A stretch of 64,000 bases of DNA from Nesterenkonia lacusekhoensis (GTDB taxonomy: Bacteria > Actinomycetota > Actinomycetes > Actinomycetales > Micrococcaceae): NCBI RefSeq assembly GCF_017876395.1, contig NZ_JAGINX010000001.1:1240001-1304000 (forward strand). Direction: 5' to 3'. Every line of letters starts with the position of its first letter. Position 1 is the first letter of the stretch. The position numbers and the translations under genes are program-made. Shown here piece after piece: positions 1 through 64,000 of this stretch. The notes beneath the pieces are model-generated. The model was not told where the DNA came from. It searched no databases and was given only the letters and a program-made list of their open reading frames with translations.

Positions 1-64
1 CGTCTTCCATCTTCTGGTGTGTGGTCTTCCCACGTTCACCAATCTTCAGGCGCGGTCGTGGCAT
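1..64 (-). CDS. Possible tyrosine recombinase/integrase, N-terminus only
   Basis: An ATG on the minus strand is preceded by a good Shine-Dalgarno (AGGGGG, 7 bases upstream) and opens a frame that runs off the left edge. The 21 visible residues begin MPRPRLKIGERGKTT. Proteins that start 'MxRPxLxIGxxGxI' are common among actinobacterial phage-type integrases, whose N-terminal AMBER/SAM-like region begins this way. That resemblance is the only basis for the name. No catalytic residue is visible. It could equally be an unrelated small protein. Confidence 0.35.
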   Translation of the reverse strand, partial: MPRPRLKIGERGKTTHQKMED

Positions 65-234
65 GTCGATACCCCCTGTGCTGCGAGTCGTCGGAACACG
101 TGCATAGTGTCCGGCACTCGTGCAAAAGGCTGACGAAAAACGGTCGTAAAACGGTCGCGAGGTTCTCAGCAGTCCTGTCGGTGCCGCTCTCTAGACCACT
201 CCGAGAGGCCGGACCAGCAACCACCATCAACCGC

Positions 235-1218
235 CTAGATCCGCATAAACTCGGCGATCAGAGGCAGCGTGATCAGGCTCAGTCCGGTGCTTGTCACCAA
301 GATCGCCGCAGCCAATCTGCCGTCGCCGTCATACTCCTCACTGAACAGGAAGACCGTGGTGGAGGAAGGTGTGGCGGCCAGGATGATCAGGGTGCCAGCC
401 CAGACCGGGCCCAGCTGATCGTAGAAGACCAGCACGGCAGCCCAGGTCAGCAGCGGAAGGATCAGCAGCTTCACGGCGGTTCCCACGGCGATCGGAGCGA
501 TGGGCACTCCCCCACTGCGGATCCCCTCGATGGCCGGATGCAGCGCCAGACCCACGCAGAACAGGGCCAGCGGCACCGCAGTGTCTCCCAACATCTCCGC
601 CGGCTCGTCGACGAGGGAAGGCATGCGCCGGTCTGTCAGCACCAGGATCAGTGCCAGCAGCATCGCGGAGAAGACCGGATTGAACAGGATGGCGCGGCGC
701 ATCACCGGCCAGAGCTGCCGCCGGGCCACGCTGCGGAAGCCGCGCGGCTGCTCGGCGGAGCAGTTCCGGGTGTTCGCCGCAGTGCGCACCAGCGGATAGC
801 CGTTCATATAGAAGGCGTTGTGGATCATATGGATCACCCCGGCGGCCAGACCAGCTTCCGGGCCGATCACGCTGATCGAGATCGGGATGCCGAAATAGCC
901 CACATTGCCGAAGGTTCCGGCCAACGACGCCGGCGCCGCACCACGCCGGGCCTGCTCACCCAACACCCGGCACAGGTAGTACAGCCCCACCGACAGCGCC
1001 GGAGTGATCAGCAGCGGTATCACCAGGGCAGCCAGCGGAAAGCCCTCCAGCGGCGGCGCGGTAACCATCGCCGTATAGATGAAGGCCGGCAGCGCGAAAT
1101 AGAACAGGAAGGCGTTCAGATGTGAGGTCGCCTGGCGGAACCGACTGATGAAGCCGGCGGCGAAGCCCGCCACGATCACCACGAACATGGGGGCGATGGT
1201 GCTCAGCATGGTCACCAT
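235..1218 (-). CDS. AEC-family transporter (auxin efflux carrier-like permease)
   Basis: This is a 327-residue integral membrane protein with about ten hydrophobic segments. The N-terminus (residues 1-60: APMFVVIVAGFAAGF, then a Phe-Tyr-Ala-rich helix) is typical of the auxin efflux carrier/malonate transporter family (PF03547). The second half carries the family's Gly/Pro-rich helix near residue 120 and the late 'ATPSSTTVFLFSEEYDGD' segment. Members export organic acids or auxin-like anions across the cytoplasmic membrane; the substrate here cannot be read from sequence. It is the last gene of a minus-strand operon and overlaps the preceding glycosyltransferase by 7 bases. A GAGGAG lies about 12 bases before the ATG. 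Whether it serves the glycolipid pathway or is only co-transcribed is unknown. Confidence 0.85.
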   Translation of the reverse strand: MVTMLSTIAPMFVVIVAGFAAGFISRFRQATSHLNAFLFYFALPAFIYTAMVTAPPLEGFPLAALVIPLLITPALSVGLYYLCRVLGEQARRGAAPASLAGTFGNVGYFGIPISISVIGPEAGLAAGVIHMIHNAFYMNGYPLVRTAANTRNCSAEQPRGFRSVARRQLWPVMRRAILFNPVFSAMLLALILVLTDRRMPSLVDEPAEMLGDTAVPLALFCVGLALHPAIEGIRSGGVPIAPIAVGTAVKLLILPLLTWAAVLVFYDQLGPVWAGTLIILAATPSSTTVFLFSEEYDGDGRLAAAILVTSTGLSLITLPLIAEFMRI

Positions 1219-2591
1219 GTCAGGTGTCTGCTCCTCTCTGGGCCGTGCTGCGCCTGATCGGCGGCTCCCAGCCCGGGCAGAGTGAATCGGTCTGTGCGTC
1301 CGGCCAACACGCCGGCGAGCGGATCGGGGCCTACGGCGTCGAGCTCAGGGTGAAGGATCTCTCGGACCACCTGGACCATCAGCCAGATCAGCACAGCCAT
1401 ATGGGCGATGACACCTGTGCCGTAGAGGACTTCGAAGAGCAGGTGGCCGCTGCCGAAGAACTGCTCACCTGCGCCCGCAAGCTCCTCCGCGTTGATCTTG
1501 GCGCTGATCAGCCACACCGAGGCCCAATGGAAGACCTCCACCGCCTGCCAGACGAGGAATCCGCGGACCTTGGGGCGTGCCAACACCACCAGGGGGATCA
1601 GCCACATCACGAACTGCGGAGAGTAGACCTTCCCCAGCAGCAGGAAGCTGGCCACGATCAGGAAGCACAGCTGCGCCATCCGCGGACGCTGAGGGGCGGC
1701 CCACCCCAGGTATGCGATGGCCAGGCAGCACAGCAGGAAGATCCCGTTGGACAGCAGCGAGAAGGTCTGCCCGTCCCAGCCGGTCCAGACGAAGGCCAGC
1801 CACATGGAGGAGAAGCTGACCTCGCGTTCGGAGGAGAAGGTGTAGAACAGCGACCATTGCTCGAAGGACATCAGCATGAACGGCACATTCACCGCCAACC
1901 AGGTGACCGCTCCGGCGGCGGCCACCGTGACGAAGGAGCGGATCCGACCGGCACGGATGCAGAGCACCAGGACCGCGCCCAGGAAGAACAGCGGATAGAG
2001 CTTCATCGCCGCGCCGAGCCCCAGCAGCACGCCGGCCCAGGCCGGACGGGACCGTCCCCAGAGCAGCAGGCCCAGTCCACCCAGGAAGACGGCCCACATG
2101 TCCCAGTTCACCGAGAGGGTGAGGATGATCCCGGGGGCCAGAGCCACCAGCAGGGCGTCCGAGCGTCGCCGCCCTGCAGAGGCTGCCGTCACCAGGACCA
2201 CGCCGACCCAGCACAGGATGACCAGGGCATGGTTCAGGTCGTAGAAGACCAGGATTCGATCATCCGCGGCCAGGTCCTGGGGCACCAGCGCAGCCAGAGC
2301 GCCGGCGACCAGCGCGATGAGTACGGGATACTCCATCATCTGCCCTTCAGCGGGCTCCGTGAAGAAGGGCATGGCGCCTTCGGCCAGGCCCCGCTGGGTG
2401 AAGAGCAGAGAGAAGTCGGAATAGCACATGTAGAGGTGCTGCTCGGGATCGCTCCAGCCGTTGATCCGGCACCACTGCATGGCCAGCACCGAGAGCGCGG
2501 CACCCAGCACAGTCGCGGCCAGCAGGATCCAGGTCAGCCGGCGCGACGAGACGCCGCCCAGCCGCTGGACGAAGACGGTGAGGGCGCTCAT
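1212..2591 (-). CDS. GT87-like polyprenol-dependent membrane glycosyltransferase
   Basis: A 459-residue protein with about twelve transmembrane helices. The first helix (about residues 19-40) is followed by an extracytoplasmic loop with acidic residues (SDFSLLF, near 57), the GT-C arrangement in which a loop-1 Asp is catalytic. The block 'NWDMWAVFLGGLGLLLW' followed by 'GLGAAMKLYPLFFLG' is characteristic of the DUF2029/GT87 family, which includes mannosyl- and arabinosyltransferases that use polyprenyl-phosphate sugars. Its ATG overlaps the stop of the upstream MptB-like gene (ATGA), so the two are translationally coupled. Likely role: elongation or branching of a lipomannan-like glycolipid at the outer face of the membrane. 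The donor and linkage are inferred. Confidence 0.75.
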   Translation of the reverse strand: MSALTVFVQRLGGVSSRRLTWILLAATVLGAALSVLAMQWCRINGWSDPEQHLYMCYSDFSLLFTQRGLAEGAMPFFTEPAEGQMMEYPVLIALVAGALAALVPQDLAADDRILVFYDLNHALVILCWVGVVLVTAASAGRRRSDALLVALAPGIILTLSVNWDMWAVFLGGLGLLLWGRSRPAWAGVLLGLGAAMKLYPLFFLGAVLVLCIRAGRIRSFVTVAAAGAVTWLAVNVPFMLMSFEQWSLFYTFSSEREVSFSSMWLAFVWTGWDGQTFSLLSNGIFLLCCLAIAYLGWAAPQRPRMAQLCFLIVASFLLLGKVYSPQFVMWLIPLVVLARPKVRGFLVWQAVEVFHWASVWLISAKINAEELAGAGEQFFGSGHLLFEVLYGTGVIAHMAVLIWLMVQVVREILHPELDAVGPDPLAGVLAGRTDRFTLPGLGAADQAQHGPERSRHLTW

Positions 2592-4234
2592 CTGCGGCCT
2601 CTCAGCAGCGTCCAGCCTTCATCGGCGTTCCAACGGGCAGAGCGACGGCGCATACGGAACAGCTCCGAAGTGTGGGGGTCGAAGACGATGATATAGAGCA
2701 GATAGGCCACAGCCACCGCCATCGCGATGGACTGGACCACCAGAGTGTCGATCCACTGGGCCACGGAGAGCTGTCCGACCATGGAGAGCAGCACCAGCAC
2801 GGTGATCAGCAGGATCACCCACATCAGCAGCCGCCCCCGATAGACGTGCACCACTGCGAAGAGCGGAAGCAGCCAGAGCAGATACCAGGGCTGCAGCACA
2901 GTGGAGCTGATCACCACCACGGCCAGCCCGTAGCCGGACCACAGCACCAGATTGTTCCGCGGCGAGTCTCCCAGCGGCAGCCGCAGCAGCATCACCGTCA
3001 GCACGACGGCGGCGGCCAACCGGGCCAGCAGATGGACCCCTCCGGCGATCAGATCAGGATCTGCCCCGATGATCCAGGCGAAGAACATACCGGCTCCGGT
3101 GCCCAGCAGACCCACCGGGGCGATGGGTTCGATGGCCGAACCGGCGGACAGAGCAGAGGGCAGCCAACCCAGCCCGATGCCCAGGGCGTAGCCGGCCAGG
3201 ATGAGGGCACCTCCGCCCAGCAGCCCGGCGATGCCCCATTCGCGCAGCCGCAGCAGGTAGTGCTTGGTGCTCTCCAGGCTGAGCAGCACGGCAAAGGGCA
3301 CGATGACCATGGCGATCGGTTTGATGGCCACGGCCGCGACCAGCAGCAGCAGAGCGACCAGGCGCTTCTTCTGCAGCGCGTACCAGCAGCCGGCCATCAT
3401 CAGCCCGATCATCAGGGAGTCGTTGTGGGCCGCCGGCAGGAAGACCAACAGGCTCAGCGGATTGAGCAGACAGATCCACAGCGCCCATGAAGGCTCGGAG
3501 CCGAAGGCCCGCGCCAATCGAGGGAGGAAGGCCAGCATCAGCAGCACTCCCACCACACTGAGCAGTCGGAACAGTGCGACGGCGACCTCGGGGATCCCTT
3601 CGGAGAGATACCAGAAGGACTGGCTGATCATCAGAAAGAGGGGCCCATAGGGCGAGGGCGATTCCGCCCAGAGCCCGTCCGCCCCGGCCATGAACCAGCC
3701 CGGCAGCTCAGAGACCCCGGTCTCATAGGGGTTCTCCCCCAGGAAGAGCAGCCGCCCCTGGGCCAGATAGGAATAGACATCTCGGGAGAAAATCGGAATG
3801 GTCAGCAGCAGCGGCCCACCCCACATGGCGGCGGCCCGGTACATGACCCCGGTCGCCTCCGCCGACCACTGCCCCACGCGCTGAGCCAGGCGCAGCCAGG
3901 AACGCAGCAGGAGCAGGGCACCGAAGGTCAGCAGCACAGTGCAGGTGACCACGCCCGCCGTCGTCGAGCGCAGCGGCAGCAGCCACGGGTGAAGAGCCAG
4001 CAGCGAGGTCGGTGACATCGCCAGCCACCCCACGCCCCATGAGCCGACCATGATCATCAGGGCGGCGAGCATGCCCTGACGCAGGGTGTGGGAGACATCG
4101 GACTCCGCCCCGCCGAAGAGCCAGCGGGTGGCCCGGTGCCGTCCTAGAACGTTGCGGGTGCGCTCCACGCCCCGGGTGATCGGGTTCCGGGGCCGGGGGG
4201 CCTCAGGCTGTGGGATGTCGGACTCCTCGGTCAC
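2588..4234 (-). CDS. mptB: MptB-like alpha-1,6-mannopyranosyltransferase (paralogue 1)
   Basis: A 548-residue multi-pass membrane protein of the MptB/MptA (polyprenol-phosphomannose-dependent mannosyltransferase) family. After a hydrophilic N-terminus of about 45 residues there are 12 or more helices. The GT-C motif 'IFSRDVYSYLAQGRLL' lies near residue 150, followed by 'NPYETGV' and 'SPYGPLFL', the conserved loop of this family. MptB extends the alpha-1,6-mannan core of lipomannan from decaprenyl-phosphomannose. I chose the GTG at 4234 because AGGAGG lies 8 bases before it; the GTG nine bases upstream abuts that same sequence and leaves no spacer. It overlaps the upstream paralogue by about 30 bases and is coupled to the downstream GT87-like gene. 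Exact position in the pathway is inferred. Confidence 0.83.
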   Translation of the reverse strand: MTEESDIPQPEAPRPRNPITRGVERTRNVLGRHRATRWLFGGAESDVSHTLRQGMLAALMIMVGSWGVGWLAMSPTSLLALHPWLLPLRSTTAGVVTCTVLLTFGALLLLRSWLRLAQRVGQWSAEATGVMYRAAAMWGGPLLLTIPIFSRDVYSYLAQGRLLFLGENPYETGVSELPGWFMAGADGLWAESPSPYGPLFLMISQSFWYLSEGIPEVAVALFRLLSVVGVLLMLAFLPRLARAFGSEPSWALWICLLNPLSLLVFLPAAHNDSLMIGLMMAGCWYALQKKRLVALLLLVAAVAIKPIAMVIVPFAVLLSLESTKHYLLRLREWGIAGLLGGGALILAGYALGIGLGWLPSALSAGSAIEPIAPVGLLGTGAGMFFAWIIGADPDLIAGGVHLLARLAAAVVLTVMLLRLPLGDSPRNNLVLWSGYGLAVVVISSTVLQPWYLLWLLPLFAVVHVYRGRLLMWVILLITVLVLLSMVGQLSVAQWIDTLVVQSIAMAVAVAYLLYIIVFDPHTSELFRMRRRSARWNADEGWTLLRGRR

Positions 4235-5885
4235 GGATCTCACCTCCTGGGAGGATCAGTCGGCGGCTGCTGCGCCGCACCAGCAGCACGGTCAGGGCCA
4301 TCACAGAGACTGCTGCCGAGACCAGCGCCATGGCAGTGCTCGGGGCGAGTGCGCCGAACTCCAGGAACTGCCAGATCTGAAGCTGATCGGCCGCCCCGAA
4401 GGCGAGGAAGAAGGCAGTGATCAGGACGATGCCGACGAAGCCGCGGCCTTCGCCTCCTCGCAGCACTGCGATGAGCGGCAGCAGCCAGAGCAGATACCAG
4501 GGCTGGATGACCGGCGAGAGCAGCACCAGAGCGGAGAAGGCCCAGGTCATCCGCAGGACGAGGGCCCGCAGCTGTGCGTCCGCACCGGTGTTGGAGGCTG
4601 CTGCCTCGGCAGAGCAGGACGCCGGTGCGGATGCGGAGGCCGGTGCGGCGGAACCCGCAGCACGCAGCGGCAGCATCATGAGCACCAGCACGATCACCAC
4701 GGAGAGCGCCCGGCCGACCACACGCAGCACATCCAGGGTCCATCCGTGATCCGCCCCAGCCAGGATGAGGGCCCCTGTCAGCAGAGCATCGGCCAGGCCG
4801 ACCGGAGACCAGAGCATGCTGCCGGTCCCGGTCCCGCTGAGCACCTCCAGCCAACCGAAGCCGTAGGCGTCACCGCCGGCCACGCTGATCAGTCCGACGC
4901 CGAGCATCACCGCGGCAGCGATCAGCAGAGTCCACGCCCAGTGGCGCAGTCGCCGCATCCAGCCCAGCGAGATCCCTTCACCGCGCAGTCCGGCCCAGGC
5001 CCACAGCAGCCCGATGAAGGGCAGCAGCACCATCGTGATCGGTTTGATGCCGATGGAGAGGGTCACCAGCAGCACAGCCAGCACACCCCGACCACGCTGA
5101 CGCTCCGCTGTGGCCGCCAGGTAGATCCCCGCCAGGGCGAAGCCGATCATCAGGGAATCGTTATGCACGCTGGAGATGAAGCTGATGATCAGCAGGGGGT
5201 TGGCAGCTGTCAGCCACTGGGCACGTGCCGGATCAGCGCCCAGCAGCCGGGCCAGCCTGGGCACATAGATCATCATCAGGACGAGACCGGCCGCACAGGC
5301 CAGGCGGAAGAGGAACACCGCCAGATCCGGCTGATCAGCGCTGACCCGCATCACGGCGGCCTCCAGCCACAGGAACAGCGGGCCGTAGGGCGTCGCGTCT
5401 TCGGCCCAGACGATGTCTGTGCCCAGCTGAAACCAGTTCTCCAGTGTGGAGACTCCGGTGGTGTAGGGATCTTCCCCCTGGAGCACCAGCCGGCCCTGGT
5501 TGAGGTAGGCGAAGACATCCCGGGAGAAGATCGGCAGCACGAACAGCTGCGGAATCATCCATGCCGCCGCAGTCCGGCTGATGCTGCGCAGCGGCTGTTC
5601 GCCGGTGTGCAGAACCTCGCGCAGGCGCAGCCAGGCGTGGAACATGAGCCAGCAGCCCAGTGTCAGGGCGACGGTGGAGACGACGACGCCGGTCGGCGTC
5701 GTGCGCAGCGGCAGGAGCAGGTCCCAGCGGCTGAGCGGAGAGATGCTGACCAACCAGCCGACGCCGTAGGAGCCGATGAGGATCAGCGCCGAGCCCAGAA
5801 GGCCCTCAGCCAGCGGGCTGAAGTGAGGAAGCCTGATCTGTGGAGCACGAAGCCCGGAACGCCCGGCGTCTGCCACAGATGTCAT
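4203..5885 (-). CDS. MptB-like alpha-1,6-mannopyranosyltransferase (paralogue 2)
   Basis: A 560-residue paralogue of the next gene and the first gene of the operon. It repeats the same signature: a first helix ending in GSYGVGWL, then 'IFSRDVFAYLNQGRLV', 'DPYTTGV' and 'TPYGPLFLWLE', then a C-terminal 'QPWYLLWLLP'. An Ala/Ser/Glu-rich cytoplasmic or periplasmic insert (about residues 430-450) is absent from paralogue 1. The frame stays open much further upstream, but that would run antiparallel through orn. The ATG at 5885 gives MTSVADAGRSG and an intergenic distance of 88 bases to orn. The leader contains TAGATT 10 bases before the start and has no strong Shine-Dalgarno. Tandem copies suggest division of labour in mannan synthesis, such as MptA against MptB. 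That assignment is not resolvable here. Confidence 0.8.
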   Translation of the reverse strand: MTSVADAGRSGLRAPQIRLPHFSPLAEGLLGSALILIGSYGVGWLVSISPLSRWDLLLPLRTTPTGVVVSTVALTLGCWLMFHAWLRLREVLHTGEQPLRSISRTAAAWMIPQLFVLPIFSRDVFAYLNQGRLVLQGEDPYTTGVSTLENWFQLGTDIVWAEDATPYGPLFLWLEAAVMRVSADQPDLAVFLFRLACAAGLVLMMIYVPRLARLLGADPARAQWLTAANPLLIISFISSVHNDSLMIGFALAGIYLAATAERQRGRGVLAVLLVTLSIGIKPITMVLLPFIGLLWAWAGLRGEGISLGWMRRLRHWAWTLLIAAAVMLGVGLISVAGGDAYGFGWLEVLSGTGTGSMLWSPVGLADALLTGALILAGADHGWTLDVLRVVGRALSVVIVLVLMMLPLRAAGSAAPASASAPASCSAEAAASNTGADAQLRALVLRMTWAFSALVLLSPVIQPWYLLWLLPLIAVLRGGEGRGFVGIVLITAFFLAFGAADQLQIWQFLEFGALAPSTAMALVSAAVSVMALTVLLVRRSSRRLILPGGEIRDRGVRHPTA

Positions 5886-5973
5886 CGACGATAATCTACC
5901 ACTGCGGATCTCACCGCTGAGCAGGCCGGGCGCCCCAGGACCGGGGCCAGGGCAGGGTTGTAGAGTGTCTGGC

Positions 5974-6549
5974 GTGAGTGCAGAAGCAGAGCAGAAGAGC
6001 ACAGGATCCTGGGAAGGCCGCATGGTCTGGATCGACTGCGAGATGACCGGCCTGGACCCGGACCAGGACGTGCTGATCGAGGTGGCCGCCCTGGTCACCG
6101 ACAGTGATCTGAACATCCTGGGCGAGGGTGTCCAAGCGGTGATCCGCCCGGAACCGGCCTCAGCCTTGGACCGGATGCAGAAGATCGTCCGAGAGATGCA
6201 CACCGACTCCGGGCTGCTGGAGGACCTGGATCAGGGAGTCTCGCTGCAGGAGGCGGAGAAGCGGGTGCTCGACTACGTGAAGAAGTGGGTCCCGGAAGCC
6301 AAGAAGGCCCCCCTGGCCGGCAACTCCGTCCACGCCGACAAGGCGTTCCTGCGGCTGGGCATGCCGGAGCTGATGAACCACCTGCACTACCGGATCATCG
6401 ATGTCTCCACCATCAAGGAACTCGCCGGACGCTGGTATCCCGAGGCGCGCACCTCCGCCCCGGAGAAGACCGGAAATCACCGGGCGCTGGGCGATATCCG
6501 CGATTCCATCGAGGAGCTCAAGCACTATCGACAGGCCGTCTTCCGCTGA
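5974..6549 (+). CDS. orn: Oligoribonuclease
   Basis: The product (about 191 residues) is a DEDDh 3'-5' exonuclease that degrades 2-5-nt RNAs and finishes mRNA decay; it also clears pGpG-type linear dinucleotides. The motifs are all present: 'WIDCEMTGL' (Asp and Glu of Exo I), 'AGNSVHADKAFL' (Exo II Asp) and 'NHRALGDIRDSI' (Exo III His and Asp). Two in-frame GTG codons are possible, at 5965 and 5974. I prefer 5974 because a TAGAGT -10-like hexamer (5961-5966) would place transcription start at that codon, giving a leaderless message. The gene immediately precedes tRNA-His, an order often seen in actinobacteria. Confidence 0.93.
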   Translation: MSAEAEQKSTGSWEGRMVWIDCEMTGLDPDQDVLIEVAALVTDSDLNILGEGVQAVIRPEPASALDRMQKIVREMHTDSGLLEDLDQGVSLQEAEKRVLDYVKKWVPEAKKAPLAGNSVHADKAFLRLGMPELMNHLHYRIIDVSTIKELAGRWYPEARTSAPEKTGNHRALGDIRDSIEELKHYRQAVFR

Positions 6550-6574
6550 TTTCGTTCTCAGCGCCGGATAGGTG

Positions 6575-6580
6575 TAGACT
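6575..6580 (+). promoter_or_regulatory. Probable -10 element of tRNA-His
   Basis: TAGACT lies 47 bases before the tRNA. The matching -35 region (about 6551-6556, TTCGTT) is weak. The spacing is normal for a tRNA promoter. The call rests on the hexamer alone. Confidence 0.4.
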
Positions 6581-6626
6581 AATCGGCGTTGCTTTTCGGC
6601 CGTTCAGCCGGAGAGCTCATGAATAT

Positions 6627-6700
6627 GGTGGGTGTAGCTCAGCTGGTAGAGCATCGCGTTGTGGTCGCGAGGGTCGCGGGTTCAAGCCCCGTCACTCACC
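6627..6700 (+). tRNA. tRNA-His (GTG anticodon)
   Basis: The cloverleaf reads clearly. The acceptor stem is GTGGGTG/CACTCAC with one G-U pair. The D-arm is GCTCAGCTGGTAGAGC. The anticodon stem is TCGCG/CGCGA around TTGTGGT, giving anticodon GTG. The T-arm includes GGTTCAAGCC. Position 73 is C and a G precedes position 1 (6627), the G-1:C73 pair that identifies tRNA-His to histidyl-tRNA synthetase. CCA is not encoded; the gene is followed by CCG. Confidence 0.96.
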
Positions 6701-6707
6701 CCGATAG

Positions 6708-6750
6708 AAGGGCCTCTGATCTGGAGTTTTCCAGGCAGGGGCCCTTTTTC
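6708..6750 (+). terminator. Rho-independent terminator after tRNA-His
   Basis: A two-part hairpin: AAGGGCCTCTG pairs with CAGGGGCCCTT and the inner CTGGA pairs with TCCAG. It is followed by TTTTTC. It begins 8 bases after the tRNA discriminator base. Confidence 0.85.
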
Positions 6751-6917
6751 TTGGCGTGAAACCCCCGTGATGACCCCGAGGGTGCGCCACGCAGAAGCTG
6801 GCCATGAGCGGACCGAGACCACCGCAGCCGGGAAACAGGACCGCAGCAAGAATCCTCACCGGAGTCGTGGGCGAGCACCTCAGCCGTCGGCCTCCTGGTC
6901 CCCTGCGCTGGGGCCAT

Positions 6918-6946
6918 TTGACGCCTCTGACTGCCAGCCATATTAT
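6918..6946 (+). promoter_or_regulatory. Strong sigma-70-type promoter of the DUF2975/HTH pair
   Basis: TTGACG (6918-6923), a 17-base spacer and TATTAT (6941-6946). This is the closest match to the housekeeping consensus in the window. Transcription should start near 6953, inside the adjacent palindromes. Confidence 0.75.
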
Positions 6947-6974
6947 CGTTATTCGATAACATCGATATTCGATA
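6943..6974. promoter_or_regulatory. Tandem palindromic operator overlapping the promoter
   Basis: Two copies of an ATCG-N5-CGAT palindrome sit side by side. One is TTATCG-N5-CGATAA (6943-6959) and the other ATCG-N5-CGAT (6961-6973), with centres about 16 bp apart. They cover the -10 box and the predicted start site, which suggests autorepression by the HTH protein encoded second in the operon. The regulator is inferred from position. Confidence 0.55.
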
Positions 6975-6985
6975 TGGGAGACGAG

Positions 6986-7579
6986 ATGCCCACCAAGAAC
7001 CGCATGGCCCAGGTATCCAACTTCACGGGCGGCATCTTCTGCGTCGGTGCGGCGTTCGCGGCACTCGAGTGGTTCAATCCCCTGTGGACCCTGATCAATG
7101 ACCAGCGCATGACCGTCACGGTGCAACCCACTGCCGCCGAGGCGCCGATCGACGATGCCGTCACGGTTCAAGACGCCTCATTGACCGCATTGGTCGATGC
7201 CGCGCAGATGAGTGCAGGGTGGGTCACGCTGTATGCGCTCAGCATCACTGTGCTGGCAGTTGGAATCGCAGCGCTGATCATCGGATATGCAAGCTTCATC
7301 CTGGCCGTCGGACGGGAGTCTGAAGCGGCCTCCAGGCGTTGGCACCTGACCATATCCGCCTGTGGTCTGCTGGCTGCCGTCGCCGTCACCGCCGGAAGCT
7401 GGGGGCTCTCCTGGGTGGAGAGGCATATCCTTCACCACCTCGATCTGCCCAGCACTGGTTATGAGGCCTCCGGACAGTCACCCTTCATTCTGTTGATCGC
7501 CGCCTCGGTACTGATCCTCATTGGGCTGCTGAGTTCTCGGACTCGGGACCTGGAAGAGGACACGACGGGGCTCGTATGA
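6986..7579 (+). CDS. DUF2975-family membrane protein
   Basis: A 197-residue protein with four predicted helices (about residues 15-35, 78-110, 118-145 and 165-185). The spacing, together with an adjacent small Cro/CI-type regulator, matches the DUF2975 (PF11188) family, whose function is unknown. I chose the ATG at 6986 because GGGAGA lies 4-9 bases before it; the ATG at 6974 would be within that Shine-Dalgarno region. Residues 40-75 form a polar, probably external loop rich in Thr, Val and Asp. The stop overlaps the HTH gene start (ATGA). The strong promoter and double palindrome upstream indicate tightly controlled expression. Confidence 0.72.
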   Translation: MPTKNRMAQVSNFTGGIFCVGAAFAALEWFNPLWTLINDQRMTVTVQPTAAEAPIDDAVTVQDASLTALVDAAQMSAGWVTLYALSITVLAVGIAALIIGYASFILAVGRESEAASRRWHLTISACGLLAAVAVTAGSWGLSWVERHILHHLDLPSTGYEASGQSPFILLIAASVLILIGLLSSRTRDLEEDTTGLV

Positions 7580-7806
7580 CTCCCACGCCAGAATCCAGCC
7601 ACCGCATCCGCTGCCACCTTGGGCAGCTTCTGGAGGCCAACGGCATGACGATGACCGAACTCTCCCAGCGGACGGGCATCACGATGGCCAACTTGTCGAT
7701 CCTGAAGAACAACAAAGCTAAGGCCGCACGCTTCTCCAGCCTCACCGCAATCTGCGACGCGTTGGGTTGCACCCCCGGCGAGCTGTTCACGATCGACCGG
7801 AGGTGA
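7576..7806 (+). CDS. Small Cro/CI-family (YozG-like) HTH transcriptional regulator
   Basis: A 76-residue protein that is almost entirely one HTH_26/Cro domain. It begins 'IRCHLGQLLEANGMTMTELSQRTGI', continues through the recognition helix region 'TMANLSILKNNKAKA', and ends 'LTAICDALGCTPGELF'. This is the standard pattern for the small XRE regulators found next to DUF2975 membrane proteins. It probably acts as a dimer on the two palindromes in front of the operon, repressing both genes. It is translationally coupled to the membrane protein by ATGA. The ligand or signal is unknown; the membrane partner may sense it. Confidence 0.88.
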   Translation: MTPTPESSHRIRCHLGQLLEANGMTMTELSQRTGITMANLSILKNNKAKAARFSSLTAICDALGCTPGELFTIDRR

Positions 7807-8016
7807 CTGACCTGGCGACTCCCCGGCTGTGATGAAGAGCCTCAGACCACCATGATCCGGCGGTCTGAGAGGGACTGTCACCGAAGGAGGAGGCAGAAAG
7901 GGCTGAAGAGATTGACCCCGTGACATTCGAGGAGAAGCTGCTCACCCCGACCCAGACCCGGAGGGCCTGGATGCGAACAGCACCAGTCTCAGCCGCGCCC
8001 TGGTGTCTCGCTGCGC

Positions 8017-8292
8017 TCAGAAGTCCCGTGCGGTTTCGCCGGCGGTCTGCCCGATACGGGTGATGTGTATACGCCGAGCCAGTCGGATGACCGGCCGGAT
8101 GAGCAGCTGGACACTTCCGATCAGGAAGAGCCAGGTGCCGGCCGTGGTGGTGCTGGTGCTGAAGAAGAGGACGCTGCCCACGATGAACCACACAGCGATG
8201 AGAAGGTCATTGATGATGCTGACAGTCTCGTACCGACCTCGGATCACGAGCTCTTCATGTCCGATGTGGATGCTGAGGTCTTTTGAACTCAT
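8017..8292 (-). CDS. YrhK-domain small membrane protein
   Basis: A 91-residue protein beginning MSSKDLSIHIGHEELVI. It has two hydrophobic helices (about residues 30-50 and 55-75) and ends in a basic stretch (RPVIRLARRIHITR). The 'RYE-x-VSIINDLLIAVWFIVGS' pattern fits the YrhK domain (PF14145), a two-helix membrane family of unknown function. The frame is open further upstream, but the ATG at 8292 lies 6 bases after TACAGT, consistent with a leaderless message. Roughly 210 bases separate it from the convergent HTH gene; I see nothing coding in that gap. Confidence 0.68.
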   Translation of the reverse strand: MSSKDLSIHIGHEELVIRGRYETVSIINDLLIAVWFIVGSVLFFSTSTTTAGTWLFLIGSVQLLIRPVIRLARRIHITRIGQTAGETARDF

Positions 8293-8370
8293 CTGGCCAC
8301 TGTAGCTTTTGAGCGATCTCCCGCGAGCGCGGGGCGAACAGCGACTCATCTCGTCTATAGGATGGAGCCC

Positions 8371-8784
8371 ATGTCAGACGAGATCGATTCCCTGCCTCCG
8401 CTGATCCTCGGGGATGCCGAACTGCAGGACCAGCTGGTGGCCGCTGTGCTCTCCGGGGCGAAGACAGCGACCTCCAGTCTGCACCGCAGCTATGTGGCCG
8501 ACGACCAGCCGCTCCCTCAGCCGGGTCGACAGCGGCTGCTGGCCCGGGATGGTTCTGTGGCCGGAGTCGTGGAGATCACCGACGTCCAGATCATGCCGAT
8601 CAGCGAGATCACCGATGAGATCGCCCATGCCGAAGGCGAAGGATTCGTCGACGTCGCCGCCTGGCGCCGCGCCCATGAACAGTTCTGGGGACAGGTCGGC
8701 GAGAGCGCCGGAGGCTCGCTTCCCGAGGACGAGCTGATCGTCGTCGAGCGCCTCCGGCTGCTCCCGCCGGCACAGACCGCCTGA
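8371..8784 (+). CDS. ASCH-domain protein
   Basis: The product (about 137 residues) matches the ASCH fold (PF04266), a PUA-like RNA-binding domain. The signature is 'VLSGAKTATSSLHRSY' near residues 28-43, followed by 'GVVEITDVQIMPISEIT' and a C-terminal 'FVDVAAWRRAHEQFWG'. ASCH proteins are proposed RNA-binding regulators, and some are amidohydrolases acting on N4-acetylcytidine. This one carries the Lys (GAKTAT) of that signature. ATG codons at 8362 and 8371 are both possible. TATAGG (8356-8361) would put the transcript start just before 8371, so I favour that one. It is divergent from the YrhK gene. Confidence 0.78.
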   Translation: MSDEIDSLPPLILGDAELQDQLVAAVLSGAKTATSSLHRSYVADDQPLPQPGRQRLLARDGSVAGVVEITDVQIMPISEITDEIAHAEGEGFVDVAAWRRAHEQFWGQVGESAGGSLPEDELIVVERLRLLPPAQTA

Positions 8785-8813
8785 GCGGCGGTGTCCTCAC
8801 AGCAGGGCGCAGC

Positions 8814-9477
8814 TCAGTAGGGCTGCTGCTCCAGCTCGGTGGCATAGACGCGGAACTCAGAACGCTGCGCGTGCATCTGCCACAGCTTCTCGGCGAGGAC
8901 CTCCGGGTCCTTCTGCTCGTCACCAGGGATGATCGCACCCGGGATGATGAGCTGACCCACATAGATCGGTTCATCCTTCATCGCCTGGTCGAGCATCTCC
9001 GCATAGGCGGTCTCCCCTGCGAAGCCGATGGAGGTCCCGGCGAAGTGCTGGACCGGCTGGACGGCAGAGCCGCCGTTGACGAAGAGCACCGAGCCGCGTT
9101 TCAGGAACCGCATGCCCTGCAGCACCTGATGCACTGCGGCCACCGGCCCATAGACGGAGAACTCCACAGCGGCCTTGATATCGGTCACTGTGGATTCCAA
9201 CAGGGGACGCAGAAATTCCTTCTGCGGCAGCGGGTTATAGCTGAGCACCTCGATATGACCCAGCTCCTGGCCGGCCCTGTCCAATGCGGCGATCAGGCTC
9301 TCCGGCTCACGCACATTGGCGGCATAGCCCTTCCTCCGCCGCCAGGTCAGCGGCCAGGGCATCCAGACGCTCCTGATTCCGGGAGATCAGCGCCAGGCTG
9401 AACCCTTCGCGGCCGAAACGACGCGCCAGTGCTTCACCGAGGTTACGGCCGGCTCCGATGATTGCGATCGTGGTCAT
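8814..9477 (-). pseudogene. Short-chain dehydrogenase/reductase, interrupted by a frameshift
   Basis: The N-terminal frame starts at an ATG (9477) behind AAGGGG and reads MTTIAIIGAGRNLGEALARR, a Rossmann dinucleotide fold with GxGxxxG. It continues through 'FSLALISRNQERLDALAADL' to about 9335. There it leaves frame within GAGGAAGGGCTATG and stops 12 codons later. The downstream frame resumes with YAANVREPE and carries the rest (LGHIEVLSYNPLP, then FVNGGSAVQP) to 8814. One extra base in the GGG run, or two missing bases, explains the break. The canonical YxxxK pair is not evident in the second half ('ETAYAEMLDQAMKDE'), so even a corrected protein would be an atypical SDR of about 221 residues. 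A sequencing error cannot be excluded. Confidence 0.75.
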
Positions 9478-9552
9478 CACGATCCCCTTCCTTTCAGAAT
9501 TTCACTGCCTGATCTGGTTATCCACGACGGCGGCTGCGCCCGCCGCCGGCTC

Positions 9553-10572
9553 TCATGGGGTGACCAGCACCTTCAGAGATTCGCGCTGATCCATCGCCCG
9601 GTAGCCTTCCGGAGTCTCCTCCAAGCTGATGCTGCGGTCGAAGACCTTGCCGGGCTCCACACTGCCGTCCAGCACGCCGGGCAGCAGCTGTTCCACGTAG
9701 GTGCTGGTGGGCGCCGGGCCTCCGGTCAGGGTGACGTTGGGGCCGAACAGGCTGGTGAAGCCCACCGAGGCCTGGTCGTACTGCGGCACGCCCACGCGGC
9801 TGATCACGCCGCCGGGACGCACCACGCCGACGGACTGCTCATAGGCGGGCATATGACCCACTGCCTCCAGCACCGCGTGGGTGCCCAGACCGCCGGTCAG
9901 TTCGCGGACTCTCTCGATGCCCTCCTGACCGCGCTCGGCGACGACGTCGGTGGCGCCGAACTCGCGGCCCAGATCCGTCCGGGCCTGGTGACGGCCCATC
10001 AGGATGATCTGCTCGGCTCCCAGCTGCCGTGCCGAGAGCACGGCCAGCAGTCCCACGGCGCCGTCGCCGATCACCGTGACGCTGGTCGAGGGGTTGACGC
10101 CTGCCTTGACCGCAGCGTGCCAGCCGGTGCCGTAGACATCGGCCAGGGTCAGAAGCGAAGGGAGCAGCGCCTCGTCGACGTCGTGAGGCAGCTTGGTGAG
10201 GTTGTAGTCGGCGAACGGTGCGCGGATGGCCTCCGACTGCGCCGAGGTGAAGAAGCCGCCCCGGGGGCAGGAGGTGGGCAGGCCCTCGCGGCAGAGCACA
10301 CAGCTTCCGCAGCCGTAGGCGAAGGGCGCGACCACCAGATCACCCTTCTTCAGCTCAGAGACCTCCGAGCCGACCTCCTCCACCGTGCCGAGGAACTCAT
10401 GGCCCATGAAGGCCGGTTCGGAATCAGCCTTGGAGTGATAAGGGTGCAGGTCAGATCCGCAGATACAGGTGCGGACCACCCGCACCACGGCATCGGTGGG
10501 ATCCTGCAGGGCGGCGTCGGGGGCGTCTTCCACCCGGACATCGCCGGCGGTGTACATCATGGTGGCTCGCAT
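9553..10572 (-). CDS. Zinc-dependent alcohol dehydrogenase
   Basis: A 339-residue medium-chain dehydrogenase. Catalytic zinc ligands are Cys in 'CICGSDLH' (about 37) and the 'GHEFLG' His-Glu pair (about 57). The structural zinc site is the Cys-rich lobe 'CGSCVLCREGLPTSC'. The Rossmann fold follows with 'VTVIGDGAVGLLAVLSA' (about 165-181). It oxidises an alcohol or reduces an aldehyde with NAD(P); the substrate is not predictable. The start has a strong GGAGGAG six bases before the ATG. That Shine-Dalgarno is part of a short palindrome (AGGAGCTCCT). The adjacent SDR remnant and this gene share orientation and may once have been one redox operon. Confidence 0.9.
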   Translation of the reverse strand: MRATMMYTAGDVRVEDAPDAALQDPTDAVVRVVRTCICGSDLHPYHSKADSEPAFMGHEFLGTVEEVGSEVSELKKGDLVVAPFAYGCGSCVLCREGLPTSCPRGGFFTSAQSEAIRAPFADYNLTKLPHDVDEALLPSLLTLADVYGTGWHAAVKAGVNPSTSVTVIGDGAVGLLAVLSARQLGAEQIILMGRHQARTDLGREFGATDVVAERGQEGIERVRELTGGLGTHAVLEAVGHMPAYEQSVGVVRPGGVISRVGVPQYDQASVGFTSLFGPNVTLTGGPAPTSTYVEQLLPGVLDGSVEPGKVFDRSISLEETPEGYRAMDQRESLKVLVTP

Positions 10573-10660
10573 CAGGAGCTCCTCCTCGTTTCAGGCAGGT
10601 GGATGAGGGTCCGTCAGCTGACAGCTCCCATGCCCTACACCCTATTCCCACCCGATGCCG

Positions 10661-10906
10661 TAGACTCGAGGACTGGACGTTCCGCTGAACCCTGTTCCGG
10701 CAGGCCGCTGCGGAGCTTCTGCGTCGTAAGAACGCCTCATTCCTACAGGCCTCTCAACCAGCCTGTCATCAGCAGTGATCTTCTCGCGGCGAACCGAGTG
10801 CACCCTCCGGTGCGTTCGCCACCCTGCCGGACGCGGCGGCACAGAGAGACCTGCCGCCGCTGAGCCCGGCACCTTCTGAAAGGCTCATGCCATCTCTGAA
10901 ACACCT
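10661..10906 (+). promoter_or_regulatory. Promoter and long structured leader of the DEAD-box helicase
   Basis: TAGACT (10661-10666) is a likely -10 box, placing the transcript start near 10673 and leaving a leader of about 234 bases. Three perfect hairpins follow. The first is ACAGGC/GCCTGT (10745-10766). The second is GGCGAAC/GTTCGCC with an inner GCACC/GGTGC around a CTCC loop (10788-10820). The third is GCGGCGGCA/TGCCGCCGC (10833-10860). A tiny ORF then overlaps the helicase start. The other bases of the 10573-10906 interval, between the dehydrogenase and helicase genes, show no other gene. Function as a temperature- or helicase-responsive element is inference. Confidence 0.5.
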
Positions 10907-10910
10907 GTGA
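10887..10910 (+). CDS. Seven-codon leader ORF coupled to the helicase
   Basis: ATG followed by PSLKHL and TGA. The TGA overlaps the helicase GTG as GTGA. AAGG lies three bases before the ATG, whereas the helicase GTG itself has no Shine-Dalgarno nearby. The arrangement suggests that ribosomes terminating here re-initiate on the helicase. It is too short to be judged by composition. Confidence 0.4.
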   Translation: MPSLKHL

Positions 10911-12166
10911 CCTTCGTCGACCTCAACGTCCCCGCACCCTTGGTGCAGGCCCTGGCCGCCGACGGCAAGCTCCTCGCCTTCCCCATCCAGCAGCAGACCC
11001 TGCCGGACACCCTCACCGGCCGCGATGTCCTCGGCCGGGGCAAGACCGGTTCCGGCAAGACCCTGGCCTTCTCCATCCCGGTGGTCGCCACCCTGGGAGA
11101 GGACGACGCCGCAGCCTCACGCCGCCCCGGACGCCCCACCGCACTGGTGCTGGCGCCCACCCGCGAACTGGCCACCCAGATCAACACCGTGCTCGAGCCG
11201 CTCGCCGCGGCCTACGGCCTGCGGACCACCACGATCTTCGGCGGCGTCAGCGCCAAACACCAGATCAACGCGCTCAACTCCGGCGTCGACATCGTGGTGG
11301 CCTGCCCGGGCCGCCTGGAGGACCTGCTGCAGCAGGGGGCGCTGACTCTGGACGACGTGCGCATCACCGTGCTGGACGAGGCCGACCATATGGCCGACCT
11401 GGGCTTCCTGCCCGGAGTGACCCGTATCCTGGCCAAGACCCCGGCCGAAGGTCAGCGCCTGTTCTTCTCCGCCACCCTGGACAACGGTGTGGACAAACTG
11501 GTCAAGCGCTTCCTGAAGGACGAGCTGCTGCATTCAGTGGATGAGGCCACCTCCCATGTGGCGGCCATGACCCACCACGTCTTCGAAGCCCACCCGGAGG
11601 GCAAGAAGGAGCTGGTGAGGACTTTGGCCTCCGGTCAGGGACGACGCATCCTGTTCACCCGCACCAAGCACCAAGCACGCAAGCTGGCCAAACAGCTGAC
11701 CACCCAGGGGATCCCGGCAGTGGACCTGCACGGCAACCTCTCGCAGAACGCCCGGGACCGGAACCTCGCGGCCTTCGGCGGCGGAGATGTGAACGTTCTG
11801 GTCGCCACTGACGTCGCGGCCCGCGGCGTACACGTCGACTCCGTGGAACTGGTGGTCCATGTGGACCCACCGGCCGAGCACAAGGCCTACCTGCACCGCT
11901 CAGGGCGCACCGCCCGGGCGGGAAGCGCCGGCGATGTGGTCACCGTGATGCTGCCTGAGCAGCGCAAGGACACCCAGGCCCTGCTGCGCAAGGCGGAGAT
12001 CAAGGTCTCCCCCATCCAGGTCACCGAAGACTCTCCCGAGGTGAGCGCGCTGGTGGGCACTCCGGCTCCCTATGTGCAGCCGCCGGCACCGCCGCAGCCG
12101 CAGAAGTCGCAGGGCTCCCAGAAGTCTCAGAATCCGAACCGCCGACGCCCGCGACGCCGCCGCTGA
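10907..12166 (+). CDS. DEAD-box ATP-dependent RNA helicase
   Basis: A 419-residue superfamily-2 helicase with every motif visible in order: Q motif region 'FPIQQQTLPDTL', motif I 'GRGKTGSGKT', Ia 'PTRELATQ', 'GG', Ib 'PGRLEDLL', II 'VLDEADHMADLGF', III 'FFSATL', IV to V 'ATDVAARGVHVDS' and VI 'HRSGRTARAG'. A short basic tail (PNRRRPRRRR) probably binds RNA. Such proteins unwind structured RNA during ribosome assembly, mRNA decay or cold growth. The GTG at 10907 is the only start downstream of an in-frame TGA, and it lacks its own Shine-Dalgarno. The upstream leader and coupled mini-ORF suggest regulated translation. Confidence 0.93.
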   Translation: MTFVDLNVPAPLVQALAADGKLLAFPIQQQTLPDTLTGRDVLGRGKTGSGKTLAFSIPVVATLGEDDAAASRRPGRPTALVLAPTRELATQINTVLEPLAAAYGLRTTTIFGGVSAKHQINALNSGVDIVVACPGRLEDLLQQGALTLDDVRITVLDEADHMADLGFLPGVTRILAKTPAEGQRLFFSATLDNGVDKLVKRFLKDELLHSVDEATSHVAAMTHHVFEAHPEGKKELVRTLASGQGRRILFTRTKHQARKLAKQLTTQGIPAVDLHGNLSQNARDRNLAAFGGGDVNVLVATDVAARGVHVDSVELVVHVDPPAEHKAYLHRSGRTARAGSAGDVVTVMLPEQRKDTQALLRKAEIKVSPIQVTEDSPEVSALVGTPAPYVQPPAPPQPQKSQGSQKSQNPNRRRPRRRR

Positions 12167-12175
12167 ACCGCCGCG

Positions 12176-12213
12176 GCGTACTGTATGGGAGAGAACCATC
12201 GCATCCAGTACGC
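12176..12213. repeat. Inverted repeat upstream of the acyl-CoA synthetase
   Basis: GCGTACTG (12176-12183) and CAGTACGC (12206-12213) are perfect 8-bp arms around a 22-base centre, which itself contains ATGG/CCAT. TACTGT (12179-12184) inside the left arm could be a -10 box. The site could be an operator for a regulator of the synthetase gene or an mRNA hairpin; which cannot be decided here. Confidence 0.45.
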
Positions 12214-12228
12214 AGGGGGACCCGAAGG

Positions 12229-14010
12229 ATGAGCAGCTCAGAGCCGGAACAGACCCAGGCGTTCCGAGCAGCCCGGGACCGGCTGGTCGCATACCAGCAG
12301 GACTACGAACAGGCCCGCGAGCAGTTCGAGTGGCCTCGCTTCGAGGAGTTCAACTTCGCTCTGGACTGGTTCGACCGCATCGCTGCCTCCCCGGAGCGCG
12401 CTGAGCAGGACGCGCTGATCATCGCCGAGGCCGACGGCTCCGTGCTGCGCCGCAGCTTCGCGGAGCTCTCCGAAGCCTCGGACCGGGTGGCCAACTGGCT
12501 GCGCGAACAGGGCATGCGCCGCGGGGACCGGATGATCCTGATGCTGGGCAACCAGATCGAGCTCTGGGAGCTCATGCTGGCCGGGATCAAACTGGGCGCG
12601 GTGCTCATCCCCACCGCCGTCCAGATGGGCCCGGCCGACCTGCAGGACCGGGCCACCCGCGGCCAGGCCACCTGGGCGGCCGCCGGCACCGAGGACCTGC
12701 AGAAGTTCTCCGAGGTTTCCGGTGAGCTCAACCTGATCCACGTCCCCGGCTTCTACACCCCGCAGATCCCGGACCCCGAGATCAGCGGGCACCTGGTGCT
12801 GCACTATCCGCAGGCCTACCAGGCGGCGTCGGGCTTCACTCCGGATGCGCCCACGGCCGCCGACGAGACGCTGCTGCTCTACTTCACCTCCGGCACCACC
12901 TCCCTGCCCAAGCTGGTGGAGCACACCCACACCTCCTACCCGGTGGGGCACCTGACCACGATGTACTGGATCGGCATCCAGCCCGGCGACGTCCATCTCA
13001 ATGTGGCCGGGCCGGGATGGGGCAAGCACGCCTGGTCCAACTTCTTCGCGCCGTGGATCGCGGAGGCGACGATCTTCGTCTACAACTATCAGCGCTTCGA
13101 CGCCTATGCCCTGATGGACCAGATGCAGACTCACGGGGTCACCAGCTTCTGCGCGCCGCCCACGGTCTGGCGGATGCTCATCCAGGCCGACCTCAGCCGG
13201 CTGAGCACCCCGCCGCGGGTGACCGTCTCCGCCGGAGAACCGCTCAACGCGGAGGTCATCGAACAGGTCCGCCGAGCCTGGGGCAGCACCATCCGTGACG
13301 GCTTCGGCCAGACGGAGTCCACCCTGCAGGTGGCCAACACTCCGGGACTGCCGGTCACCCCCGGCTCCATGGGCCGTCCGCTTCCCGGCTTCGACGTGGT
13401 GCTGCTGGACCCCCAGACCGGTGAGGAGGCCCCTGTCCGGGACGGACTCCAGGAGGGAGAGCTCTGCCTGCGGGCCGAACAGACCGGACCGAACCGGCCG
13501 GTGGGCCTGCTGAAGTCCTACTACGGCGACGAACAGCGCACTGCGGAGGTCTTCCGCGGCGGCGTGTACCACACCGGAGATGTGGTCCGACGCGACGCGG
13601 AGGGCGTGCTGACCTACGTGGGCCGCTCCGATGACGTCTTCAAAGCCAGCGACTACCGGATCTCGCCCTTCGAGCTGGAGTCGGTGCTGGTGGAGCACCC
13701 CGCAGTGGCCGAGGCTGCAGTGGTCCCCTCCCCCGATCCGCTGCGTCTGGCCGTTCCCAAGGCCTTCGTGGTGCTGGCCTCCGGCGTGGAATGGGACGAG
13801 AAGACCGCCGCCGCCATCCTGCAGCACTGCCGTGATGCTGTGCCGCCGTTCAAACGCATCCGGCGCATCGAACTGGCCGATCTGCCCAAGACCATCTCCG
13901 GAAAGATCCGCCGAGTGGAGCTGCGTGAGCTCGAGGCCTCACGCCCCGAGGCAGCGACGACTTCGGCTCCCTTGGAGTTCCGTGAAGCTGACCTGGAGCT
14001 GAGCCGCTGA
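12229..14010 (+). CDS. AMP-forming acyl-CoA synthetase (acetyl/medium-chain type)
   Basis: A 593-residue member of the ANL superfamily. It activates a carboxylic acid to an acyl-adenylate and then to acyl-CoA. Motifs: P-loop 'LLYFTSGTTSLPKLVEHTH' (about 222-240), 'DGFGQTEST' (about 357), 'YHTGDVVRRD' (about 448), the hinge 'GRSDDVFKASDYRI', and the C-terminal catalytic Lys in 'LPKTISGKIRR' (about 561). The long N-terminal region (residues 15-60) resembles acetyl-CoA synthetase and medium-chain (Acs/Acsm-like) enzymes. The ATG at 12229 follows GAAGG by only two bases. The upstream inverted repeat may mediate control. The chain length of the substrate is not predictable from sequence. Confidence 0.88.
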   Translation: MSSSEPEQTQAFRAARDRLVAYQQDYEQAREQFEWPRFEEFNFALDWFDRIAASPERAEQDALIIAEADGSVLRRSFAELSEASDRVANWLREQGMRRGDRMILMLGNQIELWELMLAGIKLGAVLIPTAVQMGPADLQDRATRGQATWAAAGTEDLQKFSEVSGELNLIHVPGFYTPQIPDPEISGHLVLHYPQAYQAASGFTPDAPTAADETLLLYFTSGTTSLPKLVEHTHTSYPVGHLTTMYWIGIQPGDVHLNVAGPGWGKHAWSNFFAPWIAEATIFVYNYQRFDAYALMDQMQTHGVTSFCAPPTVWRMLIQADLSRLSTPPRVTVSAGEPLNAEVIEQVRRAWGSTIRDGFGQTESTLQVANTPGLPVTPGSMGRPLPGFDVVLLDPQTGEEAPVRDGLQEGELCLRAEQTGPNRPVGLLKSYYGDEQRTAEVFRGGVYHTGDVVRRDAEGVLTYVGRSDDVFKASDYRISPFELESVLVEHPAVAEAAVVPSPDPLRLAVPKAFVVLASGVEWDEKTAAAILQHCRDAVPPFKRIRRIELADLPKTISGKIRRVELRELEASRPEAATTSAPLEFREADLELSR

Positions 14011-14046
14011 GCCTCTGCCCTCCGGAGTGATCCGGGCCGCTGTCAC

Positions 14047-14075
14047 TTGGCCGTGTCAGAGGCCGGTCGTACACT
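14047..14075 (+). promoter_or_regulatory. Promoter of the SOS cassette
   Basis: TTGGCC (14047-14052), exactly 17 bases, then TACACT (14070-14075). The predicted start (about 14082) coincides with the first base of the LexA-type box. Confidence 0.6.
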
Positions 14076-14081
14076 CGATAT

Positions 14082-14097
14082 TCGAACACGTATTCGA
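14082..14097. promoter_or_regulatory. LexA (SOS) box
   Basis: TCGAAC-ACGT-ATTCGA differs by one base from the actinobacterial/Bacillus SOS consensus TCGAAC-N4-GTTCGA. It sits immediately downstream of the -10 box, where bound LexA would block initiation. It precedes the error-prone polymerase gene, a known LexA target in actinobacteria. Confidence 0.82.
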
Positions 14098-14115
14098 ATA
14101 GACGGAGGGTGACCG

Positions 14116-14415
14116 ATGAGTGCAGATCCAGCGGCCCAGGAGGAGATGGCCACAGTCTGGGCCGATGAGGCCGGCGTACCGCTGCGCCTGGTCTGGTCCG
14201 GGAGGCGGTTCACCGTCACCGGCCAGCCGATCCAATGGTTCGACCGCCGGCCCTGGTGGACCACCGCCGGACGCGCCCCGGCAGGACAGGCCGCCGATGT
14301 GCTGGAACAGCCGATGTGGCAGGTCCGCGCCCAGGCCCACGACGGACAGATCCTGATCTTCGACCTGATCGCCTCCTCCGGCATGCAGTGGCCGATCACC
14401 GGAATCTACGACTGA
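14116..14415 (+). CDS. DUF6504-family small protein of the mutasome cassette
   Basis: A 99-residue protein with the core 'VPLRLVWSGRRFTVTGQPIQWFDRRPWW' (residues 20-47) and later 'WQVRAQAHDGQILIFDLI'. The arrangement of a basic strand, 'W...RRPWW' and 'DGQ-x-FDL' matches the DUF6504 proteins encoded beside imuB and dnaE2 in actinobacteria. GGAGGGTGA precedes the ATG. It sits between the SOS box and dnaE2, 6 bases before the polymerase start, so it is very probably DNA-damage inducible. The biochemical role of DUF6504 is unknown. In many relatives imuA and imuB precede it; here the preceding gene is an unrelated acyl-CoA synthetase. Confidence 0.75.
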   Translation: MSADPAAQEEMATVWADEAGVPLRLVWSGRRFTVTGQPIQWFDRRPWWTTAGRAPAGQAADVLEQPMWQVRAQAHDGQILIFDLIASSGMQWPITGIYD

Positions 14416-14421
14416 GGCGCG

Positions 14422-17400
14422 ATGGCCAGCTTCACCCATCTCCACGTCACCAGCGCCTTCTCCGCCCACCACGGCACCACCCGCCCGGAGGCTCTGGTCG
14501 ACGCCGCCCACGCGGCTGACCAGCACAGCGCAGCCATCACCGATCGCGACGGCCTCTACGGAGCAGTCCGCCACATCCGCGCCTGCCTGGCCGCCGGGAT
14601 CCGCCCCATCGTGGGCGCCGGGCTGCAGGTCCGCGAAGGCTCTGCGCAGTCCGAGATCACGGTGCTGGCCCATGGCAGCACCGGCGGAGCCGGATGGGCC
14701 GGACTGACCCGGCTGATCTCCTCAGCCCACGCGCCCAAGCGTGGGGCGCGCCGGAAGGCCCACGGCAGCGTGCACCGCCCGGCGTGGATCGAACGGAGCC
14801 GACCCGCGGTCTTCCTCCAGGCGGAGCAGGGCCCCACAGCCACTGTCATGCTCGGCCCGGAGTCCGACGTGGGGCAGGCTGTGCTGGCCGAGGATCCGCG
14901 CCGAGCCGCCACTCTGCTGGAGGACTGGCGGCAGCGGCTCCCCGGCGGCGTCGTGCTGGAGATCGTGGTCCACCACACCCGTCCCGGTACCCCGTTCAGC
15001 CTGCAGCACGCCGCGCAGATGCTTGCCCTGGCAGAGCACAGCGGCACCCCGGCGGTGCTCACCAACGCGGTGCGCTATCTGAAGCCCGACGACGCCGTCA
15101 CCGCCGACGTCCTCGACTCGGCCGCACACCTGCTGCCGCTGGGCAGCTTTCCCGGCCAGCCCAATGCCCAAGCCTGGCTCAAACCCGCCGAGGAGATGCA
15201 CCGGATCGCCTACCGCGTGGCCGAACAGGCCGATCTCCCCACAGCCGCCGCCGTCGCCATGCTGGAGCACACCGAGCAGCTGGCCGAACGCTGCCAGCTG
15301 GACCCGGAGACCGACCTGCAGTGGCGCCGCCCCAAAGTCCCGGAGCTGGAGGCGCTGGGCATCGACGGGGACCCGGCCGCGGCCCTGCGCCAGCAGTGCG
15401 AGGTGGGCCTGTCCCTGCGCTACCCGTGGGCCTCCGGAGACCAGCTCCGCGATATCCGGGACCGCCTCCACCAGGAGCTGCAGACCATCGACCACTTCGG
15501 CTACAACACCTATTTCCTCACAGTGGCCGATGTGGTGGAGATGATCCGCGGCAGAGACGTACGGGTCCAGGCCCGGGGCTCCGGCGCCGGCAGCCTGGTC
15601 AACCACCTGCTGGGCATCTCGACTGTGGACCCGCTGGAGCACGACCTGCTCTTCGAACGGTTCCTGGGCCGAGCGCGCACCACACTGCCGGACATCGATG
15701 TGGACATCGAGTCCGCCCGTCGGCATGAGATCTACCAGGCGATCTTCGAGCGCTACGGACACCACCGAGTGACCCTGCTGTCCATGCAGAACCGTTACCG
15801 GGCCCGTGGAGCGGCCCGCGACGCCGGTCTGGCCCTGGGACTGAGCGAGGAGCGCATCGACCAGATCGCTGAGAGCCTCTGGCGCTTCGACGCCGCCGAC
15901 TTCCGGAAAGTCCTGCGTTCCAAGCCGGAGCTCCGGGAAGTCGCGGAGCTGGTGGACACCGAGCCCCAGGTGGACCTGCTGGTGGACCTCACCGAGCGTC
16001 TGGACCGGCTCCCCCGACATATCTCCATGCACTCCTGCGGCGTCATCCTGGGCGATTCCGAACTGCTCTCGCTGACCCCCACCCAGCCCTCAGGGATGGG
16101 CCTGCCGATGTCCCAGTTCGACAAGGACGACATCGACGACCTCGGCCTGCTCAAGCTCGATGTGCTCGGAGTGCGCATGCAGTCGGCCATGGCCTACGCG
16201 GTCCGAGAGGTCGCCCGGGTCAACGGGCCCCACGCCGCTCAGGAGGGAGGCCTGCCCGAGGACACCCCCTACGTCTCCCCGGAGGGTCGGATCGACCTGG
16301 ATGCGGTGCCCACTGATGACGAGGCCACCTATGCGGCCATCCGCACCACGCACACGTTGGGGATGTTCCAGATCGAGTCCCCCGGGCAGCGCGAGCTGAT
16401 CGGCAAGCTCCAACCCACCGAATACAGCGACCTGATCGCTGACATCTCCCTCTTCCGGCCCGGCCCGATGAAGGCGAATATGGTGGGCCCCTTCACCGAG
16501 CGCAAGCACGGCTTCCAACGGGTGGACTATCTGCATCCGCGCTTCGCCCCCTTCCTCCAGGACTCCTACGGCGTCGTGGTCTATCACGAACATGTGCTGC
16601 GGATCCTCTCCGACTGCATGGATGTGGACCTGGCCTACGCCGACGAGCTCCGACGCCGGCTGCAGCGCGACCCGGAGGAGGTGGAGGCAGAGTTCCGCCG
16701 GAATACTGCGGCGGCCGGGCGCTTCACCGCAGAGGAGACGGAGACCATCTGGGAGGCGATGAAGGGGTTCGGAAGCTTCGGCTTCTGCAAGGCCCACGGT
16801 GCGGCCTTCGCCCTGCCCACCTATCAGAGCGCCTGGCTGAAGACGCACTACCCGGTGGAGTTCCTCTGTGCCCTGTTCGAACATGACCCGGGGATGTACC
16901 CGCGCCGGCTGCTGATGGCCGAGGCACGACGGATCGGCATTCCGCTGCTGCCGGTGGACGCCAACTCCTCCGGCCGGGAGTACCGCGTAGAGCGGGTCTC
17001 CGCCGAGGAGAAAGGGATCCGCCTGGCCCTGCGCGATGTTCGGGGCATCACCGAGGCTGAGCTGGACCGCATCGTCGCCGGACAGCCCTATTCCTCCATC
17101 TCCGAGCTGCGTCATCGGGCGGAGCCCTCCCGTCCGCTGCTGATGCGCCTGGCCTCCATCGGCGCACTGGACTCGCTGGCCGCCGGCCAGGAGCAGCGAG
17201 CCAGCCGCGGCGGGCTGATCGCCTATGTCCGTCAGCTGACCGCCCGACCGCGACGGCCTCAGGCCACGGATGACCAGCAGCAGAGCCTCTTCGATGAGCA
17301 GCTGCTGATCAGTTCGGAAGCACCGGACCCTTCCCCGGAGGAACAGCTCGAGGCCGAGCTGGAGGTCCTCTCCTCCGAGGTGGACGGCCATATCCTCGAC

Positions 17401-17778
17401 CCCTACCGTCCGATGCTCGAAGAGCTCGGCGTCGTCGCCGCCGAGGATCTTCTGAGCCTGCGCAACAGCTCCGAAGTTCTGGTGGCAGGGGCCCGAGTGG
17501 CCACCCAGACGCCGCCGATGCGCTCCGGGGACCGCACGGTGTTCATCAGCCTGGACGACGGCACCGGCTGTGTGGACACCACCTTCTTCGACGATGCCCA
17601 GCAGCAGGTCGGTCCGCTGCTCTTCGGCACTCGGCTGATGATCATCCGCGGACGGACCCGACGGACCGGAGCGCGCGGCATGACCATCCAGGCCGACGAG
17701 GCATGGGACCTCCGACAGATGTGGAACGAATGGCGCAGGACCAGACACCCGGCTTCATCTGAACCTCAGCGAGGCTGA
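14422..17778 (+). CDS. dnaE2: Error-prone DNA polymerase (DnaE2/ImuC)
   Basis: A 1118-residue C-family polymerase alpha subunit involved in damage-induced mutagenesis and translesion synthesis. An N-terminal PHP domain starts 'FTHLHVTSAFSAHHGTTRPE'. The palm holds 'ARGSGAGSLVNHLLGI' (about 385) and the catalytic acidic motif 'PDIDVDIES' (about 423). 'LGLLKLDVLGVR' (about 577) and a C-terminal OB-fold (about 1010-1090) complete the DnaE architecture. Length and the lack of a C-terminal tau/epsilon-binding extension fit DnaE2 rather than DnaE1 (about 1180). It is the second gene of a LexA-controlled operon. The GTG/ATG choice is simple: the ATG at 14422 lies 6 bases after the DUF6504 stop. Confidence 0.93.
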   Translation: MASFTHLHVTSAFSAHHGTTRPEALVDAAHAADQHSAAITDRDGLYGAVRHIRACLAAGIRPIVGAGLQVREGSAQSEITVLAHGSTGGAGWAGLTRLISSAHAPKRGARRKAHGSVHRPAWIERSRPAVFLQAEQGPTATVMLGPESDVGQAVLAEDPRRAATLLEDWRQRLPGGVVLEIVVHHTRPGTPFSLQHAAQMLALAEHSGTPAVLTNAVRYLKPDDAVTADVLDSAAHLLPLGSFPGQPNAQAWLKPAEEMHRIAYRVAEQADLPTAAAVAMLEHTEQLAERCQLDPETDLQWRRPKVPELEALGIDGDPAAALRQQCEVGLSLRYPWASGDQLRDIRDRLHQELQTIDHFGYNTYFLTVADVVEMIRGRDVRVQARGSGAGSLVNHLLGISTVDPLEHDLLFERFLGRARTTLPDIDVDIESARRHEIYQAIFERYGHHRVTLLSMQNRYRARGAARDAGLALGLSEERIDQIAESLWRFDAADFRKVLRSKPELREVAELVDTEPQVDLLVDLTERLDRLPRHISMHSCGVILGDSELLSLTPTQPSGMGLPMSQFDKDDIDDLGLLKLDVLGVRMQSAMAYAVREVARVNGPHAAQEGGLPEDTPYVSPEGRIDLDAVPTDDEATYAAIRTTHTLGMFQIESPGQRELIGKLQPTEYSDLIADISLFRPGPMKANMVGPFTERKHGFQRVDYLHPRFAPFLQDSYGVVVYHEHVLRILSDCMDVDLAYADELRRRLQRDPEEVEAEFRRNTAAAGRFTAEETETIWEAMKGFGSFGFCKAHGAAFALPTYQSAWLKTHYPVEFLCALFEHDPGMYPRRLLMAEARRIGIPLLPVDANSSGREYRVERVSAEEKGIRLALRDVRGITEAELDRIVAGQPYSSISELRHRAEPSRPLLMRLASIGALDSLAAGQEQRASRGGLIAYVRQLTARPRRPQATDDQQQSLFDEQLLISSEAPDPSPEEQLEAELEVLSSEVDGHILDPYRPMLEELGVVAAEDLLSLRNSSEVLVAGARVATQTPPMRSGDRTVFISLDDGTGCVDTTFFDDAQQQVGPLLFGTRLMIIRGRTRRTGARGMTIQADEAWDLRQMWNEWRRTRHPASSEPQRG

Positions 17779-17836
17779 GATCACATACCCTGATACCCGG
17801 TCGGAATCCACACACTCGAGGAAGCGTCCCCACTCC

Positions 17837-19342
17837 ATGTCTCGCATCACCTGCCCCGTCCTGAGCAGCAAGATCACCTCAGCCTCCGAGGCGGCCTCAC
17901 ACATCCATGACGGTGACCGCGTCGGCATGAGCGGCTTCACCGGAGCCGGCTATCCCAAGGCCGTCCCCGGCGCCCTCGCCGAACGGGCCCAGGACTCCCA
18001 CCAACGGGGCGAGGAGTTCGGCATCGAGCTCTGGACCGGCGCTTCCACCGCACCGGAGCTGGACGGCGTGCTCGCTGAGGCCGGCGCCCTGCGCAAGCGT
18101 CTTCCCTTCCAGTCGGACCCGACGCTGCGCAGGTCGATCAACTCCGGCTCCACCGAATACATCGACACCCACCTGAGCCACTCGGCCCAGCAGGCATGGT
18201 TCGGCTTCTACGGCAACCTCGATGTGGCAGTGGTCGAAGTCGCCGCCGTGCTGCCCAACGGACTGCTGGTCCCCGGCAGCTCGGTGGGCAACGCCAAGAC
18301 GTGGCTGGACCTCGCCGATAAGGTGATCATCGAGGTCAACGACTGGCATCCGCGTGCCTATGAGGGCTTCCACGACGTCTACTACGGCACCCGCCTTCCT
18401 CCCGAGCGTCGCCCTCTGCAGCTGCTGGATCCCCTCCAGCGCATCGGAGACCCCTACCTCCGCGTGGATCCGGAGAAGGTCGTGGCCATCGTGGAGACCG
18501 AGGCTCCCGACCGCAACCTGCCGTTCAAAGATGCCGATGAGAGCTCCAAGGCCATGGCCGATCACGTGGTGGACTTCCTGCGCCACGAGATCGACCACGA
18601 CCGCCTGCCGGAGAACCTGCTGCCGTTGCAGTCCGGCGTAGGCAATGTGGCCAATGCTGTGATGTCCAACCTGGCCCACAGCGAGTTCGAGAACCTCACC
18701 GCCTACACCGAGGTCATCCAGGACGGCATGCTGGACCTGATCGACACCGGGAAGCTGACCGCAGTCTCGGCGACCAGCTTCTCACTCTCAGCCGAGCGGG
18801 CCGCCGACTTCAACGAGAACATCGAGAGCTATAAGGGCCGCATCCTGCTGCGCACCCAAGAGATCTCGAACCATCCGGAGGCCATCCGCCGCCTGGGTCT
18901 GATCGCCATCAACGGCATGGTCGAAGCCGATATCTACGGCAACGTGAACTCCACCCACGTGATGGGCAGCTCGATCATCAACGGCATCGGCGGCTCCGGC
19001 GACTTCGCTCGCAACGCCTACCTGAACTTCTTCGTCTCCCCCTCGGTGGCCAAGGACGGCGCGATCTCCTCCATCGTGCCCTTCGCCAGCCACATCGACC
19101 ACACCGAGCACGACACCCAGATCCTCGTCACCGAACAGGGCCTGGCCGACCTGCGCGGGCTCTCCCCCACAGCTCGGGCGAAGAAGATCATCCACAGCTG
19201 CGCCCACCCCGACTACCGGGACCGCCTGCAGGACTACTTCGACCGTGCCGCGGCGGCCAACCCGAACGGACGGCACACTCCGCACCTGCTGCGCGAGGCG
19301 CTGTCCTGGCACGAGAACTTCCAGGACAACGGGCAGATGTGA
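17837..19342 (+). CDS. Succinate/acetate CoA-transferase (acetyl-CoA hydrolase/transferase family)
   Basis: A 501-residue protein of the Ach1/ScpC class-I CoA-transferase family. It moves CoA between acetate, succinate or propionate and their CoA esters. Landmarks: 'GMSGFTGAGYPKAVPGALAER' near residue 35, 'QSGVGNVANAVMSNL' near 265, and 'YTEVIQDGMLDLIDTG' near 290, containing the Glu that forms the glutamyl-CoA intermediate. 'GIGGSGDFARNAYL' then 'LVTEQGLADLRGLSP' close the active site. GAGGAAG lies about 12 bases before the ATG. With the acyl-CoA synthetase some 5 kb upstream this may contribute to acetate handling, but they are separated by the SOS cassette and not co-operonic. Confidence 0.88.
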   Translation: MSRITCPVLSSKITSASEAASHIHDGDRVGMSGFTGAGYPKAVPGALAERAQDSHQRGEEFGIELWTGASTAPELDGVLAEAGALRKRLPFQSDPTLRRSINSGSTEYIDTHLSHSAQQAWFGFYGNLDVAVVEVAAVLPNGLLVPGSSVGNAKTWLDLADKVIIEVNDWHPRAYEGFHDVYYGTRLPPERRPLQLLDPLQRIGDPYLRVDPEKVVAIVETEAPDRNLPFKDADESSKAMADHVVDFLRHEIDHDRLPENLLPLQSGVGNVANAVMSNLAHSEFENLTAYTEVIQDGMLDLIDTGKLTAVSATSFSLSAERAADFNENIESYKGRILLRTQEISNHPEAIRRLGLIAINGMVEADIYGNVNSTHVMGSSIINGIGGSGDFARNAYLNFFVSPSVAKDGAISSIVPFASHIDHTEHDTQILVTEQGLADLRGLSPTARAKKIIHSCAHPDYRDRLQDYFDRAAAANPNGRHTPHLLREALSWHENFQDNGQM

Positions 19343-19344
19343 GC

Positions 19345-20253
19345 ATGTCGGAAGAGCCCACTCCCCGCGTCGGCGTCGTCGTCACCGACACTTACCGCCC
19401 CAGCGACGACGACCATGACACCGGGCCGCTGATCGAGGCCCTCTCGGCTCGGAACATCCTCGCCGAGCCGGTGGTCTGGCACCGTTGGCCCGCAGAGGAT
19501 GACTCCCGGCAGTTCGATCTGCTGGTGCTGCGCAGCCCGTGGGACTACGCCGAGCGCGAGCCGGAGTTCCGGTCGTGGCTGCGCACCGCAGCCTCACGCA
19601 CTCAGGTCCTGAACACTCCCGAGCTGGTCGAGTGGAACCTGGACAAGGTCTACCTGCAGCAGCTGCAGCAGCGCGGCGTCGCCCTGGTGCCCACCGAGTG
19701 GGTCCACACCTCGGAGGAGCTCAGCCAGGCCCTGGCTCAGCACGGTGAGGAGTGGGTGGTGATCAAGCCCAGCGTCTCGGCCGGGGCTCTGGACACCGAG
19801 CTGCTGCAGGCCGATTCCGAGCGCGCCCTGACACTGGGCCGGAAGATCCTGGAGCAGGGCCGCACTGTGATGGTCCAGCCGGAGGTCCCCGAGCTCTCCG
19901 AGGGCCGGGAGAAGGCGCTGTACTTCATCGGCGGAGAGCACACCCACACCATCGCCAAAGGGGCGCTGCTGGAGCGCGGCGGCGGCTTCCTCGGCGGCCA
20001 CTATCAGGAGAACCCCCAGGTGGAACGGGCCTCCGCCGAAGAGATCGCCTTCGGAGAGCGTGTGATCAGCGCCTGCGCGGCCGCAGCCGGCACAGAGATC
20101 CCGCTCTACGGGAGGATCGACATCGTCACCTCCACTGAGCACGGCACCGTGCTCCTGGAGGCCGAGCTCTTCGAACCGGCGCTGAACCTACACCGAGCAC
20201 CCCACGCCGCCGACGCCCTGGCCGGAGCCATCGAGCGGACCCTGCAGAGCTGA
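19345..20253 (+). CDS. ATP-grasp family protein, substrate unknown
   Basis: A 302-residue protein with an N-terminal pre-ATP-grasp Rossmann-like domain ('RVGVVVTDTYRPSDDDHD', then 'DLLVLRSPWDYAERE' near residue 55). The ATP-grasp core follows: 'EWVVIKPSVSAGALDT' near 137 (Lys for ATP), 'VMVQPEVPEL' and the late metal site 'LEAELFEPAL' near 273. The 'RSPWDY' motif marks a poorly studied COG0189-like clade that includes DcsG of cycloserine synthesis. It probably ligates a carboxylate to an amine. The GTG at 19339 would overlap the previous stop as GTGA; the ATG at 19345 is two codons further on. Its tight junction with the CoA-transferase suggests co-expression. Confidence 0.72.
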   Translation: MSEEPTPRVGVVVTDTYRPSDDDHDTGPLIEALSARNILAEPVVWHRWPAEDDSRQFDLLVLRSPWDYAEREPEFRSWLRTAASRTQVLNTPELVEWNLDKVYLQQLQQRGVALVPTEWVHTSEELSQALAQHGEEWVVIKPSVSAGALDTELLQADSERALTLGRKILEQGRTVMVQPEVPELSEGREKALYFIGGEHTHTIAKGALLERGGGFLGGHYQENPQVERASAEEIAFGERVISACAAAAGTEIPLYGRIDIVTSTEHGTVLLEAELFEPALNLHRAPHAADALAGAIERTLQS

Positions 20254-20304
20254 CCGTGGCCTCCAGGCTGAGGGCCGCTCCTCCGACCCTCTACAGTGGG
20301 GCAG

Positions 20305-21015
20305 ATGAGCGATGAGCCCCGCCCCCACCATCACGAGGGGCACCGGCGCGGCAGTCTGCCCTGGGGCAGCCTGCTGCGCAACGGCCTGCTGGTCGTCGTC
20401 CTGCTGATCATGCTGTGGCTGGGCTTCAACGTGCGGCTGCCTTCCGTCGGCGAGCTGCAGGCCCAAATCGAGGAGCTGGGGTGGGTCGGCGTCGTCGCCT
20501 TCCTCGCCCTCTACGCCGCTGTCGCTATGACTCCGATCCCGGTGACCATCATGGCGGTCACAGGGGGGCTGCTCTTCGGTGTGATCATCGGCAGCGCCCT
20601 CTCCGTGGCCGGAGTGCTGGTGGGCTGCTGGGGCGCCTATTGGCTGGCCCGCGGACTCGGGCACAGAACGGTGCTGAAGCTGCTGGGTGAGCACGCGCGC
20701 AAGGTCGAGAGCAACCTGCAGGGAGCAGGCTTCCAGGCAGTCTGCACCCTGCGACTGATGCCGGGCTTCCCCTATTGGCCGGTGAACTACGGCAGCGGGG
20801 CCTTCGGCATCGGACAGCGGACCTTCCTGACGGCCAGTCTGGTCTCCACCGTCCCCGGCCAGGTGTCCCTGGTCGCCGTCGGGGCGTTCATCGCCCACCC
20901 GGGGGTCCTCTCAGGGATCATCGTGGCCTGTGCCTGGACTGTGGTGCTGATCATGACGGTGTGGGCCTACCGTGCGTGGAAGGGAACCTCCTCACGGAAG
21001 CTGCCCGGTTCGTGA
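20305..21015 (+). CDS. TVP38/TMEM64 (SNARE-associated, DedA-related) membrane protein
   Basis: A 236-residue protein with five to six helices. It begins with a His/Arg-rich cytoplasmic segment (residues 5-22) and a helix to about 45. The family block is 'TPIPVTIMAVTGGLLFG' (about 76-92), followed by 'GCWGAYWLARGLG', and the conserved re-entrant motif 'RLMPGFPYWPVNYGSGAF' near 155. VTT-domain proteins of this kind act as lipid scramblases or transporters in the cytoplasmic membrane. The ATG at 20305 lies 7 bases after TACAGT (20292-20297), so the message is probably leaderless. It is convergent with the nitronate monooxygenase gene. Confidence 0.87.
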   Translation: MSDEPRPHHHEGHRRGSLPWGSLLRNGLLVVVLLIMLWLGFNVRLPSVGELQAQIEELGWVGVVAFLALYAAVAMTPIPVTIMAVTGGLLFGVIIGSALSVAGVLVGCWGAYWLARGLGHRTVLKLLGEHARKVESNLQGAGFQAVCTLRLMPGFPYWPVNYGSGAFGIGQRTFLTASLVSTVPGQVSLVAVGAFIAHPGVLSGIIVACAWTVVLIMTVWAYRAWKGTSSRKLPGS

Positions 21016-21038
21016 CCGCGCGGCACCACACCCTCCGG

Positions 21039-22058
21039 CTATGAGCCCAGCCGACGCAGCAGCGCCTCGGCGGGCTCCGCGACGGCGTCGCGCCATCCGG
21101 TGCCGGCCCACAGGTTGAGCGTCTCAGCATCACCGGCCGCCGTCGCAGCCCGGCGCAGCGGAGCCGTAAGGTGGTGCAGCGCTGGGAAGCCCAGCGGTGC
21201 TGCGCCGGTCAGCGCCGCGGCGAACTCATTCTCCAAGGCGCGGGCCGGACGCCCGGAGAAGGCCGTGGTGATGATGGTCGCCTCCCGGTCCGCCGCCGCC
21301 AGAGCCTCCTGATGGACCGGGTTCGCACCACTCTCCTCAGTGCGCAGCAGCACAGTGCCCACGACGGCGGCCTCGGCCCCGGCCGCACGGACTTCACGCA
21401 CACGGTCGGGCGTGGAGATGCCTCCGGCGGCCCAGAGCGGCAGATCCGTGGCCGCCCGGATGTGCAGCAGCATCTCCTCCAGCTCGACCGGGGCCGGCGG
21501 CGCTGCAGGAGTCCAGGTCCCCGAATGGCCGCCTGCCTCATGCGACTGGATAATCAGCGCATCGGCGCCGGCGATGTCTGCGTGCTCAGCCTCGGTGACT
21601 GTGGTGACCGTCTGCAGGACCGCGGCTCCGGTGCGCTGCAGGCGCCGGATGTCGGTGGAGGTCGGCAGGCCGAAGGTCACGCTCACCGCCGGCACCGGGT
21701 GTTCTTCCAGGACGGCCAGCTTCTCCTCCCACCGGTCGTCGTCCTCCACGGGAATCTCTGGAAGGCTGACTCCGTAGTGCTGGGCCCACGGCTCGAGCCG
21801 CCGCCGGTAGTCGTCATAGGCCTCCGCACCGATCCCCACCGGCGTGGGGGCGAAGAGGTTCACGCCGAAGCGATCTGTCGCTGCCGAGACCTGTTCGATC
21901 TGCTCGGCCAGCCGCTCAGGACGCTGATAGCCGGCGGCGAGGAATCCGATCCCACCGGCTCGTGCAGCGGCCGCCACCAGCTCCGGCGTGCTGGGACCGC
22001 CCGCCATCGGCGCGGCGACGATCGGCAGGCGCATACCCAGCTGCTCCATCATGGTCAT
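21039..22058 (-). CDS. Nitronate monooxygenase
   Basis: A 339-residue FMN-dependent TIM-barrel enzyme of the 2-nitropropane dioxygenase family, which detoxifies nitronates such as propionate-3-nitronate. Features: 'LPIVAAPMAGGPSTPELVAAAARAGG' style N-terminus, 'RFGVNLFAPTP' near 65, 'VSVTFGLP' near 110, 'ALIIQSHEAGGHSGT' near 150 (the catalytic His region), and 'LPLWAAGGISTPDRV' near 190 with the FMN phosphate-binding 'GTVLLRTEES'. The frame is open far upstream, but GAAGGGAAG precedes the ATG at 22058, and that start overlaps the EamA stop as ATGA. It is thus the second gene of a two-gene operon with an exporter. Confidence 0.9.
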   Translation of the reverse strand: MTMMEQLGMRLPIVAAPMAGGPSTPELVAAAARAGGIGFLAAGYQRPERLAEQIEQVSAATDRFGVNLFAPTPVGIGAEAYDDYRRRLEPWAQHYGVSLPEIPVEDDDRWEEKLAVLEEHPVPAVSVTFGLPTSTDIRRLQRTGAAVLQTVTTVTEAEHADIAGADALIIQSHEAGGHSGTWTPAAPPAPVELEEMLLHIRAATDLPLWAAGGISTPDRVREVRAAGAEAAVVGTVLLRTEESGANPVHQEALAAADREATIITTAFSGRPARALENEFAAALTGAAPLGFPALHHLTAPLRRAATAAGDAETLNLWAGTGWRDAVAEPAEALLRRLGS

Positions 22059-23008
22059 CGTGTCTTCCCTTCTGTTGAATCTCCGGGGCCTCGGCTCGTG
22101 GACCGGCGGCCGCGGCCTCTTCCGCGAGCTCGTCTTCGATGTGTGTGGTGCGGCTGATCGCTGATGATCGTCAGGACGTTGCTGAGGATCACCAATCCGA
22201 TCCCGACCCAAGCGATCAGTGGCAGGTCCTCGGAGAGCGCCACCAGTCCGATCAGCGCTGCGAAGAAGGGATGCATGGACATCCCGAGGCCGAAGACCAC
22301 AGGACTGATCCGGCGCAACACGATCAGATCCAGAGAATAGGGCACGGCCGTCGCCAGGATCCCGGCCACCGCGGCGAAGAAGAACGCCTGCGCCGGAGGC
22401 TGAGCCTGCCAGACGATCAGCGCGGCGACCGGAACCGTCACGCAGGCGGAGAGGGTGGTGGCCACTGCAGTCCCCTGGACTCCTGGCAGCCTCTGCCCCA
22501 CCACCCGGTTGGTCACGATATAGCCGGCCCAACACACAGCGGCCAGCACAGCGAAGCTCAGTCCCAACAGATCCGAGGTGGGCCCCGGCCGAGTGAGCAG
22601 CACGACGCCGCACAGCGCCAGTGCCGCGCAGACCGCATCTCTGGGGCGACGCCCAGAGGTCAGCGCCACCGCCAGCGGTCCCAGGAATTCGATGGTCACC
22701 GCCGTTCCCAGGCCCACTCGCTCGACGGCCGCATAGAGGGCAGTGTTCATCCCGGCGAAGAAGAAGGCCAGCAGCGCCAGGGGCCACCATTGGGAACGGG
22801 TGAACTGCCATACTCGGGGCCGGGTCATCGGCAGGAGCACCAGTGCGGCCACCAGCTGACGCACAGCCACGACGCCGACCGGGGTCATCGTGCTGAACGC
22901 CAAGGAACCCACTGCTGCCCCAGATTGGGTGCTCAGGGCACTGGTGGAGATCACCGCGAAACCCCGCAGGGTGCGCGTTCCAGGTGTGCCGCTGGTCATA
23001 TGTGCCAT
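22055..23008 (-). CDS. EamA/RhtA-family metabolite exporter
   Basis: A 317-residue inner-membrane protein with ten helices in two EamA repeats. Repeat 1 spans about residues 15-135 and carries 'TPVGVVAVRQLVAALVL' and 'YAAVERVGLGTAVTIEFLGPL'. Repeat 2 spans about 145-285 and carries 'LLGLSFAVLAAVCWAGYIV' and 'AVPYSLDLIVLRRISPVVFG'. The wording is closest to RhtA-type threonine/homoserine exporters. An Arg/Gly-rich hydrophilic tail follows (after 288). AGGG lies 7 bases before the ATG. Pairing with nitronate monooxygenase could mean joint handling of a toxic small molecule, but no substrate can be deduced. Confidence 0.86.
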   Translation of the reverse strand: MAHMTSGTPGTRTLRGFAVISTSALSTQSGAAVGSLAFSTMTPVGVVAVRQLVAALVLLPMTRPRVWQFTRSQWWPLALLAFFFAGMNTALYAAVERVGLGTAVTIEFLGPLAVALTSGRRPRDAVCAALALCGVVLLTRPGPTSDLLGLSFAVLAAVCWAGYIVTNRVVGQRLPGVQGTAVATTLSACVTVPVAALIVWQAQPPAQAFFFAAVAGILATAVPYSLDLIVLRRISPVVFGLGMSMHPFFAALIGLVALSEDLPLIAWVGIGLVILSNVLTIISDQPHHTHRRRARGRGRGRRSTSRGPGDSTEGKTR

Positions 23009-23132
23009 TCTGGCACCCTGGGACCGCTGCCGAGACGACGCCGGGCCTCAGCGCCGCTGACCAGGCATAACGCCTGCTCTTCTCGCATGACGCCTCCGTA
23101 GGCGCTTACGGCAGGGCACAGAGATCGCGTCG

Positions 23133-23150
23133 ACTCACATTTAACTCACA
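23133..23150 (+). promoter_or_regulatory. Tandem direct repeat, possible response-regulator site upstream of rpf
   Basis: ACTCACA occurs at 23133-23139 and again at 23144-23150, an 11-bp period that puts both copies on the same face of the helix. TATAAC follows at 23158-23163. OmpR-type regulators such as MtrA bind repeats of this layout and control rpf genes in other actinobacteria. No regulator gene lies nearby, so the link is inference. Confidence 0.35.
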
Positions 23151-23232
23151 GAAACTCTATAACAGGACGGTAACGAGCCCAGATCCCCGCGATTCCGGGC
23201 CTCCCGGGGCGACACGGGGGTTCTTGACCTGT

Positions 23233-23495
23233 TTGACGCAACCTTTTCGAGACCTTTTACTGGATTGCGGACATCTTCTGTGATGTCGGCGTAACTTTCG
23301 AGTTCCGCCTCTGACCGGAGCCACTCCGGATCAGATCGCGTCGCAGAAGCTGCAGGAGCCGGCCGCTCCCCATCACCGTCCATAAGGCCGGCTTCCGCGG
23401 ACAGACCGTTGGACACGTGAGGTGAAGCAGGACGGTGACACGAGGAAGACCTGGGAAGGTCTGAGTGGCGGGGGCTTCGATACAACTCCCTGATT
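23233..23495 (+). promoter_or_regulatory. Promoter and structured 5' leader of rpf
   Basis: TTGACG (23233-23238), 17 bases, TTTACT (23256-23261) give a start near 23268 and a leader of about 228 bases. The leader holds hairpins GACATC/GATGTC near 23270-23287 and CCGGAG/CTCCGG near 23320-23334. A further hairpin, AGCCGGCC/GGCCGGCT (23357-23393), has a 21-base loop. Nine loop bases, TCACCGTCC (23373-23381), match GGACGGTGA at 23430-23438 perfectly, which would form a pseudoknot. Last is AGACCT/AGGTCT with a GGGA tetraloop (23447-23462). The remaining part of the 23009-23495 gap holds the direct repeat but no gene. The c-di-AMP riboswitch consensus was not recognised. Confidence 0.5.
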
Positions 23496-24248
23496 ATGCA
23501 GAACACCAAGACTTTCAAGAAGATCCTCGGCGGCGGCATGGCCGCAGCCACTCTGGCCGGCGGCGCCCTCGTCGCACAGGCCCCGGCCGCCTTCGCCCAG
23601 TCTGACTGGGACCGCCTCGCAGAGTGCGAGTCCGGCGGCGACTGGTCGATCAACACCGGCAACGGCTACTACGGCGGCCTGCAGTTCTCGCAGCAGTCCT
23701 GGAACGCTGCCGGCGGCTCTGGCTCCCCGGCCAACGCCTCCAAGGCCGAGCAGATCCGCGTGGCTGAGAACCTGCTCGAGATGCAGGGCTGGGGCGCATG
23801 GCCCGCCTGCTCCGCTCAGCTCGGCCTCTCCGGCCAGCCCAGCGGCGGCGGCGCAGCGCAGGCACCTGCTGAGCAGCAGGCACCTGCTGAGCAGCAGGCT
23901 CCTGCTGAGCAGCAGGCACCCGTCCAGGAGGCCCCCGTGCAGGAGGCCCCCGTGCAGCAGGCACCGGCTGAGCAGGCTCCCGTGCAGCAGGCTCCGGTTC
24001 AGGAAGCACCTGTCCAGGAGGCACCGGCTCAGGACATCCCGGAGCCGACCGAGCCGGAGGCTGCTCCGGAGGCCGATGTTGAGGTCTCCGGGGAGACCTA
24101 CACCATCCAGGAGGGTGACTCCCTGACCAAGATCGCCGATGCGCTCGGCATCGCTGACTGGCAGGACCTGTGGGGCGCCAACGCCGACCAGATCCAGGAC
24201 CCGAACACCATCTTCGTCGGTGATGAGCTGAAGCTCCCCGTCCTCTGA
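23496..24248 (+). CDS. rpf: Secreted resuscitation-promoting factor (Rpf domain plus LysM)
   Basis: A 250-residue secreted peptidoglycan hydrolase. Residues 1-35 form a signal peptide (basic start, AAATLAGGALVAQ core, cleavage after AFA). The Rpf transglycosylase-like domain follows (about 36-112): 'WDRLAECESGGDWSINTGNGYYGG' includes the catalytic Glu of ECESGG, with 'WGAWPAC' closing the fold. A Gln/Ala/Pro-rich linker (about 122-179) is made of near-perfect repeats. A LysM domain (about 202-249, TYTIQEGDSLTKIADALG) binds the wall. Rpf proteins cleave glycan to restart growth of dormant cells. No Shine-Dalgarno is visible at the ATG; TACAAC 10 bases upstream could drive a nearly leaderless transcript as an alternative. 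Confidence 0.92.
   Translation: MQNTKTFKKILGGGMAAATLAGGALVAQAPAAFAQSDWDRLAECESGGDWSINTGNGYYGGLQFSQQSWNAAGGSGSPANASKAEQIRVAENLLEMQGWGAWPACSAQLGLSGQPSGGGAAQAPAEQQAPAEQQAPAEQQAPVQEAPVQEAPVQQAPAEQAPVQQAPVQEAPVQEAPAQDIPEPTEPEAAPEADVEVSGETYTIQEGDSLTKIADALGIADWQDLWGANADQIQDPNTIFVGDELKLPVL
23859..24032 (+). repeat. In-frame tandem repeats encoding the Rpf linker
   Basis: Three 18-bp units (Gln-Ala-Pro-Ala-Glu-Gln) are followed by eight 15-bp units of the form (Gln/Glu)-Ala-Pro-Val/Ala-Gln/Glu. The 18-bp copies are almost identical in DNA. Slippage would lengthen or shorten the linker without breaking the frame. Confidence 0.85.
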
Positions 24249-24263
24249 TCACTCCATACGGCT

Positions 24264-24320
24264 GATCCTCAGTTGGGAAGCCGGACTGCACTCAGCAGGC
24301 CCTCTTCCCAACTGAGGATC
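24264..24320. terminator. Shared hairpin at the convergent rpf/comEC ends
   Basis: GATCCTCAGTTGGGAAG (24264-24280) and its exact complement CTTCCCAACTGAGGATC (24304-24320) form a 17-bp perfect stem with a 23-base loop. It begins 16 bases after the rpf stop and overlaps the last codons and stop of comEC. There is no clear T-run on either side, so intrinsic termination is unproven, but position favours a bidirectional terminator or 3'-end stabiliser. Confidence 0.6.
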
Positions 24321-26845
24321 ACTGTTCCATGCAGATCGGTCCGGTAGGTGACCGCGCCGACCTCCGCCAGGGCATCCAAAATGCTCTGGTCCGGATGGCC
24401 GTAGCGGTTCTCCTCCCCCACCCCGATCAGCGCGACGGCGGGCTCCCTGCTCTTGAGCAGATCGAGTCCGCCGTTCGCGGCACCATGATGGGCGACCTTG
24501 AGCAGATCCACCTCCTGCGGGAGGCGATCCTGCCGCAGCAGCGCTGCGGTCAGCTCCTCCTCCAGATCACCAGTCACCAGAAGCCTCAGCGGATCGTTCG
24601 CGGATCCCGCTGGGGCTTCTGCCGTCTCATAGAGAGACAGCTGGACCACGAGTGAGTTGTCGTTGGGATTGGGGAAATGGCCGTATGCCGACCAGATCCG
24701 GTACGACACCGGGAACGTCTCACCGAGCCTCCCTTCCTGGCCCAGCTCTGCGCGGACTGTGGGAACCTCCTCTCCGATCCCCATAGCCGCAGCCGCATCC
24801 CAGCCGCTGGTGGCTGAGTACAGAACCCGCCCCACCTCGCGTCCACGGACCACGCCCGGCGCACCTGCGTAGTGGTCACGGTGGTCGTGGGTGATCATCA
24901 GCATCTCCACCGCGCTGATGCCGAGATCATCCAAACAGTCATCAGCCGCCTCCGGCTCTTCCCCGGCGTCGATGACCACCGCTGCGTCCTCAGCGGTGCG
25001 GACCACCAGCATGTCCCCTTGGCCCACATCGCAGAGCGCCACCCGCCACTGCTCGGGCAGCCCGCCACCGGCCCAGACCGTTGCTGGCAGCATCAGAGCC
25101 ACCAAGGAGCCCGACGCCGCCCCGAGCACGAGGCCGTGCAGCCACGTGATCTGCCAGGCGCCCCGTCTGACCAGCAGCACGACCAGGATCAGCACCGCGA
25201 GCAGGTAGAGCCCCACCAGGGCCAGGCCGAATCCACCCTGAGGCCACGGAGCAACCGCACGCGGCATGTCCGCTGCGGCCCTGCCGATCTGTCCGATCCC
25301 CGCCGCCGCCCAGCCGGAACACCACAACAGCGCCGCCGACAGCCAGGGCGCAGCGGTGCTGAGCAGCGCTGCGGCTGTCCCCGGCACGGTGACCAGAGGC
25401 AGCAGAGGCCCGGCCAGAATGTTGGCCGGAACGGAGTAGGTCTGTACACCCCCTGCCAACGGCAGCAGGACCGGAACGGCGAAGAGCTGGGCGGAGGCGG
25501 TCAGCGCCAAAGGCGCCGAGAGCATCGCTGGAAGCCACGGGTCCAGCATCTCCTTGATCCGCTGTCCGGCCAGGATGATGCCCAACGTGGCCGCTACGGA
25601 GAGTTGGAAAGCGGGTTCGACGCTGTACCACGGGTCATAGACCAGCAGGATCAGCACACAGAGGCACAGCAGCGCGAAGGAGGCTCGCCCCCGGCCGGCG
25701 AAGACCGCCAGCGCTCCGATGTTCCCCATGACCGCCGCCCGGATCACGCTCGGCTTCGGCTGCACCAGCAGCACGAAGAGCACCGTCCCGAGCAGCAGCA
25801 CCGGCAGAGTGAGCCAACGCGGTGCCCGTACCAGGCGCAGCATGCCCAGCAGCGCCCCGGTGACCAACGCCAGATGCGTACCGCTGACCGCGCTGAGATG
25901 GCTCAGCCCCGAGTCCAACATGGCGTCGCGCAGCTCAGCAGACTGTTGGGAGCGATCGCCGAGCACGATGGCCGGCAGCAGAGCCGGACCGTCAGCCACG
26001 GCATGCTGTGCGTGTTCGACTGTGGCTGCCCGCAGACTGTTGAAGCCCGCAGTGAACTGCGTCCAGCGGTCCGGTGACAGCGCAGTCAAGCCGTCCTGGC
26101 CGAAGGGGAACAGCAGAGCCGTGGCTCGGTCCCCAGACTCAGCAGGAGAGGCCCGCACTGTGCCCCGGTAGCGCTGTCCAGCCACCAGCTCTGTACTGCC
26201 GCTGTCCGCTGAGACCTCGCCGACGGATACGATCAGCACCGCAGCGGCTCCCAGGGCCGCTGCGCCTTCTGAACTGCCTGCACCGTGAGCAGAGTCGGCG
26301 CCGGGAAGCTGCGCGGATTCCACGCTCACCTGCGCCAACAGACGGTCCTCACCGTCGAAGCCCGGACGGTCCAGAAGCTGAGCGTCGCCGTTGACGCGGA
26401 CCACGACCTCGAAGGGGATCTCGCTGGTGACCGCCTCCGTCCAACCGGCCTCTTCCGCCGCACGCTGAGGCGAGGCCGCAGAGAGTGCGACCGTTGCCGC
26501 GATCAGGCAGCACAACACACAGTGGAGCAGCAGATGCCTGCACCAGCCGATGAGGCGGGTATGAGCTCCTCCCGCAAGTCTTTGCATCAGCAGCAGGACC
26601 AAGCCCAACGCCGGTGCTGCGATCACGGCCGTCCAGCCCAGCCTGGCCGCCGCCGTCCACGGCAGGTGGACTGCCGCCGAGGCGGCAATCCATGCGGCCA
26701 GCGCCGCGGGCAGAAGACGCAGATCCAGAGGCCGCAGCCCGGCCTCTGGACGCGGGTCGTTCTGGGCCCTCCGGAATCCCAGGACCGAATCCCGCAACCA
26801 ACCCAGCGTGGAGCTGGCCAGGGCCCTGGGCCGACGACTCACCAC
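24269..26845 (-). CDS. comEC: ComEC/Rec2 competence DNA channel
   Basis: An 858-residue membrane protein that forms the channel for single-stranded DNA uptake. It starts with hydrophobic helices (about 45-130), then an OB-fold-like external domain (DUF4131, about 145-270). The competence core (about 300-530) contains 'DSGLSHLSAVSGTHLALVTG' and 'QPKPSVIRAAVMGNIGALAVFAGR'. A C-terminal metallo-beta-lactamase-like domain follows (about 600-850) with 'DVGQGDMLVV' and the metal motif 'MITHDHRDHYAGAPG', the possible nuclease that degrades the non-entering strand. It overlaps comEA by 7 bases. Its last codons lie inside the hairpin shared with rpf. Whether the strain is naturally competent is not shown by these two genes alone. 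Confidence 0.93.
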   Translation of the reverse strand: MVSRRPRALASSTLGWLRDSVLGFRRAQNDPRPEAGLRPLDLRLLPAALAAWIAASAAVHLPWTAAARLGWTAVIAAPALGLVLLLMQRLAGGAHTRLIGWCRHLLLHCVLCCLIAATVALSAASPQRAAEEAGWTEAVTSEIPFEVVVRVNGDAQLLDRPGFDGEDRLLAQVSVESAQLPGADSAHGAGSSEGAAALGAAAVLIVSVGEVSADSGSTELVAGQRYRGTVRASPAESGDRATALLFPFGQDGLTALSPDRWTQFTAGFNSLRAATVEHAQHAVADGPALLPAIVLGDRSQQSAELRDAMLDSGLSHLSAVSGTHLALVTGALLGMLRLVRAPRWLTLPVLLLGTVLFVLLVQPKPSVIRAAVMGNIGALAVFAGRGRASFALLCLCVLILLVYDPWYSVEPAFQLSVAATLGIILAGQRIKEMLDPWLPAMLSAPLALTASAQLFAVPVLLPLAGGVQTYSVPANILAGPLLPLVTVPGTAAALLSTAAPWLSAALLWCSGWAAAGIGQIGRAAADMPRAVAPWPQGGFGLALVGLYLLAVLILVVLLVRRGAWQITWLHGLVLGAASGSLVALMLPATVWAGGGLPEQWRVALCDVGQGDMLVVRTAEDAAVVIDAGEEPEAADDCLDDLGISAVEMLMITHDHRDHYAGAPGVVRGREVGRVLYSATSGWDAAAAMGIGEEVPTVRAELGQEGRLGETFPVSYRIWSAYGHFPNPNDNSLVVQLSLYETAEAPAGSANDPLRLLVTGDLEEELTAALLRQDRLPQEVDLLKVAHHGAANGGLDLLKSREPAVALIGVGEENRYGHPDQSILDALAEVGAVTYRTDLHGTVILSWEEGLLSAVRLPN

Positions 26846-27618
26846 GTCACGAGGTCTTCGACATCGGCGAGGATGGCGGGGCCGATCCCACTGACCGCAG
26901 CCAGCTCCTCCACCGCGCCGAATTCACCGTGGGAGTCCCGGTGGTCCACGATCCGTTCGGCCAGAGCCGGTCCGATGCCCGGCAGCTCCTCCAAGGTCGC
27001 CGCGTCGGCGGTGTTGAGGTTGATCAGCTCCGCCTGTTCCTCTCCCCCGACAGGTCCGCCCGGCTGTGCCTGATCAGCGGGAGGGGCCTCGCCGGCGTCG
27101 AGCTCCTCCTGAGTGGGCACCCAGATGAGCGCACCGTCCTGCACCTCCTGGGCCAGGTTCAATCCGTCCAGGGCCGCTCCCGAGATGGGTCCGCCTGCCT
27201 CCTCCACGGCCTCATGGACACGAGCCCCGGGTGGGACCTCCACCACGCCAGGGGTCTGCACCGCTCCCGCCACATGAGCCACCACAGGCCCTGCTCCGTC
27301 GTCCTCGGCAGCCGCGCCCTCCCGTACCTCGTCCTGTGGGCCCTCACCCTCGCGGACAGGCTCTGCGGGAGACTCCTCCTCCGCAGTACGCTCACCGGTC
27401 AGTTCGGGAGCCGCCGGAAGGGCCTCGGAGGAGGACGAACCGCTGCCGAGCCATGAGACCAGCAACCAGCCGATCAGAGCACCGGCCACCACGACCACGG
27501 CCATCGCACGCAGGCGGAAGCGTCCGGGCGCGCTGTGACGCTCCTGGCGCACCCGGTGACGCTCTTCCCGCTCCTGCAGGAGTCGGTCGCGCCGTGAGAT
27601 GAGCTCCTCGTCCTCCAT
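26839..27618 (-). CDS. comEA: ComEA-like DNA-binding competence protein
   Basis: A 259-residue membrane-anchored DNA receptor. One helix (about residues 38-58, AMAVVVVAGALIGWLLVSW) follows a very basic cytoplasmic start. An acidic linker (Glu/Pro-rich, about 60-115) leads to an SLBB-type domain ('VVAHVAGAVQTPGVVEVPPGA', about 115-170). A tandem helix-hairpin-helix pair ends the protein: 'LINLNTADAATLEELPGIGPALAERIV' and 'LAAVSGIGPAILADVEDLVTW'. Family members bind incoming double-stranded DNA at the outer face of the membrane and pass it to ComEC, which is encoded next with a 7-base overlap. About 127 bases separate it from degV. Confidence 0.92.
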   Translation of the reverse strand: MEDEELISRRDRLLQEREERHRVRQERHSAPGRFRLRAMAVVVVAGALIGWLLVSWLGSGSSSSEALPAAPELTGERTAEEESPAEPVREGEGPQDEVREGAAAEDDGAGPVVAHVAGAVQTPGVVEVPPGARVHEAVEEAGGPISGAALDGLNLAQEVQDGALIWVPTQEELDAGEAPPADQAQPGGPVGGEEQAELINLNTADAATLEELPGIGPALAERIVDHRDSHGEFGAVEELAAVSGIGPAILADVEDLVTW

Positions 27619-27745
27619 ACGGCCACGCTAGGACCCGACCGGCTCAACAGGACACACCCGTGGTCGGGCTGGGGACTGCCGGGCGTGGCGCGGTGGGCCA
27701 GCAGAGGGCTGTGGAGGAATCTGCGGGGCTGGACAGCTCGGCGAG

Positions 27746-28741
27746 CTACTGCCGCGGCGTCACCGGCTGCGCGGGGCTCACGCAGACAGCCACCGCCCCG
27801 AGTCCCAGGTGGGCGGCCAGGGCGGGAGGCAGCGGAACCACCGGAACCGGCAGTGCTGAGTGTTCCTGCAGGGCCTCAGCGAGCTCCTGAGCCTGCTCGG
27901 CGTTGCCGAATCCGTGGACCACGATCCGCGGCCGGTCCATCTCGGCAGCCGCCTCCTCGACCCGAGCTGTCAGTCGCGAGAGCGCCCGCGGAAGGGTGCG
28001 GGGCCGCTCCAGGGGCTGGACCTCACCGTCGCGGATCTGCAGCAGCGGCTTGACCCAGAGGAGGTTGCCGACGATCCCGGCCAGCGTGTTGATCCGCCCG
28101 CCGCGGCGCAGCTGCTCCAGGTTGGGCACGACGAACAGCGACTGGGAGGCGGCGGCCGTCTCCGCGGCGGCACGGACCACCTCGGGCTGGCTGCCGCCGA
28201 GCTGAGCAGTCATCGCTGCATCGAGCACGGCATGTCCCAGCGAGAGTCCCGTCTGTGCCGAGTCCACGACGCTCACCGGAATACGACTGTCCTCAGCGGC
28301 CAGTCGGGCGGCCTCCACCGTTCCGGAGAGCTTCCCGGAGAGGTGGATGGACACGATGCCGGCATATCCCTGGTCGGCCAGACGGTGATAATTCTCGGAC
28401 AGCCGTCCGGGCGAGGGCCGTGAGGTGCGCACGGGAGTCCCCTGAGCCACCGCCAGCGCCAGATCCCGGTCCAGCTCGGCTGAGGCACCAGCATAGATCT
28501 GAGCATCCTGAGGGGCCGTCTCGATCATCACCGGGATGGGGACACTGGTGATGTTGGCCCCCACCTGGCCCATGCGGATCCGGCCCTCAGCGTCTGTGGG
28601 CAGCGAGCAGGAGGAGTCGGTGACCACCGCGATCCGACCGCGGCGCCGCCTGAGGCTGGGCCTGCGCCCGGGGAAGCGGGAGCGCCGGGCATAGAGCTCT
28701 TCCTCAGAGGCCCGGGCCCACTCCTGCACCGCATGTTCCAT
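27746..28741 (-). CDS. DegV-family fatty-acid-binding protein
   Basis: A 331-residue protein. After about 40 variable residues rich in Arg (SRFPGRRPSLRRRR) the DegV fold begins with 'IAVVTDSSCSLPTDAE'. Further motifs: 'VRTSRPSPGRLSENYHRLADQGYAGIVSIHLSGKLSGTVEAARLA' region (about 103-150), 'VVDSAQTGLSLGHAV', and the two-domain hinge 'VPNLEQLRRGGRINTLAGIVGNLLWVKPLL'. In Gram-positives these proteins bind fatty acids and present them to the FakA kinase; no fakA is in this window. The gene starts 8 bases after the leuS stop, so it is probably co-transcribed with leuS and the com genes. Confidence 0.88.
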   Translation of the reverse strand: MEHAVQEWARASEEELYARRSRFPGRRPSLRRRRGRIAVVTDSSCSLPTDAEGRIRMGQVGANITSVPIPVMIETAPQDAQIYAGASAELDRDLALAVAQGTPVRTSRPSPGRLSENYHRLADQGYAGIVSIHLSGKLSGTVEAARLAAEDSRIPVSVVDSAQTGLSLGHAVLDAAMTAQLGGSQPEVVRAAAETAAASQSLFVVPNLEQLRRGGRINTLAGIVGNLLWVKPLLQIRDGEVQPLERPRTLPRALSRLTARVEEAAAEMDRPRIVVHGFGNAEQAQELAEALQEHSALPVPVVPLPPALAAHLGLGAVAVCVSPAQPVTPRQ

Positions 28742-28749
28742 AGGAAGGG

Positions 28750-31227
<2,478 letters not shown>

Positions 31228-31335
31228 TGAAAGGGCACCTCGTAGTCGTGATGTCGGTGGTCGTGATGTCGTCGGATGCGGGCTTGGGACCCGACACAGT
31301 CTAATCCCTCTTCGCATTGTTCCTATGCTGGGGAC

Positions 31336-32319
31336 GTGATGTTTTCGTGGACGGACCACCCCAGCCGCACCGGTGAGCGCCGCACCGTCGAGGTGACGCT
31401 TCCCCAAGGCTCCGCCGAGCTCGTGCTGCGCCGCTATGCGCCCACCCTGAGGGACGACGACACCCCGGGCCCCACGGTCCGTCCGCGGCTTCTGCTCATC
31501 CACGGGTTCCGCGGGGACCACCACGGGATGCAGCTGATCGTCGACGCTCTGCCCGACTATGAGATCTTCGTCCCGGACCTGCCCGGGTTCGGCGAGACCC
31601 CTGCGCTGCGCTCAGCCCGCGGGCGGAGGCTGGAGCACACGGTTCAGCGCTACGCCGAGGTGGTGGAGGCCCTGGCACAGAGCCTTCGTCTGGGCGCCAC
31701 CGACGTGGTGGCCGGGCATTCCTTCGGCAGCATCGTGGTCTCGGCTCATCTGCACCGTGCGGCCACAGGCTCCGACCGCGCAGAGGGTTCCCGCCGTTGG
31801 GCCGGGGCCGCGCTCCTGGCACCGATCAGCGATGACATCTTCCGGCGGCCCGCGCTGCTGCCCGGCGCGCTCGGCGTCGAGCTCTACTACCGGCTCTGTC
31901 AGGTGCTTCCAGGTGGCAGCGGCGACTGGGCGCTGCGATCTCCTGCGGCTCTGGCGGTGACGAACCTGACCATGATGGTCAGCCCTGAACCGGATCTTCA
32001 GGACTACATCCGGGACCAGCACCGCCGCTACTTCGGCGCCTATTCAGACCGCCGCACGGTGCTGGAGGCGTACCGCGCCTCCAGCCGACACACCGTCACC
32101 GACTATGCGCCCTGGTTGGATCTGCCGGTGCTGCTGCTCAACGGTTCCCGGGATCAGCTGAGCACAGTGGCCGGTCGACGCGCCCTGCGCGATGCTGTTC
32201 CAGGCCCCAGAGGCCAGGGACCACAGTGGGAGCTCCTGCGCGGCACAGGCCACCTGCTCCACTATGAGAAGCCCGCTCAGACCGGTCGAGCGGTGCGGCG
32301 CTTCCTGCACAGCCTCTGA
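31336..32319 (+). CDS. Alpha/beta-hydrolase
   Basis: A 327-residue hydrolase with a complete triad. The oxyanion loop is '[15 protein letters not shown]' (about 55-70). The nucleophile elbow is '[15 protein letters not shown]' (about 130). The acid is probably Asp in '[12 protein letters not shown]' (about 275) and the base His in '[14 protein letters not shown]' (about 305). A cap domain lies between about 160 and 240. TATGCT (31324-31329) would start transcription at the GTG at 31336, immediately followed by ATG at 31339; either is possible. The gene is convergent with priA, with only 25 bases between stops. The substrate is unknown. Confidence 0.82.
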
Positions 32320-32344
32320 GGTCCGGCGCAGCGCCGCTGAGGGT

Positions 32345-34360
32345 TCAGATCTGCAGGGCCTCCAGGTCGTCGACGGCGATCCTCAGCCCACGCTGGCTCG
32401 GCGTCCGACCGGCCGGCTGAGCACTGTGCGTGCGCCGAATGCGACGGATCTCGCCCACGAGCGCTTCGGCCTGGGCATACCCGAAGAACAGCAGATAGCG
32501 GTGCCGGCCGTCCTCCATATGGGTCGGCCCGATCCAGTCCACCCCCTCCGGCAGCTGAACCTGGCGGATGAACGCCTCGGCCTCCGCCTGCTCTCCCGTC
32601 AGGCTCAGCATGCGAGTGGCCGGAGGGAGTCCCAGCTCCCACCGGTTATAGAGCTCTCGACGGGCGTAACCCACAGGATCCCAGCGCACCAGCGCAGCGG
32701 TCAGCTCCTCCATGTCCGCGGTGACCACCACCGTCCCGGACTCCTCAGGGGTGCCGCGGTGGGGACGCACCAGCGAAGCCGCACGGAACCATCGGTCGAG
32801 CACCTGGCGCGGCACGTCCAGGCCCTCCCGCGAGAGCTGAGAGTCCCCGTCCAACAGCAGCGCCGCCGTGTAGCCCTCCGGAGCCACAGGCTCGACCCCA
32901 GGGGTGCTCACCACCACGGCCGGGTCCCGGCCGACGAGAGTCACCGGGTGATCTGCGGTCGAGGAGATCACCGGAGTGTTCGGGAAGGCCCGGCCCAGCT
33001 CCTGAGCAGTACGGTCGGCACCGCGGGAGCCCGCGCGGAACCCAGCATGCCCGCACTCGGCGCAGCGATGGCCCCGATGGTGCAGCCCGCACCAGCGGCA
33101 GCGCAGCGTCCCCGACTGACCATGGTGCGGCGGCGCGGCCAACGGACCATGGCAGCTCGGGCACTGTTGCCGACTGCGGCACCGCTCGCAGATCACCGCC
33201 GGGACGAAGCCGCTGCGAGCCACCTGGATGAGCACCGGCCCCTGCTGCAGGCCCTCACGCGCCGCGCGGTAGGCCGCCGCCGGCAGCCGCGCCTGACGAG
33301 AGGCAGGTTCCCTCTCCTGCTGATAGGAGTCGGCGGTGGAGACCATCCGCGGCGAGGCCTCGCGGCGAACTTCCCGGGACGGCGCGAGGTCCTCGAGCCA
33401 CCCCCGCTCCACCAGCCGTTGGACCTCCAGGCTGCGAGAGGTGGAGAGGAACAGGAGAGAAGAGCCTGTGAGCACGGTCCGCAGCAGCGCCACCTCACGC
33501 ACGTGGTGATAGGGGGCTCGCGACTCAGCGTGGGTGTGCTCGGCGTCGTCCAGCACGATCAGCAGCCGCGGGGCGGGAACGGGGGCGAAGATCGCCGAGC
33601 GCGTACCCACTGCGATCTGCGCCTGCCCGTAGCGCAGACGCAGGAAGGATCGGTAGCGCGGCGTCGGGCCCATCTCTGCACTGAGCCGCGCCACCCTGTC
33701 GCCGAACTCCGCCTCGAGCAGCTCGGCGGCACGGTCCACATCACGCTGGTCCGGAAGGACGACGACGGCGTCCCCACCGGTCTCATAGCAGCGGCGCACC
33801 GCCTCGAGGATCTTCTGCGGCCACCCCTGAGGCCCGAAGGACTTCAGGGCCAGATCGGCCTGACGCGGCCCGGGCTCCTCAGCGGCGGGCACAGGCTCAG
33901 GAACCGGGAGGTCTTCGAACTCCTTCTCGACGCGCGCCACACGCGAGGGCACAGCGGCCCGGAGGACATCAGAGGTGACCCCGGCTCCCCGGGTGGCCAC
34001 CTTCTCCGCGAGCTCCTGCACTTCGGGTGAGACGACCGGCAGCGCCGAGACGACCTTGGTGATCAGCGAGAGCCGGGAGGAGGTCTCCGGCCTCTGCCGG
34101 CGGCTGAGCACATAGCCGGACATCTCTCGGCCGGAGAAGCGCACCTTCACGCGGCAGCCCGGTACGACCTTCTCGTCCAGATCGATGGGCACCGCATAGT
34201 CGAAGGCACGGTCCAGATGCGGCACCGGCGACTCGATCAGCACCTGGGCGATGGGCAGGTGCTCCGCCGATCCGGCAGGCAGCTTCTGCGGAGGCGGCGG
34301 GGCCAACGCATCGAGCAGCGCAGGCTGCTGAGCTGGATCTGGGGTTCCTGCACCGGACAT
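32345..34360 (-). CDS. priA: Primosomal protein N' (actinobacterial PriA, helicase motifs missing)
   Basis: A 671-residue PriA homologue. The 3'-DNA-binding and winged-helix region is at about 45-180 ('VLIESPVPHLDRAFDYAVP', 'GCRVKVRFSGREMSGYVL'). The zinc-binding module is unmistakable (about 395-450): CxxC pairs in 'CERCRSRQQCPSC', 'CRWCG' and 'CAECG'. No Walker A (GxTGSGKT) or DEAH box is present where E. coli PriA has them; the corresponding stretch reads 'ILEAVRRCYETGGDAVVVLP'. This loss is typical of actinobacterial PriA, so the protein probably loads restart factors without unwinding DNA. The ATG at 34360 is preceded by TACGAT six bases upstream, fitting a leaderless mRNA. Confidence 0.92.
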   Translation of the reverse strand: MSGAGTPDPAQQPALLDALAPPPPQKLPAGSAEHLPIAQVLIESPVPHLDRAFDYAVPIDLDEKVVPGCRVKVRFSGREMSGYVLSRRQRPETSSRLSLITKVVSALPVVSPEVQELAEKVATRGAGVTSDVLRAAVPSRVARVEKEFEDLPVPEPVPAAEEPGPRQADLALKSFGPQGWPQKILEAVRRCYETGGDAVVVLPDQRDVDRAAELLEAEFGDRVARLSAEMGPTPRYRSFLRLRYGQAQIAVGTRSAIFAPVPAPRLLIVLDDAEHTHAESRAPYHHVREVALLRTVLTGSSLLFLSTSRSLEVQRLVERGWLEDLAPSREVRREASPRMVSTADSYQQEREPASRQARLPAAAYRAAREGLQQGPVLIQVARSGFVPAVICERCRSRQQCPSCHGPLAAPPHHGQSGTLRCRWCGLHHRGHRCAECGHAGFRAGSRGADRTAQELGRAFPNTPVISSTADHPVTLVGRDPAVVVSTPGVEPVAPEGYTAALLLDGDSQLSREGLDVPRQVLDRWFRAASLVRPHRGTPEESGTVVVTADMEELTAALVRWDPVGYARRELYNRWELGLPPATRMLSLTGEQAEAEAFIRQVQLPEGVDWIGPTHMEDGRHRYLLFFGYAQAEALVGEIRRIRRTHSAQPAGRTPSQRGLRIAVDDLEALQI

Positions 34361-34413
34361 AGTCCGATCGTATCGGTCCGCAGCGACATGGAGGCGCGCC
34401 TCACAGGTGCTCC

Positions 34414-35298
34414 TCACTGGTCATCTCGACTGGCCTGCCGCAGCTCTCGACGCCAGCTCTCGACAGCTTCCAGCTCGTTGAAGGTGAAGATGTGGAATCC
34501 GGTGATCAAGGTCCGTGACTGGCCGAGCTCACGGACCAGGCCGCGGATCAGTCGGGTGGGCCTATAGCCTGAGGGGCTGAAGAACTTCCAGAACATGTTC
34601 TGCTGCTTCTTCAGGAAGTTCGCCGACTGCCCCAGACCCAGCGACGCCGAGATGCGCATCAGCTTCGGACGGCTCACCGGGCCCGGCATGCCTGTGAAGA
34701 CAGGAAGCTCCACACCTTCGGAGCGGATGCGTTCGCCCCATCGGATGAGCGTCTCCGGACTGAAGCAGATCTGAGTGAGGACACGATCGGCGTAGGGGGC
34801 TTTGTCGCGAAGGGCTTGATCGATGGCCTCGTCTGGGAAGAAGGCATGGCCTTCTGGGTACCCCCCGATCCCGATGTCCCTCAAGTGGTGCCCACGCGTC
34901 TGCAGTGCCTTCAGCAGATCCACAGCCTGGTGGAACTCCCCGGCAGGCTCCTCGGCATCACCGCCGATGACGACGAGCCGGTCGATCCCGGCAGACTCCA
35001 GACGACTCACGATCTCGTCCAGCTCGCCGGGTCCGGACACCATCCGCGCCGGGATATGTGGGGCGACGCTGTAGCCCTGGCGGACCAGAGTCTCGCTGAG
35101 GGTGAGCGTGGGGTCCAGCCCCTTGTCGCCGGTGGCGGTGATGGTCAGCGGCACCTCGGTCGGCACCGCGCCCAGCACCTTCTCCTCAGCCGTCTTGAAC
35201 GGCACGACCTCGTATCCGATGTTCTCCACGAGTCCACGAAGCACTGCGCGCTCGGCGTCGTTGCGGGCAAGGGGGCTGCGGGAGGAGAAGCGTGGCAT
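34414..35298 (-). CDS. Methylenetetrahydrofolate reductase-like protein
   Basis: A 294-residue TIM-barrel protein resembling MetF. It has 'GYSVAPHIPARMV' (about 80), 'IDRLVVIGGDAEEPAGEFHQAVDLLKAL' in two blocks (about 107-135), 'IGIGGYPEGH' (about 146) and 'ADRVLTQICFSPETLIRW' (about 172). These are the folate- and FAD-site segments of 5,10-methylenetetrahydrofolate reductases. The usual N-terminal 'SxEFFPP' start is replaced by 'VPTEVPLTITATGDKGLDPTL', so this may be a divergent one-carbon enzyme rather than the biosynthetic MetF. AGGAGGG precedes the ATG by 5 bases. It lies directly downstream of metK, which supports a role in the methyl cycle. Confidence 0.7.
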   Translation of the reverse strand: MPRFSSRSPLARNDAERAVLRGLVENIGYEVVPFKTAEEKVLGAVPTEVPLTITATGDKGLDPTLTLSETLVRQGYSVAPHIPARMVSGPGELDEIVSRLESAGIDRLVVIGGDAEEPAGEFHQAVDLLKALQTRGHHLRDIGIGGYPEGHAFFPDEAIDQALRDKAPYADRVLTQICFSPETLIRWGERIRSEGVELPVFTGMPGPVSRPKLMRISASLGLGQSANFLKKQQNMFWKFFSPSGYRPTRLIRGLVRELGQSRTLITGFHIFTFNELEAVESWRRELRQASRDDQ

Positions 35299-35440
35299 GG
35301 ATACCCTCCTGGGCGGTCGATGTCCATACGGCAGACTACGGCCGCCGTCCTCCCCCACATCCTGTCACTGGTGGACGACGACGTCAGGGTGATCAACGTC
35401 TTGCGGCCCATCGTGGTCCATCGAGACTCCTCGGACGCGC

Positions 35441-36640
35441 TCAGGCGTCGAAGAAGCTGCGCAGCGCCTCCACTCGGTCCAGCCGCTCCCAGGGGAAGGA
35501 TTGGCCTTCTCGGCCGAAGTGACCGTTCTTCGCCGTCTCTCGGTAGATGGGGCGCTTCAGATCCAGGTCCTCGATGATGCCCAGCGGGCGCAGGTCGAAG
35601 ACTTCCCGGATCGCAGCCGCGATCTGCACCGGGTCCACCTTCTCCGTGCCGAAGGTCTCCACGTAGACACCCACGGGGTGGGCGCGGCCGATGGCGTAGG
35701 CGATCTGGATCTCGGCCCGATCGGCCAGTCCGGCGGCGACCACGTTCTTCGCGACCCAGCGCATGGCGTAGGCGGCGGAGCGGTCCACCTTGGAGGGGTC
35801 CTTGCCGGAGAAGGCGCCGCCGCCGTGCCGAGCGTAGCCGCCGTAGGTGTCCACGATGATCTTGCGGCCGGTCAGGCCGGCGTCGCCCACCGGTCCTCCG
35901 ACCACGAAGGGGCCGGAGGGGTTGATGATCTCATGGTGCGATGCGGCGTCCAGGCCCGAGGCCTCGATCACCGGTGCGATGACGTGGGAGGAGATGTCCG
36001 CCTGCAGCTGCTCCTGTGTCACCAGGTCCTCGTGCTGGGTCGAGACCACCACAGTGTCCAGAGCCACAGGCCGCGCGCCGTCGTAGCCGATGGTGACCTG
36101 GGTCTTGCCGTCGGGGCGCAGGTACTCCAACCCGCCCTTCTGCCTCACCTGGGTCAGCTGGGCGGAGAGCCGGTGCGCCAACGCGATGGAGGTGGGCATA
36201 TAGGTGTCGGTCTCATTGGTGGCATAGCCGAACATGATGCCCTGGTCGCCTGCACCCTGTGCATCGCGGGGATCCTGGGCGCCGCCGCGAGCCTCCAGCG
36301 AGTTGAACACCCCTCCAGCGATGTCCGGGGACTGTTGGCCGATGCTGACCGAGACGCCCACTCGGGCGCCGTCGAAGCCGTTGGCCGAGGAGTCATAGCC
36401 GATGTCCAGCAGCGTGTTCCGCACGATCTGCGGGATCTCCACATAGCCGGAGGTGGTGACTTCACCGACCACATGCACCAGTCCGGTGGTGGTCAGCGTC
36501 TCAACAGCGACGCGGGAGTCCGGGTCGGCCGCCAGCATGGCGTCCAAGATGGCGTCAGAGATCTGGTCGCAGATCTTGTCCGGATGGCCGATCGTCACCG
36601 ACTCCGAAGAGAACAGGCGCAGAGAATCAGAAGGGGTCAC
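35441..36640 (-). CDS. metK: S-adenosylmethionine synthase
   Basis: A 399-residue enzyme that makes S-adenosylmethionine from ATP and methionine in the cytoplasm. Family blocks are intact: '[17 protein letters not shown]' (about 19-35), '[15 protein letters not shown]' (about 127-141) and '[18 protein letters not shown]' (about 275-292), with active-site Asp, Lys and His residues in the expected places. It starts at GTG 36640, six bases after TAGGAT, so a leaderless transcript is likely. I saw no SAM riboswitch in the 108 bases between it and coaBC. The metF-like gene follows. Confidence 0.96.
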
Positions 36641-36748
36641 CGGATCATCCTATCGCTGGAGCATCTGCGGACTCATCCGGAGTGTCATATGGGGACGCAG
36701 TCGCTCCGCGGTTTCCCCTGAGACGAGGGCCTGGGAGCGGAGGAGGGC

Positions 36749-38050
36749 TCAGAGCTGCTGGGTCGCTTCCAGCAGCTGGGCGGCACGGGCGACGACGGCG
36801 GAGGCCGCTTCCTGCTTGGACCCGGTGACGTGCACCGGCTCGGCTTCTCCGAGCACTCCCTGGGCACCGAAGGAGGCCAGAATGTGCACTTCGGTCTGGT
36901 CCTGTCCGAAGACGAGGTCCTCTCCGACACGGTTGAAGACCAGAAGCTCGCAGCCCTTGCGCAGCAGCTTCTGCTGAGCGAGATCCAGCGGGTCGGTGCC
37001 TTCGTCGCCGGTCTCGGCAGCGAACCCCACGATCACACCGGGGCCGCGGCCGGAGGAGTTCCGTCGCCGCACCAGGTCGGCGAGGATGTCTGGATTGCGT
37101 TCCAAGGTGATCACCGGGTTCTCGCCGCCCTCGGACTTCTTGATCTTCGCCTGGGCATATTCGGCCGGGCGGAAGTCGGCGACGGCGGCGGCCATGATGA
37201 GCATATCGGCGTGCTCGGCGGCACCCAGCACCGCCTGTTGGAGCTGGTGGGCCGTCTCCACGCTCTGCCGTGTCAGATTGCCCGGCAGCTCAGGGGGGAG
37301 CTCGGCGTCGATGATGCCGGTGATCAGCGTGACCTCAGCACCCTGGGCCGCAGCCTCCAGAGCCAGGGCGATGCCCTGCTTCCCCGAAGACCGGTTGCCC
37401 AGGTAGCGCACCGGGTCAAGGGGCTCCCGGGTGCCTCCTGCGGTGATGACCACTGTGCGGCCGCTGAGCCGACCGGACGGAGCGGCGTCGGGTTCGCCCT
37501 GCGGACGGACATGCCGCTGAACGCCGCCAGCGCTGATCTGGTCCACACGAGCTTTGATGTCCTCAGGCTCCGGCAGGCGTCCGGGCCCGGAATCCGTGCC
37601 GGTCAGGCGTCCCACAGCAGGATCCATGACGTGGAGGCCGCGCTGCCGCAGCACGGCGACGTTCTCGACAGTGGCGGGGTTCTGCCACATCTCGGTATGC
37701 ATGGCGGGCACCAGAAGTGTCCGAGCCTGGGTGGCCAGCAGCGTAGAGGTCAGCAGGTCATCGGCCGTTCCCGCACGGGCCCGAGCGAGCAGATCCGCTG
37801 TGGCGGGGGCGACGACCACCAGGTCGGCCTCCTGGCCCAGGCGGACATGCCGGACCTGTTCCACGCCTTCGAACACGGAGGTGGTCACCGGACGGCCGCT
37901 GATGGCCTCCCAGGTGGCACGGCCGATGAACTCCAAGGAGGAGGGCGTGGGAATGACATCGACCTGATGCCCATCCTCTCGGAGGAGTCTCAGCAGGTGT
38001 ACCGCCTTATAGGCGGCGATACCTCCGCTGACCCCGAGAACGATGCGCAT
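36749..38050 (-). CDS. coaBC: Bifunctional phosphopantothenoylcysteine decarboxylase/ligase
   Basis: A 433-residue fusion carrying two consecutive steps of coenzyme A synthesis. The CoaC half (about 1-180) is a flavin-dependent decarboxylase, with 'VLGVSGGIAAYKAVHLLRLL' and the 'PAMHTEMWQNPAT' active-site clamp. The CoaB half (about 200-433) is the ligase, with 'VVITAGGTREPLDPVRYLGNRSSGKQG' (in two blocks), 'MAAAVADFRPAEYA' and 'GFAAETGD'. It starts 30 bases after the rpoZ stop, giving the common actinobacterial order gmk-rpoZ-coaBC-metK. Confidence 0.95.
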   Translation of the reverse strand: MRIVLGVSGGIAAYKAVHLLRLLREDGHQVDVIPTPSSLEFIGRATWEAISGRPVTTSVFEGVEQVRHVRLGQEADLVVVAPATADLLARARAGTADDLLTSTLLATQARTLLVPAMHTEMWQNPATVENVAVLRQRGLHVMDPAVGRLTGTDSGPGRLPEPEDIKARVDQISAGGVQRHVRPQGEPDAAPSGRLSGRTVVITAGGTREPLDPVRYLGNRSSGKQGIALALEAAAQGAEVTLITGIIDAELPPELPGNLTRQSVETAHQLQQAVLGAAEHADMLIMAAAVADFRPAEYAQAKIKKSEGGENPVITLERNPDILADLVRRRNSSGRGPGVIVGFAAETGDEGTDPLDLAQQKLLRKGCELLVFNRVGEDLVFGQDQTEVHILASFGAQGVLGEAEPVHVTGSKQEAASAVVARAAQLLEATQQL

Positions 38051-38080
38051 CAGGTCGATGTCTTCCGACGATTCGGCGGC

Positions 38081-38344
38081 TCAGGAAGCCGGAGCCTCTG
38101 CGGGGTGGTTCACCAGCAGGCCCTCGTTGATCTCACGCAGCGAGATGGACAGCGGCTTCTCGTTCAGCTTGGTGTCCACCAGCGGGCCCACGTACTCGAA
38201 GAGGCCCTCGTGCAGCTGCGCGTAGTAGGCGTTGATCTGACGGGCACGCTTGGCGGCGAAGAGCACCAGGGCGTACTTGGAGGTGCTCTTCTCCATCAGG
38301 GAGTCGATCGGCGGATTGATGATGCCTTCGAGCTGCTCGGTCAC
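38081..38344 (-). CDS. rpoZ: RNA polymerase omega subunit
   Basis: An 87-residue protein with the omega core '[37 protein letters not shown]' (in two consecutive segments) that clamps the beta-prime C-terminus during assembly of RNA polymerase. The GTG start is preceded by GAAGGA. It lies between gmk and coaBC, the standard position. Residues after 55 form a variable acidic/Pro-rich tail. Confidence 0.95.
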
Positions 38345-38398
38345 TTGAAACTGCGTCCTTCGGTTGCGGTCGGGGAAAGTCTGTGGCTGGTCTCGGCC

Positions 38399-38980
38399 TC
38401 ATGCGGCTGGGTCGAAGCCCATGAGCTTCACCAGTTCGGCTGCGGCACGTTCGACGTCGTCATTGGTGACGGTCACGTCGAATTCCGATTCTGCCGCAAG
38501 TTCCATCTTAGCGGTTTCCAGGCGCCGCTGCTGTTCGTCCTCGCTCTCGGTGCCCCGCCCGATCAGCCGTGAGACCAGGTCGTCCCAGGTCGGAGGGGCG
38601 AGGAAGACGAACTGAGCCTCCGGCATGGTCTGCCTCACCTGTCGCGCGCCCTGCAGGTCGATCTCCAGCAGCACGCTCCTGCCTTCCGCCAACGCCTCCT
38701 CCACAGTGGAGCGCAGCGTGCCGTAGCGGTGCTTCTGGTGGACCGTGGCCCATTCCAGGAACGCCCCGGCCTCCACCAGCTCGTCGAAGCGCACCGGATC
38801 GATGAAGAGATAGTCCTCACCCTCCACCTCACCTGGGCGAGGAGGCCGCGTGGTCGCAGAGACGGAGAAGTGCACCTGCGGGTAGGCGCTGCGGATGAAC
38901 CGACTCATCGTGGACTTGCCCACAGAGGTCGGGCCGGCGAGGACGGTGACGGTGGGCTGCTGCTGATCCTGCAAGGGCAT
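38399..38980 (-). CDS. gmk: Guanylate kinase
   Basis: A 193-residue enzyme that phosphorylates GMP to GDP. The P-loop is 'VLAGPTSVGKSTMSRFI' (about 12-28). The GMP-binding region 'VHFSVSATTRPPRPGEVEGEDYLF' (in two parts, about 34-57) and the lid 'RLIGRGTESEDEQQRRL' (about 140) are intact. I placed the start at ATG 38980 because TAGGAT lies 7 bases before it, as for aroC and metK; the frame is open three codons further. The broken aldehyde dehydrogenase lies immediately upstream, where mihF is usually found. Confidence 0.95.
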   Translation of the reverse strand: MPLQDQQQPTVTVLAGPTSVGKSTMSRFIRSAYPQVHFSVSATTRPPRPGEVEGEDYLFIDPVRFDELVEAGAFLEWATVHQKHRYGTLRSTVEEALAEGRSVLLEIDLQGARQVRQTMPEAQFVFLAPPTWDDLVSRLIGRGTESEDEQQRRLETAKMELAAESEFDVTVTNDDVERAAAELVKLMGFDPAA

Positions 38981-38999
38981 GCCCCACATCCTATCGCCC

Positions 39000-40341
39000 T
39001 CAGAAGGGGTAGGGGGCGATCTCCGGGCGCATCGTCAGCCACTGAATCTCAGTGAACGCCTCGAGATTGGTGCTGGCCCCACCGATGCGCGTCCCGTTGC
39101 CGGAGCTCTTGAACCCTCCGAACGGCGCATGGGCCTCATCGGAGACCGTCTGCTCATTGATATGGACCTTCCCAGAGGTGACCCGATCGGCGATGGCCAT
39201 CGCCTGGCTCACATCGCCCAGGACGCCCAGGGAGAGCCCATCCTCATTGTCCTGCGCCAGCGCGATGGCCTCCTCCAGGTCGGAGAAACGGATCACCGGA
39301 GCCACCGGACCAAAGATCTCCTCACGCCAGGCACGATTGTCCGGCGCCAGATCGGTCAGCACCGTCGGGCTGTAATAGGCACCGGAGGAGCTTCCTCCGG
39401 CGGCGACCTTCGCGCCGGCCGATACGGCGTCCTGCACGATCGCCTCGATGCGGCTCAGCTGGTTCTCATCGATGATCGCACCGATCGCAGTGCTGCTCTC
39501 GACAGGGTCGCCCACCGGCAGGTTCTTGGCCTTGTCTGCGAGCGTAGAGACGTACTCGTCGTAGACGGCGTCGTGGACGATGTGACGCCCTGCCGCCATG
39601 CAGATCTGGCCCTGATGCATGAAGGAGCCGAACGCAGCGGCGGAGGCGGCCTGAGCGGGGTCCGCATCCTCCAGCACGATCATCGCGTTCTTGCCGCCGA
39701 GCTCCAGATGAGCACGCTTGAGCAGACGGGAGCAGGCCCACCGGCAGACCGGCCTCCTCGAAGATGCGCATGATGGTGACGCCGCCGGAGACGGTGGTGC
39801 GCGGATCCGGCTTCAGCAGAACGGCGTTGCCCAGTGCCAGGGCGGGCGCCACGGCCCGGATGGCCAGGATCAGGGGAAAGTTGAAGGGCGCGATCACTGA
39901 GACCACACCTAGGGGACGGCGGCGGGCGAAGGACCAACGGTCATCGTTGGATGAGAGCACCTCACCCTGAGCGAGAGTGGGAAGCGCGGCGGCGTCGAAG
40001 CATTCAGCGGCGGCCACGTGGGTCTCCAGGCCGGCTTTGGCCGCGATCCCACCGGACTCACGCTGGATCCACCCGTGGATCTCCTCGGCGTGCTCTTCGA
40101 AGAGATCACCCGCTCTGCGCACCAGGGCGGCCCGCTCCTCCGGCTTCGTCCGCACCCAATCCTTCTGCGCGGCGGCGGCCGACGCCGCGGCTCGCCGCAC
40201 ATCCTCGGCCGTGGCGAATCCTTGGGTGCCCAGCTGCTGGGACGTGGCCGGTTCGACGACCGGCCGGGTGCCTCCAGAACCTGAGGTCCATTCGTCGACG
40301 AAGATCTTCCCGTCCCAGACGGCGGTGTCCAGCAGCCCCAT
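39000..40341 (-). pseudogene. Aldehyde dehydrogenase (benzaldehyde-type), deleted and frameshifted
   Basis: The start is clear (ATG 40341 behind GAGGAGAG) and the first frame reads to 'VTIMRIFEEAGLPVGLLP' (about residue 204). At about 39716-39736 the sequence jumps directly to the part of the protein that reads 'LKRAHLELGGKNAMIVLED', in another frame. Aldehyde dehydrogenases need about 40 more residues here, including the NAD-binding 'FTGSTxxG' loop, so roughly 120 bases are missing and the frame is lost. The junction contains two copies of CTGCTC four bases apart, a possible deletion scar. The catalytic Cys region ('FMHQGQICMAAGR') and C-terminus remain intact in the second frame. A functional enzyme is very unlikely. 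Confidence 0.85.
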
Positions 40342-40351
40342 AGCAGCTCTC

Positions 40352-40383
40352 CTCAGAACGTGAGTCGTGCGTCATGTTCTGAG
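40352..40383. promoter_or_regulatory. Imperfect 12-bp inverted repeat at the aldehyde dehydrogenase start
   Basis: CTCAGAACGTGA and TCATGTTCTGAG are complementary at 11 of 12 positions around an 8-base centre. The left arm includes the Shine-Dalgarno of the dehydrogenase. It could be a repressor operator or an mRNA hairpin masking the ribosome site. No dedicated regulator gene is adjacent. Confidence 0.5.
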
Positions 40384-40465
40384 TCCACCGGGTTCGGACG
40401 CGAGACACAAGAGCTTCATCCGTTCAACGAGAGTGGTCCCGCTGGGGTCGGGACACCCGATCCGC

Positions 40466-40786
40466 TCAGCTCAGGCTGGCCAGATAATCGGACAGCGCCG
40501 CACGCTGCTTGACTCCGAGCCCGCCGATGCGGCGGTTCTCCGAGATGCCCAGCTCCTCCAAGACCTTGCCAGCGGTGACACGGCCGATGCCGGGGAGCGC
40601 CTCCAGCAGCTCGAGAGTCTTGAGACGAGCGACGGCCTCCGAGGAGTCGGCCTTCTTCAGGACATCGGGGAAGCTGGTCTTGCCCGCCCCGAAGCTCTGC
40701 TTCAGCTCAGCACGCTCGATCCGTGCTGCCAGCGCCTTCTTCCGGGCCTTATCGCGTTCTTCTGTGCTGAGTTCTCGCAGAGCCAC
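40466..40786 (-). CDS. mihF: Actinobacterial integration host factor (mIHF)
   Basis: A 106-residue nucleoid-associated protein, unrelated to the E. coli IHF fold. The N-terminal helix is 'LRELSTEERDKARKKALAARIERAELK'-like (in segments) and the C-terminal helix-two-turn-helix 'LLEALPGIGRVTAGKVLEELGI' binds DNA. GGAGGAG lies 8 bases before the GTG at 40786; the frame is open to 40822 but that would place the start upstream of the ribosome site. mIHF bends DNA and is needed for L5-type phage integration. It usually sits next to gmk; here the broken aldehyde dehydrogenase separates them. Confidence 0.92.
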   Translation of the reverse strand: MALRELSTEERDKARKKALAARIERAELKQSFGAGKTSFPDVLKKADSSEAVARLKTLELLEALPGIGRVTAGKVLEELGISENRRIGGLGVKQRAALSDYLASLS

Positions 40787-40937
40787 GGTTGATTCTCCTC
40801 CAAGTGGGGCGGTGCGGCGCACCGGACATCACATGTGCCAGAATCTAGCGGCAATCTCCTCGAGGGGCAATAGCCTCTGACCCGCCCGAGTCCGTTTTCC
40901 GCAGAGAAGCTCCAGCTCAGCCCCCAGGCAGACCAGC

Positions 40938-41794
40938 TCAGCGCAGCTCGGCCGCTGCCCTCTCGACAGCCTCCGCCAACGCCTTGGGGGCCGGCCCTGC
41001 GGCCAGGATGCTCCGTGAAGCGTTCACCAGCACCTGGGGGTAAGCAGCTCCGAACCCTGCACGCAGGCTCTGGGCCGTTGCGCCCTGAGCCCCGTATCCG
41101 GGGGCCAGGATCGGCATGGGCCCGGCCGTGAGGTCGATGCCGTGCTCGGCCGCCAGACTCGCCGTGGTGGCCCCGACGACCAGACCGATGTCGGCCAGGC
41201 CCTCCTGCCCCGCTTCCCGGCCGGTGTCCGCCTGAGCGACTGCACGGACGATCTGCTCGGCCACAGTCACATGCTCACGCGCGGCCAGCTGCACCTGCTG
41301 CCCCTCCGGATTGGAGGTCAGCGCCAGCACGAAGAGCCCTGCCCCATGCCGAGCCGCGGCCTCCACGGCCGGGGCCAGCGAACCGAAGCCCAGGAAAGGG
41401 GTGACGGTGAGGGCGTCGGCGGCGAACTCGGACTCCGGGTCGAGCCACGCCTCGGCGTAGGCGGCCATCGTGGAGCCGATGTCTCCTCGCTTGGCGTCGG
41501 CGATGACCAGGAGCCCGGCCTCACGTGCCTCACGCTGGATCTCTGCCAGGGCCTGCATCCCGGAGACGCCGTAGCGCTCGAAGAAGGCCACCTGCGGCTT
41601 GATCACGCCAGCCCGGCCGGCCGTCGCGGCGATCACCCGGTGACCGAACTCTCGCAGCCCGGAGGCGTCGTCGTTCAGTCCCCAGGTGGTGAGCATGCCC
41701 GGGTGCGGGTCGAGACCCACGCAGAGGCGTCCATGTCGCTCCATGGCCGCGGTGAGTCTGGCCCCGAAACCACCCGAGCCCTCAGGCGCTGCTG

Positions 41795-41798
<4 letters not shown>
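40938..41798 (-). CDS. pyrF: Orotidine 5'-phosphate decarboxylase
   Basis: A 286-residue enzyme that decarboxylates OMP to UMP, the last step of pyrimidine synthesis. It is the long actinobacterial (type 2) form. '[12 protein letters not shown]' (about 26) and the catalytic '[21 protein letters not shown]' (about 94-114, Asp-Lys-Asp) are present, with '[11 protein letters not shown]' (about 230) as the phosphate grip. The GTG start overlaps the carB stop as GTGA. It ends the co-directional pyr genes and mihF follows about 150 bases later. Confidence 0.95.
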
Positions 41799-45098
<3,300 letters not shown>

Positions 45099-45106
<8 letters not shown>

Positions 45107-46331
45107 GGAGAGCGGAACCTCCGGTGGTCTCGGCGGAGGCCGAGGGCCTCCGGTCTTCAGGGGGAAGGGTGTCGGCGCCGGTGGTGACCCGGTCGCTGGT
45201 CAGCATCTCGACGAATCGGTCGAAGAGGTAGGCGGAGTCATGCGGACCGGCGGCGGCCTCCGGGTGGTACTGCACGGAGAACGCGGGGATGTCCAGGCAG
45301 CGCAGGCCCTCGACGACGTCGTCGTTGAGGCTGGAGTGGCTGACCTGCACCCGGCCGTACTGCTCCTGCGGAGCGGTGACGACCTCGCCGATGGGGGCAT
45401 CGACGGCGAAACCGTGGTTCTGCGAGGTGATCTCCACCTTGCCGGTGGCGTGATCCATCACCGGCTGGTTGATGCCGCGGTGACCGAAGGGCAGCTTATA
45501 GGTGCCGAAGCCCAGGGCACGGCCCAAGATCTGGTTGCCGAAGCAGATGCCGAAGAACGGCTTCCTGGCATTCAGCACCTCACGCAACAGGCCGATCTGA
45601 GTGGCCGCAGTGGCCGGATCTCCGGGCCCGTTGGAGAGGAAGACGCCGTCGACGTCCAGCTGGTCGATCTCGGCGAAGGTGGTGCTGGCCGGCAGCACAT
45701 GCACGCGCAGTCCGCGCTCGGCCATCCGAACCGGAGTCATGTTCTTCAGGCCCAGGTCGATGGCGGCCACCGAAGCCAGCGGCTCGTCCTGCCATCCGTG
45801 GTCGGCCGGCTCCACCACGTGGGCGGACTCCACCGTGACCTCCTCCGCCAGACGGGCGCCCTTCATCGCGGGCTGGCTGCGGACCTCTTCGACGAGCTCG
45901 GCGACAGGGCGCGAGGCGGCCTCGCCGGAGAAGACGCCGGCACGCATGGAGCCGTGGTCACGCAGGTGGCGGGTGATGGCACGGGTGTCCACGTCCTTGA
46001 TGCCCACCACGTCCTGAGCAGTGAGCTCCTCCTCCAGACTGCGCACCGAGCGCCAGTTGGAGGGGCGGCGGGCGGCGTCGCGGACCACGTACCCGGCGAC
46101 CCAGATCTTCCGGGACTCGGGGTCCTCGTCGTTGATTCCGGTGTTGCCGATGTGCGGGGCGGTCTGCACGATGATCTGCCGTGCATAGGAGGGGTCCGTG
46201 AGAGTCTCCTGGTAACCGGTCATGCCGGTGGAGAAGACTGCCTCGCCCAGGCGGCTGCCGCGGGCCCCATAGGCTGTTCCCTCATGGACGGTTCCGTCCT
46301 CGAGGACGAAGAGAGCCGGTTCGATTCTCAT
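45099..46331 (-). CDS. carA: Carbamoyl-phosphate synthase, small subunit
   Basis: A 410-residue glutaminase subunit that supplies ammonia to CarB through a tunnel. The N-terminal CPSase domain is about 1-150 ('[16 protein letters not shown]', '[18 protein letters not shown]'). The class-I amidotransferase domain (about 190-375) carries the nucleophilic Cys in '[17 protein letters not shown]' and His-Glu in '[13 protein letters not shown]'. It overlaps the preceding membrane-protein gene by 4 bases. Confidence 0.96.
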
Positions 46332-46888
46332 GGGGTGTTGGACTCCTCATCAGGGTTCTCGCCGTGGGCGTCTGCTCCACGGTCGGTGAGCGTGCGCAGC
46401 TCACCCAGGAGCTGCTGGTGGGCTTCGGCGTGGCGGGCGCGGAAGGCTGTCTCCACGAGCTCCTCCCCGAGCTGCCAGCCGACGATGAGCGCACCGTCGC
46501 GCTCGACGAATTTACCGACCACGCCGCGGTCGGTGCGTGTGTGCCGCAGGGCTTCCCGCATGATGAGAAAGTTCGGTGCTCCGGCACGCAGCACCGCGAC
46601 GCCGGCCTCGTGGACCTCCAGACGACCGTCGGTGCGCAGACCCAGGCCGTGGACCGCAACCCGGTCCAGATAGTCGGAAGCGCGCACGGTGCCGATCACC
46701 ATGCCCTCCCCTGCGGCCAGCGGTTCTGCGTCGATGACCTCGGCTGGGATCTCAGCAGGCGCGGGAAGGTTGCTCTGGCGTCGTTTCCGGTTGCGCCACC
46801 CCAGCCAGATCAGCGATCCGAACAGCAGGATCGCGGCCAGGGAGACCCAGAAGTAGTTCATATAGGTCATAGTCATGGCGAAGGTCAT
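46328..46888 (-). CDS. Conserved membrane-anchored protein of the pyr operon, function unknown
   Basis: A 186-residue protein with one N-terminal helix (about residues 10-28, [20 protein letters not shown]) followed by basic residues (WRNRKRRQS). A soluble domain of about 150 residues follows. This domain begins '[38 protein letters not shown]' (in segments), includes '[24 protein letters not shown]', and looks like an all-beta PH-like fold. Related proteins occupy the same place between pyrC and carA in other Micrococcaceae. It overlaps both neighbours by 4 bases, so its supply is coupled to pyrimidine enzymes. I do not recognise an enzymatic motif; a scaffold or transport role is only speculation. 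Confidence 0.72.
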
Positions 46889-48228
46889 ACCAATGCCCCT
46901 TCCCGGACCACAGCGCGGCCGTTGAGGACGGTGGCCCGGACCTCACCGGGCAGCTCCATGCCGCGGAACGGCGAGTTGCGGCCCTTGGAAGCGTGCTGGA
47001 GCGGGTCCACCGTGCGGCGGGCGGCAGGGTCGACCAGGATCAGGTTGGCGGCCTCACCGGCGGCCAGCGGACGTCCCTGGTGAGTGTGCCGGTAGATCTC
47101 AGCAGGCTTGGCGGAGGTGATCTCAGCGACTCGGCGCCAATCGATCAGTCCGGTCTCCACCATGGTCATCTGCACCACGGACAGCGCAGTCTCCAGGCCG
47201 GTCATCCCCATGGCCGCCTGCGACCATTCGCATTCCTTGGCCTCGGTGGGATGCGGAGCGTGATCGGTGCCGATGACGTCGATGGTGCCGTCGGCCAGGC
47301 CCTCACGCAGGGCGTGGACATCGGCCTCGGTGCGCAGCGGAGGGTTGACCTTGTACACCGGGTCATAGCTGCGGACGAGCTCATCGGTCAGGATCAGGTG
47401 ATGCGGAGTGACCTCTGCGGTCACGTCGATGCCGCGCTCCTTGGCCCAACGGATGATCTCCACGCTGCCCCGAGTGGAGACATGGCAGACGTGCAGCCGA
47501 GAGCCGACATGCTGGGCCAGCAGCACGTCTCGGGCGATGATGGCTTCCTCCGCCACGGCGGGCCAGCCCGGCAGGCCGAGCTCCGCGGAGACACAGCCCT
47601 CGTTCATCTGCGCCGGGGTCTCGGTGCCCCAGCCGGTCAGAGCAGGCTCCTGGGCATGCTGGGCGATGAAGCCGTCGAAGGTCTTCACGTATTCGAGCGC
47701 GCGACGCATCAGCACCGGATTGTGCACGCAGTGCCCGTCGTCGGAGAACATCCGCACCTGCGCGGAGCTCTCCGCCATAGCGCCCAGTTCGGCCAGCTGC
47801 TCGCCGGCCAGACCTACGGTGACCGCACCGACCGGGTAGACCTCGGTGTAGCCGGCGTCCAGTCCCAAACGGTGCACCTGCTCCACGACGCCGGCCGTAT
47901 CGGCGACGGGCGAGGAGTTGGCCATCGCATGCACGGCGGTGAAGCCTCCCAGGGCTGCGGCGCGGGAGCCGGTGGCCACCGTCTCCGCGTCCTCACGTCC
48001 CGGTTCGCGCAGGTGGGTGTGCAGATCCACCAGGCCGGGCAGCGCGATCTGGCCCTCCGCCTCGAGGGTCTCCACCTGCGTCCCCTGGGCACGCAGCTGC
48101 TCAGCATGAGAGGAGGCTTCAGGCCCGACGGCGGCGATCCTGCCCTCAGCGATCAGCAGGTCCTGGGGCTGCTCGCCGTAGGGGCGGGCGCCGGTGATCA
48201 GCAGAGCGGGGTTCGATGGGGCGGTCAT
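46885..48228 (-). CDS. pyrC: Dihydroorotase
   Basis: A 447-residue class-I dihydroorotase that cyclises carbamoyl-aspartate. Zinc ligands and substrate residues are in place: '[20 protein letters not shown]' (about 63-82, HxH), a central '[11 protein letters not shown]' (about 158), '[20 protein letters not shown]' (about 245) and '[19 protein letters not shown]' (about 318, the catalytic Asp). It overlaps pyrB by 4 bases upstream and the membrane-protein gene by 4 downstream. Confidence 0.96.
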
Positions 48229-49232
48229 GAGTCATCAGCTCCTGTCAGCAGCAGGTGGAGCACCGCCATGCGCACGGAGACACCGTGGGAGACCTGGTCG
48301 AGTGCGTGGTTCAGCGGAGAGTCCGCGGCGGCTGAGGAGACCTCCACGCCGCGGTTCATCGGCCCCGGATGCAGCAGCATGGCCGGGCTGTCGGTCTCCC
48401 CCAGCCGCAGCCGTTCCAGGGTGGCGAGGCGCTCATCGGTGAGGCCCCAGCGACGGGTGTACTCGGCCGCCGTCGGGAAGAAGGCTCCGCCGACCATGCG
48501 CTCTGCCTGCACGCGAAGCATCATGACCGCGTCTGGGGTGCGTCCTGCTGAGTCGGGGGCCAGGGCCTCGTCGAAGCTGTAGTGGACGGTGACCGGCCAG
48601 GTCTCCACACCCACCGGAAGCAGTGTGGCCGGGGCGACCAGACCGACCTCGGCGCCCAGGGTATTGAGCAGCCAGATGTTCGACCGGGCGACCCGTGAGT
48701 GCAGGATGTCTCCGACGATCAGCACCTTCATCCCGGAGAGGTCGGTGCCGCGCGGTGACTGCTCGGGGCCGTGGTGGGCGGCGGACCAGCCGCGCCGCAG
48801 AGTCAGAGCGTCCAGCAGGGCCTGGGTGGGATGCTCATGGGTGCCGTCGCCGGCGTTGACCACCGCGCAGTCGGTCCAGTCGGAGGCGGCCAGCTGGGCG
48901 GCGGCGCCGGAGGCCCAGTGGCGCATGACCACAGCGTCGGCTCCGATGGCTTCCAGAGTCTGCACGGTGTCCTTGAGGGACTCCCCTTTGGAGACTGAGG
49001 ACCCTTTGGCCGAGAAGTTCATGACATCGGCGGAGAGCCGCTTGGCCGCCGCTTCGAAGGAGATGCGGGTCCGGGTGGAGTCCTCGAAGAAGAGGTTGAC
49101 CACAGTGCGTCCGCGCAGCGTGGGAAGCTTCTTGACCTCCCGGGCGGAGACTCCGGACATCTCCTCGGCGGTGTCGAGAATGTTCAGGGCCTCGTCCCGG
49201 CTGAGGTCTGCGGTGGAGAGGAGGTGCCTCAC
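48225..49232 (-). CDS. pyrB: Aspartate carbamoyltransferase, catalytic subunit
   Basis: A 335-residue enzyme that condenses carbamoyl phosphate with aspartate. The carbamoyl-phosphate site is '[19 protein letters not shown]' (about 50-68, STRT). '[18 protein letters not shown]' (about 130-147, HPTQ) and '[11 protein letters not shown]' (about 290) complete the active site. No pyrI regulatory subunit is present, as expected outside enterobacteria. The GTG start overlaps the pyrR stop by 4 bases, so PyrR-mediated control extends to it. Confidence 0.96.
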
Positions 49233-49801
49233 CGGGTGATCACCACGCCCTCTTCGTCGGCGGAGACGCCGTCGGTCTCCGCCAGCTTCACCGAGACACG
49301 CTCCTCACGGGAGGTGGGCAGGTTCTTGCCCACGTGGTCTGCACGGATCGGCAGGTCACGATGACCACGATCCACGAGCACGGCCAGCCGGACGGTCTGG
49401 GGCCGGCCGAGGTCGGAGAGGGCGTCCAGCGCGGCGCGGATGGTGCGCCCGGAATAGAGGACGTCGTCGACCAGGACGACGGTGGCCCCGTCCACGCCCG
49501 ACTCAGGCACATGGGTGGGTTCAGGGGTGCGGGCTGCTCCGGAGCGGAGGTCATCCCGGTACATGGTGATGTCCAGGGCACCGACGGAGACGCTCGGATC
49601 GAAGGAGGGATCGATGCGCGCCAGCTTCTCCCCCAGCCGTACGGCCAAGGGGGCGCCGCGGCGCGGGATGCCCAGGAGCATGAGTCCGTCGGTCCCCCGC
49701 TGGGTCTCGACGATCTCATGGGCGATGCGCGTCAGTGCCCGGTCCACATCGGAGACGGACATGACCTGCGATGATTCTGCGGTCTCAGGTGTTTCCACCA
49801 T
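49229..49801 (-). CDS. pyrR: Bifunctional PyrR: pyrimidine operon regulator / uracil phosphoribosyltransferase
   Basis: A 190-residue protein. The PRPP-binding loop is '[21 protein letters not shown]' (split as [13 protein letters not shown] and IRAALDAL, about 108-128), a hallmark of PRTases. '[19 protein letters not shown]' (about 42-60) contributes to RNA and nucleotide binding. With UMP bound, PyrR binds the pyr leader RNA; here the site lies directly in front of its own start. Two in-frame starts, ATG 49801 and GTG 49798, lie 3 and 6 bases after AAGGAG. It heads a seven-gene coupled operon. Confidence 0.95.
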
Positions 49802-49802
49802 A

Positions 49803-49843
49803 GACTCCTTCCTCGCCTCACGGGACGATCCTTAAAGGAGGTC
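49803..49843 (-). promoter_or_regulatory. PyrR-binding loop that sequesters the pyrR ribosome site
   Basis: On the minus strand the leader reads CTCCTTTAAGGATC, then GTCCCGTGAGGCGAG, then GAAGGAG. The middle block matches the conserved PyrR-recognition loop seen before pyrR in other actinobacteria. The outer arms CTCCTT (49835-49840) and AAGGAG (49805-49810) pair, burying the Shine-Dalgarno of pyrR. PyrR-UMP would stabilise this hairpin and block translation, the mechanism known from mycobacteria, with no terminator needed. Confidence 0.8.
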
Positions 49844-49879
49844 TTCTGTGTGTATCAAGTTGTCCGGAGTCAGCTTACC

Positions 49880-50293
49880 TCAGCCGAGCTCGAGAGTCGG
49901 CTTCAGCTTCTGGAGCCGACCCAGCAGGCCGTTGACGAACGGGGGTGACTCATCGGTGGAGAGCTCCCGCGTCAGCGCCACCGCCTCGGCCACGGCGACG
50001 CCGTCCGGGATCTCCTCATTGTAGAGCAGCTCCCAGGCACCGATGCGCAGGGCCATCAGGTCCACTCGCGGCATCCGGTCCAGGGTCCATCCGCGGGCGT
50101 AGGTCGAGAGCAGCTCGTCGATCTGCTCCTGCTGAGTCTTCACGCCTTCGATGATGTCGACCACATAGTCGTTGACGATGAGGTCAGCCCGCTCCCGGCG
50201 GACACGCAGGACCTGCAGCGGATCCATCTTCCGCTGCTCGGCCTCGAAGAGGACCTCGAGGGCCCGGCGTCGTGCTTTGCTTCTCTTTGCCAC
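49880..50293 (-). CDS. nusB: Transcription antitermination factor NusB
   Basis: A 137-residue all-helical protein that binds BoxA RNA with NusE (S10) to prevent premature termination of rRNA transcription. Landmarks: 'SKARRRALEVLFEAEQR' at the N-terminus, 'YARGWTLDRMPRVDLMALRIGAWELLY' (in two blocks, about 64-91) and 'PDGVAVAEAVALTRELSTDESPPFVNGLLGRL' near the end. It starts 18 bases after the efp stop. Confidence 0.95.
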   Translation of the reverse strand: MAKRSKARRRALEVLFEAEQRKMDPLQVLRVRRERADLIVNDYVVDIIEGVKTQQEQIDELLSTYARGWTLDRMPRVDLMALRIGAWELLYNEEIPDGVAVAEAVALTRELSTDESPPFVNGLLGRLQKLKPTLELG

Positions 50294-50310
50294 TGTTCTC
50301 CGCGCGCCGT

Positions 50311-50868
50311 TCAGACTCGGCCGAGATACTCGGACGTCGTGGTGCTGACCTTGACCTTGGTGCCCTGCTCCACGAACAGCGGAACCTGGATCTCGTGGCC
50401 GGTCTCCAGGGTCGCAGGCTTGGTGCCGGCCTTGGAGCGGTCGCCCTGCAGGCCCGGGTCGGTCTGGGTGATCTCCAGGACCACCGACGGCGGCAGCTCG
50501 ATGTAGAGAGGGGTTCCCTCGTTCATGGCCAGCTGGACCTCGGCGGACTCCAGCAGGAAGTTGGCGGCGTCGCCGACCACAGCGGCCGGGACGGTGACCT
50601 GGTCGTAGTCGCGCAGGTCCATGAAGACGTAGTCTTCGCCGTCCATGTAGAGGTACTGGTAGGTGGAACGGTCCACCGTGGCGAACTCAACCTTGGCACC
50701 GGCATTGAAGGTCTTGTCGACCACTTTGCCGGAGGTGATGTTCTTCAGCTTGGTGCGGATGAAGGCCCCACCCTTGCCGGGCTTGACGTGCTGGAACTCC
50801 AACGTGTTCCACAGCTGGCCTTCCAGCTTGAGCACAGCGCCGTTCTTGATGTCGTTCGAGGTTGCCAC
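50311..50868 (-). CDS. efp: Elongation factor P
   Basis: A 185-residue, three-domain, tRNA-shaped factor that rescues ribosomes stalled on proline runs. The start is the GTG giving '[20 protein letters not shown]'. The conserved loop that inserts into the peptidyl-transferase centre is '[16 protein letters not shown]' (about 28-43), with Lys-32-type residue unmodified by sequence alone; some actinobacteria use it bare. '[16 protein letters not shown]' and the C-terminal '[22 protein letters not shown]' are typical. It follows aroB by about 70 bases. Confidence 0.96.
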
Positions 50869-50940
50869 AGGTGCGTCTCTCTCTGAGTTGCTTCTTGGAC
50901 CGACGGCCAATTCTACAGTGTCTGCAGATGCCTGCCGTCT

Positions 50941-52119
50941 CTAGATGGTCACTGTCGTGCCGGTGATCGGTTCAGCGATCTCCTGGTAGGTGGTGAACAG
51001 GATCGAGGCATCCGGGATCTCCACAGTGGCCGGCCGCCCCTGTCCGTTCAGGAGCACGAACCGCAGCTGGTCGCCGCGGTTCTTCTTGTCCCGGCGGATC
51101 CCCTCCAGCAGCTGGGACCAACGGTCATCACGGTAGGTGGTGGGCAGACCCAGGGACGTCAGGATCGCCCGATGACGGTCGGCGGTCTCGTCGTCGAGGC
51201 GGCCCAGGCTGCGGGCCAGCTCGGCCGCGAAGACCATACCGACGGCCACCGCTGCGCCGTGGCGCCACTGATAGCGCTCTGCCAGCTCGATGGCGTGGGC
51301 CAGCGTGTGTCCGTAGTTCAGCGACTCGCGGACCCCGGATTCCTTGGGGTCCTCACCCACCACACCGGCCTTGACGGTGATGGCACGCTCGATGAGCTCG
51401 CGCAGCTGCCAGGAGTGCGGGTTCTGCGCCTGATCCGGGGCGGATTCGATGATGTCCAGGATCTTCTCATCGGCGATGAAGCCGCATTTCACGACTTCGG
51501 CCAGGCCGGCCACCAGTTCGTTGCGCGGCAGGGTCAGCAGCGTGTCCAGGTCGGCGAGCACACCGGCCGGCTGGTGGAAGGACCCCACCAGGTTCTTGCC
51601 CTCTGCAGTGTTGATGCCGGTCTTGCCGCCGATCGCGGCGTCGACCATGCCTAGCAGCGTGGTCGGCATATGCACCACACGGACGCCGCGCAGCCAGGTG
51701 GCGGCCACAAATCCGGCGACGTCGGTCACCGCGCCGCCGCCGACGGAGACCACGGCGTCGGAGCGGGTGAAGTCGTTCTGCCCCAGGACCTGCCAGCAGA
51801 AGGCCGCCACCTGGATGTGCTTGCCCTCTTCGGCGTCGGGGATCTCGGCGACCATGGCCGTGTAGCCGGCCTTCTCGAGGTCCTCGCGGACCACGTCGCC
51901 CGTAGCGCGCAGCGCACGCGGGTGCACGACCAGGACACGCTCAGCCTGGGTGCCGATCATCTCAGGGAGCCTGGCGAGCAGACCGTTGCCCACGAGCACG
52001 TCATAGGATCCGGCACCGGCGCTGCCCACCTCCTGTCCGGCGTCCCCGCTCTGGCCGACCCTGATCACCGTCGGTTCGGGGTCGGTCTGGGGTGTTCCGT
52101 TCTCAGCCTCATGGCTCAT
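50941..52119 (-). CDS. aroB: 3-Dehydroquinate synthase
   Basis: A 392-residue enzyme that converts DAHP to 3-dehydroquinate using NAD and zinc or cobalt. The NAD and substrate motifs are clear: '[23 protein letters not shown]' (about 125-147), '[19 protein letters not shown]' (about 153-171), '[10 protein letters not shown]' and '[13 protein letters not shown]' (about 268, zinc His). Its first 30 residues are a variable extension. The start overlaps the aroK stop as ATGA. Confidence 0.95.
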
Positions 52120-52643
52120 GGAGTGGTGTCATCTCCTGAAGGGGTGGGGTTCAGTCTGGCAACTATGGTATCTGCCCTGGTCTCGATGCTCTCATCATCG
52201 GCGGAGAGCACCATATCGGCGCAGGCCCGGTAGATGGTCTCACGCTCGGCGTAGATGCGCGTCCACGCCTCCATCGGCTCGTCGCCGAGAACGGGGCGGC
52301 TGGTGCCGTCACCGATCCGCAGAGCGGCCTGATCGGGCGTGATGTCCAGCATCACCACGGTCTGGTCCTTCAGCAGCGCTCGGGTGCGCTCATCGAGCAC
52401 GGCACCGCCGCCCAGACTGATGACCGAGGGGCGCGGCGAATCGAGCAGCTCCGCGATGATCCGGTGTTCACGCTCGCGGAAGTCCTTCTCGCCGTGGGCG
52501 CGGAAGTATTCCGGGATGGAGCCGTAGCGGGCCACGAAGAAATGGTCGGAATCCACATGCGGACGCCCGAGCCGCCGGGCCAGCGCTGCGCCCACAGTGG
52601 ACTTGCCCGAGCCCATCGGGCCGATGAGCACGATGTTGGACAT
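52116..52643 (-). CDS. aroK: Shikimate kinase
   Basis: A 175-residue P-loop kinase that forms shikimate-3-phosphate. Walker A is '[22 protein letters not shown]' (residues 6-26, given here with GSGKS as the key loop). The shikimate-binding '[17 protein letters not shown]' (about 32) and '[15 protein letters not shown]' (about 75) are intact. The lid has an Arg-rich start (DGTSRPVL, about 115). It begins 3 bases before the aroC stop region, so translation is coupled. Confidence 0.95.
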
Positions 52644-52645
52644 GC

Positions 52646-53887
52646 TCAGAACCCTGCGGGCGCCTGAAGGGGGTCGCCGTCGCTGCCTGAGGCCTGGGGA
52701 TCCTCCCCCACCACGGGCAGGTGGGCGAGGTAGCTCTCCATGTTGCGGCGCACCTCGGCCACAGAGTCCCCGCCGAACTTCTCCAGCACGGACTGGGCGA
52801 TCACCAGGGCGACCATGGCCTCGGCCACCACGCCGGCGGCAGGGACTGCGCAGACGTCGGAGCGCTGGTGATGGGCCGTGGTGGCCTCCCCGCTGGCGGT
52901 GTCCACTGTGCGCAGGGCACGAGGCACCGTGGCGATCGGCTTCATCCCGGCGCGCACGCGCAGCGTGCCGCCGACGCTCATACCGCCTTCGACGCCCCCG
53001 GCCTTGTTGCCGTCGCGGCGCAGCGTTCCGTCCTCGGCCCGCTCGATCTCGTCATGGGCCTGGGTGCCGCGACGCCGAGTGGTCCGGAAGCCGTCTCCGA
53101 CCTCCACACCCTTGATCGCCTGGATGCCCATCAGGGCCCCGGCCAGCCGCGCGTCGAGGCGTCGGTCCCAGTGGACATAGCTGCCCAGTCCGGGCGGGAG
53201 GCCGTCGACGACGACCTCCACCACCCCGCCGAGGGTCTCGCCGGCCTTATGGGCGTCATCGACCTCGGCGACCATCCGCTCTGAGGTGGCCGGGTCGAAG
53301 CAGCGCAGCGGATCGGCGTCGAGCTGCTCCACGTCGTCGGCATGGGGAACCGGCGCCTCCTCCGGCACCTCTACAGGCCCGATGGCGGTCGTGTGGGAGA
53401 CCGTGCGGATCCCCAGCTCAGCGAGGAAGGCCTGTGCCGCGGTGCCCAGCGCCACTCGGGTGGCGGTCTCACGGGCGGAGGCCCGCTCGAGGACAGGGCG
53501 TGCCTCCGAGAAGCCGTACTTCTGCATACCGGTGTAGTCGGCGTGGCCCGGGCGCGGTCGGGTCAGCGGAGCGTTGCGGGCCAGCCCCTCGAGCTCGGCG
53601 GTGTCCACCGGGTCCGGGTTCATGACCTTCTCCCATTTGGGCCATTCGGTGTTGCCGACCTCGATGGTCAGCGGGCCGCCCTGGGTCAGTCCGTGACGGA
53701 CCCCGGCCAGCAGGGTGACCTGATCCTGTTCGAACTTCATCCGTGCGCCGCGGCCATAGCCCAGCCGACGCCGGGCCAGGGTGTCCTGGACCATCTGACT
53801 GGTCAGTTGCACTCCGGCAGGAAGCCCCTCAAGGATTCCGACGAGTGATTTTCCGTGTGATTCTCCGGAGGTCAGCCAACGCAACAT
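52646..53887 (-). CDS. aroC: Chorismate synthase
   Basis: A 413-residue FMNH2-dependent enzyme that produces chorismate from EPSP. All three family signatures are visible: '[18 protein letters not shown]' (residue 8 on), '[14 protein letters not shown]' (about 105-118) and '[21 protein letters not shown]' (residues about 300-320, key part EGGMSxG). The ATG at 53887 lies 7 bases after TAGGAT (leaderless pattern). An upstream ATG at 53896 falls inside that -10 box. It heads the group aroC-aroK-aroB. Confidence 0.95.
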
Positions 53888-53921
53888 GGGCCCCATCCTA
53901 TCCGTGCCTGTGCCCGGGGCG

Positions 53922-54836
53922 TCACAGCCCGAGGGCGCTTCTCATCTGATGAACCATCGCGGCGCGATCCGCTTCGGCCTGAGCGGCCGCCGGAGCTGTG
54001 GTGGCGTCGGTGAACAGCTCCACCTGCCGCACGGCCTGGTGCAGCAGCATCACCAGACCGCTGACCACGGTGCCTCCGGCCCGCTCCCAGCCCAGGGCGA
54101 GCTGCGAGGGCCAAGGATCATAGGCGACATCCAACAGAGGGATGCCGGTCAGCGCGCCGTCGGCGACGAACTGATCGGCCATCGGATCCGCGGCGCGCGG
54201 CGGCAGAGTCGAGATGGCGGCGCTGAGTCCCGAGGACTCGGCCGGGAACTCCGCGCTGGGGCGCAGACTCATGTTCAGGCCGAAGGACTCCACCACCGTG
54301 TTCAGAGGTGCCGCGCGTTCGGGCGATCGGGCGTAGACGGCCACGTCGGAGAATCCCAGTTCGGCCGCCGCGGCCACGGCGGCCGAGGCTGTCGCGCCGG
54401 CGCCGAGGATCCCCACCGGCCTGCCCGAGGAGCTGGGCGCCAGTCCGGCCTCGCGCAGCGCCTCCACGATGCCGTCCACATCCGTGTTCTCCCCGCGCAG
54501 CGTGCCGTCGGCCCGGCAGATCACCGTGTTGAGCACCCCGAGGGTCTCCACCCGGGAGGAGGTCTCAGCCATATGCGGGACCATCGCCGCCTTCAGCGGC
54601 ATGGTCACCGACCAGCCGAGCCACCCCGATTCCTGGGCGCGGGCGGAGAGGAACTCCCGGGCACCGTTCTCCTGAAGATCGATGCGCGTGTAGTCGATGG
54701 CCAGGCCGAGGTGTTCATAGGCTGCCGCGTGCAGCAGCGGGGACTTCGAGTGCCCGATCGGATGACCGAGCACCGCCGCCCGCCCTGTCCGTGCTGGGGT
54801 CATCGGTACTGGGGTGGTCGGTGCGCTCACGGTCAC
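53922..54836 (-). CDS. aroE: Shikimate dehydrogenase
   Basis: A 304-residue NADP-dependent enzyme. The substrate domain holds '[25 protein letters not shown]' (split: [18 protein letters not shown], about 20-37) and '[16 protein letters not shown]' with the catalytic Lys (about 78). '[13 protein letters not shown]' (about 116) carries the catalytic Asp. The nucleotide domain shows '[21 protein letters not shown]' (key GAGATASA, about 142). It overlaps mltG by 4 bases and is transcribed just ahead of aroC but separated from it by a probable separate promoter. Confidence 0.93.
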
Positions 54837-56524
54837 TCTCCGGGTTCGACTGCTTCAGTCTGCTCGGCCGGCTCACCGGAGCAGATCTCGGAGTTCTCCG
54901 CGCAGTACTCGCTGAGGCGCTCCACGTTCTCCTCGTGCTCGCTGTAGGTCTCGGCGAACATCGTCTCCCCAGTCTCCAGGTCCACGGTCACCCAGTAGAG
55001 GTAGTCGTTCTCATCCGGGTCCGCCACGGCAGCCAGCGCGTCCGGGTGCGGAGCCTCGATGGGCCCGGGGGGCAGCCCTGGGTGCTGGTAGGTGTTGTAC
55101 TCGTTCTCAGAGTCTTCCCGCTCCTCGTCGGTGAAGTGGATCTGCTGAGTGCCCAGACCGTAGATCACCGCGGCGTCGATCTGCAGATAGCCCTCAGTCT
55201 CGCTGTCCTCGTCCCCCACTTCGTCCAGGCGATTCTCGATGGCGCCTGCGATCGTGGAGTAGTCTCCGCCGTCGGCGTCGTAGTGGGACTCGGCAGTGAC
55301 CAGCGACGCCTTGGTGATGGCTTCGAACTGCTCGTCCTCCTCGATCCCGAGCTCTTCGAGCTGCTCGAAAGTGCGCTCCACGGGCTCGCGGAGGACATCC
55401 TCGGCCGTGGCGTCCACCGGCGGACTGTACTCACCCACGGCCAAGTAGCCTTCCAGTGTCTCTGCCTCCTCAGGCAGCCCGAGCTGCTGAGGGTTGTCAC
55501 TGATCTCGCTGAGCTCACGGCGGTCGATGCCGGTATTCTCCGCGATGGTGTCCAAGGCGTCGTCGATGCGCACACCGGAGTTGATGCTGAAGTAGTGGGA
55601 GGCCTCTTCGCCGTCGAAGATCGCGGCGATGGCGTCCTCCGCCGGCATCTCCTCATTGAGTGCGAAGTCCCCGGTGCGCAGCAGGTCGTCCCCGCCGGAG
55701 GCCTGCCACTGCTGCCAAGCCTCGGTGAGCGCCTCTTCGCTGGCGACGATCTCTTCGTCCACCAGGCGGTTGAAGACCGCATCCGGCACATCACCCTCTG
55801 AGACGGTGAACTCCACTGTGTCGCCGGCGACCTGGTCATAGTCTTCCGGTCCGCGACCGCCGAGGAATGCTCCCACGGCCCAGACGAAGCCGATCACGAG
55901 CACTGTGAAGCCCGCCAGTGCAGCGGCCAGAGTGAGGTTGCGACGACGGCGACGCTGGCGCCGACGCTGCAGCACGGTTCGACTCACGTCGCTGTCCACC
56001 GGGGTGACGGTCTGGTAGCCGCGGCCGTAGCTGGAGGAGGAGATGAGCAGCGGCGTGCCGTCCTCATCGTGTTCGATGTGGTCCTCGACGTGGTCTTCGC
56101 CGTCCAGGTGGTCGTCCAGGAAGTCGCGCGGACGGTCCTCATGGGCCTCGGCGGCCGCTTCCTCGTCCTGCGCCTCGACAGGCGAGGCGGCCCGGTGCGG
56201 CGAGACCACAGACTCGAAGGGCTCCGCGGGGGTCGCAGCGGGCCGCACCGGCTGCGCAGGCTTCGAGCCCGCGTTCTCCTGATCGTAGACCGTCTGATCG
56301 AAGACCTCGCCGGAGGTCTGCTCCGCCGGGGCCGAACGCGTGACAGGACCGCGGGGGGCGGACTTCTCTGCCTCCTCCTCGCGGAGATCCTGGTCGAAGC
56401 TCATCCGACGCCGGCGCAGGGCCTCTTCCCGCTCGCGTTCTGCTGCAGCTGCGCGTTCCCGCGCCTCGCGGATCTCGCGACGGCGACCACGGGAACCCGC
56501 CTCATGCGGCTTTTCATCGCTCAC
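54833..56524 (-). CDS. mltG: MltG-like endolytic murein transglycosylase
   Basis: A 563-residue single-pass membrane protein that cleaves nascent glycan and sets strand length. A long cytoplasmic region (about 1-200) is first Arg/Glu-rich, probably coiled, then very acidic (DDHLDGEDHVEDHIEHDEDG near 150). A basic patch (LQRRRQRRRRR) precedes the helix at about 208-230. The YceG domain follows: 'SHYFSINSGVRIDDALDTIA', 'LEGYLAVGEYSPP', 'ITKASLVTAESHYDADGGDY', 'LQIDAAVIYGLG' and 'NTYQHPGLPPGPI'. In the catalytic segment ASIVEKE of E. coli the first Glu is Thr here, while the second Glu is kept. GTG 56524 follows GAGG by 8 bases. Confidence 0.88.
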   Translation of the reverse strand: MSDEKPHEAGSRGRRREIREARERAAAAEREREEALRRRRMSFDQDLREEEAEKSAPRGPVTRSAPAEQTSGEVFDQTVYDQENAGSKPAQPVRPAATPAEPFESVVSPHRAASPVEAQDEEAAAEAHEDRPRDFLDDHLDGEDHVEDHIEHDEDGTPLLISSSSYGRGYQTVTPVDSDVSRTVLQRRRQRRRRRNLTLAAALAGFTVLVIGFVWAVGAFLGGRGPEDYDQVAGDTVEFTVSEGDVPDAVFNRLVDEEIVASEEALTEAWQQWQASGGDDLLRTGDFALNEEMPAEDAIAAIFDGEEASHYFSINSGVRIDDALDTIAENTGIDRRELSEISDNPQQLGLPEEAETLEGYLAVGEYSPPVDATAEDVLREPVERTFEQLEELGIEEDEQFEAITKASLVTAESHYDADGGDYSTIAGAIENRLDEVGDEDSETEGYLQIDAAVIYGLGTQQIHFTDEEREDSENEYNTYQHPGLPPGPIEAPHPDALAAVADPDENDYLYWVTVDLETGETMFAETYSEHEENVERLSEYCAENSEICSGEPAEQTEAVEPGE

Positions 56525-56681
56525 GCGGGGGTCCTCACTGAAATTCGACGGCAATACTCTTCAGGCCCATGTTCTCCGGGCACAATCGGTCAGTCCTGTG
56601 CCTCTGACGTGTTGATTGTAATCTACTCGTGACCTTGCATGTTCGCAGGACTCCCCGCGAGCAGCCCAGTCCGAGCCTGCG

Positions 56682-57971
56682 TCAGTCGGCGTTCTGAACC
56701 AGCATCGCGCGCCAGCTGCGGCGGGCCTCGAGGGCCTCCTCGGCCGCCTTGATGCGCGTGTCGTCGCTGGCCTGTCGCGCGGCGTCGAGCTCTGCCTGAA
56801 GCTCAGCAATGGTCTCATCGAGCTGGGTCAGCATCGAATTCGCCCGCGCCTCGGTCTCCGGGTCGGTGCGCTGCCAGTGCCGGTCCTCCGCCTCACGGAA
56901 GGCATCCTGGATCCGCTTGATGGTGGTCTCCATCCGACGGATGTCGCCGCGGGGGACCTTGCCGGCCTCATCCCACCGGCCGAGCAGCTCATGATATTGG
57001 TCACGGACCCGCTCGGGCTCGTCGAAGGGCATGAGCTGTTCCAGCTCCTGGAGGATGGCCTCCTTGACCTTCAGGTTCTGCTCGTACTCGGCGTCGATCT
57101 CAGCATTGGCCGCATCGCGTGCGGCGAAGAACACATCTTGCGCGGCGCGGAAGCGCGCCCACTGTGCGTCATCAGTCTTCCGGGCACCGCGCCCGGCGGC
57201 CTTCCACTCGTCCATCAGCCGGTGGTACGCCTTCGTGGTAGGACCGTAGTCGGTGCTGTTCTGCAGCTCCTCAGCACGGGCGATCAGGTCCTCTTTGACC
57301 TTCTTGATCTCGGCATGGTCGCGGTCACGCTGGCTGAAGAAGGCACGGCGATTCTTGTCGAAGGTGGTCCGCGCTGCACGGAAGCGCTTCCAATAGGGAT
57401 CTTCCTGGGCCTTGGAGAGCCGCGGCGGCTTCTTCTGCTCCGCCTTCCATGCGTCAAAGAGCTCATTCATCCGCGCCTGGGCGTTCTTCCAGTGCTGAGT
57501 CGAGGAATCGGCGTCGGCGATCTGCTCCGCCTCAGCCACGATCTGTTCCCGCAGCGCCAGGTGCTCTGCCACAGCCTCCTCCGAGGCCCTCTTCTGCTGC
57601 TCGGCCTGCTCAGCGATCTGGCGATCGGTCTCATCGAGCACGGCGGTGAGCCCGGGGACGTCGCCGGCCCACACACCTTCATCCAGCTCGGCACGCAGCG
57701 CGGCGGAGCTCTCTCGCAGGGACTTCGCCGAGTCGGCCCCGGCGGCGGCGCGCGCCTTGAGCAGCAGCACTCGGCTATAGAGGTCGTCGAACTTCCGCGT
57801 GAAGTACTGCAGCGCCTCGTCCTCTGTGACGCCGGGGTACTGCCCGACATACGTCTCCTCCCCGCGGCCGGAGGCGAGCGAGTAGACGTGCCCCTCCTGG
57901 TCGACGCGGGCGAGCTGGCGGGCTTCCTCCAGCGAAGTCTCATGATGGCCTGGCTTGACTGCGGGACTCAT
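56682..57971 (-). CDS. DUF349-domain protein
   Basis: A 429-residue, almost wholly helical cytoplasmic protein containing several DUF349 (PF03993) repeats. Typical units read 'LFDAWKAEQKKPPRLSKAQEDPYWKRFRAARTTFD' (in parts), then 'LMDEWKAAGRGARKTDDAQWARFRAAQDVFFAARD' and 'LLGRWDEAGKVPRGDIRRMETTIKRIQDAFREAED'. Coiled-coil character is strong from about 95 to 150 and 380 to 430. Its molecular role is not established. The ATG at 57971 gives MSPAVKPGHHE and lies 7 bases after TACGCT, another leaderless candidate. It is divergent from hisS. Confidence 0.85.
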   Translation of the reverse strand: MSPAVKPGHHETSLEEARQLARVDQEGHVYSLASGRGEETYVGQYPGVTEDEALQYFTRKFDDLYSRVLLLKARAAAGADSAKSLRESSAALRAELDEGVWAGDVPGLTAVLDETDRQIAEQAEQQKRASEEAVAEHLALREQIVAEAEQIADADSSTQHWKNAQARMNELFDAWKAEQKKPPRLSKAQEDPYWKRFRAARTTFDKNRRAFFSQRDRDHAEIKKVKEDLIARAEELQNSTDYGPTTKAYHRLMDEWKAAGRGARKTDDAQWARFRAAQDVFFAARDAANAEIDAEYEQNLKVKEAILQELEQLMPFDEPERVRDQYHELLGRWDEAGKVPRGDIRRMETTIKRIQDAFREAEDRHWQRTDPETEARANSMLTQLDETIAELQAELDAARQASDDTRIKAAEEALEARRSWRAMLVQNAD

Positions 57972-58052
57972 GGACACCAGCGTACCGTCTGCCGATATGA
58001 TGAACGGGCTCATCCCACCCCTGCCCCTCTGATAGGAGTGCTGCGCACCGCT

Positions 58053-59408
58053 ATGGCACGTTCAACCTCACTCTCCGGCTTCGCCGAATGGCTCCCGGCC
58101 GAACGGCTCGTGGAGCTGCATATGCTGGACACCCTGCGTGAGGTCTTCGAACGCCATGGCTTCTCCTCCTTGGAGTCCCGTGCCGTGGAGACTCTGGAGA
58201 CGCTGCTGCAGAAGGGCGAGGTGGACAAGGAGATCTACGCCGTCTCCCGCCTCCAGGAGGAGCTGGCAGAGGGCACGGCCTCCAAGAAGGACAGCCGTCT
58301 TGCTCTGCGGTTCGACAACACTGTGCCCTTCGCCCGCTATGTCGTGGAGAATGCCGGGCACCTGAACTTCCCCTTCCGCCGGTACCAGATCCAGAAGGTG
58401 TGGCGCGGGGAACGTCCCCAGGACGGCCGCTACCGCGAGTTCACCCAGGCTGACATCGACGTCATCGGCGACGGCGAACTCCCCTTCCGCGCCGATGTTG
58501 AGATCGCTGTGGTGATCGCCCAGGCGCTGGAGGCCATGCCCATCGGCGATTTCCGCCTGCGGATCAACAACCGCAAGCTGGCCCAGGGCTTCTACACCGC
58601 CCTCGGCCTGGACGACACCACCGCTGTGCTGCGCAGCATCGACAAGCTCGAGAAGATCGGTCCTGAGCGGGTGGCCGAGGACCTCAGGACCACCGCGGGA
58701 GCCACCGACGACCAGGCACAGAAGGCTCTGGCCCTGGCCCAGATCCGCACAGAGGACACCTCCTTCGTCGACCAGGTCCGCGCACTGGCCGAGGGCCTCA
58801 CCGGCGACACATCTCTGCTCGAGGAGGGCCTCGCCGAGCTGGAGGAGCTCATCGCGGAGGTCGGCAAGCGGGTCCCCGGACGAGCTGTGGCCGACCTCTC
58901 CATCGCCCGCGGCCTGGACTACTACACCGGAACCGTCTACGAGACGGTGCTGGTGGGCCACGAGAACCTCGGCTCCATCTGCTCAGGCGGGCGCTACGAA
59001 TCTCTGGCTTCGAAGGGCCGACGCACCTTCCCCGGCGTCGGGATCTCCATCGGGGTCACCCGGCTGGTGGCCCGCGTACTCTCCTCCGAGATGGCGACGG
59101 CGACCCGTTCGGTGCCTGCCGCGGTCTACGTGGCCCTGCGCACCGAGGAGGAATGGGGGGCCGCCCAGGATGTGGCAGACACGCTGCGTTCCCGCGGGAT
59201 CAACGCTGAGGTGGCGTTGAAGGCCGAGAAGTTCGGCAAGCAGATCCGCCACGCCGACCGCCGCGGCATCCCCTTCGTCTGGTTCACCGATGAGGAGGGG
59301 AACCATGAGGTCAAGGACATCCGCTCCGGGGAACAGACGTCGGCAGACCCCGCGACCTGGAGCCCCGCAGACGATGACAGGCTTCCGCGGATTGTAGAAT
59401 CCGTCTGA
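58053..59408 (+). CDS. hisS: Histidyl-tRNA synthetase
   Basis: A 451-residue class-II synthetase. Motif 2 is 'YQIQKVWRGERPQDGRYREFTQADIDVIG' (in two consecutive parts, about 110-138). The HisA and HisB signatures are 'RGLDYYTGTVYE' (about 288-299) and 'SICSGGRYESL' with motif 3 'FPGVGISIGVTRL' (about 328). A C-terminal anticodon-binding domain is at about 350-440. The ATG gives MARSTSLSGFAEWLP, the usual start of this subgroup. AGGAG lies 14 bases upstream, longer than normal, but a GTGC/GCAC mini-hairpin between them would shorten the distance. Confidence 0.95.
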   Translation: MARSTSLSGFAEWLPAERLVELHMLDTLREVFERHGFSSLESRAVETLETLLQKGEVDKEIYAVSRLQEELAEGTASKKDSRLALRFDNTVPFARYVVENAGHLNFPFRRYQIQKVWRGERPQDGRYREFTQADIDVIGDGELPFRADVEIAVVIAQALEAMPIGDFRLRINNRKLAQGFYTALGLDDTTAVLRSIDKLEKIGPERVAEDLRTTAGATDDQAQKALALAQIRTEDTSFVDQVRALAEGLTGDTSLLEEGLAELEELIAEVGKRVPGRAVADLSIARGLDYYTGTVYETVLVGHENLGSICSGGRYESLASKGRRTFPGVGISIGVTRLVARVLSSEMATATRSVPAAVYVALRTEEEWGAAQDVADTLRSRGINAEVALKAEKFGKQIRHADRRGIPFVWFTDEEGNHEVKDIRSGEQTSADPATWSPADDDRLPRIVESV

Positions 59409-59459
59409 ACACCTCGGCTGGACGCCGAAGCCCCTGAACGACCCCTCTGGAAGGACACC

Positions 59460-61262
59460 GTGCTCCGCACACACGAGACCGGCGCGATCAACGCCGAACA
59501 TATTGGCCAGACCGTCACCCTGACCGGCTGGGTCGCCCGCCGTCGGGACCATGGAGGGGTGGCATTCCTCGATCTGCGGGACGCCTCCGGCATCGCCCAG
59601 GTCGTGGTGCGGGACGAGGAGGACTTCGATCCCCTGCGCAACGAGTTCGTCCTGAAGGTCACCGGCACAGTGGAGCGTCGCCCTGAGGGCAACGAGAACC
59701 CGAACCTTCCCTCCGGCGAGGTCGAGGTCATCGCAGAGACCGTGGAGGTCCTCAACACGGCCGCTCCCCTGCCGTTCCAGGTGGATGAGCATGTGGAGGT
59801 GGGCGAAGAGGCTCGCCTGAAGCACCGCTACCTGGACCTGCGCCGCCCTGCACCCGCGAAGGCGATGAAGCTGCGCTCCGAGGCCAACCGGGTCGCCCGG
59901 GAGTTCCTGCATGAGCAGGCCTACACCGAGGTCGAGACCCCGACTCTGACGCGGTCCACTCCGGAGGGCGCCCGCGATTTCCTGGTGCCGGCCCGTCTGT
60001 CGCCGGGTGCCTGGTACGCCCTGCCCCAGTCGCCTCAGCTGTTCAAACAGCTGCTGCAGGTCGGTGGGATCGAGCGCTACTACCAGATCGCGCGGTGCTA
60101 TCGCGATGAGGACTTCCGCGCCGACCGTCAGCCTGAGTTCACCCAGTTGGACATCGAGGCGAGCTTCGTGGAGCAGGCCGATGTGATCTCCCTCGCCGAA
60201 GAGCTCGTCGGGCGGCTGTGGAAGCTCATCGGCGCTGAGATCGAGGCTCCGATCCCCCACATCACCTACCGTGAGGCCATGGCCAAGTACGGAACCGATA
60301 AGCCGGATCTGCGCTTCGGCCTGGAGCTCACCGAGCTCACTGAGTACTTCAAGGACACCCCGTTCCGCGTCTTCCAGGCCCCCTACGTGGGCGCTGTGGT
60401 CATGCCCGGCGGGGCGGACCAGCCCCGGCGCACCCTGGACGCGTGGCAGGAATGGGCCAAGCAGCGCGGCGCCAAGGGCCTGGCCTACGTGTTGATCCAG
60501 GAGGACGGAGAGCTCGGCGGCCCGGTGGCCAAGAACCTCTCCGAGACGGAGAAGGCCGGCCTGGCCGAGGCGGTCGGCGCCGAGCCGGGCGACTGCGTCT
60601 TCTTCGCCGCCGGTGAGGTCTCCCCCTCCCGCAGCCTGCTCGGCGCGGCCCGCAACGAGATCGCTGCCCGTCTGGGCCTGATCGAAGAGGGCTCCTGGTC
60701 CTTCGTGTGGGTGGTGGACGCTCCTATGTTCGAACCGGCCGCCGACGCAACTGCCGCCGGCGACGTAGCGGTCGGCTCCGGTGCCTGGACTGCCGTGCAC
60801 CACGCCTTCACCGCCCCGAAGCCGGAGTTCGCTGAGACCTTCGACCAGGAACCGGGCGAGGCGCTGGCCTATGCCTACGACCTGGTCTGCAACGGCAACG
60901 AGATCGGCGGCGGCTCCATCCGTATCCACCGCCAGGACATGCAGGAGCGCGTGTTCAAGGTCATGGGCATCTCCGAGGAGGAGGCCCAGGAGAAGTTCGG
61001 CTTCCTGCTGGACGCCATGAAGTTCGGCGCGCCCCCGCACGGCGGCATCGCTTTCGGCTGGGACCGCGTGGTGGCCCTGCTGGCCGGCGAGGAGTCCATC
61101 CGCGAGGTCATCGCCTTCCCGAAGACCGGTGGCGGCTACGACCCGCTGACCGCTGCCCCGACACCCATCACCGCCCAGCAGCGCAAGGAGGCCGGTGTGG
61201 ACTCCACGCCGGAGCCCAAGCGCGAAGGCAGCAGCGAGAGCAAGTACGGCGCGGCGAGCTGA
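59460..61262 (+). CDS. aspS: Aspartyl-tRNA synthetase (bacterial type)
   Basis: A 600-residue class-IIb synthetase. The N-terminal OB-fold ('[23 protein letters not shown]', key [10 protein letters not shown]) binds the anticodon. Motif 1 lies near '[21 protein letters not shown]' (about 160). Motif 2 is '[22 protein letters not shown]' (about 205, FR-x-E type). A bacterial GAD insertion spans about 295-415. Motif 3 is '[14 protein letters not shown]' (about 530). GGAAGGA precedes the GTG by 4 bases. It ends with a strong terminator, and hisS-aspS form a synthetase pair. Discrimination between tRNA-Asp and tRNA-Asn cannot be judged here. Confidence 0.96.
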
Positions 61263-61288
61263 TCCCCAGCCCCACAGCTCTACACACG

Positions 61289-61326
61289 AGGCCCGGCAGG
61301 AAGTCCTCTCTCCTGCCGGGCCTTGG
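61289..61326 (+). terminator. Terminator hairpin after aspS
   Basis: AGGCCCGGCAGGA (61289-61301) and TCCTGCCGGGCCT (61311-61323) form a 13-bp perfect stem with a 9-base loop, followed by TGG rather than a full T-run. It lies 27 bases after the stop codon. Confidence 0.75.
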
Positions 61327-61472
61327 TGTGTCTGCTCCCGGTGCGGCCCATGAGCACTGTGACCACCTTCAGCGCGCAGGCCACCGCCGCTGACCTGCAC
61401 AGCGGAGGATTCGCGCGCGTCACATCGACAGAGCGGATCGTGGAGGCACTCACCCGAGAATCGGAGTGACCC

Positions 61473-62783
61473 TCACGCCGCCTGAGCACGAGAACACCAA
61501 GACTCTGTCCCCGGACGTGGGGACACTGACGTCGACTCGTCCTGCTCCGAGGCCATCTCTTCCTCTTCCACACTCAGCGGAGGGTCCAGGAAACCGTGGG
61601 TCGTCATGCGGTGGTGGCGGCGGCACAGCGCCCAGAGGTTGGCCGCCTCAGTGGGGCCCGCGGGCCAAGGGACCTGATGGTCCAGATCTGACCTCTCGGC
61701 GGGGACCATACAGCCCGGAGCCCGGCAGGTTCCGTCCCGGAACGTGAGCGCGTCTCTCAGCCGCATCGGGGCGAATCGGCCGCGGTAGCGCACCGCAAGG
61801 ATGTCCGGCACCTCGCCCGGGCCGACATCAGGTCCGCAGAACGCCTCATACCACTCGTGAGCCGCTCCGGGAGCTGCAGCCAACCTGCGCGCCTGCTCCG
61901 CCGGAACAGCCCAACGCCGGTCAGCGCTCACGGCCGGCTCCTCGGAGTCCTCGGTCAACGAAGCCTCTGGAATCATGATCGCGATCTTCGTCTGCACCGG
62001 GGAGCCGTCCACCCGACCATCCAACAACCACGAGGCGAAGAGATCTGCCTCGAGCTGAGCCAGAGTCCGGTCATCCTCTGGCCGCTGGTCCGATCGTCGG
62101 CCGCGGGCAGCCGCAACCAATCGCCTCTAGATGGAAGCGGCGGCCACTGTGGGGATCAGCGCCTGGACCAGGCTCATGCCGTCCTCACCGTGGACGACGT
62201 GGACGGCTCGTTCCTCCTCGGCCCGGTGGCATCGGGCGGCATGCTCCCGCACGTCCAGACATGCGAGGTATCGGTTCAGCCAGGCCTGCAGACTGCTCGG
62301 CGCCCGGTGTTCCACAACCTCCGCCGCCGCCTGATCCAGAGACTCCACATTCTTCGGGTCCTCCATACTCAGCGCCGCACGCGCAATCTTGCGGACCCGC
62401 GCCGCGTCCGTGCCGCCGTCACTGAAGCGTCGCCAGACCCGGGGCAGTTCCCGTCGAGCGAAGCGCATGGCTCCGAGCAGCTCAGTCACCGACCGCTCGC
62501 TGCTCCCCAAGGTGAGCGCCAGATCCCGGACAGTGGCCTTGCGAACATCAGCACGGAGTGGCGCAGGAAGCTGAAGTCCCCCGATCTCGCGCTCTCGCGC
62601 ATCCTGATAGTCCAGCATCCTGCTGATCTGCGCGCCCTCAGTCCGGCGGGCCTGTCTCTGCAGCGTTGAGGCAGAGACCAGCAGCTCCTCCGGATCGTGC
62701 ACCCGCCGACCGCTCCCGCGCTGATCCTGCGCCTGGTCCTGAGCCCAAGCCCGAGCCCGAGCCCGAGCCCGATTCTCTGCCAT
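61473..62783 (-). pseudogene. DUF222/HNH endonuclease (13E12 family), interrupted by an in-frame TAG
   Basis: A single frame of 436 codons is broken only by TAG at 62127-62129. The upstream part (ATG 62783, 218 residues) is a DUF222 domain, with 'EGAQISRMLDYQDARE', 'LGSSERSVTELLGAMRFARRELPRV' and so on. The downstream part continues in the same frame: 'RRLVAAARGRRSDQRP', then 'LEADLFASWLLDGRVDGSPVQ', 'LRDALTFRDGTCRAPGC' and an HNH motif 'SDLDHQVPWPAGPTEAANL' with 'CRRHHRMTTH'. In relatives a Tyr or similar residue stands at the stop. TAGGGT lies 6 bases before the ATG. Readthrough, a TTG restart at 62120 or sequencing error are alternatives to loss of function. Confidence 0.82.
62741..62770. 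repeat. Five-copy hexamer repeat in the DUF222 gene start
   Basis: GAGCCC AAGCCC and three further GAGCCC units encode an Arg-Ala run (RARARARAWA) on the minus strand. Copy number changes would keep the frame. Confidence 0.8.
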
Positions 62784-62862
62784 GATCTGACCCTACGGAG
62801 GGGGGGTCTGACATGACTGCGTGACACGTTCTCTGGGGACCCTCCTATGAAAGACTGAGGGG

Positions 62863-63297
62863 ATGGACTCCGGCCTGCAGAACCCCAGCATCATCCGCGT
62901 CGCCGCCGTCGTGATCTGTGATTCCCAGCGACGGATCCTCACCGTCCGCAAACGGGGGACCCACCGGTTCATGCTGCCCGGCGGCAAGCCGGAGGCCGGA
63001 GAGGACCCTCATCAGGCAGCCGCCCGCGAGGCCTACGAAGAGATCGGCCTTGACTTGGACGCCCACACATTGGAGCACCTGGGACAGTTCAGCGCCGATG
63101 CGGCCAATGAGCCCGGCCAGCTGGTCCAGGCCGAAGCCTATCTGCTGCCTGAGCCTCAGCGCCCCGAGGATCTCCAGGCGGCCGCCGAGATCGACGAACT
63201 GCGCTGGATGTCGGCTGAGCAGATCGTCACCGGCACCGACATCGCGCCTCTGCTGAGCACCCAGATCATTCCCGCGTGGATGGAGCGCACCGGATGA
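62863..63297 (+). CDS. Nudix hydrolase
   Basis: A 144-residue pyrophosphohydrolase. The Nudix box is complete: GGKPEAGEDPHQAAAREAYEEIGL (residues about 41-64; key residues G-x5-E-x7-R-E-x2-E-E-x-G-L). The strand before it, 'RVAAVVICDSQRRILTVRKRGTHRFMLPGG', is typical of MutT-type proteins that hydrolyse nucleoside diphosphate derivatives. The substrate is unknown. The ATG follows GAGGGG with no spacer and AAGACT by 6 bases, so a leaderless start is possible. Its stop overlaps the start of the VanZ remnant (ATGA). Confidence 0.9.
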   Translation: MDSGLQNPSIIRVAAVVICDSQRRILTVRKRGTHRFMLPGGKPEAGEDPHQAAAREAYEEIGLDLDAHTLEHLGQFSADAANEPGQLVQAEAYLLPEPQRPEDLQAAAEIDELRWMSAEQIVTGTDIAPLLSTQIIPAWMERTG

Positions 63298-64000
63298 GCG
63301 ACCAGATCATGTCCGCCGTCGTCGCCCTGCTCACAGGGGCTGTGGTGGCTGTGGTGCTGTTCGTCCCGTTCGTCTTCCTGAACTATCGGCGACGCGGCCG
63401 CCTCAGCCTGCTCCGAACGACATCCAGTGCACCTCCGCTCAGCTGAGACCGCTGCAGCTCCTCGACGACATCGGCACCACCGCGGCGGCCACAGGCGTGT
63501 CCCTGCCCCATAATCCTGCCTTCATGCAGGTGGCCGCTGAACGTCCTGCTGTTCATGCCGCTGGGCTGCTTCCTGCGGATGTTGTGGGGCCGCGGCGTCG
63601 TCGTGTCGACGGCGACAGGCCTGGCAGTCTCCGCGATGATCGAGACCACTCAGATCACCGGCGTCTGGGGCATCTACCCCTGCCCCTACCGGGTATTCGA
63701 CGTAGACGATCTGCTGGCCAACACCTCCGGAGCCCTTCTCGGTGCCGTGCTGGTCAGCCTGCTGCTGCAGCTGCGCAGCAGACTGCTGCCGGCGCCCATC
63801 GCGGCGCCCTCGGACATCTCAGGAGTCTCAGAACGGATCAGCCTCGGGCGTCGCGTGACCGGCATGGTCTGCGATGTCCTGGCCGTGCTGCTTCTGGCCG
63901 TGGCTGTGGCGGTGCTCAGCAATGCCTGGCAGATGCACCTGGGCAGAACCGGAGAACAGATCGACGCCGAGCTGACCCAACGGATCGCCGTCTGGGTCCC
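63294..64000 (+). pseudogene. VanZ/RDD-family membrane protein, decayed and cut by the window edge
   Basis: The frame starting at ATG 63294 (overlapping the Nudix stop) reads MSDQIMSAVVALLTGAVVAV then 'FLNYRRRGRLSLLRT' and stops at 63446. VanZ sequence continues in a second frame from about 63420 ('IQCTSAQLRPLQLLDDIGTT', 'LPHNPAFMQVA'). It continues in a third from about 63536 ('LNVLLFMPLGCFLRMLW', 'IETTQITGVWGIYPCPYRVF', 'DVDDLLANTSGALLG'). About 25 residues normally found between the first two parts are absent. After the VanZ domain the third frame enters what looks like an RDD domain ('RRVTGMVCDVLAVLLLAVAVAV') and stays open to the edge. Two independent frame breaks argue for decay. Confidence 0.78.

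Follow-up and report, generated by a model that had tools for sequence, protein, structure and literature searches.

The window, i.e. the whole stretch of 64,000 nucleotides that was analysed, derives from Nesterenkonia lacusekhoensis and carries an rpf gene on its forward strand at 23496..24248. The gene encodes a protein of 250 amino acids with matches to PF06737 (5.7e-32) and to LysM (2.1e-9), in the order of a signal-peptide-like N-terminus (judged by eye), a transglycosylase-like domain, a proline/glutamine-rich repeat and the LysM domain. Of the named relatives in a scan of contigs, Nesterenkonia cremea came closest, with 92 % in its best segment. A ComEC-type gene with a metallo-beta-lactamase domain lies convergent to rpf on the reverse strand (24269-26845). 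Between the two genes there is a 17-bp inverted repeat (24264-24280 with 24304-24320), the region 24264-24320 having a terminator-like shape in which the terminator scan found no U-run.

Upstream of rpf a putative promoter was located on the forward strand at 23233..23261, with TTGACG at 23233-23238, a 17-nt spacer and TTTACT at 23256-23261. TTGACG occurs in the rpf upstream regions of all 30 Nesterenkonia genomes and TTTACT, 17 nt downstream of it, in 28 of the 30; a promoter consensus scan gave no promoter-like sites upstream of rpf. We infer that rpf transcription starts near 23268. Several further conserved stretches were observed in this region. A conserved block (23131-23260) lies 5' of the putative promoter, and words of the form ATAACG or GTAACG, resembling response-regulator repeats of the MtrA type, are found in 27 of the 30 Nesterenkonia upstream regions. 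Similar words (TAACGTTTCGATAACA) were seen by eye just 5' of the structured element described below in leaders of genera g22 and g23. GTGATG is likewise present in 27 of the 30 regions, with or without the element, and in the window the stretch where the transcript presumably begins (23269-23300) contains a hairpin-like repeat, GGACATC..GATGTC, followed by a GTAAC word.

The preliminary description of this leader, made from the sequence alone, had proposed that a structured cis-RNA, in which a hairpin loop takes part in a pseudoknot, occupies 23268-23495 directly before rpf. All of its sequences and coordinates are present where it gave them, and the structure itself is borne out by conserved, covarying helices; the interval has to be narrowed, as the conserved element begins at 23342 and the part from 23268 to about 23341 lies outside it. 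The whole structured element, a lysM-Actino-type RNA, extends over 23342..23492 on the forward strand, as do all its parts. Hairpin P2 is formed by AGCCGGCC (23357..23364) and GGCCGGCT (23386..23393), with 8 bp. Its loop contains the PKb 5' strand TCACCGTCC, i.e. UCACCGUCC (23373..23381), which pairs over 9 bp with the PKb 3' strand GGACGGTGA, i.e. GGACGGUGA (23430..23438), 48 bases downstream of the loop strand. A less certain helix, PKa, would join CCCC (23368..23371) to GGGG (23470..23473). The closing helix P1 consists of GAAGC (23346..23350) and GCUUC (23474..23478), the latter 17 nt from the start codon. P3 (23439..23467), which includes AGACCT GGGA AGGTCT at 23447-23462, is a kink-turn-like hairpin with a C-stem CAC/GUG (23439-23441 and 23465-23467), a 3-nt loop GAG, a tandem of G23445 A23446 with G23463 A23464, the pair A23447-U23462, an upper stem (23448-23452/23457-23461) and a GGGA loop (23453-23456). 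The linker that leads up to the PKb 3' strand (23400-23429 in the window) holds an extra small hairpin that appears by eye to be conserved, examples being GUCG/CGAC in g22 and g23 and CCGCC/GGCGG in Nesterenkonia. A conserved short reading frame after GGGAGGG was considered and dropped, the frame not being kept (by eye).

When 23268-23495 was shuffled 5000 times with its dinucleotides preserved, a perfect 8-bp hairpin with a loop of 12-30 nt and a 9-nt loop complement downstream arose in two of the shuffles, and this combination in the window is not due to chance. With only 6 bp and 7 nt required, 186 of 2000 shuffles qualified, and thus only the strict form is striking. The whole leader folded better than its shuffles (z -2.65; 2 of 200 equally good).

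Rpf was present in all 30 Nesterenkonia genomes, and in 18 of them the same fold lies 5' of the gene. Eleven of the other 12 leaders are short and without the element, and one (L069) retains, by eye, only a hairpin-like part; the RNA has apparently been lost or replaced within this single genus. When the 18 element-bearing leaders were aligned with MAFFT (alignment A1), 98.1 % of the cells in P1, P2, PKa, PKb and P3 were paired, and double changes were seen at 11 of 27 pairs (23 cells). None of 500 shuffles matched these numbers of pairs or cells, and slid controls gave 0-2 pairs. P2 and PKb were kept together and crossing, with 96.8 and 97.9 % of cells paired, respectively, and all seven counted pairs of P2 had double changes. 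P1 was paired as GAAG/CUUC in 18 of 18 rows, with one G-U variation. RNAalifold recovered P1, P2 and P3 unaided from the Nesterenkonia alignment; this tool cannot draw pseudoknots, and it paired the PKb 3' strand partly with the linker rather than with the P2 loop. Within the genus PKb was compensated twice: in L047 a C-G pair has become U-A, and in L053 an A-U pair has become G-C; the PKb 3' strand of L053 is misaligned by MAFFT (by eye), and the double-change count still registers its change. Compensatory changes at the 9-bp pairing, on which the preliminary description had staked its proposal, are thus present. Model R1, comprising P1, P2 and P3, matched the 18 rpf leaders in the 30 genomes at E <= 8.6e-16, the next match having an E of 0.08. 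There is no second strong copy of the element in the Nesterenkonia genomes, rpf being its sole location among matches with an E below 0.08.

Outside the genus, R1 applied to 395 genomes of the family gave G192, G263 and G067, each directly 5' of the rpf start; a further match, in G378 (L105), lay inside a coding region and was discarded. An Rpf search of the 395 genomes gave 256 with E <= 1e-33. One hundred further leaders were taken from the best-ranked Rpf matches listed, roughly in rank order and with some skipped, and with L106 and L107 added the set comprised 102 leaders and, Nesterenkonia (g1) being excluded, covered 21 genera. Model R2, comprising PKa, PKb and P3, gave a match in 84 of the 100 at E <= 1.2e-4, always on the sense strand and at the rpf start, and L206, outside this test set of 100, also carries the element, which was found in 85 of the 102 leaders. 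The leaders without the element were L111, L137 (weak, E 0.23), L150 (leader truncated), L159, L164, L165, L168, L176, L177, L178, L186, L187, L189, L190, L192, L197 and L207. The element is dispensable, since 12 of the 30 Nesterenkonia leaders and 17 of the 102 others are without it. In an order-wide scan R2 matched 22 of 297 genomes, namely the own genome, 18 other Micrococcaceae, all with the match 5' of rpf (phmmer E <= 6.2e-32), and three outside the family (L227-L229), whose matches lay in other coding regions and were rejected. The phylum-wide scan gave four of 296 genomes, of which two belong to Micrococcaceae; the remaining two matches (L238-L239) were also in other coding regions and were rejected. 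These wide order, phylum and family scans used strict filters, which may miss weak members. Altogether the element was found in 20 of the 32 Micrococcaceae genera sampled.

The relationship to a recorded RNA family emerged through these leaders. Default Rfam scans did not return a relevant family. RF03090 (lysM-Actino RNA), on record as an orphan candidate for a cis-regulatory RNA, had no match in the window and none in any rpf leader of the 30 Nesterenkonia genomes at E <= 10, and the window does not reach the RF03090 gathering cut-off of 153.8 bits. Permissive RF03090 scans of 20 leaders gave 12 matches at E <= 0.0035 and two at 0.47 and 1.6, six leaders being unmatched; in a second set of seven loci L102 and L104 matched at E <= 0.004, L063 reached only E 3.9 and four other Nesterenkonia loci were unmatched; in a third set 13 of 15 leaders matched at E <= 0.004, the unmatched ones being L112 and L154. 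Six leaders of genus g3, before rpf, scored 158-253 bits, above the cut-off. Model R3 was built from 87 rows, including these six and no Nesterenkonia sequences. Since the selection and alignment of these rows relied on R2, a model that had been exposed to Nesterenkonia, R3 provides strong but not wholly independent evidence. R3 recovered the 18 element leaders among the 30 Nesterenkonia genomes and none of the other 12, and it matched the window with 67.6 bits (E 1.4e-18 in 64 kb). It also found the leader of Arthrobacter sp. SX1312 (L034), which was outside every alignment, with 103 bits just before rpf. Because the intermediate leaders match RF03090 and the model built from them finds the window, we take the window element to be a diverged relative of RF03090. 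The homology via the intermediates and the position before rpf are both results of computation.

The likeness to RF03090 extends to the succession of helices (P1, PKa, the 9-bp PKb, and P3 with its GGGA loop), to a CGCG..GA..GAGCG core and to an end at the gene start. The name lysM-Actino suggests a place immediately 5' of a gene with a LysM domain, and this holds for rpf, which encodes one. There are also differences. In the RF03090 model the 5' strands of PKa and PKb are separated by a long inserted hairpin, which is present in leaders of the L180 type, whereas the window, where there is no room for it, and most relatives are without. P1 of RF03090 is AUGC/GCAU over the Shine-Dalgarno sequence, while the window has GAAGC/GCUUC instead, and GAGCAU was not seen at the ribosome-binding region in any of the 18 Nesterenkonia element leaders. 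The model as printed leaves P2 unpaired; the fold proposed here adds the P2 hairpin, and the loop bases would pair outside it with both helices conserved, which corresponds to the definition of a hairpin-loop (H-type) pseudoknot. What the comparison of leaders adds to the Rfam model is P2, and with it the pseudoknot, the kink-turn-like hairpin, and the pairing of the ribosome-binding site predicted in several genera. The lysM-Actino motif itself reportedly stems from Weinberg et al. 2017. Among titles and abstract openings in the literature no description of an RNA element before rpf in Micrococcaceae was found, and 'lysM-Actino' returned no papers in the literature searched. The main text of PMC2864571 contains none of the terms rpf, resuscitation, Micrococc or Arthrobacter.

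Covariation was assessed on two wider alignments, A2, aligned to P1, P2 and P3 only, and A3, aligned to PKa, PKb and P3, so that in each the remaining helices were not fitted. On A2 the set PKb, PKa and P3 had 149 double-change cells compared to 53 in shuffled data, and a covariation of 0.387 compared to 0.174 (slid controls <= 0.116); on A3 all helices together had 478 double-change cells compared to 171. A tree-aware null, in which substitutions were replayed along the tree, was applied with our own script after the R-scape idea, three junk rows having been dropped from A3. Among all pairs, seven were significant on A3 (five in PKb, one in PKa and one in P3) and seven on A2 (five in P2 and two in P3), all of them within the proposed helices; no PKb pair was significant in this all-pairs test on A2. 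When the same null was applied to the smaller proposed set, two of 11 PKb pairs were significant on A2, where PKb was not fitted. P2 had two of five significant pairs on A3 (unfitted) and seven of seven on A2 (fitted), and the C-stem one of three on A3. P1 had none of six on A3 (unfitted) and one of four on A2, where it was fitted, and PKa two of four on A3, where it was fitted, and none of four on A2. On the sense strand G-U outnumbered A-C by 23:2 and 55:20.

PKb was also tested without alignment and without P2, by comparing how well the stretch that precedes the kink-turn pairs with the region upstream in the same leader and with that of another genus. The own-leader pairing had a genus mean of 23.3 compared to 17.6 for permuted partners, with none of 300 permutations as high, and in 69 of the 102 leaders the own partner outdid 95 % of the partners taken from other genera. 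An earlier run, with a pseudoknot-blind hairpin finder that picked wrong hairpins in several genera, had also placed PKb above genus permutations (17.6 compared to 14.3, 0 of 200). The PKb strands change between genera while their complementarity stays. For PKa the corresponding test gave 16.2 compared to 16.0 (121 of 300 permutations), and in both runs the own partner was no better than that of another genus; the strands themselves vary by clade as CCC/GGG, CACC/GGUG, AUCC/GGAU and CUUCC/GGAAG. P2, PKb and P3 are established by these computations, and PKa, as well as P1 in the version of the window, is less certain, with less support than the other helices. A free-form fold parser was rejected as evidence for being too permissive: it also gave parses in the element-less L059, L064, L065, L066 and L070, and L065 scored 63.1, whereas the highest value among 270 shuffles was 63.0.

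A kink-turn consists of a C-stem, a 3-nt bulge, a tandem of G-A and A-G pairs and a second (NC) stem. In the window, 23439-23467 could be matched by sequence to all of these: C-stem, 3-nt loop, G-A/A-G tandem and NC-stem. Here the motif would be one part of a larger element, and several g22 leaders are without part of the consensus. One hundred leaders were surveyed for the motif, two of the 102 element leaders having been dropped for a length difference. G was found at position 1b in 93, A at 2b in 100, G at 2n in 79 and A at 1n in 89 leaders, and 78 leaders had the full set of four; for each leader whichever of two 3' offsets fitted better was used, which favours the 3'-side counts. The P3 loop was GGGA in 76 leaders, and C-stem pairs 1-3 were paired in 96, 83 and 95 leaders, respectively.

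The start codon follows the P3 stem at a median of 29 nt (18-66), with starts picked by a rule that is wrong for L106 and L107 and perhaps for a few others. GAGCAU precedes the start in 42 of the 102 element leaders, from genera g3, g5, g6, g7, g8, g13, g18 and g31, and in most of these it comes with the Shine-Dalgarno GGAG. In this alignment-free count AUGC lies upstream of P2 in 37 of the 42 leaders with GAGCAU and in two of the 60 without, the leaders being from related species and not independent. A cruder, control-free search for the best helix gave AUGC/GCAU in 15 of 18 leaders of g5, g7, g8, g18 and g31. The predicted P1 overlaps the Shine-Dalgarno sequence in several other genera. The window has no Shine-Dalgarno match of at least 3 nt within 4-17 nt before the rpf start, and a match was absent in all eight g4 leaders. 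Among Nesterenkonia leaders a Shine-Dalgarno match of at least 4 nt was found in all 12 in which the element is absent or reduced (L044, L046, L059, L061, L064-L071) and in six of the 18 with it, again with kinship between the leaders, which are not independent.

We consider it highly probable that the rpf leader is a cis-acting RNA, a diverged lysM-Actino (RF03090) RNA, whose core likely hinders translation until a cell signal arrives. The transcript would fold hairpin P2, the loop of which would pair with the strand just before the kink-turn-like hairpin (PKb) and probably also with the strand just after it (PKa). Through the short closing helix P1 the core would come to lie with its 3' end at the ribosome-binding region, and the folded core would most likely hinder 30S loading on rpf. 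A cell signal, either a small molecule or a protein, may shift the balance of the folded core, the outcome being that a potentially lethal wall hydrolase would be made only when needed. Translation as the level of control, the direction of control and the existence of a ligand are what we infer. Control at the level of translation is favoured because the start codon is close to the P3 stem and a terminator-like site was not found in the scan of 22950-24400; AUGC/GCAU is also P1 of the Rfam model. The point of P1 lying over the Shine-Dalgarno sequence is weakened, as the association of GAGCAU with AUGC is confounded by kinship and P1 of the window differs. Most likely the element controls rpf translation. 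A more specific version, held only tentatively, is a dedicated Micrococcaceae metabolite riboswitch that gates Rpf translation in response to a cell-wall or dormancy signal other than c-di-AMP, with the pseudoknot clamping the kink-turn hairpin.

In another explanation the leader would bind a protein, such as a wall-stress regulator or one that recognises kink-turns, and sense no metabolite. The full kink-turn consensus seen in 78 of the 100 leaders and the lack of a second strong copy in the Nesterenkonia genomes are consistent with such a leader; kink-turns occur inside metabolite riboswitches too, and we know of no protein partner for this element, so that we regard a protein-binding leader as possible but on balance unlikely. 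P2 and PKb might alternatively be two states of a switch instead of one pseudoknot. The nested minimum-energy fold of the leader contains the 9-bp PKb without the 8-bp P2 (-61.3 kcal/mol, compared to -53.9 kcal/mol with P2 enforced), and single-sequence energy therefore cannot decide between a pseudoknot and a pair of alternative folds. The comparison of leaders supports P2 as well as PKb, which are conserved and crossing in the 18 Nesterenkonia rows, and the strand lengths would by eye permit an H-type pseudoknot, which makes alternative states rather improbable.

Transcriptional control, by attenuation or Rho-dependent ending in the leader, has a precedent in the rpfB attenuator of some pathogenic mycobacteria, as described in PMC6009663; the terminator scan and the fact that the element abuts the start codon argue against it here, and we give it little weight. 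It is very improbable that the repeats act at the DNA level as binding sites of a regulator: nothing but the repeats themselves points to this, and the strands are replaced between genera with complementarity kept and G-U pairs favoured on the sense strand. The idea of a diverged c-di-AMP (ydaO) riboswitch arises from the occurrence of that RNA before rpf genes in other actinobacteria, reported in PMC9960051. The preliminary description had not recognised its conserved sequence and thought a different RNA class possible, and in the first respect it is confirmed, as RF00379 had no match in the window or the genome or in any of the 30 Nesterenkonia genomes and no DAC domain (PF02457) was found in the own genome; the class is not wholly undescribed, being tied to RF03090 by the intermediate leaders. 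The folds differ as well. RF00379 was present, with strict filters, in G002, G004, G005 and G006, and in G002 and G004 it lies on contigs other than that of rpf, which there carries the lysM-Actino-type element. We therefore reject a c-di-AMP riboswitch, the probability of which is negligible.

In a survey of 120 genomes the DAC domain was found in 93; among those listed, it was found in none of six Nesterenkonia, one g2 and three g4 genomes, nine of these ten having the element. The domain was unfound in the own genome and in genera g1, g2, g4, g14, g16, g21 and g27, and c-di-AMP synthesis has apparently been lost in seven of the 32 Micrococcaceae genera sampled. The element thus occurs in lineages without a detected c-di-AMP synthase.

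The present analysis widens an orphan motif from the members above the Rfam cut-off to 20 of 32 sampled Micrococcaceae genera, and adds to it a pseudoknot and a kink-turn-like core; in the genomes scanned it also links the motif to a single gene, rpf. Dormancy research still asks what turns Rpf on, and the compact leader offers a handle for probing and for ligand screens. If the tentative riboswitch reading is true, a riboswitch class has so far been recorded only as the narrow orphan lysM-Actino motif. Two known systems invite comparison. The rpfB RNA switch of pathogenic mycobacteria is also a structured rpf leader and has been described as a riboswitch candidate; according to PMC6009663 it is a terminator-based attenuator with stems and a poly-U stretch, present in only some pathogenic mycobacteria, and in this it is unlike the leader in the window. 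RF00379 before rpf and nlpC in other actinobacteria is likewise a cis-RNA 5' of a wall hydrolase gene, and the nlpC c-di-AMP riboswitch of C. glutamicum is reported, in PMC9960051, as likely acting on translation. Its fold is unrelated to that of the rpf-leader element, which as a metabolite riboswitch would be the equivalent, independent of c-di-AMP, of the riboswitch that precedes rpf in those actinobacteria.
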